From Antedon bifida (taxonomy: Eukaryota; Echinodermata; Crinoidea; Comatulida; Antedonidae): 64,000 nucleotides of DNA. The position numbers were made by a program, and so were the translations under genes. Position 1 is the first letter of the stretch, and every line of letters begins with the position of its first letter. Shown here piece by piece: positions 1 to 64,000 of this stretch. The DNA is taken from assembly GCA_963402885.1 (NCBI GenBank), contig OY727099.1, forward strand, positions 27,113,001 through 27,177,000. The letters are read 5' to 3'. The notes below the pieces were generated by a model. It searched no databases. It was not told where the DNA came from and saw only the letters and a list, made by a program, of their open reading frames with translations.

Positions 1-177
1 AAAATAAATAATGTAATCATAATTAAAACATACTGTACATTATTAAAAACAAAAATTATTAAAAAGTACAATATCAACAATGCATACAACTGAAAGTTAA
101 ACTATATAACTATAACAAAATGTAATTAATAAAAGTTTTAGTTTTTGGTTTTTAAGTTGAATATAAAAATAACTTAC

Positions 178-3100
178 GGTAATTTCCATTTCGTGGTAAA
201 GTAGGTGAATCTCGGTATTGATCATCAAAATGCGGTGCATACGTTCCAGGAGGTGTTCCAACGTACCTCTCATTAAAACGCTCACTACCTTGCGGTGACG
301 GTGCTCGGTACGCCTCTGGTCCTCTACCGTACTGTTCCTCTGGCATATATCCATCATCGCTGTACCTTGCTGGTGCTTGTCTGAACCGGTCACTACCAAC
401 AGGCGATGGTGGTCCGTTGTATGGATAATCCGGATGTCTTAGCTGAGATCCGGACACATAATCCGGTGAATGGCGGCCGTAGCGGTCATCCACGTATCCA
501 TCGGCTGGTGGTGGGTTGCGGTAGTCTGATTGTGGTTCATATTCCCGGTGTGGTTCGTAGTCTCCACGCGAGCTGTAGTCTTCTCTGTCGTATGGATGGT
601 GATAATCGTCCATGTGTGGGTGATGTGCTGGTGAGGCTGAATAATCGTCTATGCTACGTGGTAAAGATCCTGTGGAACCATGATGTCCATCATATTGGCC
701 GTGTCTCTGCAAGTTAAATATCAATATTTATGTATTCTCCAAAATAACTTATTTACATGTCATTCAAACAAACAATCTGATTATTTTGGAAGATGTTTTC
801 CTAGAGCCAAAAAGACACCAGAAATCCAGGAGTCTTCCAGGGCAATCCTAGAAACTCCAAAGACGACTCCTAGCAACCCCAGAGCAGACAATTCTAGTAA
901 CCCCAGAGCAGACAATCCTAGCAACCCCAGCGCAGACAATCCTAGCAACCCCAGAGCAGACAATCCTAGCAACCCCAGAGCAGACAATCCTGCAAGTTCC
1001 AGGTTAATTCTAAAGATTTGAGATGTCTGCCATTAATTTTCTAATTACAGTATCTATGTGAGAGATTCCAACATATAGTTACCTGCATTGATCCTATTTG
1101 TGCTTCAGGTACTCGCTCATAATCATCACTCCCATTCATTGCCATGTAGTTATCTGAAATATACGTTATTACTCAGTAAATGCTTAATGTATCATTTTAT
1201 TTAATGCTATTAGGACAGTTTTAGGACAGTCCCTGCCTGCCTATGACAGCAGCAAAGTTTGTGTCCTGTTTTGTTTTTTTCTGTCTATTTTTAGTTTTTT
1301 ATTTCCTTTAACATTATTTAATGCTACTATTAAACAATCATCAAAAGTGCCAGAACTTAACATTATTTAATGCTACTATATTAACAATCATCAAAAGTGC
1401 CTGAACTTTCAATAATATTATCACTTTCATATCTATTATATTTTTTAAGTCATTATGATTATGAAACCAAAAAAATGTTATTTTTAGCAACATTATTTAT
1501 AGGATTATAAGAAATGGGAGATTTTAATTCCTTATTTAAACTTATAATAACTGTTATTAGATTGTTTACAATAATGTTTTATCATTACGTCAACACCACT
1601 ATCTCTTTCTCTCTTCTTTGAAAAATTATAAATTTACCATTAGGAAATCAGTACAAGAGTACTAAACATGATGAAAGCAGTTAAAATAAAAAAGAAACGT
1701 AATATAAATAAATAAACTGAGTCACACAGCTGTGGAACTTAATATTAAGTAAAACAATGGTTAGAGTTAAAGGGTATTCACCCTATGTAAGTCATTATGG
1801 GAAACATAAGTAATGTTCATCCAGACACACATTAAACATTTCTATACATTATGTTACTGGTGGCATTGCAATTAAAGAAACGACATTTAACAGGATTTGT
1901 GAGGTCATTACTTTTATTCTGAACTTGATTCACATGGATATGTGTAGAATATGAAACAAACTGATATAATTTTAAATGTTGTATTTTCTTGAATTTTACA
2001 CTGTTATAAAACTGTTAAATAGTTAAAGTTAATTCAAGAAATAAATGAAATGTCAACATTTTTGATACTATAATAACCATAAAACGTTTGTTATTTATAA
2101 TGCTTTCCGCTTACCTCTCATATAATCTGAACTTTTTCCATTAGTGAAGTGCGAATTGTCCATGTCAGAGGTCGGATAATGAAAAGTGGTCATGTGCTCA
2201 TTTGGGTCTGTAATCTGCTTTTCTTCTAGTGCTCTCCTATAAAAAACAAATAATTTAAAAAATAATGAAACTAACATTGACTTGCATCCTGACTAGACAT
2301 TTCAAAATTTTAAATTTCAAAATGAAAAAATTCTAAATTAGAAATTTCAAACAAAATGAAAAAAATCAAAATTAGAAATTTCAAAATGAAAAAAATCAAA
2401 ATTAGAAATTTCAAAATGAAAAAATTCAAAACAAGAAATTTCAAGATGAGAAATTTAAAAATTAGAAATTTCAAACTTTGAATTTTCAAAATTAGAAATT
2501 TCAAAATAAGAAATTTCAAAAAATGAAATTTAAAAATTTATAAGAAATTTCAAAATAAGAAATATTACACCTGAAATATTTTCACAATAAAACTTAGGAA
2601 TTGTATTTTATTTGAGAATCCATAAAAACAATTCTTCTGCAGAACAAAAATACAGCTATGATATTAGTATCATTTAATATTATTTGGGCATTATGTATAT
2701 TATACAGTGTTAGTCGCTATATTCAATCGAAAATGAAAATACACTTTTAACTCTAAACTATTCAATCTATAAACTGTTGTAATGATTTTCGTTTAGCAAA
2801 TTTTGTTGCTAATAATGTGCATTAATTTGACAGGTGCCTTGGTCTTATACTAGTTTAATGGACTGCTGAGTAGGCTAACACACAGACAGGATACAATGAA
2901 ATAAACCACTTATTCCAACCAAGACATGGACAAGGTGGTAAAAGGTACATATTTATTGTCATCCTCAAGCTTAACTGCAAATGGAAACAAATTAAAAGAG
3001 AGACCCCGAATATCAGTTAACCCACTGGGCTAAACTTGAAGCGATATCCTCTTTAAGGTTGAAATAAAAATAATGTTTCATAAGAATAAGATATTGATAT

Positions 3101-6100
3101 ACTGTACTGTTTACCATAGAATATGCCAACAAATATTTTTTTTATTATTTACAGTATTTTCATGGTCTGGAAAACATGCAATTGATGGGAAAGATAGATG
3201 GAAAATGAAAGGAAGCTTCTGGATGGAAAATGAAAGGAAGCTTCTGGATGGAAAATGAAAGGAAGCTTCTGGATGGAAAATGAAGAAATCTTCGGGAAGA
3301 AGTCTCTTTGATTGGTTTTAGGAAACCATCAACTTGTGGTGATGACATTTCTTAATAACATGTAGTAGAAGGATATTTTATATTTTCCGGAATATTAAAT
3401 GATATATGTTTGCAAGAATTCATCTTTAAGTATTACGAGTAGAGCTAGCATTGCTTTTATATCCTAATCTTGAGCAATAAATGGACTGCTGAGTGCTGCC
3501 TTTGGCACAATACAGACTTACAGCACTTGTCAACAACATGGCTTTTAGTCAATCTTTTTGTTGACGACAACGTCAATGCGTTTGGAAAATATTATAAAAC
3601 AGAAAAACTACAGCACAATGGACTTGAAATGTTAAAAGAAAACATTTTGAATAATGTGTATTGTGCTGTAGATTTCATAAAAAATATTTAAAACATCAAA
3701 GTTCATAATAGAATGATCATTTTTACCATAAATTTAAACAGTGACTTTCTTCAACTTCAATAAAATATAAACTTTTGGTCTTTAAAGAATGCGTTCTTAG
3801 ATTTATAAGCAAGTGATGAGGTCACAGCAGCTAGGTTAAATAAATTAAGGGTAAATTGGTGGTAAGAAGTAGACTCCGCTGGTGTAGGTTGTAGTTTGGA
3901 CTTAGCCAGTTAAGTAATGGGTATGTTAGTAAGAATTACAGGAAATAAGAAAGCATAATTAGATAGAAAAATAATATACCTAGATTGAGTAAGGAAATTA
4001 CATAAATGTGGCCACGATGAAGGTAAAAGAAGTTTGAATAACACATTAGTTTTAATTTCATAAGGTGATTCTAAATCAGCTACAGTATGCGGTTGTGGTG
4101 GTTCAGCACTTTTAGTGGATATGTCGCTATGTGAATTATTATTATTAATCTATGTCAGCAATTTGAATAATTATTGTAATGGTGGGTGTGGACAGACGTC
4201 ATACATGTATTGTTTACACACAATAATGATATAAGAATTGTTATTATTTAACGGATATGACATTGTGAGTGAATTTACGTTTAAAACCACAGGAAACAAT
4301 AAAAAAGACTATTGCCACCTTAGCATTTAAAGGTGATTGTTTAACCAGGATAAGAATCTACAATAAGGCCAATCATTGAGAGAGAAAAAAAGAACTCAAT
4401 GAATTTATTAATTTATCTGAAATGATGTAATGAATAAGAGACTTAGTTAACCAGGATAAAAATCTACAATAAGGTATTCAGTCATTCAAGAAAAAAAAGA
4501 AAAGAACTCAATCAATATATTGAATCATGAAATGATGTAATGAATAAGGGACTTAGATGGAAGGTTAAGGTAAAGCTTAATATAATTAAGTCATGTTGAA
4601 TATTCATGATGGAGCTTGAACACGTGACTACCTAGTTTATTCTATACGTTTTACTACCACGTATTATTACAATTGGGATATATCTCATTCATTTAGAAAT
4701 ATCGGTTTAAGTATGAAACATAATCACTAAATATGTGGTTATTTCTTTTGTGCAGAAGATATTCTGTCTTGTTCTTAACGCAACAAATAAAACGTTCTAT
4801 TATTTTTTTTCTGAAATCCTAGGATCAGTGATGCATCGCTAATGCTCAACAGAACGCTGTTTCTATTTCTTAATTTACAAATTTGTTAAAGAAATTGGTC
4901 GGCTGAGTACGTACTTTGGCCTTTAAAGTGCATACTTACAAGCAAGAGTCAACTAAATGGCTGCTAAGTTCTGTTTCGGTCTCGTCTCCTAAATGCGATT
5001 CGTCTTGACCTGAACGTCTCCAAGAAAATGAATCATTTGTTTCACTGTAAAATATCAAAGACATTAACTTTTAGTTTTATTAGTGTTCACCAATTTGTGA
5101 TATTTGTAGCAAGAGTCTCCATGGTTCAACCTCTCAGGCAGGCTACTTCCTGTAATATTCATACATGCATTATAGGTTTCACGCATCAACAATTAAATAT
5201 TCTATGAATAAATAAATCTGTTTGATTATTCTCAGTAAATTGGGCTCATTGAATTAACAACATGGTACTGTTCAGAGGATTTAGAAGGATTTGTTTACAC
5301 TAGTGTTAACAGCAGTATAGAATGATTTGATTCATTTATTTGTAAAAGAGAGAAAAAAGATAAATTACAATGATTGAATGAAAATTAGAGGGCGAGATTA
5401 AAGTTGGGTTAATATAATAGATTTAGCAAATCTTGTGTCTCAATTTATCCTAAATTATGTGGTGGGATTATCCATGGGATTATACTCAAGCATGGGATTA
5501 TACTCAAGTATGGGATTATACACAGTCTTACAGTATATTGAATAAGCCTGCACCAACAGGGTACTACTGTACATTACAGGTGATACTTGGTGATAGCTGT
5601 GGTATCTGTTAATACATACCTAATACTTTTCAGACTAGAATCATCCACAAACGTGCTCTGATCTAACTGCTCAGCTACTCGTTTCTTCTCTAATTCCAAT
5701 TGTCGTGTAAGTTCCTCAAATTGTGCTTCCTGAAAATGTTATACTGTATGGTTAGTTACAGTTTTTTGAAACAGACAATATAAAAGAAAATATTTTGAAA
5801 TATATAGCTTCCTATGGTTTGTTTAAACAAGATAATTGAAATGTTACGGTTTCGTTTTCTCACACATCTGATGCTGCCGCTGAACTTTGAACTCGTTTAT
5901 TGGTTAAAATGAGTGCAGAAAGAAATATGAGCTATGTTATGCCACTCATGTGAAACAGTAAAAATGTAAATGAAACCATATTCTAGGGTTTCCTCAAAAT
6001 AAATTGAAGGACCAATTTAAACTATGGCACTAACACTTGAACTTATAACATTTGCTACCATAAAAAACAGTTTACACATTCTTGTAAAGTTGAGGTAGCA

Positions 6101-6585
6101 AATGAATAGGCTTTTGTAATTTTAGATTCTATTATTTACTTTACAAAGATTTACAATAATGGCAATATGCCAAATAATCAAACAATATTACAGTGTTCCA
6201 CAAGCACACCAAGATATAAAGCTCTATCTACACTATCAAACTTTATGTGACAAAAAATATGATGTATCCATGGACATGGGAATATCACTACCATATTTGG
6301 GCACATCACAGTTTGTACACAGTACAGTTTGACAGTGTAGACAGAGCTTTACGTGACTAATGTTAAGTTAACGTATAATGCATAGAAGTAAGAAAAAAGA
6401 AACGGATTAAAATGGAATACCTGTGCTTGTACTGAACGTAAGATACTAGCAGCTGCCTCAGGTTCATAGGTTATATCATGATTAGCTTGTCGTACGGCCT
6501 TGATTAATTCCGTATCACCATTTTGTCTATGCGGCATTATCCACTAGATCCTTCTATTTCGGTTCTCTTCTATGTCTCAAAAGAT
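178..6585 (-). CDS. delta-catenin family protein (p120/ARVCF/PKP4-like), N-terminal part; continues off the left edge
   Basis: Members of this family bind the juxtamembrane part of classical cadherins and stabilise adherens junctions. The start ATG is at 6537, with 48 nt of 5' UTR back to an acceptor at 6586-6587. Exons, 5' to 3': 6585-6421, 5729-5620, 5044-4940, 2236-2115, 1153-1083, 706-178. Their phases join without a break to give 351 residues. Residues about 25-60 (EPEAAASILRSVQAQ then EAQFEELTRQLELEKKRVAE) match the N-terminal coiled coil of p120/PKP4 (EPE-ILxSVxxQExQFxxLTR). The rest is a disordered Tyr/Pro/Ser/Asp-rich stretch, with many S-P and Y-containing short repeats in the 706-178 exon, as expected upstream of the armadillo domain. 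A strong donor (GTAAGT) follows 178, so the ARM repeats must lie left of base 1. Which vertebrate paralogue it matches cannot be decided; a single invertebrate orthologue of the family is likely. Confidence 0.85.
872..991. repeat. 24-bp minisatellite, 5 units
   Basis: Five tandem copies of a 24-bp unit beginning AGCAACCCCAGAGCAGACAA, with single-base variants, lie in the intron between delta-catenin exons 1153-1083 and 706-178. Because 24 is a multiple of three, it reads open on both strands, but the flanking splice sites show that it is intronic. Confidence 0.9.
2297..2575. repeat. degenerate AAATTTC/GAAATTT-rich repeat
   Basis: About 280 bp are built from variants of GAAATTTCAAAAT separated by short A-rich spacers. 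The core is nearly self-complementary, so the tract can pair with itself. It is intronic in the delta-catenin gene, just upstream (in transcription) of exon 2236-2115. Confidence 0.75.
3200..3292. repeat. 25-bp tandem repeat, 3 units plus a partial
   Basis: The unit GGAAAATGAAAGGAAGCTTC plus TGGAT is repeated exactly three times (3200-3274) and followed by a diverged partial copy. It lies in a delta-catenin intron. Confidence 0.85.
4341..4556. repeat. tandem duplication of about 106-110 bp
   Basis: Two adjacent copies, 4341-4446 and 4447-4556, both start TTAACCAGGATAA and end GAATAAGRGACTTAG, with substitutions and small indels between them. The duplication is intronic in delta-catenin. Confidence 0.8.
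6217..6351. mobile_element. palindromic MITE, family A, copy 1
   Basis: Terminal inverted repeats resemble TAAAGCTCTRTCTACACTAT / ..AGTGTAGACAGAGCTTTA. The internal arms contain the family signature CACTACCATATTTGGGCACA. It lies in the intron between the first two coding exons of delta-catenin. Confidence 0.8.
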
Positions 6586-8430
6586 CTGAAAAATATCAAC
6601 ACTCATAAAATTTAATCATACAAAATAGTTAAGTTGGACTTAAAACATGTTTTTGAACTTTTTTTTTAATTGTGTTTTGCTGCCAAAAAATATAAGTTTC
6701 TAACAGGAGATCCATTTTTCAAAATGTGATAAAACACGACCATCAATAAGCAAACATTACGATAATGAGGAAAAGACCTCCGTGATAAATATCTATTTGA
6801 CATTGTTGTTTGTGACAGACGTCTACTACACTTTCCATCTACTTTCATCTACACATTGTGAAATTATAAAATATTTCCCCTTCTTCCTTAAATCCTTATG
6901 GTTCATAAATTCATGCTTATTAACTTCTGACAACACTCTTGCTAAGCTCCATAATACCACTTTAAAATCCATGATTGTTCTAAAAACATCATTCAGTCTT
7001 TCTACCATCTGTCATGTTTTTTAGTAAAATTACATTTTACAACAATTATCAACAATGCAAAGTTTGTAGCCTTCGGCAATAAAGATGATATATTGTAGCA
7101 TAGTACCTTGGACTGTAAAAGGCTGGCTGACATACAGATATCAAGGAAGTTATTATTAACCCCAGAAGATATGAAATACACAGGGCACAGATTAATGTAA
7201 TACCACCAAGGACACCCTTGGGGTCAACGACACTTTATTCATCTCATTCGTAGAATTTTCATCTAATTTCAATACAAATATTATTTAAATATGTTTCTTG
7301 TAATTTTCTTGATCTTTAAATAATTTGTGACAAAACTCATTTATTTACAGTTATTCAGTTTATGAAAAAGCATCTGCTGAGTTATTGAATGGAAAAAATT
7401 AATTATTTCCTCCAAGCTGAATTTACAGAACAGTAGTGCCGAAGTTCTATAAACATTTTATTGGCAACTTCACATAAAAATAAAGACACTACAGAATAGT
7501 ATTATTTGCCCCAAGTACTTTTAAACTGTGGTTATATTTTAATAAGCTGAATTTAACCATGGAGAAATAAGTTAGGTTTTTTTCTCTCTATGATCAAACT
7601 AAATACAAAAATATCCCTGTGATAACAACAGACTGTTACCTCAAAATTTGACAGTACAACAGTTTTCTTTATTTTTTAAGTGTCAACACCCGAGGCAGGC
7701 CACAGCCAGCTTCAATGAGGGTCATATAAATACATTTTAAATGACTTATTAATTATTGTTTAAAATGTGATTCATTAAAACACTATGTTCGCCTTCTCTT
7801 TGTTTAATAGCTACACATACAATGTGCATACTCTCTGGAGACTGCATGTTGTTCATTTGTTCATAAATCTATCACCTACCAGTGAATTTATTATGAATAA
7901 AGAAAATTAAAAAAGTTCTACAGCATTGAATAATTACACTCAACTACTAACTTTAATTTAAACTCATCCAGTTGCATTATAATATTTTAAATATGGAAGA
8001 CTTTAAAACGATTCTTAAATATGTATTATTATTTTTAGTGTATTTTTAATTTATTTTATTTGTCTGCTTAATAGTGAGTATGACACGGCCAAAAGAATTT
8101 CCCAGATTGGAATAATAACGTATTTTAAATGGAATTTTTAACAAGTTTATATTTAGATTGATAAAACTCTCTGTGTTTATACATATATCAGTACCCTATG
8201 AATGTACAGCAGAAACACTGAAAATGTTCTGAAAATCTATGTAGACATAATAAGTGATGTATTAAATCCAGATTCCAATGTCTAGTTGGAATACATAACC
8301 CTGGTGTAATTATAATGCACCACTAACATGCTGGTTCCATGTATTTTAAACTTCATTAATTAATTATTACCACTTGAAAATAATATGTTCTATTTATATC
8401 AATGGTTCTTTTGTCCCTTTAAGTACTTAC
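6586..8430. other. non-coding stretch, start of the long delta-catenin 5' region
   Basis: No exon with coding character, RNA gene or recognisable mobile element was found. The sequence is AT-rich and consistent with the first part of a long 5' intron. Confidence 0.5.
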
Positions 8431-8464
8431 CTTTTGTACAGTATATTCTTCCAAGAAAATATCC
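8431..8464 (-). other. candidate 34-bp 5' UTR exon of delta-catenin
   Basis: On the minus strand a good acceptor (GTTGTTTTAG) is followed by 34 nt and a strong donor (GTAAGTACTT). It has no ATG. Its position upstream of the first coding exon fits an untranslated exon, but short exon-like motifs arise by chance in AT-rich introns. Confidence 0.3.
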
Positions 8465-8748
8465 CTAAAACAACACACAAAATTATAATTCCTTTGAATT
8501 GAACCTGTAGATATTTCTAATTATCCAGTCAGCAAAGCGTTTTCAATATCATCAGTAGCTAGCCTCTTACTATGATTACTATACCTTTCCTCTAAGGCAA
8601 CCGGTAGTGCTATGATCAAAACCTTATTTCTAATCCAACAGACAATAGGTGTGCTAAATACTATGTGTTCTATAACAGTACATTGTGGTACCCCTAACAA
8701 TTTGTGGTCAAGTGATGTCATTAACCACATTCCAAGCTTTTTTTTTAC

Positions 8749-8807
8749 CTTTTGTAAGATGGAATTCCAAAGAAATTAGGAGGGGCTGGTGAGTCAGCAC
8801 ATCCTGC
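8749..8807 (-). other. candidate 59-bp 5' UTR exon of delta-catenin
   Basis: An acceptor (TTTACACAG), 59 nt with higher GC than the surroundings, and a donor (GTAAAAA) are read on the minus strand. It ends ACAAAAG like the neighbouring candidate at 8431-8464. It contains an ATG followed by a stop two codons later. Confidence 0.25.
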
Positions 8808-11468
8808 CTGTGTAAAGGAATCACCCTCATATTTGAACAGTTTACTATTTATATCAATTTACTACTCACTAATTAAGAGTAGACATAAATACATAAATTA
8901 AAAAGTATCACCCAGAAAATCAATCTGTTTTAAAAAATTACTGTACCAATAAATGAATAACAATTTTACAAAACGACATATTAAAATGGTCACTTTTACA
9001 TTAGAATATTCAAATTAACAATACTAACAACTCAAGACCAATATTTAAGTTTAGTAACAATAAATATTTAAAGAAATGATCCCATTTTCAAAAACTACAA
9101 TGAACTTACTATGAGCAAATTACTTAATACAAATACACCCACTTCTTAAACACATAGAAAGTAATCAGACATATCATATTATTAATTCTTGATTTAAATT
9201 CAAACAAACAAAAACCCACACAAAACACAATGATCACTTCCTTTGTCAAATTTTAATAACAGGACATTTTCATTTTTATTACAATCAATCTATTGTCCTT
9301 AGATTCAAGCCCATAATTCATTTCAATCATCAATTGCGCTGCCATAGCTTCTATTGTGCCGCAGACAAATGGAATTTCACACATAGATGGAGGTCAATTA
9401 AAATTGAATAGAAATACTCACTGCCGCCTCTCAAGTTCAAACGTACCAGATAAGATTCAGTGTTAATATTAACACAATTATTATGAAATAATCATTAAAT
9501 TAAATGTTATCAAATACAGATTAAACATTGTGATAATCTAATACTTAGATACGGGAGTAGATGGACATTTGATTTTTTTTTAAATTAAACAAAAATGCAT
9601 TAGAAATTAATTTTATAAAAATTTAACTGAAAAATTAATTAATAAATTATGAATAAAAAAATGAACTGATTTAATAATTTTGTTAATTTAATGTAAGAAT
9701 AATTAATCATTCAAAAGGTAAGAATTCAATAATTGTTACAAATTTGTTATCAATTTGCATTTAATTTAATCAAGGATATACGCATTCATTCTAGACACTG
9801 TAAAACATTTTAATTATTGCACTTGCACTATGTTGTAAGGCTACGTTCGTGTTGATGACAATTTTCTATTTTAAAAGTTTGTATCCATCGCTAGAAAAAA
9901 TGTATTTTATTTTTACATAAACTTGAGTAGTTTTAAAGGCAATGACATTCTACTGGCATTTTGTGTATAAACACCTTATGGACTTTAATTCCTCAAGATT
10001 TTAATACTTCATTCAAACATTCCACGATCTATGATTTATTACCATCATTTTTCAATCTTTATGTTTGATCTTAAATTTCTAGCTTAAAGGAATGAATTAA
10101 TGTAGGATAATATTGCTAGATCCTTAATGAGTTGGTTGGTAAAGTTACTCACAGGTATTAGGCCAAATAAAATTGGAAAATTCACATCCAGGATTATTTT
10201 TATGACGATACTATTTTACCAACATAAGAATAAGATAAAAAATGTGAGCTTAAAAGTATATAAAATATACAGTAATACAAATTAAATGACACCGTCAAAT
10301 AATAAAAATGTTCCAGATTCACAATTTATTTTGTGAGGGGTACCAACATAAGATTGAGAATGAAAGCTTAAATTAAAATTCTAATCGCTTAATAGATATA
10401 TTAAGTACGTATATGTATAAAACTCATACTGTAGGCTCTTTCAGTTGAGAACATACTAAAGATCTATCACAGAAATGACAAACTGTGTAAAAACGGATTC
10501 TATCAATTCATATTAATTCAATATTGAGCTGACAACAGATACCATACTTATTTTAAGTTTTACTGAACTAAATGCAATACTAATGCTTTCAGATTATTTT
10601 ACTAAAATGCTTTTATTATAAAAGATATTTGAGGAAACGTATTTCTTGGAATTCAACACTAACTGTGAATCAAAGATCATTGCAATAATGTATCCGTTGT
10701 AATTTATATTTTTTAAGCGTGTTGGCATGTAATTTTTTTTTTTTTTTAATATCACAACCTGACTACTACAGTAATCCACTCTGAGACTGTTGTAAAGTAT
10801 TGTGGTAGACCTATGTACCAGTAGGCTTGCTAACAATGACCACAATGTGAAGTACTACCTACCTACCTAACTATGTAAATACTAGTGTGAAATAAAAATA
10901 AAGTACTACAGTACAAGTAGTACCTGTTGGGGACCAAAAGCTACTGATATACAACATTCAAAATGGAAAAAAAAAATTGTAGAAATATCCAAACCTTGAA
11001 ACTATAATTCCAGTAAAACATAGACACATACCTTACTGTGGTCTTATTAGTTTGTAAGTAAGGAGTTCTATAGTATGAGGAGGCCACAAGCTTTAATCAA
11101 TAACTACAGGGGTTTGTTTGTTATTCAATTCAACCTACAACAATAATGCTATTGTCTGCTATAAATACATGTCATTGTACTCACCCTTACCTCTTGTTAA
11201 AGATTGCTTAAAATCAATCACAAGTATACTGGTACTAGAAACTTACAACAGGTACTTACATATTGCAGTGTACTTTGCTTACTAACCTGAATATTACCAC
11301 TACAGAAACTAATTTCTTCTCATGATGTCATAATCAAGTGATTTAAAATGAAAACAAAAACAATATTGCAAAGTAATGCATCCTATCCAAAAATAGAAAT
11401 GTGTAATAATATACATTCTATTTTTTGCTTCTATATTTACTTTAATAAGTGAAATTGAAAACTGTACC
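8808..11468. other. non-coding stretch
   Basis: Both strands are AT-rich with only short random open frames. No gene, RNA or mobile element can be supported here. Confidence 0.5.
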
Positions 11469-11908
11469 AAACTTAAAAGATGGTGTAATCAAACTTAAAA
11501 GATGGTCGAACCAAACTTAAAAGATGGTGTAATCAAACTTAAAAGATGGTGTAATCAAACTTAAAAGATGGTCGAACCAAACTTAAAAGATGGTGTAATC
11601 AAACTTAAAAGATGGTGTAATCAAACTTAAAAGATGGTCGAACCAAACTTAAAAGATGGTGTAATCAAACTTAAAAGATGGTCGAACCAAACTTAAAAGA
11701 TGGTGTAATCAAACTTAAAAGATGGTCGAACCAAACTTAAAAGATGGTGTAATCAAACTTAAAAGATGGTCGAACCAAACTTAAAAGATGGTGTAATCAA
11801 ACTTAAAAGATGGTCGAACCAAACTTAAAAGATGGTGTAATCAAACTTAAAAGATGGTCGAACCAAACTTAAAAGATGGTGTAATCAAACTTAAAAGATG
11901 GTCGAACC
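11469..11908. repeat. 22-bp tandem array, 20 units of two alternating types
   Basis: Exactly 20 units of 22 bp share AAACTTAAAAGATGGT and end either GTAATC (type A) or CGAACC (type B). The order is A B A A B A A B and then six AB pairs. There is no other variation inside the array. A broken unit, AAACTTAGCG, follows. The unit length is not a multiple of three and each unit carries TAA-type stops, so it is not coding. Confidence 0.97.
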
Positions 11909-14900
11909 AAACTTAGCGAACGAAACTTAACATCTTTGCAATATAAAACCGTATGTAATACTAATATATTGAACTTTGGATAGACACGCCCTTTGGCGAT
12001 AGTTGTCTTTGACAGCTCTTGTCTCTCCTCAGCGCTTCCTTTTTTATGTTTATGTTTCTCACTGAAAGGAATAAATAAAATAAAACTTCAAAATAGAAAT
12101 TCTCAAGACACCGACAATTCCGATCCATAATATTATCTAGGTCTGGTCATCAGAACATTATACCAAAGGAGAAATCTGACAGATTGTGGACATTCTGCTG
12201 CTATATATTTCTACCCTAAGGAATACATTTCTAATAAAGATAAGCATGTTTCCAACGGCGAGTGCTAGCCTGGTAAATATATTTCTGAATAAAATTTACG
12301 TAAGAGATAACGCAAGATTAGTATGATTAAAGGACATTAGTGCCAGAAAGAAACAGGCATTTTGTACTCTTCTACTTTGATACCAGGTATTATAATATTG
12401 TACAAAAACAAAATTTCCTCCATGCAATTTCTGGTTATGGAAAATAGTTAATCCCCTCAGTCAGGGTTTCTTTTCAATAAAACAACTATATATCCTAAAA
12501 GATAAGGTACTGTATAACATAGGATTATATAAATCCTAAAGCTCTCTGAAATATATTCGTCAACCATTTTAACTACCTCACGCAAAATTCAACAGCTTTA
12601 AAGATAATGTTTCAATCTTAAAACACGCTCAACTTATAAAATCTGTAACTGAACTGGGTCAAAATAAATAGCCACCGCCCGAGGCAAAGCTATTCAGGTG
12701 TTGCGCAGGTAACAAACATTTGAGCCAGACTTTGTTTTTCCAGGTGATCCCTAAACTGCAATATGTATAAGGTGATCCCTGGCTGGCAACTCCATATAAA
12801 TATAATAGGTGTAAGCTGTACCTTACCTTCTACGAATGACCTTGGTTGCTCGTTCAACCATGTTAAACATTTACTAAAAATTCTGCATACCAATGACCCA
12901 TCTTCTTATCTATTTTATCGTCTATTATCAAATATTGTAAACAATTTTTATTTTGGAATTTGATTTTATCAAAATGTCTAGTAAACCTTGTCTGTGACAA
13001 ATCCCTCAATCTAACACAGACAGTAACAAAACTGTGGTATTCCTTTTTAATACTATATACTGTACTGTATTTTTATTATTTCTTATTACTTGTTTTGGTA
13101 CAATCCACATTCCTGTGCATTATGCAGTCAAAATGCTGATTATGACATCACATACCTGTTAGTGTGCCCTGAACTATGGCTACTACTACTACTACTACTA
13201 CTACCAGGCTTGGGATTATGTGCCACCTGCAGTAATTTATATCTGTAATGATTGTGGAAACCACAGTGTATATAGAGACTACAGCAGACAGAATTCCATG
13301 GTTACATGGTACTGAAGTTTAGTAAAATATAAATGACAGATAATAATAATGGTAGTCTTATATAGTGCCTAATACAATGATTCTAAGTGCTTTACACACA
13401 AAAATGATCCATAAAATACCCTAAAAAAAAAAGAAAAGCAGAGGAAGCATTTACACCGCTCAGTTCTCTAGCAGCGGTTTGAAGCTCCCATATGAGAGCA
13501 GTATTTACAGGAGCTTAAGTGAAAAAGGCATCTGTCTATCCTAACAAAATAAGAAATAAGATTTTGCTTTATTAAAGACTTTTTTTTTTAAAGATCAGTT
13601 TAGTAAGATTCTGAAATTGTAATAACACAACATGAATGATTGTGCATTAATAACTATGAAAATGATTATTTTATCTCCTGTTTATAATAAATAATTTACA
13701 ATAAGTAAATTGACACTTTCTATCACAACTTCCACAGAAGTATAGATTACTAAATCATTTATTCAGTAATTGTAACAAGAATACTATAATTAAATCATTC
13801 TATACAAACATTGAGGTATTTTAGACTGATTATCAACAACCGTACAAATATAACACTTTCCGTTTATTTACTCGACACAAAATACTAAGAAACTGCTTGA
13901 ACTTGATCAGAGGCGCCTGGAGGGTGTGCACAGGTTGCTAATTAGAGGCCAATCCAAGTGACCTCATGAGTACAACAATATGAAGTGAACTGATACAACA
14001 ATTTCATACAGTATTCTCTCTTTTGGAACATAGTTGTGCGTTGAAAGAGTTCCATATTGAAAATGTCAATTGATTGAAGCCTGTAAACCTGTGTAGCTTG
14101 CAGCATGTTTACACTAATTAACAAGTTCTTCCTTATTTCACACCTTCTAAACCAAGCAAAAATAGTTCATTGGAAAGTAAGAAAGTGATCAGATAATTCA
14201 CTACGGCTGGTATACACTACAGCATCATCTTAAGAACGTGCGTACAGAACTGTAGTACAAAATTAGATAAACCATGTTCAATAAATTGCTTGGAACTAAC
14301 TAAATTGTTCTAATCAAATCTATAATGAAGTTGACATGCTAAATTGCATGTTTGTAAATTGTTGTAATTAGGATACAAAGTTTAATCTACATTCTAGATT
14401 GAGTAACTCCATTCTCCATTTAAATATACAGTCTATTTTAATTCAAGTCATTTTGCATAGAATCTAGATACAGAAATATCGTCACCATATTCAATTTTAT
14501 GCATAATATATTTTCTTGCGTTTTTACTGTCTTTTGAGAGAACACATACTGTATATTGTACATGAACCTTCCACACCAGCAAAGTATTTCTTCTGCATGT
14601 TCGATCGAAAAATCTAGAGATACCCACCTAGTCATCATCGGACACGATGGACAGAAAAAGATGCTATTTATAAATTTATAATGAACAATTTATTAAAATT
14701 TAATCCCAATAATGATTATTCAGTTGTCTACAAGTGAGATCTTAGTAATGTAGCACCTGAATTTACTTTCCATTTTAATTATTCTAAGATGATGATACGT
14801 TGAGTCATCAGTTCTTAATTTCTAATCATCAGCACGCTCTAAGTATTTAGTACCATGCTAAGATAATCAGAGCACATCCTATAATGCTAATGGCATCAAG

Positions 14901-17900
14901 GATGACAATGTCTACAATACTAAAGATACACCTCAAGATATCTAGTTTGACTAATTGCTTCTGAGTGTATGCAGTAAGTAAATATTTAGCCTTGATCCAA
15001 ATGTAGTAAATTCTTATTTTTGTGTGTTTATGAATATTTCTGTGATTCACAATAAATCTGGTGTGATGGCTAAGGATGTCTTTTATAGAAGTTTTTGTTT
15101 GTCCGTGGTGACAGACTTACTTAATGATCGTTAATGTCTTTGACAGTTTGTCATGTTAGTAATTCTGCATTTTTCTGCCTACATAATTATACAAGATTCA
15201 GTTTATTGCACAAATCTAGATATCTATGCAAAACAGTAACAGACTGTCAAGTATCATTATGATATTTTCTACATACTGTACAACAAAGAGAAATACATAT
15301 TTTATTTTTATCCACATTAAGATCCCTATACAGTATATCCTCAGATATATTCCCACCCCTAATACCAGTCGGCCCAATTTTGTGCTTTAGGGGGTGGGGT
15401 TATTTATACCAGAGGATATATGGTACCAAGGTGTTTGGTAGTTGGCCGTCTGTGAACTATGTAGTTATTTGGCCTACCACAGTACCCATACATTACAGTA
15501 CACATCTACAAAGATCAGCTAGCATCGAAATGACTCCATATTAATGACTCCACATTAAGCTGGCAGGACTTAAGTCAGTAAGGTATATCTTAATTAGATT
15601 GGTGTAATGTAATAGAGGAGCACTGGAGCATTGTATGTTTGTAGTATTAATTACTAAAGGTGGGCTTATATCGACACCGTACTGAAGGCAAGTCAACTGT
15701 GTAAACAAGCGGTCTGAGTAACTGACCTCACTCAACTCACTGTGTAACCGCTGCGATCTATTCCTTCAAAATTGACATTGATCTCGTACATTGGTTCCTT
15801 CCAGCTTTGAATCGCATAGGTGCATTATGGGTAACAACGGCTATTCATAATCAGGTCCATATGCTGTTGGTTTCAGTTACAGACATGGCTTAATACATTT
15901 TGATTATTAAAAAGATTGATTTAGTCTCAGATGATGAGAGTTTAATCCAACTTTTTTCCTTCTGCTTTGTTCAATGCTATTTCTTTTAAATTTCTTTTTA
16001 TATTTTAATACCAATACTTAAAAATGTTAAATAAACAATGGAATACTAAGTTCAATCTTCCAATCCTGTGAGGGTCATTAAAGACCATAAAATACAAGTG
16101 TATTGCTGAAATTCCTGCTAATCAGCATGTTATGTTGGTGTACAAGATCTTATGGGAACCAGTTATACAGGTAATAATTAGACCTGGTAGAGTAGGAACT
16201 GATCCAGAAACAAACCAGACAGGTTAGCTGATTGCAATGAAGAAACTATGCCTAGTATGAGTTTGCCAGTAAATCAATGATATTAAACAATTTATTTTTC
16301 AGCCTGCACAAACACTAAATTCATGACACTTGTAACCACATCAGAGGCTTTTTTTTTTGGAAAAATCCAAATGTTTTTAACAAAAGTTTAAACACACTCC
16401 CCACCCAGGCCACAACATCTACTACAAGCAAGACTTATACAGTAGTTATACCTGTTAAATATCTTTTCGTAGTTTTATCAAAAGCAGTGCAAGACAGGAT
16501 ACTGTTATCCACTAACAAATATTGATCCAGACACACAGTAGTTGAGATCCTTTATCTTATTCAATTAAGTATTACAATCTACATTATGATTTGATACATA
16601 AATCAATGCCACCACTATTGATCATGTTGGTATTTCTAATATACCCACACTAACTTTATTTAAAGCACTCATCCTCATAATAATAATATCAAATAATTAT
16701 AAAGCCCTCTTTATTGGAGTCTCACAGCGCAGCATGAAAATAAAAAAAACTATTGAAAAGGGTGAGTTTTCAGGAGAGATTTGAGTTGAAAAGGGATGAA
16801 GTGTAACGCCACAGTCTCCCTAAACATTCCTACGGGGAACAAAAAATGTATACTGTATATGTTGTTTCTACCTGTGTTATTTAATTGTTATTTCTGTAAA
16901 ATGTATAAGGAATGTATAAGATAACCTTAATTGGTAGTTGGTAGGTTAATGTGTTTCATTGGAATCTAATAAGTAAACATTAACGTTTAAACCTACTCAA
17001 TCAAAGATGGTGCAACATCTCATTCAATTATAAAGCTACCATATGGTGTAATGTAATGTCCTACATTACTGTATTATTATTTATTAATGTCTCCAATACC
17101 GTATTGTATAAATTAAAACATTTCAATTGCAATTAATTTCCACAAAAATGCATATCAACATTGTATGCAATAATAAACTAGATTAAATATAGAAACAAAA
17201 ACACACAAACTAAATGTTCATTGTTTTGTTGGGGAGGTTTTTAAGTCTTTTGGTTTTTTTGGAGGGAGGTGGAAGTGGATAATACTGTAAATGTATTTCT
17301 GTTTACACATGGATGAATTAAGTTCATCCATGGTTATAATTTACTAATTCTGTATTTTTATCTAATGTACAGTACTGTACAATAACCTCCTGTATTATAC
17401 AACTAGATTTTAATTTGTCCTTGTGATCAGAGACAACATCTCTAACAAAAATCTGTATCATGATCTTAATATTCAGAATTAATTACCAAAAGTAAACAGT
17501 AAACAGCTAGACTAAGAATAAACACCAATTATGTCAACAGTGGTTGCTGGTTTAATTCATCCGCAATAAATATGGTAGTGTTTAGCAACGTTTATTAATG
17601 GAATACTAAAAAACATGAACAATTGAATTGTTAAGACTATCCCTAATGAACATGTGACCTCTATTCTCCAATGGTATGCTTTTTACACAAAAATTGAGCT
17701 GTTCCCTCAAGGAATGAGTGTAAATTACAAGTTTTCGGAGGGAGGAGGTTACTGAATAATAAGCTGCAGATTTTACAGTATTCTTATTAGAACACATTTG
17801 AATCTAGATGAATACATTTAATCCCTTCACTAGCCTTCTAGATTTATAGAATCCTATTTTTTTAAAATGTAATTAAGGTGCAGATTCAATTGTATGTTGC

Positions 17901-20732
17901 ACTAAATAAAAAAATGGAAAAAGATGAGAGAAAAATGTATTTTTTATGAAACTGACATAAATCTTACACACAGTATTATGTACATATTTCAGAGGTAATT
18001 GAATAATATCATGCAGAGACTGGGGAGTCATAAAGGTCTAAAATAGAATCACATTCACACCACTGGTCTACCAGACAGTACTTACAGGGTCATTTTCTTT
18101 AGAATCAAATAAGGAAACTATAGACTATAGTATTACACTTTCAGTAAAAGCCAATAATATTTGTCTGTCTTTCTTTTATGTGTAAAAAAATCCCAAAAAT
18201 CTAATATCTTCTTTAAAAATGGAAAAGGCAAAAGGCTTTACCAGTTATTAAATTACCAGTGAACATATTTAGTAATAAATAGAAACTTACGCATCCTGTG
18301 GTTAAGTAGAGTACTCAGCTAAATTGTTTATGACAATGGCAAGAAATAATATGGAGCTTAAGAGAGGAAGAAATATTCTGTAAAAATAACAGGAAAAAAA
18401 TGTATTGTCGATGAAAAAAGAGCTGTATTTTTACATCCTGTGTTTAAACGGTATACACACAGGTAAATCAGTAATGACAATAGGAAGTAATACAAAGCTA
18501 TAAACACAATAATAGAGGTCACAGTAGAACAAGATGTAAAGAACTCAACTATTGTTGAGTGATCACGTAAACAAGCTTGATGGCTGCTGCTGAGTGGGAC
18601 TCACCCTCAATGATGCTATTCATTCAATGGTGTACAAGTAAAGTTTGCTGTGAAGTGATTATTATTTGTGTATACTACTAGTACTGCAAATAAATGTTAT
18701 ATGAAACTGCTGTGCTGTTCATAGTCCTGTACACTGGGTTTCTGGGAGAACATTCTCATACTGAAGATGTCACCCAGAAAAAGTGTACAAGTAAAGTTTA
18801 ATGTGAATACATGACCGGATACTACTTACTACAGTTTAAACCATATTTCCACTTTAAACAGTTTAAACCATATTTTCACAAATATACATACAGTATAATA
18901 TACAGTAATAACTAAAGCCTCCTCCATTATCAATATTTCTGTATAATATATATTCATTTTGTTTATTTCCTTCGCATTCAGGCTGTACGTTTAGGGTTCC
19001 CACTCAGACAGTTATTTAGTACAGTGGTTCACTTTTGGGATGCCCTGTTATTTTGTTATTGTACTGTCCTTGTTTTTTCAGGCAAATAAATAAAATGCTT
19101 TTTCAGGCTCACTGAAGGTGGGAAAATTTGACACACAGCATCAATGCATTCAAGTAAATTGTACAAATGTACATGATGATTTTTGAAAATAAAACATAAA
19201 ATCCTCTACAGTTTGGTGTACAATTTTAGCTTTGTTTGTGCCCTGCTAGTGAAAAGAAATAGTCCCAGGGTAAATAAACCTATCCTACAGTACAACTAGA
19301 CTTGACTGGTTAAAAATACAGTATAGCTACTCTGACACTACACCTATCTACAGTAACACTCAAGAGAAAGATAAATAAAATATTTATGTTCTTTGAGATT
19401 TTAAATTTATTGGCAAAGACATTAAGGATAAATGTTATAAAACAGGACAGGCACCTACATACCAAAGACAAAATTGGTAAGATCAGGAGCACTTAAATGA
19501 CATGTTTATTTCTCAAGAGCCTACTATTAATATAAAACTTTACTGTTAATGTTATCATTATTAAGGAAACACTCCCTCCTTCCAATATGTAGGTTACTGT
19601 AAAGTAATGACATATAAATTGTCTGAGATAAATACATCATTACTCAAACAGCCAGTCCTAGTTGGTTGCATACTATATTAGAAGATACGCTAGTACAGTA
19701 GCTTGTTTACTAGGAACCTCCTATTCAATTGAATACAACGCATCACGATATAATTCTATGTCATAATGTATTCAAGTTACGAAAAGAAATGATGACGGTG
19801 GAACGTTCCCACATGAGAGCATGGTTGTGGTTCCACAATTAATAAGCCACTCCCAAGGCCTTTTTGTCAGACTTCAAGTATTCAAGAGGACAACCACCAA
19901 GTATCAAGTACTTTCCTCTGAAAAGCATGGGCTATTGTCGGTTTATCCAGGTAAGCTAGGCACAAAATAGACTAGAAGAACTGACATATGGACATTTTTC
20001 AAAGAGTGCAGGAGACTAGTTCCTGGAGGTCTAAAGCCGGTAATAAAACATGAGTCATACAACTTACAAGTGATGCATTAATGTCATCACACCATCATCA
20101 GTGAGGATGACTATGCTAGGCTGACAACAAGGAGACAATGGCTCTTAACTAGGATTTAAATTCCAATTAATATTTATTAATAAACTTCTCGTATGACTCA
20201 TCGCTAGTATTCCCTTGAAAACAACATTAATGTTCATTACATCCAACCAACACTTGTTTGTCACATTAAATCATAGCGGCCATCTTCCTGTTTGTAGTCA
20301 TTTTAACAAAAACATTGCATTAATTGCGTGTTTTCAATACAAAGGCATTTGAATTTGACAGCACACCTTTTCCCGTCATTTTAAAATTCTCTTTTGACTT
20401 TTTTTGCTAGAGAATGTAGATCAAGCATACATTTGGTTCAAAGGGTGCAATAAGTTCAGTACTTATCAATGTCATGGCACTAAATCGTTTTGGATTGACA
20501 TTCTTCAAACCTGTCCATTTCATATCCCCTATTTTAGGATTGGCATGTTTTCATTCAAACAATTTATAAAAGATTGACTTAGCTACTATAGGGGTGGATC
20601 AGACAAGGATATTAACAGTTTAAAGTTCAAAACTAAATCTGATCAACAGAGGTTCACTTTATGTATCATCTGCATAACTATAATAAAATAAAAGGTAAAA
20701 TAAGGTACAGTACCTTAATAATAAATATCCAA
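11909..20732. other. non-coding stretch with diverged dispersed repeats
   Basis: No coding exon was recognised. It holds a CTA microsatellite near 13180-13202 and repeat-like segments near 13340-13520 and 16676-16840. It is consistent with intronic or intergenic DNA upstream of delta-catenin. Confidence 0.45.
13340..13520. repeat. possible dispersed repeat (AAT tract plus TATATAGTGC / AGTGCTTTACA motifs)
   Basis: A short AAT run is followed by TCTTATATAGTGCC and TCTAAGTGCTTTACAC, an arrangement seen in dispersed repeats of many marine animals, and then a GC-richer tail. There is no second copy in the window good enough to define its ends, so this is a weak call. A similar but not clearly homologous segment lies near 16676-16840. 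Confidence 0.35.
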
Positions 20733-20879
20733 TGCTCTGTCTACACTATCAAACTTTAGGTGACCAAAAAATGTGATGTGCCTATATATGGACATGATGA
20801 TGTCATATCACTATCATATTTGGGCACATCACAATGTTTTTGTCAAACTAGTTTGATGCTATAGTGTAGACAGAGCTTC
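20733..20879. mobile_element. palindromic MITE, family A, copy 2
   Basis: Left end TGCTCTGTCTACACTATCAA and right end ATAGTGTAGACAGAGCTTCA, with the internal GATGTCATATCACTATCATA signature. It lies in the non-coding region upstream of delta-catenin. Confidence 0.85.
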
Positions 20880-21345
20880 ACAAAATGTGAAAACAACATG
20901 TGTAGACATTTAGTCAAGATTCAGCAATGGATCCATGCTGAATAGCCTCAATATGAACTTACCTTTAAAAAATAACAGCAGCTCTAATCCACAATAGCAC
21001 TGTATGAACATATAGTGCCACAGTTTACAGATACATCAAACTCTTTTATTTATCCTATTTTTCCTTTCAAATACCCATCCCAATAAAATACTTGGTTGTA
21101 TCAATTACAGACAGTAGCATCACAAAAACGTCAGATCAAATTCAATAAAATGTTATCAGATGAAATTCTTTTGTATTCTGTATCTTGTCACTTGTTACAC
21201 TACGAATGCCATATTATTTATTAGCAGGTTAATGGGGACATAAACCATAGGTCTGTGCAGTAACTATGAATACTCATTCATACTGTAAGCTGCCGGTGAG
21301 TCATGCCAGATCAATAAATAAAACGCACACAAATAATTAACATAC

Positions 21346-21402
21346 CTGATTCCTCTTCACAACTTAAAAGTATTACTGGCAACTTCAGATGTAACAAACA
21401 GT
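21346..21402 (-). other. candidate 57-bp 5' UTR exon of delta-catenin
   Basis: On the minus strand a pyrimidine-rich acceptor (GTTCTCCACAG) precedes 57 nt without an ATG, then the strong donor GTATGTTA. It is the best-formed exon-like unit in the 20-kb non-coding stretch and could be an untranslated exon spliced to 6585. Confidence 0.4.
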
Positions 21403-21610
21403 CTGTGGAGAACAATTAAAAATTATAACAAACTACTGCACAATTACCTACAATTTTATACTTTCACGAGGCCTGTTTTCATGTACAGTATGTATCCATC
21501 TCTGACGTGAAAGAATTATAATATACTGAATTTTTATTTAAACCTTTAACTACATTCATCCTGGCTAAACTGTATTTTAATGTAATAAATGCCATTTTGA
21601 TATTCCAGCT

Positions 21611-21770
21611 ATTGTATTATGTTGTATGAATGATGTGAGCAGAATACCTCACCTTTATCTATAAGATATATTACTATTATGTTATATAAATGTGAGCAGA
21701 ATACCTCACCTTGTATAACTATAAGATATATTACTATTATGTTATATGAATGTCAGAAGAATACCTCACG
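21611..21770. repeat. about 60-bp tandem repeat, 2.7 units
   Basis: The unit containing ATAAGATATATTACTATTAT and AGAATACCTCACCTT recurs with a 60-bp period: a diverged copy before 21660, then 21661-21720 and 21721-21770. Confidence 0.8.
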
Positions 21771-22375
21771 CACCCTGCAGAAAAGCTCATTAAATTGCTT
21801 CATGTTGCTTGAAAGAAATGTTAAATGTCATAATAAACATTGTCACAACTTGAGGCATACATTAATACGAGAACATTAAAATAAGGAGTAGAAGAATTGA
21901 TACACACAAGAATAACAAAGGAATTAATGTCACGTTTGTGATTGTCAAAATCAATGCCGAGTGGTTTTAAAAACATTTTAAAATGTTTATAGTAACACAC
22001 TGTTAACTATATAAATTCTCTACATTTAAAATAAATGCTTAAACAGTTGTGAAATTCATCAACGACAAAAATATGAACAACATTTCGAAGCGATTAACCG
22101 TAAGTTAACTCAAGACATAGCCTCGATATAATTATCACCCTTGCAATATCGTGAATAGCAAAGTAGTCACATGGTATTAAAGAGGATGATCAATAAATTC
22201 ACCCAGAAATGTAAGTTTATATTCATAGCCTCTTTGCCACCTACATAATTACAATTCATACTGCATTTTCTATAATATTAAATGATCTATTAATTCAGAA
22301 ATCCAGTTCAGATTTTAGGAACTAAGTATTGCTTAAGGAGATATTCACATTTGTTGTAATGTCAAGTCATTTTTT

Positions 22376-22420
22376 AAGCATTCACTTTTAAGCATTCACT
22401 TTTAAGCATTCACTTTTAAG
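22376..22420. repeat. 14-bp tandem repeat, 3 units
   Basis: Three copies of AAGCATTCACTTTT lie in a row, followed by a partial one. Confidence 0.9.
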
Positions 22421-22855
22421 TATGGATTCAGTTTGAAATGGAAGCAAATGTAAACTGCATAATGTAATAATTACCATAAATGACATTCTGATCTTAAATA
22501 ACATAATTATCGGCAGTATCATCTATCATGAATTTAGAAACTGTACGGGGCAGAAGTGGGTGCAGAGGTGGTGCGAACAACGCCCACCTTCTCTCTTTGA
22601 CCCATCTTAAAACTTAGAAATTTTAAAATCACCTTCCACCAGGTCTTCAAAATAGACATGACTTAAGAAACCACTGATACTACCGGAGAGTTTATTTATA
22701 AATATAAAATCTCTATTTTTCCACCTCAAACCCCTAAGTACTTCTCTACTAGCTGATGTAGGTTGGAATTATCATTTTGTACCCTTACCCCTTCTATTCT
22801 AAGCTACAGTATATAATTTACTGTAACAATCATTCTATTCTTTTGTACTGTAATG

Positions 22856-22981
22856 TAAAGCTCTGTCCACACTATTAAAGTTTATGACAAAAAAGTGTGA
22901 TGTGCCCAAATATGGTAGCGATATGACCAAATATGGTAGTGATATGACATCATTGTGTTTGATAGTGTAGACAGAGCTTTA
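22856..22981. mobile_element. palindromic MITE, family A, copy 3
   Basis: Ends are TAAAGCTCTGTCCACACTAT and ATAGTGTAGACAGAGCTTTA. The internal CCAAATATGGTAGYGATATG segment is tandemly repeated. Both ends are preceded by GTA when read inward, which fits a TA target duplication. Confidence 0.85.
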
Positions 22982-25900
22982 CGATTACTATTACTTACTA
23001 CGATTACTAGGTGAAGGCAAGCATGCTAAAATATCTAATTTAAAATAATTTATGTTTGCATGTAGATGATGAATGACAGATTAGCAGCCAATCCCAGCAG
23101 GCAAACGAGAAAAAAACATTTCAAATATTAAGGGGAAAAAACATTTAATAATAATGTTGTTATTCAGGTTTCAGGTATTAAATGCTAGTATTGCCCATGG
23201 GATTACAATAAGCTCATAAATATAAATAAAATTACTAAAGGCTTGCAGTAAATTATAATCTGTCACTGGCAATAAAGAAGGAAAAGTAAGGATAGTAATA
23301 CTATAGTATAAAGTTTCACCAAGAAAAACAAAACTATAGATACTATAGATTTATTTTATTACAAATTAAATCTTTGAAAATGCACTCATTGAGCAGGTTG
23401 TTTTAACAAATGGATTCAAGTTCATAGCAAGGAGTTCCGTAGGGTTCAAATAAAAAACCAAGTTATTTTCCTGAGCTACAGGGTATTCCTTTAGGAGACC
23501 AGTGAAATAAATATAACCATTTTTAGCAGGGTAATAATGTGCAGCACATTGAGAGCTTGCTTCAGTATACAGTATGCGCAATATAAGATAAGAACCACTA
23601 TTATTATTATTATTATTACACTTTGAATATTAATATTTTGGACAAATTATACCTGTAGTAATGTACAGCAGGAGAACACACTGTATGTATTCAAAATTAA
23701 TTTTAAATTAATGCGCATGTTAATGAATGACTTGAATTGACATTTACTATTCAGCAAAGTTCAACCATTGGAAATAAAGTCTTGCTTGTAAATGCTATGC
23801 ATAATGTTTATACTCTTTATAGTGTATTTCTCAGAGCTAGTAAATGTGTGAGCTACCAATATTTATAGGACCATTATTATAATATCTTCTACACTACTGT
23901 TGTGTTATTAAATAAAATGTAAAATGATAAAGGGGTGTGGCTGGAAGAACACCCAACAGACATGAAATAATAAAATAATTAAAGCCTTCTGTATCAGCAA
24001 TACAGTACTGTATAAAGCTAAAGGGCGTGGCATTTTTAAAGCCTATTCCTGTCCATTAAAGTATCAAGGCGTGGCATGCTGCAACAATGTACAAACAATT
24101 TAGTTTAGAGCAAGGTGGTTGTTCTAAGCATACCGCAGTACTGTTTAAAACAATATTTTAAAAATTATATACACAATACAACTTGTATTTTAATGTTTTG
24201 TCAAAAAAAATTCTGTTTTAAAAATGTCAGGTTTAACATTTTTTTTTTATGTTAAGTAATTCCAATAACAGTCCCTTCCTTCAGGCATTTTTCATGCGTT
24301 TTCTCAGACAATATCAGTAATTGCTTCCAATTTCACACTGGTTTACCTTGCTATACAAAATAATAAAACTAACTAATTTTCCAAACAACACAAGCTACTG
24401 TACTACAGATGCTCACACAGCCACAGTATGTAAATTTAAAGACAGTTCAGCGTGACTACCTAGTCATACTGTATAGTATTGATTTGATGACACAAGTAAT
24501 GGAACATGTAATTAGCTTGTAATTTACATAAATCGAATAGGTTTATTCAAGTAAAACCTATGTATGATGAGATCTGTAGGTTTTACCAAAATATGTAATG
24601 ATATTCAAAACAAGGACACCTAAAGCCAAAAGTACATCTTTTAAAAACCAGACATATTAAATTTTTTTTAAAAGACACTGATGTAATACGGAGTGCTAAA
24701 AAAAATTACTTTATTTGACAGTTGCTAAATAACTATCAAAATAATAAGAGACAGAAAATGCAAGTTTACACAATATAAAATATGTCAGCAAAATGTCAAG
24801 AAATTCTGTATTACTAAATGAGCTTCTTAGAGTCAAACTTGTCGTTTATGGAATAGCCTAATGAAATGCATACTGTACAGTGATGTCAGTCAGTGATATT
24901 CTCATGTAAAAAAAACAAGTAACTCGTACTGTACATAATATCGTCCATGCTTTTTAGTATTTACCACACAGTACATACTGCAGCATATAGTACAATACTA
25001 GAATATTGTGCATTCACAAAATACAGACAGTAAATTAATTTCCTCTCTTTAATTATCGGTAGCCAATTTGCAAATCTGAAATTACATCAGGCAACTAATT
25101 GGTATTGCTACGGTTCGGTGGTAAATTTAATTTTCTTCATAAAAACAGTAACGTTTTCTATTGAGAAATTCAGAATATACTTAAGCATTACCAATGAGAA
25201 TCATCTTAACAAAAGTACATATCTATGACTCACTACAGAAAGTACTAATAATATGTAATATTGCTCATGATATAATAGGTTTTACTGAACAATAAAACTT
25301 GTTTATCAATTTATGGCAAAATAAATGAGATATAAGCAAGAATCAATAAGATGAATCAGCTTGCTGGTGATACATTACAGTATCAACTTAAAGTTAGCAT
25401 TTCTAAGTTAGCAAATTGCACGAAATGTAACATAATATGTTTGTACCCAGGGCAGATTCAGCAGGAGCATTAGGGGTTCATGCTTTTGACAGCTAAAAAA
25501 ATGAAATAATAAACTTTTTTACATAGAATATACTGTAGGCGGCCGGGGCAGTTATTATTTCCCCATGGAAATATTGGATAGTTACTTAGAGTAAGGAACT
25601 CAAGACCTATCAACTCAAACCATGGGAAGGTTTACATTCTCAATATAATTAAAATAACGATTTCCTCAATAAATTCCAAATTGTTGATAATAAAAGAACA
25701 AGTTACCATGACAAGTTAAAATTAAAGTATGTTCTCACAATATTCAATAAAATAAAGTTTTTAGAATTCATGTAGCTACACAGGCATTGTTCTTTAATGC
25801 AAGAAGTACTAGGTAAATCCTAAATTGTCTTTGTATTCAAAAGAGGAAGGGAGTTATATCATTGATGATTTTAATCTAAACATGTAAAAATCTTCTTTCA

Positions 25901-27064
25901 ACCTGATTCAAAGTTTAAAATAAAACGTATCATTCTAGAAAAAACTTTAATTTATTAGGCCTAATTTAATTTTCCAGAATATTTTACTAAGATGGTCAAG
26001 TAAAACAAAACTTCTTTGGTTTCCCAGGTACAATACTAATTTAATATAAAATTTAACATACTGTACATTTTTATTTACCGATTAAAACTATTCAAGTAAA
26101 TAATTAACAATATTAACTACCAAAAGCTGTGAGGTGATGTGTTGTTAATTCTCCCAAGGGGATTCTAATTACTCTTTCGTATGATTTCATAATCCATGCC
26201 ACATTTTAGTTGCTTTTTAATGAATTTAAATTGTTTAATAAGGTGTGTATACTTAATACTTTTGATAACTGTTAATACTATAAGCCCTTGAGAACAAGCT
26301 CCAGCACACCATGGTCTGATACTATGATATGTTCCCAATTAAGTTACCAGTGTGTGTGAACAATGAGTCTGCAAGATTTTAGACACTGTCAACAATTGCT
26401 TAAAATTTTAGAAATCTAATAAAAACTTCTATGTGAAGAACACTACTTACTTGGTCAGTATATTTTTTTGTTGGGATAGTATTTAGTAAATAAATTAATT
26501 TAAATAATTTTAAAAAATCAATATTTTTATTGTAAAAAGTAGTTTTATTATTAGTAATTTTAATACAGTATTTAAATCATTCAAAGTCTGGCCTAGGCCT
26601 ATTTATATGGTGAGGGGAGGTGGGGGTGTGTGTGTTTACCATACACAGTAGCCTAGTTTTAGGCTAGGCTAGGCCTACACTAAAAAGAGTGAATAAAAAA
26701 TCCTTTTAATATTTACTTTATTTATAAATTGATTATTCAAACTAATTTTCTAATGTGTAATTCTTCAAATTACTGCATATGTGTCAAGAGGTAAGAAAGT
26801 TAAGGGTCGTCAGATCCCTGAGATTTACGCTCCAATTTCAAACAATCAAATGCACGGCGAGCACCACACAGCATTTGTCATCATCCATCCACCACCAGTC
26901 AACGGTTCCCATTCATTATGTCCCCCAACAAGCTAGGCCTGTGAAAAGCCTGGCTGGGTTGGGCTACTCCACTCCAACTGTATTTTTAAGCTAAAATTCT
27001 AAATTGTCATCTATTAAACAACATTCCAAAAACATCACATAATATACTCTCAAACTTATCTTAC
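22982..27064. other. non-coding stretch
   Basis: No coding exon was found. Near 26585-26680 there is a cluster of GGCCTAGGCC-type palindromes and a GT run, just downstream (in minus-strand terms) of the candidate first exon of delta-catenin. Confidence 0.45.
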
Positions 27065-27195
27065 CGTTAACTTGAAAATTCAGTCAAATATGGTTTTTAT
27101 CTTTAAAATAATCTTCCGAAAATCGTCAAACAACCAAAGCAAGCAAAGGCAGAGCGGAGATAATCAATAGAGAAAAAGAGCTCAAATTAGTACAA
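27065..27195 (-). promoter_or_regulatory. candidate first exon and promoter area of delta-catenin
   Basis: A minus-strand segment richer in GC than its surroundings ends in a strong donor, AACG|GTAAGATAAG, at 27065. It has no acceptor-like sequence directly upstream, as expected for a first exon. It sits about 0.4 kb beyond the poly(A) signals of the upstream gene on the same strand, TRDMT1. The start site itself cannot be fixed from sequence. Confidence 0.35.
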
Positions 27196-27575
27196 ACTAT
27201 AGAGGGCGCAAGTGATTTTTTTTTTCACTGAACACATAAATTAATACAAAATATATACTGTACAGGCATACATACTACATACTTGAAACGATTACGAAGT
27301 ACGATAATAAACATGAAAATACACAAAACGTATACTGTACATAATTTATTAAACATTCTGTATATTTTTATACTGTTAATAATTTTACATATGTCTATCC
27401 ATCTTATTACCCCCACTCCCCCCCCCCCCCCCGTTTATTATTGTATTATGAGTGTGCACACGGTTTTCATTGAGTCATTTATCATCATTTTTGTTTTAAC
27501 ATCAGACATCCCATACAACTTTTGAAAAGAAAAATTGGGGTATTGGTATTTATATTTATACAGACAAGTGCAACA

Positions 27576-27594
27576 TTTATTTAATTAATTTATT
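27576..27594 (-). other. poly(A) signals for TRDMT1
   Basis: Two minus-strand AATAAA hexamers (27581-27576 and 27594-27589) lie 230-250 nt beyond the TRDMT1 stop codon and are the first ones downstream of it. Confidence 0.6.
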
Positions 27595-27822
27595 GAGTTT
27601 AAAACCAGTAGAAATAATTTGGCAATTTCTCTCACAATTAAGAATTACAGATTATATCTGATAATAGAATGCATTGTCTTCCTTTGCCATTACTTTTACT
27701 GAAATTCTTTACTATCTCTATCATTTCTTTTCATTACTATCTTCTTCTTCAGACAATTTTTTGCAGCCGATTTCCGTGATTCTTGTGATCATACAGGTTT
27801 TTCTCTCAAGGCACTATAGCTT

Positions 27823-30800
27823 CTAAGAAAACATGAACCTCAACAAGACTGATACCACATGACTATTCAAACTGTTGCCTAGTAACCTATACTGTTGCTT
27901 CCTTGTTATTTCCTTTGGGAATGCTATGGAAAAGATAATAAGAACATACTTTAAAGTGGCTGTAGCTTGGTGGTTAGCATGCTTGCCTTCTAATCCCAAG
28001 GTCCAGGGTTCAGTCCTGACCTAGTGCCAGGGTTGTAACTCATGACTCTTTCAACTCCACTCCCTAAACCTCAAAGGAGACTTAGTTTATAAGCACGAAA
28101 AATTATAAAATATTTTATCCATCCTGTAATTGACGAGTCACTCGCTGTTGGATGCGTATGTACATTAAAAAATATAAATAAACTTACAGTATATCATGTG
28201 GTGATTATTACTCTTTTTCAATTAATGATTTAGTACAAATATGATAGATAGATACAAAGCGTGGCAAAACAAGGCCAGATAAATATAATCAATAAAACAA
28301 CTCCGAGTCACTCACAAAAATCTGCCGGTAGGTGGTGTAAGTTTGCTATTTCTTTTGATGTAAAGTATCTGATGTTTAGTTTCTTCCAAATTTCACCTTT
28401 ATTCAAGTCGTCATCAATTGATTCTAAACTCTGAAATACTTCCGATTTCTGTAAATAAATTCATCATGAACTGTATTAGCATGGCAATAAAACAATTCCA
28501 TTACAAAATATATATTGTGTTTTCTTTCTTTAAATAAACAGTGTAGCTTACTTGTAATGTTTTGTTCATTTGCAAGACAGAGCCAGTTCCTTCAATATAA
28601 TGAAAATACCTGAAAACAAAATTATATAATGATTTTAACACCATATTTGTAATTCCTTCATTTTCTTATTTTCAAGCTAATAGATTTACCTCTTACAGTG
28701 AACATAGACGTCAACCAGCACAAAAAGTACACGAAAATTAATAATAATAAAACATGCCGAAATAGTCGTTAACAATTCTAGATTTTACTTACGCTTTAGT
28801 AAAACACATCGTTCTTTCAGATTCCTCAGTTACTATATCCATTACTTTCCCAAATCTAATCAACACCTTCTCATCAATCTTATGTTCTTCAGTTACAATG
28901 TCTGGTAACTCTTCTAAATACATTTTTATAGTCCTATTAGGCAAATAATTTGCGAATTTTTGTTGGCTAAGAGATGCTACCTTTGGGACTTCTGCAATAT
29001 GTTTTTCGGCGGCTTCTTCAGAGAATTCAGCAGCGGCCGATACATTCCTTCTTTCCTCAAGTTCATCATTACTACTAGCCGAGTTCTCTATGATGTATTT
29101 GTACAATGAATGCCCATTTTCTAACAAACAATCAGAAACAAATTGGTGGGGATGTTGTTTGGCCACTAGAAAATATCGAAGTCGCTGGTTTGGGATGCCA
29201 AGATGATAAGGAGATAGTAGAAATTCCTGGAAAATATGAAGAAAATTGGCAGATGGAATAATGATATTTACTGTTTGCAAGTATCACATAATAACATCAC
29301 AGAACATTGTAAAGTTAATTCAACTAGAATAGAATTGTAATAATGAAAAAATAGTGTATCAAACCTTATAAACATAGTTGCAAGTTGATAATGTTTGTAA
29401 TAGATGGTTTCTGAAAGAAAATATTTTCAATACCAGTCAATAATTTTAATTTTTTTATAAATTAGTTTTCATTGTTTAATTTATAAAATAGTACCAAGTT
29501 ATATTGTAAAAGTTAGCAAGTTGTCGGTGATGGATCTAACTATTTTCTAATCATTCCTTCATTTGCCTGGCAGGTCAATCACTCAATGGCGACCTATCTA
29601 TAAACTCATTAACATACCTTGTTTCTGAAGTTTCAAAACCTTTTACATTTTCTACAAGTATGTGTGATGGCTGTTTTTCTAATCTAAATAAAAAGCATAG
29701 GAAAGTTGTCGCAAATAGTTAATATCAAGAATATATTATGATATTTGTTATATAATCAAACTGTATGCAATTTATGAGCATAGTCTTTAAATTTTGCATG
29801 ATAGTTTGGTAAACATTCAATGCCTCACAGAAACAACTTAAATATGCTTTTACCTTCCAAGAAGGTTTAGTATATAGAGGAAACTCTTTGTTCTTGGGTC
29901 TTCATTATCCCCTTGTTTACCACTCCTGAAAAAAATGATGTACTTTACTGTGGTTAAACAGGATGAAAATGCATTAATATGATTTATACTGCAATTGATA
30001 TGTACCGCTTTTCGTTTTATTGTTATTTTCATTTCTGTGTCTTATTTTATATGTTCTGCTTTTGAATGTTTTGTTTTGGCGTCCCTGACACAAGCTTTTG
30101 CTTTTTTGGTGACGCCACCTTTTTGGAAATAAATGTTGATTTTGATTAAAGCTGATTTATCATCTACTGTATTGTATATTACTTTAATACTTTTAAATAC
30201 AAATAAAATATATTACAATATATTAGCCCTCTATACAAAATAACAATGAATTAAAATGAGTTTCTAAATGTTTATTGTGAGTAAAGAATAAAAAAAAAAA
30301 AAATAGATATTGCACCTTGTAAATGGTTGGCATGGAGGACTCATCAAAAATACATCAGCATTTAGTGCTTGAAACTCCTTCAGTGTGATTGACTTGTGGA
30401 AAAAAGAGAATTTAAGTAATCAAAACAAACAATAAATGTTATTCATATGCTTTGATGATATACCTTAAATGATATAACTTGATTTTGAGACATTTGAGGC
30501 TATGGCTAAGTATCTGTCCCTCCATGAATAAAAAAAATGTTAATAATGGTCATATAACATACATAATATAAATTATTTTCCGATTCTTATTCAATGAAAT
30601 AAAGAAAAAAAATGATTTTGTACTATACATGCGAGTAGGAAAGGAGAAAATAAATATTTAGGCCTATAAATGTTTATTTGATTTATTTAATTATGTCAGA
30701 GAATTGTTTTAAATATATATGGTACATACTTCAATATTCCTTTGAAATATTTTGGTTGAAGGGAAATTGTGTTGATAGACTTGATTGGCAACGGTGTTAA

Positions 30801-31292
30801 TATCAAGTGCAGCCACAACAGTTGCATTTATTCCACATTCTGAAAAATAAAAACACTATTTTATTTTGACAGAACTTTATTTCAATATGGATGGAAGCAC
30901 CACCAGCCTCAGTTCAGTTGAATTAATCTAGCCTAGTATTTTTAAATGATAAAGAAATGGCGAAAATAAATCACCGACGCCTTACATGTTCATGGTTAAC
31001 CATGCACACTAGCTTCACTACTTACTAGCCTTACTACTTCTACAGCCTACTCTGGCCCTACTCACTGGGCTACATTACGATTATATTCATAACAAACTAG
31101 CCTAGCTAGGCCTAACTTGACTACACTACTGTTAGCTTGCTAGTTTTTATGATCAAGTACGCATTCTTCCGATGAACTAATCTAATACTATAGAAACTAA
31201 TAAACCCAAAATTTACCTTTTAATGCAAAATGCATACCACCAATTCCACTGTAGAATTCAACGACACGAACTTCTTCTTGTTGTTCCACCAT
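27823..31292 (-). CDS. TRDMT1: tRNA (cytosine-5)-methyltransferase TRDMT1/DNMT2, complete
   Basis: TRDMT1 methylates C38 of tRNA-Asp and a few other tRNAs, using S-adenosylmethionine and a DNA-methyltransferase-like fold. Ten exons: 31292-31217, 30839-30730, 30392-30316, 29925-29854, 29683-29618, 29410-29365, 29226-28793, 28609-28552, 28448-28316, 27923-27823. They sum to 1,173 nt, or 390 aa, against 391 aa in human. Visible motifs are FYSGIGGMHFAL (SAM-binding motif I), PPCQPFT with catalytic Cys83, ENVKGF (about 123-128), the DNMT2-specific CFT (about 290-292) and the C-terminal RLLGNSLN (about 370-377). The last exon is small and separated by an intron carrying a SINE, so it is easy to miss. 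All catalytic motifs are intact, so the enzyme should be active. The next gene upstream on the same strand is CPTP, 0.55 kb away. Confidence 0.95.
27955..28190 (+). mobile_element. tRNA-derived SINE
   Basis: Positions 27956-28028 resemble a tRNA: an A-box-like TAGCTTGGTGG, a plausible anticodon arm, and a B box GGTTCAGTCC within a T-arm. A tRNA-unrelated body follows, ending in an A/T-rich tail near 28190. It lies in the last TRDMT1 intron, opposite in orientation to the gene. The 3' limit is approximate. Confidence 0.7.
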
Positions 31293-31450
31293 TTTTGTTT
31301 TGAATCGTACGTTTCGTTCCGGTTGACTGCATCCATGTGGTCGATCGTACGTGCGAATAGCAGTTTCATAGCAAATCGCTGCCGTGCGTGTATGTAAACA
31401 AGTATAAATTGATCATACGACCGCCGTGCAAATCAATGACTTGCTGCTAT
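31293..31450 (-). promoter_or_regulatory. TRDMT1 promoter region
   Basis: The stretch upstream of the TRDMT1 ATG is richer in CpG than the surrounding DNA (CGTACGTGCG, TCGATCGTACG, CCGTGCGTG). No TATA box is evident. The start site is not determinable. Confidence 0.4.
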
Positions 31451-31843
31451 TATCATTTTATTGAATAGAAATTGTCTTTCTATTTCTATATTTTAGCATT
31501 TGGTTCTTCTCTAAAATATTCAACATCAGAAATGAAAAAAACAATAAATTTCTTGAAAATCAAAAGCATTTATTATACTGGCACAGTATCATGATTTCCG
31601 ATAGTACTCATTTATTATTAATTATTATTGCACTTAATTTTTGATAAAAAAATAAATTAATTGGTTGATCAAAACAATAATAGAACATAATTATGTATGA
31701 GGCAGCACCAAATGACAACATCTGATTTTATACAATTACAAACAAGCAGCAAATAAGGCATCATTCAAAACTACAACTAAACAAATTAATAATTTTTCCA
31801 TCATTTTACCAGCAGATTTGGAGATTTAATATTCAGATTTTTT

Positions 31844-32696
31844 TTAAGGTAATTCTAGCAGGCTATGTTCAGAATAAAATGCTTGCACTATATCATACAC
31901 TGGCATCATTTGTTTAATGCATTCGCCGACGATTTCTTCTGCTGTCTTTTCGGAAGTTGGTGACGTACAAAGTCTGCCCTGTAGCGTCTTCTTATTTGGT
32001 AGAGTACGCATTGCTAAGTATGCAGTATTTCGTATAAGCCAACTGTGATAATTAGCAATCGTACTTGCATAGACGTTGGACGCCATCTTTGGTACGCTAT
32101 CATTTTCATTGCTTTCAATAAGTTCCTTGAGGAATGAACTTATAAAAAGAAGAGCTCTGTGTAGACGTAGTAGTGTCCTGGAACCAGATAAAAGCCCAGC
32201 TGAATTTTTCCCGATTGTTAATTCATTGTCTAGTTCAAACTTAACCATAGTGTGAACGGACTTAAAGTGGTCTGACGTTGCCTTTTGGTGTTCTTTCAAA
32301 ATTCTTATCTTCTCTTTCAGATCTGATGTGATGAATGAGAATATTGTGCCAAGATGTTCAAAAACTCTAAAAATATAATATATAAAGAAAATTAATGAAA
32401 AACAAAAACTAATTGTAATTTCAATACTAATTTCAGATGTTAGATCGTAATTCATATTAGACCCTATTTATAGTATGTCGATTGAGACGAAACGACTTTG
32501 CCATCCTCACAGAGAGGCTTTTTCCCTTCTTAAACAAAATCATTATTAAGCCTAACTAGGCCTAGAACTAATTTTACCTCGTTAACTCTTCGTAACCTCG
32601 TATGTAGTGCTCTAGAATTATTTCGTTTTCGGCTGATTTACATTTCTCGAATTCTTCTGCTACAACTTCTAAGCTAAATCCTTCTTTTGAAGCCAT
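31844..32696 (-). CDS. CPTP: ceramide-1-phosphate transfer protein (GLTP domain)
   Basis: CPTP moves ceramide-1-phosphate between Golgi, endosomal and plasma membranes using the all-helical GLTP fold. Two exons, 32696-32578 and 32366-31844, give 213 aa (human CPTP 214). The alignment runs end to end: LGTIFSFITSD, SGSRTLLRLHRAL, YHSWLIRNTA and the C-terminal EHSLLELP all match. The five residues that hold the phosphate headgroup in human CPTP (Asp56, Lys60, Arg106, Arg110, His150) have counterparts here at about Asp55, Lys59, Arg103, Arg107 and His147, which favours CPTP over the glycolipid-binding GLTP. A longer ATG-initiated frame beginning in the intron at 32455 is not the start, because the acceptor at 32367-32368 joins in phase to the upstream exon. 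Confidence 0.95.
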
Positions 32697-34003
32697 TATT
32701 TTTTAGATACTTTTTTCCGCCAAAATCCTATTTCCACAATATTCTTTGTGAACTTTAAACGCCACGCCCCCTTTTTAGAGTTATTCCATTTCTAAAAGGG
32801 GTGTTTCAGTTACATAAAAATAACTGGCATATATCATGTTTTTCTTTATTCTTTATGTTCGTTATGTTCGTAGTTTTCGATCATTTTAGATTTTATATAT
32901 TGACACACACACAATTTTTCAAAACAGTACAAACATAACTTTTTGATAATAAACTGTATAAATTTATTGTAAATATAATCTCTCTATCTGCAGTACTGGT
33001 ACATAAAACAATACAGTACATTACATTAACATTTATTCAGTGATTATATCACAAGTCTTGTGCAAATATACAGAGTGTCATTCATTTGTGATTAATTTTA
33101 GAATTAATCAAATTAGTTATCAGTTAATTCTTGCTTTTTTCATCAAATCCAAATGAACAGCAATGTTACGCTGTTATGCAACAATGGGATGATGACATCA
33201 TCATAATCTGTCCGCTGAAAATCCACTATAATGCCAAAAGAAAATGCAACACACCACATCATTCAATTGTGGCTGTACTTTATCGTTTTAAGCTTTTTCA
33301 GTTAATTAAATAGTTTTTTATTTGTATTTCCATTGAGATCCAGCCAGTGATACTCACAGCATTGTCATTATTTAAATAGTATGCGTTCCTGGAAGATCTT
33401 CCTCAATAAAACCTAATTATTCTTTAAAAAATACTTTAAAAAAACGATTGTCTTTTTCACTTTAAATGCTGAAATGAATGTTGGTATTGCACTTGTTTTA
33501 ATTGCTAAATTTAAGTCTAAATTTAAGTGATTGTCAACGATTTTCAAGTTTTTACTTTACAAATTTGTAATATACTTCCATAGTGATAAGTAACTTTTTT
33601 TGTAGCCATCTCACATTTACATTACCCGATGCACTTTTATATATGCCAGTAGTATAAAGTTCTGTCTACATCATCAAACTTTATGTGACAAAAAAGTGTG
33701 ATGTGCCCAAATATGGTAGTGATATGACATCATCATGTCCATATGGGCACATAACATTTTGTTGTCACATAAAGTTTGATAGTATAGACAGAGCTTCAGT
33801 AATAAGATTTCATTCCTTACAGTATTATTTCAAAGCTGAGTATTACTGTACATTCAAATGTCTACATCTAAAATATATCAGATACATTTTGTATCCATTC
33901 CGATCCTTCAAATCTTATTTAAGTGGTTTGTTGTACTAGCTAGTCATACAGCTTTTAAATAAGCCGAATTAACCAAATTTGTATGCCACCACTAACTACC
34001 TCA
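32697..34003. other. intergenic region between CPTP and HPS5
   Basis: It holds the CPTP promoter side (a CpG-containing stretch near 32755-32780), MITE copy 4, and a minus-strand AATAAA near 33317-33322 that may serve HPS5. No other gene was seen. Confidence 0.5.
33655..33797. mobile_element. palindromic MITE, family A, copy 4
   Basis: Both arms carry the AAACTTTATGTGAC version of the subterminal sequence, so this copy is more symmetric than the others. Ends are TAAAGTTCTGTCTACA and TATAGACAGAGCTTCA. It lies between the CPTP and HPS5 genes, possibly in the HPS5 3' UTR. Confidence 0.85.
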
Positions 34004-37000
34004 CTATTTCTTCTTTGAATAGAAACAAACCATGCAGAACTTTTCAGGAATGCATTCTGTGTGAAATATATGACCTAAAAAAACAAAGAAAAGGTCAAAT
34101 TTATTAACACTATGTCATGTAGCTCAACACTAATTTACACAATTTTGTACTGCATAGCCATCATTTAAAGATATTTTAAATGAAAAAAAAATACAAATAA
34201 TGATCAATAAAACTGACAACAAGACATACCACAAGGAAACACAAGAAGACCTGGAGAAGAATCAGACACTTGCATGGTGACTTGAAGTCCACAAACAAGA
34301 CAATCCCTGAAATATAAACATTATTATCATTTTAGTTTATTCACTTATGACAAAATATAATCATTTATTATCCAATTTATTAGCCATTTGAAGCACATGT
34401 TTAGATGATGTTTAACAAAATTAGGAGAATAGCATAGCTGCTGCACATTATCAACTTCCTATCTCTCCTTTAATTATACTTACGTATTCAAAGACACATT
34501 AACACCCCAGTGACTAAGTGGCTCTTCTAAGAAATGCTCTCTACCAGAAAGTGTTCCCTTAAAGCTTGGCTATAAAAAAAGATTTTACATCATAAGTTGA
34601 TAATTAATTTAGTTCTTGTGCAAACTATGGACAAAAGATAAACCTTAAACCTTTACTGTTAAGCATGTACTTACTTCTTTTGGCTTAGTAGTTGATCCTG
34701 CTAATTGGCATCTATGCTCCTCTTTCACAAACTGTTTCAGTTGCTGTGGCAATGCATTCTGCCGTTTGGACCAAAGGTAAGAATCAACCTTCTCCAACAT
34801 TGCATGCGTTAACAACCTACGATTAAACAGTTTTATTACAATTGTTATTTCCATTTGAAAGATGTCTTCATCTTAATATATATTCATATCAAGTTTTGTA
34901 GTATGCGAATTAAATAATCCCTCTTACCTTTGATTTCTATCTATGACTATTCCCATAATGCAATTGTGGAAGAATTCAGGAGAGATTGTATTCTCTGGAA
35001 AGGTAAACTGTTCTAAGAGATCTATAGCAGTCTGAGGACCTACAGTTTTAGCCAATAGATGAACAGTATTTTCCCATGTGATTGTATTTGTTAGTTCTAC
35101 TACATGATTGGTTGAATCAGCAGTATCACTTGGCAACAATGTTGCATTTTGTTCAATTTCAAAACATTGCAGACACTTTATAGATGTTTCACTTTCTCTT
35201 TCTTGAAATGATTTAAGTTGTGAAATACGCTCTAAGATATAACGCCATTCTTCAGAAGATGTTGGTGATAAATCTAGAAAAAAACAAACAAAACTATGCT
35301 AGTATGGTATCTGGTCATATTGGCAAAATGACGAACTACCTGGTAACCTAATATGGAATATTAACTCGCAGTTATATTCCACTGTCTTACAATAGTGCGA
35401 CATTTTACTGTACTGTGCAGTCAAGTGTAACACATCACTGATATATGTGCAGACCCTTTCATACTGTAAAGTAATAGGCCTACAGGTTAAATTTGGATGG
35501 ATAGAAACGATTCCAAAATGAATATTGCCTCATTGCCCTTATATTAGTGAAAAAAGGTTAAAATATCTATTACTAAAATTAATACTAATAAATAATACAT
35601 ACTTTTGCTTTGCATGATATTAACATCTCCAAGACACCATATAATATGTAAGATTGTCTCCCTTGGTAAATAAGCACTCAATTCCAAGCATCCACGCCAA
35701 TAACTTAAAAAACAAAGGTTTAATTAATCATATAAAAAAAATTATTTTATAGAAATTTGAGTAGAGATAAAATTAAACAAAATTAACTTACCCACGATCT
35801 TTACACATGTCGGCCATCTTGGGTGACGCCATTTCAACGATTAATTTGTCTAGTATCTGTTTGTATTCCCAGACTACAGCGTGAGATCCACATCTATCAT
35901 TCAAGGGTAAAGGTAATATTATTTCAATATTTTAATTACTACCGTTAATTGTGTTGCTTTAATGTATCAGTAGCTAATTAAAATTAGCGTGAACATGCAG
36001 GTAGCAACGTCAGAAGCAGCCAGCATATTTCTTGTTATTTTAATCATGAAATATTATTGAGTGAATTTACTTTCTGTAGCATTATTACAGTATAATAAAA
36101 TAACTTTCTTTATAACAATTGAAATAATTGAAATATTTGTTATTTATTTATACTGGGTAACCTCTTCAGTCACAGACTGGTCTCCCAGAGGGCCCAGTTA
36201 TGATCAGTGGCTGTGATGTACTAATACTACTAATACAAACAATAGTGTAATGCAGAACCATTTTAAACTAGCACTAAGCCACTCCCTTTTGAACTGGATT
36301 GCTTTTACTGTTCATTTTACTTTCTATCACTATGCCTAGGCTACAGTAACTTCTTACATAAATCCACAGTATTATCACATTATACAGTTAAGAATTGTAG
36401 TTTCTATAAGAATTATTTATAACAGAGATTCATAGAGCTAAACAAATTGTGCAATCACCCACTGATTATCAGATGATTCAATCATGGAGGGATTATTTAT
36501 TATTCTAAATAATTCCTCCATGATTGAATTAACCAAACTTACTTGGGAGCCTTGCAACTACAAATAGACATCTTGGTTGCTATGGCATTACAGTTAAATA
36601 TAGCATTAACAAGGTAGTCAGCTACACCATTATCATCTATAACCTCAGCTAAATAGTTGCAACTGAAATATAAATATGTATGTCATCATTTTAATGTCTT
36701 GTAGTTGTGTTGAGAGTGAAGTGAAGTTGTCTGGCCATAAAGGACAAGAACTGAATAGAGAGGGGTTGAACTGAATAGAGAGGGGTTGAACTGAATGGAG
36801 AGGGGTTGAACTGAATAGAGAGGGGTTGAACTGAATAGAGAGGGGTTGAACTGAATAGAGAGGGGTTGAACTGAATAGAGAGGGGTTGAACTGAATAGAG
36901 AGGGGTTGAACTGAATAGAGAGGGGTTGAACTGAATAGAGAGGGGTTGAACTGAATAGAGAGGGGTTGAACTGTATATAAACACTGTTGATGGTAGTTTT

Positions 37001-40000
37001 GAGTGTCTCCTTTTAATAAATGACTCTTTAAATTTAAAATGTTGTACCTATTTCCAAGATCTTCTTTAAGCTCAGCTGCGATGTACTTAGCGAACAGTCT
37101 TTGTGCTTTCTGTGGCTGGTATATCTCCAAAAACTCTTTCACTTCCCAAATTCTTAAGTCAGAATCCACAAGCCTTTCTACCAATTTCTCTTCACTGTCA
37201 ATCAATCTAAAAGATTACATTTTCACATTAAATAAATATTTCTGGTTGTAGAAAGAGAAATCTATTACTTGATCAACAATATGATATGGGCGACTACTTT
37301 AAATTTCGGAAAATATGTTGTTCTTACGTCAAAATCCTGTAGACATCTTTGTAATGCTTGCGTTGTTGTATTTCTCTTTTCTCACATAAAGTACTTTTAC
37401 AGTTACAATCTTGCTTCTCCCCAAAAGAATCTTAAAACACAAACAATAGGGTAAACTATGAATACAGTGATCAATATTATAACATAACTGAATAATCTAC
37501 AAAACAAATTAAACACATTTCTATTCCTGTTTTACTATTAAAATACTGCAGTTAGAAGTTTACAGAATAAATCAAATAATAGAATATTATATTACTACTA
37601 ACCAGCAAATAGATTGCATATTTCACTGTAAGTCTTCTGCCTTGAACCTTGCCATGAACTCATCACAACTCTAATTCGATTAATGTCCAAAAAATGTGAG
37701 AATTGTCTAATAAATCTTGCTGCTTTCACGTCTAACGTCTCTCCAGAACATTCAGATGATTTGGAGGCAGAACAATCTGCTGTTTCAAATGCTAGTGATG
37801 GATTCTGATTGGTTGCTGATATTTCATTTGATTGGTTGAGATTTAAATGTTTAAGATCTGGAAACAATTGAATCTCAAAGCACATCATAAGTAGCTCAGA
37901 TGCATGATCATGGAGAGAGTCTCTCAATGGGAAATCCAAAGAACTGCCAACATTATGATCAGTAATTATATCAAGATTTGAAAGTGCTGCATCACCGTCT
38001 GTTTCTTCTTGTAAGTGATTCTCGCATTTAGTCTGCATATTTTCTGTAACTAACTTCACTACCTCATTTTCTTGGCTCTGCTCACTCTCTTTAGGAAGAC
38101 TTGTTTTGTCTTCTTCTGGTAGTTGATTGTCACTTTCAATCGATTCATTTTCTTTTACTGCCTGTACCAAATTATCATGTTCAACCGACTCAATTTTACT
38201 GTCAAGGATCGTTTGGTCTTCAGTTTGTGTGTGATTTTCTGTAAGCTCATTTTCTTCATCAACACACGTTACCTCTGGTTTAAAATGCTGATTATTTTCA
38301 TAAGCTGTTTGCAGGTCCAACAACCATTGCTCTAACACTTCACGGCACATATTAATATCGTAGAGTATTAGAGGATGCTGTAATTTTATCCTTTGAAACA
38401 AAAATAAAGTTATGATGGTTTGATAAAGATATTAAAGATTAATGACTTCACATATCACATTAAACATACAAGACAGCCTGTAAAACGTAAAGCAATCAAT
38501 CGTACCTGTATTTGGATTTAACCTTTAAAATCCACAAAAAGGTAATTTAAAACTTGAATGGTTACTTCATAGGCCTAATTAATCATACAACGTACATACC
38601 CTAGAATTATAAACTTATAAAAGTAATTTCTCATGTTTTTAAATCTATTGTAGGAATTTTAAAAGAAGAGGAGAGATTCCAACCTTGTAGAGATGGTAGC
38701 TTCTTCAAATGGTGAATAGTTTTCTGAGGTTTCACACGCTTTCACCAAAATGTCACCTGTGTCAGTTACGTCCATTGGTGCTACAGGTGAAACTTGACCT
38801 GATGATGACATCATTTCATCCTCAACTGTGATTGGTGATTTCTTATTAGAGTCAAGTTTAGCTTTTACAAATTCTTTTGTTTTTGAGTAAGTTGAGCTGA
38901 GGCTGGAATGTACAAATACCTAATTAGTTTAATAAAACTTCCTAATGGGATTTATAATCCCATAAATACAAAAATATTTCAATTACAAGTTAGTTTTACT
39001 TTTCTAATTATAGTTTTTCAAATTGCTTTAAGCTCTGTCTACACTATCAAACTAGTTTGACAAAAAAAGTGTGATGTGCCCAAATATGGTAGTGATGTGC
39101 CCAAATATGGTAGTGATAATATGACATGATCATGTCCATATATGGCCATTTTTTTGTCACATAAAGTTTGTGAACAGAGCTTTAGAATTGCTTACCTAAC
39201 TTTGACAGCTGCAAACGGAATTGAAATCTGACGTTGCCCCGAACCTTTTGTTTCATCTGACTCAAAAAGCTTTTCAAAGAGTGGGCTAGTTGATCTTCTT
39301 GACGGAGACTTGTTTGATAAATTCAAATTAATTGGTCGTGGCTTCAGTGGCTCATCTGCTTTCTTATCTTCAACTTTACTTACTTTATCTTTTGATTTTT
39401 TCACTTCACCTGAAAGAAAATATTAAACTAACATGTTCAAGTGGTTTAAAAATTAGCTACAGTATTACCAAAATGTTGTTAAAAAGTCGTAATACATATT
39501 AAGGGCTTTTTATTAGCAAAATTATACTATGCAAAAGGTTGAACGAACTATTATTGCTGATTCCCATAAAATGTTTCTGAAACAATGTACTTATTAAGAT
39601 AGTAATTTAGAAGGAGTACCATTTCCTTGTTAATTAACAACCTTGATGAGACAAATTAACTTGAGAAAACAAGAATGAAACATTACCAATTTCCGCTACT
39701 CTGCTTTTAGTTTTACTCTTCTTTTTTCTAAGTTTTCTTGAAGGTTTTGGACTTGTAGACTCATAATTAGACATCGATTTACTTCTTTCAATTATTGTCC
39801 TTTTGTCATGGTTACTTGAACCTGAGAAGCTTTCAGTCCTTCGCATCACAGGTTCATATGCACATTCAGCAAACGAATCACTTTTCTCGTTTTCATTTAA
39901 ATCTACAGTAACATTCTCAGTTTCGTTTCTGTCTCCAGTTTCGTTTCTGTCTTCAGTTTCATTTACAGAATGAGCAGTAACTATGACGAGAGGAGTTTTC

Positions 40001-43000
40001 GATAATACCACATCACAAAAATCATCTACAATCAATTGTTCATCGCTAGACTGTTTTGCTATGTCTGCAATTATGTTTGTTTCGGCAATTATCGTATTGT
40101 GACTTTTTGCAAGTTCTGGTGATGTTGGTTTAAATTCAATATCATCGTGTTGAATATCTGTGGACCTTGGGCAATCTTCTCCATTGATACTTTGATTGAT
40201 ACTAACTGTTTCTTGATTTTCAGCAGAAATCACACCACCTACTCTGCTCTTCTCACATTTAGTTTGTGCTGCACTTTCACTATCCTCATGGCTTGAAAGA
40301 CATTTCTGGAAATTTTCTTCGGTTAATTCAACATTTTGTTGCGTAATCAAATCTTTCTTAAAATCATCTTCACATACTTGAGATATACTTGGGGTCACTG
40401 CTGAGCCTCCATTAAGTTGTTGCTTAGTTTCAACACTAAGTTCATTATGATTACACTCTTTTGTATCATTAAGTACATTATCAACAAGATTTGGGGAAGC
40501 AGGAAGGGAATGGTCTTCACTCATACTGGAACTTTGCAGCATTCTCTCCAACGATTCCTCACTACTTCTACGACTTTTAACGAGGTAGATCCCCGACTCC
40601 AATCGTACACTCTCAGCAGACTCAATGCTACTTCTTCTACTACTCGATCCAGAATGTCCCTCTTCCATAATGAATTGCTCTACTTGGTAAATGACATCAT
40701 CTAGAGAGCCAATCAAATCTTCCGTCTTTTCAAGTTTGGTTAAATTTTCTTTGATGTCTTTTAGAAAGTTAACGGAGACAAGTCTTTTTGATTTTATTGT
40801 GGTGAGGTTTTCTGAGAACTGGTGACAAACGGAAGCACAGAGTTTCCAAGCTTTTTTGATGAACAGTCGCACGATACATCGTTCAATCGTCAAAAACGAC
40901 AGTTTATTTATCCTGCTTTGGTTGTCTAGGTAGTAAATTTCAGATTTATAACTAGACAGGTACTGTATACCTTAAAAAAAAACAACAAACATGGGTAAAA
41001 AATACAATATTGTAATTGTAGAGAGCTAATGGATGACATAATGTTTATAAATGCAATACATTGAGATTTACTCACTTTTAAGCTCGGTCTACACGATGAA
41101 ACTTTATGCGACAAGAAATGTGATGTGCCCATATGGACATGATGATGTCATATCACTACCATACTTAAGCGTATCACTACCATATTTGAGCACATGAAAC
41201 TTTTTTGTCAAACTAGTTTGATAGTGTAGACAGAGCTTTAGGAAATATGTGGGATACAGCTCAGTGATGGATCTAGGAATTAGAAATGATTGGAGGGCAA
41301 ACGTCCAGAAAGGTCCTACAAATGAGGGCCTGAACCTAATGTATATACCAGGTATTCTAATTTTAGGAGTAGGAGTATTAGTATACCAAGTATACCAACT
41401 TTATTCACATCATCATACATAAATAATACAATACAATACAGTATGTATGGGTGTGTGAAAAGGAGCCAAAAAGTAAGTAAACTGAATTTATTATAATTAA
41501 AGCCCTAACTGGAAAAGAATGTTTAATTTGGATGGCATACCTGCAGGTGGCCGTGACCAAAGCACTACCTTACCAGTGCTAGTATCCAGGAAATAGATGG
41601 CTTTCTCATTCCATGACATTATGAACTGTTCACTGCCAAGAGAAATAAATTTTACATATTCATATTTTTCATGATAAATTTAGGTTTTACATAATAATAA
41701 TAACTTCATTCGATTCTCATTTTAATTTAATCTGCTTAGGAAACGCATCAAATTCAGTATACTTACACTTTTAGCAAACATGGGAAATTGAGTGCCTGGG
41801 GTGGATGATGATCATCAGTTTCTGGGTATCGCTCATCCTCTCTAACAAAAAGGAAAATTATAATAGAATTAAATCAAGTTCATTGAAAGAATGATGGATA
41901 ATCCAATATATAAATTAAATAGTTTATTATTTATTCTTTATACTGGGTAGCCTCTTCAGTCAAAGACTGTTCTTCCAGAGGGCGCAGTGTATAGTACTAT
42001 GATGAATTCGTGACAGTGGCTGTGTGTACTAGTACACCAGGTAACCCACTACTCGTCTCGAAAGATGTACTAGGTTCTTTAAAGTGCACATGGTAATTCA
42101 AAATAAGTAAGATATTACTAGCAAACGTTATAAACTTACTGAAAATGAATGATTGCTAGGTCAGGTATTGCAAGTTGTCGTTTAAACTGGTGTGTCGCAA
42201 CAACCTCCCCCTTCAAATTAGCCTGCACAATAAGTATACAAAAATTGAAATAAATTATTGTGATTTATTTAGTATTTATTATTAGTACTAGGAATTTAAT
42301 GCTAACCAAACTTACAGACTGTGTTACCATGTATGCATAAAACAAAGTTAACCAATGTAACGTTATATCACATAGGTTTGAGCGCATCAGAACAAGTTAA
42401 AACATATTTACGAGGTTGGTTCATATAAATATAAATGCAAACCTCCCAAAGTCTTGATCCTGGACGCGCCGAGTAAATGACAACATCCTCTGGGTCTCTA
42501 CTCTTTAAATAGAAACAAGCGCCATACTGACCATCTCTAAAAAAAGAAAAAGATGTATATAAATCATTACATGACAATGATACAGAAAGAGTGGTCAGAG
42601 TTCAAATGAAGGGGGTCAGAGTTCAAAAAGAAAGTGGTTTATGCTTCAGGATTGGTATACAGCCTGTTATATAACTAAAGGTGTTCATATTAAAATTGTT
42701 TAATTAAAATGCAAAATATCTCACCTTAGTTTTTTGCCAACAGAGTAAAACTGCTGCCTAAAAAACAATAACAAATACAAGTTAATTAAAAAAACAATAA
42801 AAATAGATTAGCTGACTAAATAATAAATAATATTTTCTTGATATAGAAGTTACTTTACATTCATCAAGATCGATACAGAATATACTGTATATTATTGTAT
42901 GTATTTTTTTATTTTATATAAAAAATTATTGTCTCTATTTTCAAAATTTCATTAGACTAATATTTTATTCTATTTTATAAAACACATTTTGAAGAGACAA

Positions 43001-46000
43001 TTAAATGTTATAATTAGCATTTGTTGATTTTAAAGAGATGAATAATGTACGAGTAATGTTTTAAAGTAACAAATAATGACGTACCTGTTTATATCAAACA
43101 ATATGGTTTTTACCATATTTTAATACAGTAATAGTAACATATTCCAATATATTAGCATAATATTCTTTACAAAAACTGTTTACACTGGCGTACTGTATTT
43201 GACCTTTAAGTATTCTTAGTTACCTTTTAATATTGCAAATATGACATTTATTGTGCGACGAGACGAGTAAGAAGTCTTTAATGAAATCAAGTTGAACAAT
43301 TGCTGAATCCAAGCTGACAATAGGAGCCGTTGGTAGTTGTAAAAGTCCAGACACCTACAAAATCAAAATATCAAATTACACTCATTGATCTACTGGATCA
43401 TTCTTGAGAAAGTTTGTCTTTGAGTTCTTTTGAATTCTTTTGAGTATTGATTGATGAATTGATTGATTGCAATCAATATCAATCAATCGAAACTCCCTGG
43501 TTAAAGCAACTTACTTACCTTTCTGCTGTACACATTAGTTAAAGTAACTTTTCCCTTATTGTCCCCTGAATATAGTCTCTGGCTGGTATCATTCCATTGT
43601 AGACATGTGATGTTGGATCCTTTATGGGCGAATGATGTCATCAACAATTCTGGTTTCTTTCGGTTCACAACATTTAGTTGCCAGATGATGATATAGCCAT
43701 TACTTTAAACAAAAACAAAGAGGAGACTTTTATAATAATATTTAAACACACACAAACTTTCAAACATCATTCGGTAGTTCTAAAAAAACATTTAGTTGCT
43801 AGATGATGACATAGGCATTACTTTAAACAAAAACAAAGAGGAGACTAATAATATTTTAAATGCACACAAACTTTCAAACATCATTTAGTAGTTTTAAAAA
43901 CATTGTGTTGACAGATGATGATACAGTTATGTATTGTATTCTCTATATTTAAAGATGTATTGTCCCCCAAAAACATGAAAAATGAAGAATAATTAAGTCA
44001 GACTTTGGATATGTTATTTTGTAGTTTTGATAAAGTTAATCACTTCCATAGAAAAGAAAAACGAAAAAAAAAACTGTTTTCACTTATAAAATGACAAAAT
44101 AAATGGTTAAATTCAACCAAAAATCCATTGGATGGCAGCCAATTTGACCATTTTTTGCTTTAAATTGGATTTTTTTCAGGTAAATACATTTTTTTTTGAT
44201 CCAATTTTTGGTCAAAGTGGATAACTATTATGTTACATTAAAATGGAATATTCAACAATTTTTTTTTAAATTATTTTTTCAGGCGGACAATACATCTTTA
44301 AGGTTAGGCATATATTTTTAAGAGGTATTTTTTAATAGAAACTTAAAATACTTTGTTGTGTCCTGAATGTGTCCCCTGAAGTTTAGATATGTACCTTTTT
44401 GAAGATGTATTTTTTATACAATTGAAACTTAAAACACTTTGTTGTGTCCTAAATAGAGGTGTTCCAAAGGGCAGGTTTTACTGCATTCTGTAGATCATTA
44501 TTATACTTTCTACTCTCTAGACTAGACCCTTCTTTTGTTGTACAAATATTGCTGTAAGTCGGAATGAATAGTTTTCCTTTAATAATATTACTGGTATGAC
44601 AAGTTATGTCAATACATGATGGTATTATGATACAACTGTCACCAACAATTACTAGCACACTAGTGGTCTATATTGGTTATATTTTATTTACAATTATCCA
44701 TTAATATAATACAAACAAAATAAACAATATGTCAATGTATTCAAGAAGATCGAGAATTTAGAAATGAAAGGAAATCTTTACTTTCAAAACAATATTACCA
44801 AAATTTTACTAGACAAACAACAAATTTTTTTTTAAAAGTTGTTATTATTTTCTTATTATACTCTACACTTAATAATCTTCATATTAACTGTGTAACGGCA
44901 TAGCTTGGTATGATAAAGTCAATTGTTGCATTGTTTCAATGATGTGTCCAAATTCAACATAGGGAGTTTGGATATTAGAGAAAATTAACTGATTTCTCCA
45001 TGATTGGGGTTAAAGACTTGTATAACTTTAAAAAGGGTTGGGTTCATTCACACACAACACTACTAACTTACTTACATTATGTTAACACACTTATACTACT
45101 AGGTTCACTCAACAGGAAACGATAATTTGAAAGCAAATATTATTAGGAAATAATTAACTTACTTGGTAGATAAGCCAACAAGATTATCATCTGGTGCAAA
45201 TTTCACATGGGTTACTGAGCCCTCCTATAAAACAAGTAATTATTAAGCTCTGTCTACACTATCAAACTTTATGTGACTAAGCATATGCACCCATATAGGT
45301 ATGGACATGATGATATCATATCACTACAATATTTGAACACATTTATACACTTTTTTTGTCAAACTACTTTGATAGTGTAGACAGAGCTTTAGAAAACATT
45401 ATAAATGTTAGTTTTATTCAGTTCATTCAACATAAGAAATAACTTGTATCAGTAACTTAATGATACACTACTCGGAATTAATATCTGCAAATTTTATGAT
45501 GAAATAAATATTATAAATTGATAAAAGTAATACATTACAGTACAAGAGAGAGTTTCAAATTTAACCTGAATATAACAAATACATTGGTAGAATTATGACG
45601 TCATCAATAACATTATATTAATATTGATAAAACATAATGCAAATATAGTTGCTTTTTTGGCATTCAAGTAGCATGGTATAAACTGGAATCTTGAATAAAC
45701 ACCGGTAGTGAAGTCAACTGATAGTTACTATAATGTATCCGTCAATGACCAAGTATCCTTAGAAGAAGACGGCCAGTAAGAACAGAAATAAGAGCACAAT
45801 TTTTTTATTATGAAACAACTAACCTTGTTTACTATAACTTGTAAGTATTTGTGAGTATCTCTTTGAAAAATATAAAGTCCACCAGAGGTAGCACCAAATG
45901 CAATAAAACGTTTTGACAAGGCCACACATGTGTACTGAAAATCAACCATAGAATATATTAACCAAAATAATTTTTTTTCTCAAAAATCTCATTCTTTTAC

Positions 46001-46543
46001 CTTTAATATCTTACAAACATTTTATTTAGAATGTTGCAGTGTATATACATTTTATACCCAAATATATATACAACTCCCAGTGGTATGTGAATGTTATACT
46101 TATATGGTTGAATGCAATACAGATAAATCTCAGTAAATCTCTGTCTACACTATCAAACTAGTTTGACAAAAAAGTGTGATGTGCCCAAAAAAGGTAGTGA
46201 TATGCTTAAATATGGTAGCGATATGACATCATCATGTCCATATATGGGTACATCACATTTTTTTGTCACATAAAGTTTGATAGTGTAGACAAGGCTTTAT
46301 TTAGAAATGTTACAGTGTGCTTACAACTTTTACACCCCAATATACACAACTGCCAGTGGTATGTGAAAGTTATATGATTTCAATAGATAAATTTCAGTAA
46401 TTGATACTAAAAGATAATGAGTTTACTTTAATCCTGTCTGTAGCCTTGATGGGAAGGAGGAGTTCTTCTGTTTTTCCATTGTCAAGAAGTAAATGGCTGG
46501 CACTCCAATTCATTCCGTTTGATTGGCCTAGTGGTTCTGACAT
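34004..46543 (-). CDS. HPS5: HPS5, BLOC-2 subunit, complete, with an extra C-terminal RING-H2-like motif
   Basis: HPS5 forms BLOC-2 with HPS3 and HPS6 and directs cargo to lysosome-related organelles. 24 coding exons: 46543-46427, 45934-45824, 45224-45163, 43702-43519, 43354-43224, 42757-42725, 42536-42443, 42222-42140, 41841-41767, 41632-41541, 40970-39687, 39409-39196, 38902-38684, 38390-37603, 37430-37328, 37206-37048, 36662-36543, 35893-35792, 35703-35603, 35273-34928, 34816-34675, 34569-34484, 34306-34230, 34074-34004. Total 4,794 nt, 1,597 aa (human 1,129). Residues 1-340 form the beta-propeller (DGQYGACF, YSARPGSRLWE, IERCIVRLF match human). About 400-1160 is a Ser/Glu-rich, probably disordered expansion with the conserved SSRRSSIES/SGIYLV block. 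The C-terminal half is helical and includes MLEKVDSYLWSKR, where human HPS5 nearly ends. Here the chain continues to a C-x2-C-x19-C-x-H-x2-H-x2-C-x5-C-x2-C motif at residues 1551-1591. Confidence 0.93.
36155..36240. repeat. dispersed repeat, copy 1 (TACTGGGTAACCTCTTCAGT family)
   Basis: It shares about 60-80 bp with 41935-42025 (TACTGGGTARCCTCTTCAGT, AGACTG, CCAGAGGGC, CAGTGGCTGTG). Both copies are in HPS5 introns. The family is not identified. Confidence 0.65.
36477..36528. repeat. near-perfect hairpin next to an HPS5 splice donor
   Basis: Two 23-bp arms (TTCAATCATGGAGGGATTAT... and its complement, one mismatch) flank a 6-nt loop, TTATTC. In the HPS5 transcript the hairpin starts about 14 nt after the exon 36662-36543 boundary. 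Confidence 0.9.
36751..36970. repeat. 20-bp minisatellite, 11 units
   Basis: Eleven copies of CTGAATAGAGAGGGGTTGAA, identical except for one G variant at 36791-36800, lie in the HPS5 intron between exons 37206-37048 and 36662-36543. On the minus strand the array has no stop codon in any frame. Confidence 0.95.
39028..39184. mobile_element. palindromic MITE, family A, copy 5
   Basis: Ends are TTAAGCTCTGTCTACACTAT and AACAGAGCTTTA. The internal GATGTGCCCAAATATGGTAG is duplicated. The element stops about 11 bp from the end of HPS5 exon 39409-39196, just past its GTAAGC donor. Confidence 0.85.
41078..41240. mobile_element. palindromic MITE, family A, copy 6
   Basis: Ends are TTAAGCTCGGTCTACACGAT and ATAGTGTAGACAGAGCTTTA, with a partly duplicated ATCACTACCATA core. 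It is intronic, just 5' (in transcript terms) of the large HPS5 exon 40970-39687. Confidence 0.85.
41935..42025. repeat. dispersed repeat, copy 2 (TACTGGGTAGCCTCTTCAGT family)
   Basis: Homologous to 36155-36240 in the same orientation. It lies in an HPS5 intron. Confidence 0.65.
43740..43925. repeat. tandem duplication containing the start of HPS5 exon 43702-43519
   Basis: A unit of about 120 bp comprising the first bases of the exon, its acceptor and upstream intron is repeated at about 43790-43890, with a third partial trace at 43895-43925. The copied exon start preserves the GTTTAAAG acceptor but carries an in-frame TAG in place of the exon's Trp codon. Confidence 0.85.
43953..44297. mobile_element. 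345-bp TTAA-flanked MITE
   Basis: Termini AGATGTATTGTCC and GGACAATACATCT are perfect inverted repeats, directly flanked by TTAA on both sides (43949-43952, 44298-44301). There is no coding capacity. The TTAA target and small size suggest a non-autonomous piggyBac- or Sola3-type element. It is in HPS5 intron 3. Confidence 0.8.
45243..45391. mobile_element. palindromic MITE, family A, copy 7
   Basis: Ends are TTAAGCTCTGTCTACACTAT and ATAGTGTAGACAGAGCTTTA. In transcript orientation it ends only about 17 nt upstream of the HPS5 exon 45224-45163 acceptor, so any distant branch point would lie inside the element. Confidence 0.87.
45672..45775. repeat. dispersed repeat of about 105 bp, copy 1
   Basis: It shares GTAGTGAAGTCAACTGATA-like sequence, the GTCAATGAC block and CTTAGAAGAAGACGG with 62553-62646, where a copy abuts the 3' end of the retrotransposon. 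The family is unidentified. Confidence 0.75.
46024..46400. repeat. about 105-bp direct duplication split by MITE copy 8
   Basis: Segments 46024-46135 and 46298-46400 are homologous (both from ATTTAGAAATGTT... through CCCAGTGGTATGTGAA... to CAGTAA). The MITE sits exactly between them. Confidence 0.8.
46134..46299. mobile_element. palindromic MITE, family A, copy 8
   Basis: Ends are TAAATCTCTGTCTACACTAT and ATAGTGTAGACAAGGCTTTA, in reverse orientation relative to most copies (AAACTAGTTTGAC on the left, GTCACATAAAGTTTG on the right). It lies in the intron after the first HPS5 coding exon. Confidence 0.85.
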
Positions 46544-46586
46544 CGCATTGTTAAACTATACTGTACATTATTATTCTGGAACTTGG

Positions 46587-47492
46587 CTGTAAAAAAACAA
46601 GACACAAAATATGCAAGATTGTTTGATGTTTGTAACATTTGTTTGTAATTGTTTTACAACCACGCATACGGCAACTACGGAAGATGAAAGAAAGATTACA
46701 GTAGTTTTATGATATTTTTACTACTTGCCATGTTTTAACCTTTTATGATATTTTTGTATTTGTTGCATTTGTACTATCTAGTCGTACTGTCTCTATTTTA
46801 CCCATTTTATCATATTTTAGTATGTTGTTTATATGTGACAAGCAAGACAAATTTTGAGCCAGAGTTTTTGATAAAATAAAATAATTGAATTGAATATCTT
46901 TAAATTCTTCATTAAAAATAACACATATTTAAAAATAAAAGTCATTATGCCTAGGCCTAGATTTGTTTTCAAAATTAATTTCAATAATTTGAAATTTATA
47001 AAAAAAAGAATTTAAAAAAAAAAAGGTATAACTTTCATTTTTCAAGTTAAATATTCATCATATCATAATTGTTGTTAATTTTATTGATATATTAATTATT
47101 ATTATATTAATAATATAATGTATTCAAAATGATTAAATAATAATATAGGCCTATGTTACTGTCTTTTGTTAAGAAAGTTATTCGGTTTCATTTCAGCATT
47201 TGGGCCCAATTGCCTGGGAGAAAAATAACTCAACAAGTAGGCCTAGGCCTACTTCCTTCTTGCAACACTGAACTACTGTACCTACCTTCTTTACATTTGC
47301 TATGATAAACCCTATCCGGGCCTAGAAAGTAGAAGAGGACTGTACGTACGGTATGGGACGGGTATAAAAACGCACACAAAACTGTTTCAAATTGCCAGAC
47401 TTATTACCCTACATTACGTATAAATATAGGATAGTATCTTCCATACCGATAAACGAAAAAAACAATTAATTGATTACCAAATCACTACCTAC
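46587..47492 (-). other. probable HPS5 5' UTR intron
   Basis: The first coding exon is preceded by an acceptor, TTTTTTTACAG, at 46587-46588. A GCAG|GTAGGT donor is seen at 47493. Nothing coding lies between. It contains several GGCCTAGGCC-type palindromes. Confidence 0.5.
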
Positions 47493-47800
47493 CTGCATTA
47501 TGTACATCAAAGACTCTCTGATTTCAGAAACACAACTTTGTTGTTTTGCTGGTAATTGAGATCATGTGACTGAACAACCTTTGATCGTCCGTAAAATTGT
47601 GTTAGATAAGAAAAGATTAGCCAATCAGCGAACACAATTTTGTATTACTATACCATGATTGGTACATCTTCTAACAAGTTGTCTTTAACACGAATTATTC
47701 CCAGGGTCGTTGTGGTTCATTGCGTACGTACACAATCCCATCACCAGCATCAAAGATAGTGTTCACACGCCACCGCCGCACTATTACTTAATCACATCAG
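47493..47800. promoter_or_regulatory. divergent promoter of HPS5 (minus) and ethanolamine kinase (plus)
   Basis: A probable non-coding first exon of HPS5 ends at 47493, and the ethanolamine kinase ATG is at 47803, leaving a shared control region of roughly 150-200 bp. Two CCAAT boxes in opposite orientations lie in the middle: AGCCAATCAG at 47619-47628 and ATGATTGGTA at 47655-47664. TCATGTGA at 47562-47569, an M-box/MiT-TFE-type E box, sits on the HPS5 side. No TATA box is seen. Function is inferred from arrangement only. Confidence 0.6.
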
Positions 47801-47802
47801 AC

Positions 47803-50343
47803 ATGGATCCTAATAAAGTTGATATTCCACGAATTGATGTTACTGTTAGAGATGGATTTGAAAAAGAAGACTGCCTAAAATTAATGAGTGTTGTGCGACC
47901 AAACTGGACTCAAAGCGATATCCAATTTAAGGTGGAAGACACGTAGTGTAGGCCTAGTTAATATTAATCAGGCTATAGCCTATAGTGACTACCTAGAAAT
48001 AGGCCTCCTCCATCCCAACTAGTACTAGTAGAGGCCAGTTGACCTTGGTCCTAATCCTGCAGTAACTGCCATTCAGGTTTAGACGTATAGAGTAGAGTAT
48101 AAACACAGTAGCTAGCCTAGATTAGCAACCTCTTTTCTGTAGCTATCATTAAAGAAAATTGTTGATAAGAAGAATGTAGGCCTATAAATTATTAAAGATA
48201 TATTTTCCAACTGACAAAATAATTTGTAAACAATTTTTGTTTATATTATTTAATTAAGTGAATATTACAAAATGATTTATTTTTCATGTTTTTGAGGCAA
48301 TAAAAAATGTTGCATTTTTGTGCACATTATAAGTTCACCCAATGCATTTAGATTTATTAAATAAATATTAAAAACCAGTTTTCACTGTCACAGAAATTTA
48401 CATCAGGGATTACAAACAAGTTGATAGGATGCTACTTGGGTGAAAACAAGTCTAATATGGTACTTGTCCGCATTTATGGTTTCAAGACCGAAGTGATTAT
48501 TGACCGTGAAAGCGAGATTAAAACATTTCAAATTCTTTTTGCTGCCGATTGTGGTCCAGAACTGTACGCTATCTTCAACAATGGTCTTTGTTACGATTAC
48601 ATCACTGGTGTGACGCTGACAATGCAAAGTGTTCGTGATGAACAGATAGCAAAGTTAGTAGTTCTTGCAATTACATATACAGCATATATGGACATCACTA
48701 CCATATTTGGGCATATCACTACCTACCATATTTGGGCATATCACACTTTTTTTGTCAAATTAGTTTGATAGTGCAGACAAAGCTTTACAGAGGCAAACTA
48801 GATAATTAACATTTCATGAACAATAGATTTAAATAAGAATAATTTTCTCATTACGTTTTTTTTATACGTTCTTATACAGGCTCATTGCAAAAGAATTGGT
48901 GCGAATGCATTGTATTCAGCCACCAGAGGGTGCTGTTCCAGAACCAACACTCTTCAAAACACTTAGAAAATGGCAAAAGTCACTTCCAGCCAAATTTGAT
49001 GACCCTCTTAAAAATGAAAAGTAGTTTTTATCATTTCATTCTGCAAAATACTTTTATAAAATTATTCAGTCAAAGCATTATTGTAAATGATCTTGGTGAT
49101 GCTAATTTATAACTGGCAAGACAAAGTACACACTTAAAAACTTCTGAGCTGAATTCCAAATATTTTTGAAAAATCAAACAATGCTCATTTTCAATAATCA
49201 ATAAGTAAAAACTTGCCATTTAATAACATTCTTATAATAAAAATTACTTTCATTCTACAGATATTTGAAAGAATATCCTAGTGCTGATACTCTGTCAAAA
49301 GAAATCGATTTGTTAGAAGAAGTGTTGACAAAACAAGACAATAACAACGTTGTTTTTACACATCATGATCTTCTACTTGAGAACGTTCTCTTCGATAAGG
49401 TCAAAGGTAAATTGACTATGAAAAATGTATATAAAATTATTAGGTACACAGATTAAAATATGCAAACTCTATCTGGTTTAAAATCTTTATTTTTCAGCCA
49501 AAGTTTCGTTCATTGATTATGAATATGCATCCTACAGCTACCAAGCTTTTGATATTGCTAACCATTTTAATGAATATGCCGGTAAGTGGAGGATTGACCA
49601 CCGGGAGAGATGGGGTACCTCTTATGGGTACACTTAAATAATACTGTAAAGTAAAACTGTTATAATGTATGTAAATGTATTTAAATTAATATAAAGAAAG
49701 ATTGTAACTACAGGTATTGATGAAGTTGACTACAATCTCTATCCTGGAAAAGAGTATCAATTGAAATGGTTGAGAGAATATTTGACCAATTGGAACAAAG
49801 CAAAAAATATAGATGGACCAATCACAGATGAACAACTAGAAAGCTTCTATGCAACAGTTAATAAGTTTGCATTGGTAGGTTAATATGTAAACACAATTTT
49901 CATGCTACTTAACTGGGATGTTGTGAACAAAAGGTTTGTAATCCTAGGTTACAAAATAATGAAAAAAGCCACTTCTTAGAGGTGGGGTGCTAGGGGATGG
50001 TATATTTTTAGACTGGAGGATTCTAAAATCTAAACTGACTTAACATTTCATTTTCTCCTATAAAGGCTTCTCATATGTTTTGGGGACTATGGGGCATAAT
50101 ACAAGCTTACAACTCTGTCATCGATTTTGACTTTCTACAGTAAGTCTGACCTTATTAAATTAATGCCGATCTTCTTAAACTGCATGTATTTATATGCATC
50201 AAATACATTTACAAGAGCATTTTAATAACATTTTACAAACTGCCAAATTAAGTAGTACAATAAATCTATTATTGTTTTGTAGATATGCCATTTTACGTTT
50301 AGATGAATACTACAAGAAGAAGGAAGAATTTCTGGCTTTGTAA
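47803..50343 (+). CDS. ETNK: ethanolamine kinase, complete
   Basis: Ethanolamine kinase phosphorylates ethanolamine with ATP, the first step of the CDP-ethanolamine route to phosphatidylethanolamine. Eight exons: 47803-47931, 48394-48653, 48880-49020, 49261-49406, 49498-49581, 49714-49874, 50066-50139, 50283-50343. They total 1,056 nt, 351 aa. Recognisable blocks are GITNKLIGCYLG (nucleotide-binding loop region), HHDLLLENVLF (Brenner-type catalytic loop, H-x-D-x4-N), FIDYEYASY (metal-binding IDxEY) and NHFNEYAG, then ALASHMFWGLWGIIQA near the end. All match ETNK1/ETNK2 and differ from choline kinases in the NHFxE(F/Y)AG region. The first donor (AAG|GTGGAA) is weaker than the rest but keeps frame. 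Whether it corresponds to vertebrate ETNK1 or ETNK2 cannot be said, so the generic symbol is used. Confidence 0.93.
48683..48788. mobile_element. palindromic MITE, family A, copy 9 (left end missing)
   Basis: Only the core and right end are present (CACTACCATATTTGGGCATA twice, then ATAGTGCAGACAAAGCTTTA). It lies in ethanolamine kinase intron 2. Confidence 0.75.
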
Positions 50344-50718
50344 CGCACATCAGGGTTCATCGATCAATACGGCATTTGACTATCAATACCTCAATTTGAC
50401 TTATTGTCTTTGTTTACTTATTAACTGGCTGAAATTTTTTATTTCAATAATGAAATACTGTATATATTATTAATACCACAAATTTTAATTGTTCAGTTCT
50501 ATTTTTTATCCTTTATTTTGCTGATTTCAACAAATATTATTGAACTTGTACTAGAAATAAAAAGCTAACTTTAAGCTCTCTCTCTGTTGCATCTTGATTC
50601 TTCTCAGACTCCTGTTACATGCTCGTCTCCCAGGCCAACACAGTGGTTCTTTAACCAAGAGTGTAAATTGGTACCTGAAGGCATTAAAATGCATGATTAG
50701 TCAGAATATTAACTAGAC

Positions 50719-50829
50719 TAAAGCTGTCTTCAGTGATGTACCCATATTATGGACATGTCATATCACTACCATATTTGGGTACATCACACTTTTTTGTCAA
50801 ACTAGTTTGATAGTGTAGACAGAGCTTTA
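50719..50829. mobile_element. palindromic MITE, family A, copy 10
   Basis: Left end diverged (TAAAGCTGTCTTC), right end typical (ATAGTGTAGACAGAGCTTTA), with a shortened interior. It lies between the convergent 3' ends of two genes. Confidence 0.8.
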
Positions 50830-51157
50830 CTTAATTTCCAATGCTTCAAATGTAGAAACTTTTTTATGATAAATTTGCTATCTATGGATATTTTGAAAGA
50901 TAATTCTAGTAACGACAATTGCATTCTGTAGCTTTAAATTATGATACAAGAGGTGCAACAATGATAATTTATTACCTTCATGCAGATTCTGGATTTTGAA
51001 ATAAATGGGGCCCAGGGCCTAAAATAAACTTCTATTTTTTGCATTGTATTTTTCAGATTTTAGGCCCTATGTCCCTGTAAGCTTTCAAATTCACCAATTG
51101 GTGTTGCATAGAATAAAGAAATGCTGGATATACAACAAAGGATACACAAACACTGTC

Positions 51158-51233
51158 TAAAGCTCTGTCACACTATTAAACTTTATGCGACACTTTTTTA
51201 TCAAACAAGTTTGATAGTGTAGACAGAGCTTTA
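51158..51233. mobile_element. palindromic MITE, family A, copy 11 (76 bp)
   Basis: Almost only the two terminal repeats remain, forming a tight hairpin. It begins about 30 nt after the METTL15 stop codon in transcript terms, so it is probably within the 3' UTR. Confidence 0.85.
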
Positions 51234-51263
51234 TATAAATATGATTCACTAACAATATATGTT

Positions 51264-54200
51264 TCATAACTTGACAGCTTTCCTAAATTTCGCTGACCGT
51301 GACCTTGGGTTTTTCTCGACCTCCTTCTCTGATGGTTCCATAAATTTATCGTCAAAAGACCAAATTTTAATTGGATTTTCATGACCACTTTCTGTATTAT
51401 TTGTAAAATTGTCTCTCTTTTTTTGATGTATACTTTTACCAGGTTCCATTGCATGTCTTCCCTGCAGGATTCTTTTCACAATTCTGTCCTCCAACGAGTG
51501 AAACGTCAATACGGCAAGCCTGCCTCCAGGTTTCAAAAACTTTGATACCAAATTCAAACCGTTACTCAACTCTTCTAGTTCATTATTCACAAATATTCTT
51601 AATGCCTGGAATGTTCTTGTTGCTACGTGCATTTTTCTACCTATCATGTCTTTTGATTGGCTGGATTGAGTGTGTGTAAAGGCAAACGAAACAATATTCG
51701 CTAATTCCGATGTCGTTTTAATCGGGTGGTATTTTTCTCTGAATTCAACTATTAATTGTGCAATTTTCTTAGCCTGTCTCTCTTCTCCGTACGCCTTTAT
51801 TATTCTGGCAAGGGTTTCAACATTCAATGAGTTTACGACGTCAGCCGCTGTTGGCTGATTTTCATGTCTGTCAGAAGAAAATAAAAATCATTATTTCTTT
51901 TTTGTAGATCAGAGAGCAAAACAGATAAGTAATTAAATAACAATCATTGTCTGTTTCAACAATAATAATATATTTTCCCAATTACTTCTCTCTAAACAAA
52001 ATATTTGTTTTATAATTACCTGTTATCTCCATCCATTCTCATATCAAGTGGTCCAGACTTGCTCAGTGCAAAGCCACGCTCTGCTGTATCAAATTGCATT
52101 GAGGAACAGCCGGCATCAATGACGACACCATCTAAAGTGCCTTCTTGGAGACTAATATCCTTAGCAACCGTATCTAATTCAGAGAATCTTCCTAACATTG
52201 GATGAAGTCGATCTCTGCAAAACAAATTTTTTCATAAAATGATAATCAAATAAATAAAATATTGATTTTCTTCAATCTTTCAATGAACAAAAATAAGTTT
52301 GTTACTTCTTCTCAGCCTTAAATAGAAGTTTCTTTTATAAACTATGAATATAAAAAAAGTTGAATTTAAAGCAAAAAAATAAGCAGAAACAATCAGCATC
52401 CTACAATAAGAGGAAGCCTGTGTGGGAGGAGCCATACATTTATCACTCACTCATCAGCTATCACTAGATATAGATAGAAATGTACTACTTTAAACACTCA
52501 CTTTTAATTGTCACAAATGTACTTATATGTATACAATATATTGAGACTGAGATTTTAAAGGGGGATTCTGGGTTTAAAATTGCTTTTAAATATCGTTTAT
52601 TTATTAAATAAAAAATATTATAACAATATAGACATGTCAGAATGAAGAAGTAATAACGAGAAATTAAAAAAATTAAATTTTATATACATTTTAGGGTAAA
52701 TTCATGGAAAGTCTGTTTTTCAGCAGCTTAGGGAAGCTCATTAATATTCATGAGATATTCACAAAATCACGTCATCAGTGGATTCCAAACTCGCGACAAG
52801 CTTGTACGTTGTGTTTGTCAACTTGAATCTCTAGCTCTCTCCCCCGTCAAACGACGACCACCCGATCACTGTGAAATACATTTTTTGTAGATTTTCTAAG
52901 CTAGGCCTAAAGTGTAATAATAACAGTAGTAGCATATATTTATTTGACATTTAATGAAATACAAAATTTACTAGTACAGATTTACGGAGTCATAAATTAT
53001 ACTATTTTTATACCTCGAATAGTACAGATCGTATATCGGCTTTACGTACTAGGCTAGGCCTAGCCTAAATCATTTTATTCATGGGTGAGAGCCATTTCTG
53101 ACTAGGGATTCCATGCCACGATGGCTACGTTAAAACATTGGGGCCATCATGGGCCTAGCTAGACTACTACTAAACGATTGGCCCATAAATAACAAAACTC
53201 AGTGGATTCCAAACCCATCCTATCAACCAAACTCCTAAACAATCTAAGCCTAAAACGTTCTACAAAATCGGCTGTAAATATTGAGGCAAAACGAGGTCCG
53301 ATCGCCTTCCGCACGTATGGTGTCCCGATCGTCTAATAAGTAGGCCTAAAATAGGCCTAGTTTACTCTCCAAAAAAGCGGATACTGCATCAAGCAAGTAG
53401 ACCAGGTAGTAGGAAGGAGACCTAGCCGATCCGGCCCAGTTAAAAATTGAGCTAGCTAGTGTAGTAGACCCTATGCGAATTGATACTACCAGGCCTTTTA
53501 CTATAGGCTACACTTTTTAAAATTAGCAATACTTATGTTTACAAATATTCCAACTCTCTCATTCGAGCTATATTATCTATACCATTCCGGTAGGTCGAGT
53601 CGACCTTCAATCAAATACTGTACATCGTTCATGTTGTGATTATAGACGGGGTATACTCGACCCGACCAGTTTGGTATTGTATATTGTATCTGCTTATCAC
53701 GTGACGATGCCAGGCATGGGCAGAGAGTGAGCACGTGTATCGTCGTCTCGCTCTCCTCGCTCAGGAATGTATACGTTACGCTTCATTGATTTTGAAAGCT
53801 TTCCCTAAGTCAGTGCGAAAATCGGCAAACGTAAAGTGCAAACATATCTAATTTTTCACTGTTTTGATGGATTTTCATAAAAAATTGACTTTATAAATGG
53901 GAAGACCGACTAAAATTACATCAGATAAGTATAATTTTACAAAAGTAATTGATATGGTTAATGATAACGAGTCGTCGGAAGATTGACCATTTCACGAATT
54001 TCCTATTCTGTAACCACAGTGTGATTTTGCCGTAGCTGCACTTGTAATCTGGCCTCATTTCACAGCCTTCGTTCTGCTTCACTGGGCGCTTATATAAATT
54101 GAAACTTTTACCGTTCAAGAGAAAAACAAATATATTTTACATTTTTTGCTATTCATTTTAAACCCGGAACCCCCCTTTAAATAAACATGAGATGAACTCA

Positions 54201-54878
54201 CACAAGAAAAAAAAAGAAATGTACCTGTATTTGATTGATAAGGTTTTAGCCATATTGTATGCCACAGGATCACGATCTAAAGCAAACACTTGGCTAGTTG
54301 GTGAACATTTTAAGATGGATCTTGAATGACCTCCACCACCAAAGGTCATGTCCAGGAACTTCTACAAAATGTAATATATCAAACAAATTTTATAAAAGAA
54401 ACAGAATCAGGCTAAAAACTAAACAAATTGGACCAAGAAGAAAAATAAAATATAATACAAAAATAAACAAGGTTTGTACTTAAAAATGCACAGTTTCACA
54501 ACCAACATAGGTACATCAGAGAGGTATGAAAATATTATTTTTACCCCTGGGTACATGAACAATATTTGCAATACAGAAATGTTCATAATTAAATATGCAC
54601 AATAATACATTGAATATACATAATACTTCGTTTTCTAACAATTACTATATAGTTTACACAATATTTACAACACATTACTAAACCTCATCATCCTTTGGAT
54701 CCAGGAACTCAAGGATTTCATTTTTCATGACTGGAAAATGTCTAAATTCTACATTATCATTCGTCCCTGCTTCTACCGCTGGTGAAGAAGTGTTTCTCAA
54801 TCGCAGTGACCTTGGGTACTTCAAGGAAATGGATGTTGAAAACTGACGGTGAAGAAGTCGTCTAGCACACAAAGACAT
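51264..54878 (-). CDS. METTL15: METTL15, mitochondrial 12S rRNA N4-cytidine methyltransferase
   Basis: METTL15 (RsmH/MraW family) makes m4C in mitochondrial 12S rRNA and supports mitoribosome assembly. Four coding exons, 54878-54684, 54361-54225, 52214-52020, 51867-51264, give 1,131 nt, 376 aa (human about 407). The first 35 residues are rich in Arg, Ser and Leu without acids ([20 protein letters not shown]), a typical mitochondrial presequence. [16 protein letters not shown] is the SAM-binding motif [75 protein letters not shown] and the C-terminal [15 protein letters not shown] match the family in order. Nothing is missing. Intron 2 is enlarged by a 1.6-kb transposon. The next gene upstream, on the same strand, is KIF18A. 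Confidence 0.95.
52559..54176. mobile_element. 1.6-kb TTAA-flanked DNA transposon without a recognisable transposase
   Basis: Ends AGGGGGATTCTGGGTTTAAA and, as reverse complement, AGGGGGGTTCCGGGTTTAAA form inverted repeats of about 22 bp with two mismatches. Both are directly bordered by TTAA (52555-52558, 54177-54180). The interior is GC-richer than the neighbourhood and has AGGCCT palindromes between 52900 and 53510, but no long open frame. It is probably a non-autonomous element in METTL15 intron 2. Confidence 0.75.
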
Positions 54879-56234
54879 CCCTGTGACTAAATAATTGAAA
54901 AATGTTTTATAATAAAATTTAGTTTTATTTATTTTTTTTTATGAAAAATTCCCAGAAATGGAAAATGTATGACCCAATTACAATTTATAAAGGTTAATAT
55001 TTAAGCCTAACTTGAGCTAGTCTGTGTATACAATGATGCAAGTATACCCCCGTTAGTAAGACTAAGATTAGGTACGATTTGACCACAACCATGATGGCTA
55101 CCTTATGACACCACGTTCAGTCACTTGAAATATTTTTTATCCTAGCCTACCATACACTGTATGATACAGGGATTCTAGCCTAGGCCTAAACAATGAAACT
55201 GTAAAATAAAACAAGTAAAACAAATGCTACCAACATTCTTATTTCAACTAAACGTCGTAAAAAAATGATAGATCCAAGGCAATAAATAATAAAATAGACC
55301 TAGCTACTATCCTAGGCCTAAATCATCTCACTCCACTCGCCTGACTGGTGGTGGTATGCCTGCCTGGCTGGTAGCGTCTCCGTCTCGTCAGCGTACGTGC
55401 TGCAGACTATTCAAACATGTGCGTGCTTATCCATGCGGAACGGCATACTATGGAAGGCAATCTCCGCAAAAATTACAAATCACATACAAATACTAGCTTA
55501 CACATTATGTATAAACTTAAATTAATTATTACATCTCACTGGTTTGATATTGTGAAATAAATTGATACTTCAATCAAAACAATTATTGTATACGTATAAC
55601 ATAAAAGCAATCAAATCAATTAACTACGTTTGTTCTTCAGAAAGATCACAAATGTAATGATACAAAAAAAAGTGTCCTTAGTCACATAAAAGTTTATTTT
55701 AGCAACACCGTGTAAGATTGTGGCACATCACACACTGTTGTCAATGATATTTATAATTCAAACAAATTATTACTACTAAATTTACAAAGCAAAGTTCAAT
55801 GATTAACAAATGGTGAGAAATCTAATGAAACAAAGTGATTATTTAAATGGTAAATCCACAACATAATTTAAATAAATTGCATGATATAGTATAATAAATC
55901 AGCTTATAGTAACAACATAAGCATTGTGACCATATTTGGCCCTAAACCATATCATAGCATCATAATTGTTTACCAACAGTCACTGACAGCCAAGTATACC
56001 GTCAATAAATCCACATAATTCAGTGCATAGCAGCACAAGAAATACGTATTTGTCTTTAGTTATTCTTTTATACATAATTTATACAAACAATTTTTACAAT
56101 GAAGCAATATGCTATTTTATATACAATGCACTTTACAATGCAAATATGTTAAATTATCTAGTAAAAACCTGAATTTATTTTCAGATTTTATTGCAAATAA
56201 ATGTCATACAATAAAAAAAACTGCTTTGCAGATG
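54879..56234. other. METTL15 upstream region and KIF18A 3' UTR
   Basis: A CpG-containing patch at about 55330-55460 is the likely METTL15 promoter, with a possible non-coding first exon spliced to the acceptor just before 54878. Minus-strand AATAAA at about 56172-56177 suits the KIF18A transcript. No coding sequence was seen. Confidence 0.5.
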
Positions 56235-59200
56235 TCACTTCCATGTACTCCGCAAACCGTTGACTGATTTCGTTCGAGCCAAAGTGCTGTAAAGAAACAA
56301 TACAATTATGTTGGTATTAATTAGTATTAATTTTTACTGAACTATTGCACTGTATAAACTATACAAATGGTTTTATATACAGGTGGTTTTATATACAGGT
56401 GGTTTTACATACAGGTGGTTTTACTTACACATATCTTGAAGGCACTGCCCTGCTGTTTCTTACTCGTGATGGAAGAGCAGAGAATGGTGTTCTATGCTCA
56501 GACGATGACCTATCAAAATACAGAATATTAAAACAGATCTGGATATGATAGTTATTTCATTCAATTCAGATCAGATAATTATCAGAAAAATGCTTAGGAA
56601 AAATTGTTTCATTTTGATTTGGCACTTGTTCGGTAATGACTGATCATACACACTTTATTTTTTATCTAATTGTTAACAATAATTTTACCGATAATTTTTC
56701 TTATGGCTGCGAAAACATGGCCTATCAAACCACAAAATGAGCAAAGAGTTACTACTGTATTTAATTGTATATATAGCAGATATAGCATAGAAGCAAAGGC
56801 AGATTCAGAAAGTTTGCTCTGGAATAAAATAGTACAAAATTGTCAGTTGTCTTTACCTTGTATGATGGTTATTTGTTCTCTTGTTTTTTGCTGCGGTTGT
56901 CATCATCATGTACGCTGGCGCTGGCCGTTTCTTACCTAAAATTTAAAAAATTACATCATAAATAAATCAAAAATATGCAAATTACTAACAAATGAGAAAT
57001 GAAGCCAAGATTTAAGGTAATTTGGTACTAAAAATGAAGAATGTTATCATACCTTGTATACAATCAGACATGGATGGCAAACCAAGTGCTCGAACCGCAG
57101 CTGCATTCTTATTAGTCATGGTACCTACTTTATCAGTCATAAACTTTTTGGTCCTATTAAAACAAAATTCCACTTGTCCAATTATATGAAGAATAAAAAC
57201 ACATTGTTACTGTATTTTAGCACTTTATTGATATATTTGAAAAAGAGTTTTGAATGCTTAACTGTAATAGTACATACCTTGTTTTTTGCTGGAATGTTTT
57301 TGCTTTTGGATTAGTGATAGACTGATGAGGTGAGTTAACAGCGATGTCTGTGAGAGGCACCCGGCTTACAGCTTGTCGTTTTGGTGTGGACGCAACCTTG
57401 GCATAGGATAGTACTTGACCTAGAAGAAGTATAGTTATATAATTTTGACTTCAGTGATAATACACACATACAAAAGTGGTATGTCTTTGAAGCAATTAAT
57501 TATATTGGTAATGTTGCTTAATGCTTAATTGTAATTAACTTACACGACTTGCAACTGGAATATAAGATTCAGGAAATAAGGATTTTGCATCATACATAGC
57601 AAACGCAAAGACGCCCCAAATTTATCAACAACCTCTATTTACAAATGACCTGTAGACCCCAGCATTTTGAATGGCAATATTCCATATGATACATACATAC
57701 CTGTTTCATTTGGCTGCACCACCTTAACATCATCAACATTCATTGTTAATCTTCTGTTGTTCAACACGTTATTATCACCCGCACTAGCTGTTCGATTGTT
57801 GGGTGTAGCATCCAAAGGACAAACGCCCTCAATTGTAAAGCTTGAGTCTTTATTAACATTCACTGTTCTAGTACTGTGTTTTTGTTGGTTCATCGTAGAT
57901 TGATGATCTCTGCTGCTAGATTCTTCTTCCTTGTGAGGAGTACGTACACGCATTGGAGTCCCAAGAGGATTTTGACGAGGGGTACAGACGCGCATCGGTG
58001 TTCCTAAAGTCGATTTTTGGTGAGGAATTGCAACATTTGTCCCAGTTTCTGAAGTGAATGTTTGTCTACAATTGGTTGTTGTGCACAGACTGTTAGCAAG
58101 AGTTGTTCTGTTATTGGCTGTTATTTCAGTTACTGGATGTAAACTTCTGGCAGTCATTTCACGTTTTTCGCTCTTGCTTCGTGTAAGAGGTGTCGATGAG
58201 TTATCTAAAACATCGCAAAAATATTTTTCAAATTAGTTATATAATTTCAGGAAAACTTACGAACCACACATAGCACAATAAACAAATACTGTATATTTTG
58301 AAAATTTAATAAAAAAAATATATTTTACCTGGTATTACATAAGTATCACCCATTGTTGGAGCTGGAAAGAAATATTAAATTTAAAAAATTGATAATCATA
58401 AATATTTACTTTTTTTAAAGTTTACATCTTAAAAATGTTTATTAATTAATAATAGCAGTTGGCCAACTTAATCTCTGACTACACTATCAAACTATGTGAC
58501 AACAAAATGTGACTCGTCCATATATGGACATGATGATGTCATAACACTACCATATTTAAGGATATCAATACATCACACTTTTTTTGTCAAACTAGTTTGA
58601 TAATGTAGACAGAGCTTTATACTGTAGTAACGTTACATTGCTGTTAATTCAAACTTAAAATATGGTAACAAAGCATACCTTCTGGTGTAGTCCTGACACA
58701 ATTTAACACCGGTAATTCCAGTAAACTGTTTACATCACTGCATGGATCCTTCTCTGTCATGTCTGCCCATAACACTTCTCTCTCGCCCTCTACCTGCTTT
58801 TGAATATTCTCAAACTCGGCAACTGTTTCTGATGTAGCGATGTTAGAGCCTTTTAGCAGGTAGAATTGTTTACGGACTGTGTTAAGAAGGGTTGAGATCA
58901 ACCTTAAAAACAGAAAAAGAAATGCTTAACTTAAAGGCTACATTTCCAATGGTGAGTAAAACTTGCTATAAAACCATCAATATACAAATCTAATAAACAA
59001 TTAGCTATATAAGGTATCATACAGTCGTTTATTTCTTAGTATTTTTGATAGTTTAATAGACATTTTGTGATCGACTAAGGGATGATTACAATAAACATTT
59101 AATATATAAAATATACCTTTCAGATGACTGAATGCAGCCATCTTGTTGACGGGAAAATTTTGTCAAATGCTTCACTTGGCGACGAAGGTCTTTTACCTCA

Positions 59201-62200
59201 ATTTCCAGGTGTCTGCTTCGTAATGTCATTTGTAAAACCTAAAATTTGAGGAAACAAAATGTTAGATGCTTCTTTTTGATTTTAAGTCTATTTGATATGA
59301 GTTTTTTGTTTCTTGTTAGGTTGATAAAGATGCGTAGGCATTGTGGAACGTTAAATTATAATTCTTATATAGGTTTAAAACGTCTAAGCACTTCATTACC
59401 CCGGTCAAACATGTATGGAACAGCGGTGGTGAAAACATGGTTATTTTTCTTTAATCTACAATGAGTTCAGCAATAGGTTATACAGTACTATATTAATATT
59501 TTATTGAATTTATTTCACCTCTGGTAGTTTGCTGTTTTGTGCTAATGAAGACATTTCAGTAACTGCATTCTGCAACCATTCTTCATTTTTCTCCATTCTA
59601 TTTTCAACATCTATCTTTCTATTTTTCACTCGTGCATGTCTAGCTTCTGATGCAGCCACAGTACGCTGGAACTTTGACATTGTCTGCAAGACAAAAATAC
59701 ATAGGTAGTAAAAAAGAAATTGAGTATAAAATCAACTTTAAAACAGCTTAAAACAATTTTTTTTAAATCGAGCTGAATTTTACAGATCATAATTTTGGCT
59801 ATAAATTAGTACTGAAATTTTTTGACAAGCTATTACTTTTATTAATCTACTATATTCATTCATATACAGTCAAGGGGAAAATGGCAAAAGGCTTCCTACT
59901 TTCTAGGAGTGTTATCAGATAATCAATATTGTTTTGACAACTCTTGTAACATGACCACAGTGCTGATTTTGCCATTTTGATTGAGTGTGCTGATTTTGCC
60001 ATCTGTTTGTACACAGTATGGTTACCTTCTCTCCTTGGACCTGATTTCCATACACAAGTCTCAGTCTTTCTATAGTTTGTGTTTTACGTGATATCTTCCA
60101 TGATAAATCCCTGTCTGATGACTCAAGCTCCAGTAACTCCTTTCTGATGCTTGCTCTTTGTGTGAACACATCGTACAACAAGGAATTATACCTTTGAAAA
60201 CAATTAATTGAAAACAATTAGTTGATGCTAATCCTTTTACTAGGTTCATTAAATGTTCATTAAGCTCTGTCTACACTATCAAACTAGTTTGATGGGCCCA
60301 AATATGATAGTGATATGCTTAAATATGGTAGTGATCATTGTGTCCATATGTACCTAAGCGAGTGCACGTCATTTTGAAATGCACAAATCTGTTACTAAGT
60401 GAAGTGAAGCAACTTTGAAACAACAACTTTATTCTTTTTCAAATAATTGATTAAAATTAAAACGATGTTTGTTTACAATCTCTGTTAACTTACTTAATAA
60501 TATCTTGCTGTTGGCACTGTGACTGTGGTTCTTTGTTTGCATTGTCATTGCTGCTCTGTGACGTATTCTGCTTAAGTTTGCCTTTTAGTTCACTGATCTA
60601 CAACAGACATTGATAAGATATGCTAATTATGATTGATTAACTGCTTCATACTTTCTGTCATCACACTCTTTATATAAAACACCTAAAATGTGAACCTTTC
60701 AATACCTCTTCCACATACTACAAAATAAACAAATGCAAGAGGAATCCTTACTTACCTCTAAACGTAAATCTGAAATAATCTTTGTGTACTGAGTAACATG
60801 AAAATTGACGTTCACAACATTACTCTTAACCTGAAAATAAACAAATTAGCAAAAGTTTTAAAAAAGAATTGACAAATTTTTACTTATATTAAAGCATTAC
60901 CAAGGAGAACCTGTTACTGCAATCTTACTGTACATTATATCTCTCCTTGTATGAATGGATACATAAATGTCTACAAGCAAGTAATTAAACTTTGACCTTC
61001 TTACCTGTGACTTGATGTTTTTAGCACGATCTGCGTATCTCAGTGTATTGTATGTGTCGTCATATGTCAAACTTGAAGGACTGTAAACAAATAAAGCAAT
61101 TCATATGTCAAACTTGAAGGACTGTAATAGGATAAAGCAATTCAATCAATTTAAGGAAAATTCTGTTACTTTTGATGGTAATTTATAGAAGTGTTTAACA
61201 GAATAAAAAATGTCTGAAAATATAGTTACCTCACTGCAGCTATCATAACAGTATTACAGTTGCCTCCTAGTGAATCTTTTAACAATCTGGTGAGTTTGCT
61301 GTTTCTGTATGGTACAAACTTATCCTTCTAAACACAAAAAAAAAACAGAAATTCAAGTTAAAACCTCTGTCTTTTATTAGGATGTTGGGTTTGTGGGGAA
61401 ATGTCTGTATTATAAACAAACAGGTTTACAAGCAAGCTGAAAGCAATTCAGATTTTGCAAGAGAGGTTTTTTTATCTTGCTTATCACCACACGCACTTTT
61501 TTTAAATAACAAACCCACCATCCGCAAAAAAACTTAAAATAAATAAAAATATAATTGATTGTGCATTTACCTTATTGCTGGCAAGAGCATTTATACAGCT
61601 ACCTAAGGCAAGTAAAGATCTGTTAATGTTGGCTCCTTCTTGAAACCTAGCACCACGGTTCCTGGTCACAATGGCTCTCTCTGAACCTGCCAGATCAATC
61701 AGCGACATCTTACCAAGTTTGACATTTGCATTCAGATTGGCAGTTCTGTCTTTCTGTCTAACAAACACCTGAAAAAACATTTTTTATTCTATACAAAATT
61801 ACATTGCACATTATTTCAAAGTTTAATTCTTTATTCAATCAAAAACGCGATAGGCCCTGTAAAATACTGTTTAAATGGAGAATTGAGACGGATTGAGGTG
61901 TCATAGGAGTCATGGAGTAAGGAATCATATTCTAACTTCCCTGTATGTTCACAATGAATTACCATGAACTAACTTGTTTCTAGATCTTCAGAGATCCAAA
62001 GCTCTCTAATATTCATGATTACATAAATGTACATATATTATGCTCTTGTCTACACTATCAAACTTTATGTGACAAAATAATGTGATGTGCCCATATAAGG
62101 TGGGCATGATGATGTCATATCACTATTATATTTGGGCATATCACTACCATATTTGAGCACATCACACTTTTTTTGTCAAACTAATTTGATAGTGTGGACA

Positions 62201-62337
62201 GAGCTTTAGATTATAGAATAACGAACCTGAAAGACAGCATGTGACCTTGAAGACTCAGCGTTAGCATCAGTTGGGTGCTGAGTTCGGTTCTTATTTCCAA
62301 ACTGTAACATACTAAACAGATCCTCTGCACTAGCAGG
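56235..62337 (-). CDS. KIF18A: kinesin-8 KIF18A; 5' part off the right edge
   Basis: KIF18A walks to the plus ends of kinetochore microtubules and damps chromosome movement. Exons in the window: 62337-62227, 61768-61571, 61327-61230, 61080-61005, 60830-60756, 60597-60494, 60191-60026, 59683-59519, 59238-59117, 58902-58679, 58361-58329, 58204-57701, 57419-57278, 57153-57053, 56935-56857, 56509-56429, 56286-56235. They join to 777 codons including the stop. Motor motifs present are NATSSRSH-like [10 protein letters not shown] (switch I), [10 protein letters not shown] (switch II) and [16 protein letters not shown]. The neck and coiled coil follow ([14 protein letters not shown]), then [17 protein letters not shown], which matches KIF18A strongly. 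The tail includes [13 protein letters not shown], matching a conserved KIF18A tail block. The P-loop and first ~200 motor residues must lie beyond base 64000, past the retrotransposon. The last exon is short, so the C-terminus is less certain. Confidence 0.93.
58468..58619. mobile_element. palindromic MITE, family A, copy 12
   Basis: Ends are TTAATCTCTGACTACACTAT and ATAATGTAGACAGAGCTTTA. It lies in a KIF18A intron. Confidence 0.83.
60260..60352. mobile_element. palindromic MITE, family A, copy 13 (right end missing)
   Basis: It has a typical left end, TTAAGCTCTGTCTACACTAT, and core; the right terminal repeat is lost. It lies in a KIF18A intron. Confidence 0.75.
61061..61142. repeat. 41-bp tandem duplication over a KIF18A exon start
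   Basis: 61061-61101 covers the first 20 bases of exon 61080-61005, the acceptor and nearby intron. 61102-61142 repeats it with a few changes (CATATGTCAAACTTGAAGGA in both). The copied acceptor reads TTACAG rather than TTTACAG. Confidence 0.9.
62041..62208. mobile_element. palindromic MITE, family A, copy 14
   Basis: Ends are TGCTCTTGTCTACACTATCA and ATAGTGTGGACAGAGCTTTA, with a duplicated CACTACCATATTTG core. It starts about 18 nt after the donor of KIF18A exon 62337-62227. Confidence 0.85.
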
Positions 62338-62552
62338 CTGTAACACAAAGTACACATTTCATCTTATACTTTGTTGTTTACTATCTATCTATCGTATCAT
62401 ACTTTAAATTAAGTGTAATGTTTTACTTTTGTGTTAAACCTAGTACTAATTATTTTCCTTTTTGTTTGATTATTATTATTTATAATGATAGAAATAATTT
62501 AATACAGTAGCATTAAAGTCTCAATTTTATATAAATCAAAAAGTTTATACTG

Positions 62553-62646
62553 TATCATGGTATAAATTCGAGTAAACACCAGCAGTGAAGTCAACAGATA
62601 CTTTGTATTCCTCAATGACAGCCATGTGCCTTCAGAAGAAGACGGG
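62553..62646. repeat. dispersed repeat of about 105 bp, copy 2
   Basis: Homologous to 45672-45775. It directly adjoins the AAT tract at the 3' end of the retrotransposon. Confidence 0.75.
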
Positions 62647-62647
62647 T

Positions 62648-64000
62648 ACAATAATAATAATAATAATAATATTTATTCGGTCATCAATGTAAAAATAACC
62701 AGGAATGAGAATAGACTAAAGCCCAAACAGATTCTGCACTCACTCCATACAATACAATCAGTTAAAGATAAAACCATATACAAGAAAAATACAAATAAAT
62801 TATACATAACATGAAATATAGTGTTTTGTTAGAGCAGCCTTAAATATTGAAATTGTTTGTGAATCTTTTATGTCATTTGGTATTTGCTCCCATAGTCTAG
62901 GAAAGGAAACAAATACAGAATTATGAAAAGTATTGCCTTTCGAATTCCAACGTAAAAGCCTACCCGGACATCTTTCACTAGTTTTAATATACTCATTGAA
63001 AGAATGGGGACAGTAACCTTTCAACACCTTAAATCCTAATGAAAGTCTATGTAATTTAAACAAGTCATCAATAGATAATAATTCAAGCACTTTCAACCTA
63101 TGAAAATAAGATGTGTCCCAGGAACCTTCCTTTCTAAACATTATTATCCTTGTTGCTTTCCTTTGTATACTTTCTATTCTATTAATATATGATTTCTCAA
63201 ATGGTGCCCACATTGAACAACAGTAGGTAACCACTGGAAGTAATAGAGCTTTGTATAAGTTCAACATAGCTAACCAGGACATATTTTTACTACATTTTGA
63301 AATGAAACCAAGCAATCTGCTTGCTTTACAACATATATAATTAACTTGTGTATGACAAGACAACGAACTATTTACATAAACACCTAGAAATTTGAATTCT
63401 GTAACTTTAGGAATATTGTCTGATTCTATGGTATAATCCCAGTTAACTATCTCTTTACATCTTGTAACATGCATTACGGCGCATTTGACAGGATTTAAGG
63501 GAAGTTTGTTTACATTTGCCCATTTAGCAATTAAATCTAAATCCTTTTGAAGCAATTTACAATCATTATTGTTATAAATAGGACGTGATAATGTGTGATC
63601 ATCAGCAAATTGAAAAAGTGAAGAAGAAATATTATTTACAATATCACTTACATAAATCAAAAATAAAAGAGGGCCCAAAACTGACCCTTGTGGTACACCT
63701 GAAATAACATTTACCCACTCTGACTTTTCTCCTCTGTAAATAACCCTTTGGCGTCTATTTGAAAGAAAATCTGTAATCCATGCATTAGTGTTTCCACCAA
63801 TGCCACAGTTATTAAGTTTCTTAATTAATCTTTTATGAGACACCTTATCAAATGCAGACGAAAAATCAAGAAAAATAATATCAATATTTTTACAACCTTT
63901 AAGTTCTAAGCTCTGTGCCCATGAATGAAAAACCTTTGAAAGTAAAAGTTCAGTACTATACATTTGTCTAAACCCAAACTGATTTTCTGAAAGGATATTA
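62648..64000 (-). mobile_element. non-LTR retrotransposon, 3' part, continuing off the right edge
   Basis: It contains the reverse transcriptase frame at 62800-64000, about 130 bp of 3' UTR, and a terminal (TTA)n tract of about 24 bp (62648-62671). Such short simple-repeat tails are usual for non-LTR elements. It is on the same strand as KIF18A and, since upstream motor exons are missing, apparently sits in a KIF18A intron. Confidence 0.85.
62800..64000 (-). CDS. reverse transcriptase of a non-LTR retrotransposon, partial, no stop in frame
   Basis: At least 400 codons are open from the window edge to the stop at 62800. In order: LSENQFGFR near the edge; FLDFSSAFDKVSHKRL (RT motif A, catalytic Asp); SGVPQGSVLGPLLFLIYVSD (motif B); FQFADDHTL (motif C, the FADD catalytic pair); LPLNPVKCAVM (motif D); FKFLGVYVNSSL (motif E). 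The C-terminal region, with LWEQIPNDIKDSQTISIFK, resembles the tail of Jockey/CR1/L2-like elements. No stop or frameshift is seen, which suggests a young copy. The apparent ATG at 63963 is internal, since the frame stays open upstream. The clade was not determined. Confidence 0.9.
   Translation of the reverse strand, partial: NILSENQFGFRQMYSTELLLSKVFHSWAQSLELKGCKNIDIIFLDFSSAFDKVSHKRLIKKLNNCGIGGNTNAWITDFLSNRRQRVIYRGEKSEWVNVISGVPQGSVLGPLLFLIYVSDIVNNISSSLFQFADDHTLSRPIYNNNDCKLLQKDLDLIAKWANVNKLPLNPVKCAVMHVTRCKEIVNWDYTIESDNIPKVTEFKFLGVYVNSSLSCHTQVNYICCKASRLLGFISKCSKNMSWLAMLNLYKALLLPVVTYCCSMWAPFEKSYINRIESIQRKATRIIMFRKEGSWDTSYFHRLKVLELLSIDDLFKLHRLSLGFKVLKGYCPHSFNEYIKTSERCPGRLLRWNSKGNTFHNSVFVSFPRLWEQIPNDIKDSQTISIFKAALTKHYISCYV

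Follow-up and report, generated by a model that had tools for sequence, protein, structure and literature searches.

A RING-type zinc motif at the end of Antedon bifida HPS5 whose closest Pfam models are the Vps8 and Vps41 fingers

The HPS5 frame of the crinoid Antedon bifida ends in a zinc motif whose closest Pfam models are those for the RING fingers of Vps8 and Vps41. HPS5, a subunit of BLOC-2, is a protein required for building pigment granules and similar organelles. Its gene is located in a stretch of 64,000 nucleotides (contig OY727099.1, positions 27,113,001 to 27,177,000), hereafter the window, in which all coordinates without a contig label are given. In our preferred reading, to which we assign a probability slightly above one half, HPS5 forms a Vps8/Vps41-like arm of BLOC-2, with its RING as a structural clamp for assembly, and the mammalian form of the complex has shed this finger. 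A Vps8/Vps41-type RING on HPS5 leads to a concrete model of BLOC-2 as a complex constructed in the manner of a HOPS/CORVET tether; the finger is also a sequence marker to be sought at the ends of invertebrate HPS5 proteins, in which its two small exons may escape gene prediction.

The HPS5 gene and its last three exons

The gene occupies positions 34004 to 46543 on the reverse strand, as do all of its parts described below, and comprises 24 coding exons that specify 1597 amino acids and a stop codon; each of the 23 introns of the spliced frame is of the GT-AG type. Its naming as HPS5 in an earlier note on this DNA was borne out by profile searches. The N-terminal beta-propeller (40927 to 46543; exons 1 to 10 and the start of exon 11, residues about 20 to 342) matches the Pfam model Beta-prop_HPS5 (PF23756; residues 20 to 342) with 376.8 bits (1.3e-112; cut-off 34), and the helical (TPR) domain (34928 to 36662; exons 17 to 20, residues about 1265 to 1462) matches TPR_HPS5 (PF23758; residues 1265 to 1462, profile positions 202 to 384 of 385) with 74.2 bits (1.2e-20; cut-off 27). 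In a profile search of the genome from which the window was taken (315.6 Mb, 27 contigs), this locus was the sole TPR_HPS5 match. The same genome contains a second locus with an HPS5-type propeller (C14:16804926-16808103; PF23756, 59.4 bits for a piece joined by eye), presumably, by its resemblance, the gene for TECPR2; unlike HPS5, it has no TPR_HPS5 match. Scans with the HPS5 propeller piece gave five pattern matches and no relatives among IMG/VR contigs, and 21 pattern matches and no relatives among prokaryote genomes, as expected for such collections. No protein named as a BLOC-2 component was present among the 25 PDB matches for residues 1 to 435.

The propeller and TPR families of this gene are those of human HPS5, which to our knowledge terminates at the MLEKxDxxLWS stretch and lacks a RING. 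Such an end fits the TPR_HPS5 match, which stops at residue 1462 (profile position 384 of 385), and the Pfam HPS5 models end ahead of the finger. In the crinoid gene, this stretch (MLEKVDSYLWS) and the sequence after it are encoded by exon 21 (34675 to 34816), and the three further in-phase exons claimed beyond it do continue the open spliced frame. Exon 22 (34484 to 34569) encodes a linker of about 28 residues ahead of the RING. Exon 23 (34230 to 34306; residues 1549 to 1574) carries the first half of the putative RING with C1, C2 and C3 (TDCLVC...LLVFPCG), and exon 24 (34004 to 34074; residues 1575 to 1597) the second half with H4, H5, C6, C7 and C8, followed by the C-terminal end and a TAG stop; both were recovered in the genome search. 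Together they spell C-x2-C-x19-C-x-H-x2-H-x2-C-x5-C-x2-C at residues 1551 to 1591, eight putative zinc ligands in the C3H2C3 order and with the spacing of a RING-H2 finger. Pattern, residue numbers, coordinates and spacing are as the earlier note had given them, and so is the phase-matched intron: intron 23 (34075 to 34229; GTATGT...TTTTTTAG) interrupts the C-G-H core in phase 1, within the Gly codon that follows the third Cys. No Pfam model matches the 88 residues that follow the TPR match (which ends at 1462) and precede the first Cys (1551). A motif scan found nine candidate polyadenylation hexamers 3' of the stop codon, reaching position 31574, the first two of which lie between 33317 and 33502 on the reverse strand (ATTAAA from 33502, AATAAA from 33322).

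Several lines of evidence bear on an error of the gene model, in which exons 22 to 24 would not be joined to HPS5 in transcripts or would be part of another gene. A loosely defined RING pattern made by GT-AG splices with gaps of at least 60 bases occurs in two combinations in the 774 bases from 33900 to 34673, and in none of 5704 dinucleotide shuffles. The splice sites of exons 22 to 24, judged by eye, are near consensus, and the joined exons have a coding-like composition: with a codon score trained on HPS5 exons 1 to 21, they reach +0.25 bits per codon in frame versus -0.03 and -0.20 in the other two frames, and a value of at least +0.25 was found in none of 5000 intron windows, although in 1.8% of 32382 stop-free intron windows of 25 codons. 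The shuffles, the splice sites and the joined codon score argue against such an error. Exon 22 taken singly scores +0.46 in frame versus -0.13 and -0.32. The score of exon 24 on its own (-0.26 in frame, below the +0.02 and -0.22 of the other frames) speaks for the error; codon use thus gives no support to this exon by itself, which is supported by its motif and its splice site. Retention of intron 21, by which nine codons and a stop would be added (ORF 34645 to 34872), points in the same direction. We also considered, and rejected, that the finger belongs to a neighbouring gene, since its frame closes in a stop and the next gene downstream, among frames of 130 amino acids or more, is the separate GLTP-domain frame at 31844 to 32467 on the reverse strand (118 bits). 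A faulty joining of these exons is in our judgement very improbable, and the gene model of HPS5 with its finger exons is, as far as sequence can tell, nearly certain.

Profile likeness of the finger

When the finger was excised (50 amino acids) and scanned against 24736 Pfam models, zf_RING_Vps8 (PF23412) ranked first with 28.5 bits (1.4e-6), above its cut-off of 27.3, and zf-RING_Vps41 (PF23555) ranked second with 25.3 bits (1.2e-5), below its cut-off of 30.3. This outcome among RING and Vps models is in line with the tether likeness for which the earlier note had argued. The next models were zf-RING_UBOX (25.2 bits, 1.6e-5; cut-off 25.2), zf-RING_5 (24.7 bits) and zf-RING_2 (23.5 bits), so that the first rank is clear and the second is nearly a tie, the Vps41 model leading the generic RING model by 0.1 bit. 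In longer pieces the score on zf_RING_Vps8 falls below the cut-off of 27.3, to 25.6 bits for the last 124 residues and 21.9 bits for the full protein.

As yardsticks we used the fingers of the tether proteins encoded by the same genome. The VPS8 finger reaches 58.7 bits on the Vps8 model and 27.3 bits on the Vps41 model, and the VPS41 finger, taken without its last two ligands, 35.0 bits on the Vps41 model and 19.8 bits on the Vps8 model; the HPS5 finger is therefore about as close to either model as is a true member of the other family. The best model for the VPS11 finger was zf-C3HC4_2 (35.1 bits), the Vps8 model not being among the matches listed, and that for the VPS18 finger, which is partial and was named by eye, was zf-RING_11 (23.7 bits; 14.8 bits on the Vps8 model). 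Since both are low on the Vps8 model, what the HPS5 finger resembles is the Vps8/Vps41 type, not the tether fingers as a whole. The core of the VPS41 finger (IIVFYCHHVFHEECLP) can be compared with that of HPS5 (LLVFPCGHIFHTECIP).

That the generic models trail the Vps41 model by only 0.1 bit favours an alternative explanation, namely that the RING entered the lineage of Antedon through exon shuffling or was taken over from an E3 ligase; it would then be a ligase finger, active or inactive, with no special Vps8/Vps41 ancestry. Against it stands the comparison with eight RING-H2 fingers of the same genome, picked from 24 segments (150 of 414 zf-RING_2 candidates were scored and 30 loci taken). 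A generic model ranked first for each of these controls (zf-RING_2 for seven, zf-C3HC4_2 for one), whereas the Vps8 and Vps41 models lead for the HPS5 finger; the Vps8 model was listed for four of the controls, with at most 14.9 bits, and the Vps41 model for six, with at most 22.2 bits, the matches being for some controls the best 25 families. The C6-C7 region of HPS5 (CIPEKFCMVC) likewise differs from theirs, having neither a Trp in the C6-C7 loop nor a Pro after C7, both of which are present in all eight controls, and the 10- or 11-residue loop of the controls is missing from it. A Trp in the C6-C7 loop and a Pro after C7 are the rule for E2 binding by RING E3 ligases; with both absent, binding of an E2 by the HPS5 finger is unlikely. 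Ubiquitin ligase activity has been reported for RINGs of HOPS/CORVET, as noted in a paper on CORVET (PMC11187117), so that such an activity of the HPS5 finger is still conceivable.

The whole genome was also scanned with the Vps8 model, one exon at a time, a procedure that under-scores split fingers; the HPS5 exons are absent from the result. Among the 22 listed of 32 scored candidates, a single score exceeded the 28.5 bits of the HPS5 finger, that of the VPS8 exon (29.5 bits), and the next reached 22.8 bits. These profile scores place the putative HPS5 finger nearest, among Pfam models, to those of Vps8 and Vps41.

Descent of the finger

Pairwise comparison did not separate the tether fingers from E3-like fingers. 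With BLOSUM62 and 500 shuffles in which Cys and His were held fixed, the z values against the HPS5 finger were 3.6 for VPS41, 2.8 for VPS18, 2.3 for VPS8 and 0.5 for VPS11, all from the same genome; nine E3-like fingers gave 4.5, 3.9, 3.8, 3.5, 2.2, 2.2, 2.1, 1.5 and 0.8, and one partial RING gave 2.9. Three of the nine E3-like fingers thus exceed all four tether fingers, and this favours a gain of the RING within the lineage, as does the placement of the finger in two small exons of its own. In a phmmer search of PDB sequences, E3 ligases lead (synoviolin, E 0.033), and Vps18 chains follow with 0.25 and 0.33; none of these matches is significant.

Intron positions offered a possible proof of common ancestry, which we rejected: that of the HPS5 intron in the C-G-H core is not common to VPS8, VPS41, VPS11 or VPS18 of the same genome. 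The intron of the VPS8 finger lies before C3, five bases upstream of the HPS5 position, and the VPS41 finger has one intron between C2 and C3 and another five residues past C6. In VPS11, the intron is found just ahead of C6, and in VPS18 the exon of the finger apparently stops four residues past C6 (splice read by eye). A transfer of the finger from VPS8 or VPS41 was likewise rejected, because both genes retain their fingers.

The propeller is similarly unspecific with respect to the tethers. Side matches of the HPS5 propeller reach 27.8 bits for Vps11, 22.4 for Vps41 and 21.3 for Vps8, and up to 36.7 bits for other WD40 families; the values on Beta-prop_VPS8 and Beta-prop_Vps41 are each below the cut-off, so that the propeller is not assigned to the HOPS/CORVET families. 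HPS5 resembles Vps8 of CORVET in the order of propeller, solenoid and C-terminal RING (PMC11187117), and in the excised finger, which has zf_RING_Vps8 as its top model. It differs from Vps8 in that its propeller and helical domains fit the HPS5 models and not those of Vps8, in a C6-C7 gap of five residues where VPS8 of the same genome has a long loop, and in the intron position five bases away. With Vps41 of HOPS the finger shares its second-ranking model, while its 25.3 bits fall short of the cut-off of 30.3 and no intron is placed alike. A further likeness is the absence of a RING from yeast Vps41, in contrast to human VPS41 (PMC11187117).

The order of propeller, solenoid and RING is not exclusive to HOPS/CORVET but is present in GATOR2 subunits as well; WD40 repeats, a solenoid and C-terminal zinc domains are found both in subunits of GATOR2 (WDR24, WDR59, MIOS) and in those of IFT-A. 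The HPS5 finger reaches only 15.6 bits on zf-RING_16, which we take to cover GATOR2, and no IFT zinc-finger model is present among its 15 listed families. HPS3 and HPS5 of BLOC-2 have been described as structurally resembling the WD40/TPR proteins of IFT-A (PMC9674347).

What had been proposed in the earlier note, a shared origin of BLOC-2 and HOPS/CORVET subunits, holds up in the order of propeller, helical domain and RING and in the profile likeness to Vps8 and Vps41, and it does not in the intron positions, which differ, in the pairwise scores, which tie with those of E3-like fingers, or in the side matches of the propeller. We consider the evolutionary reading of the finger only partly supported, and a descent of the HPS5 finger and those of Vps8 and Vps41 from a common ancestor plausible. 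The wider proposal, in which BLOC-2 joins HOPS and CORVET as a third complex of one tether lineage, is tentative, and we hold it with somewhat less than even confidence: HPS5 would derive from the propeller-solenoid-RING ancestor of Vps8 and Vps41, and early animals would have had the finger, which persists in Antedon and was lost toward mammals, the RING clamp having been replaced in human BLOC-2. The gain of an unrelated RING in the lineage is a less probable explanation, and we regard it as unlikely.

A possible clamp in BLOC-2 and its partners

In CORVET, the C-terminal parts of Vps8 and Vps18, long helices and RINGs, assemble into a bundle and then a semi-symmetrical RING pair, and mutations in this helix-RING region disassemble the complex (PMC11187117). 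By analogy with this Vps8-Vps18 pair that holds CORVET together, we suggest that the zinc motif of HPS5 folds as a RING which acts as a structural clamp, not as a ubiquitin ligase, and that the finger and the C-terminal helical part would dock HPS5 onto a BLOC-2 partner, HPS3 or HPS6. The surface contacted might be offered by helices of HPS3, or by HPS6.

HPS3_C matches are present in the same genome at C7:25799027-25809801, and no RING core was detected on the strand of the gene over the 10 kb examined. The final HPS3_C match (profile positions 471 to 501 of 503, 19.4 bits) lies in an exon that runs into a stop and was taken as terminal. A RING pair with HPS3 is consequently unlikely, and the failure to find a RING on HPS3 is also a point in favour of a finger acquired within the lineage. 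The HPS6 model (PF15702) had no match in this genome or in the control genomes, so the missing match is no sign that the gene is absent. HPS6 has been termed a propeller/solenoid protein (PMC10193976), and the role of HPS3 in organelle biogenesis has been described as unresolved (PMC6639074).

The finger could also share its descent with Vps8 and Vps41 and yet have no role in the assembly of BLOC-2, being an inherited remnant retained because it helps the C-terminus to fold or binds a cargo or Rab adaptor. Should the finger be missing from mammalian HPS5, BLOC-2 assembles without it, and the stretch of 88 residues without a Pfam match that separates the helical domain from the finger speaks for such a remnant as well and against the clamp. 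The retention of all eight putative zinc ligands suggests that the finger is under selection and speaks against this possibility, which we judge improbable. Other databases may already contain the same domain in further animals. A RING on HPS5 was not mentioned in the titles and abstract openings listed, in a search to which most subscription papers and preprints were external; the sole paper that pairs 'HPS5' with 'RING domain' among the matches listed is a dengue expression study.

Some further features of the window and the genome were recorded. Many RING genes, among the matches listed, are clustered on contigs C7, C10, C12 and C16; by eye they look TRIM-like, and several of their fingers are nearly identical (L067-L069). 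Intron 16 of HPS5 contains a minisatellite (36751 to 36970) of ten exact 20-base units with near copies interspersed, which is open in three frames and gives rise to spurious ORFs. A short repeat with inverted ends (GTCTACACTATCAAA ... TTTGATAGTGTAGAC), which looks like a MITE, is found in HPS5 introns and elsewhere in the window (around 20739, 22958, 39037, 41217, 45252-45382, 46143-46290, 50806, 51210, 60269 and 62048), where each arm has six exact copies, and, by eye, at other loci of the genome. Besides the GLTP-domain frame, a neighbouring open frame on the reverse strand at 51264 to 51887 matches a MraW-type methylase (162 bits).
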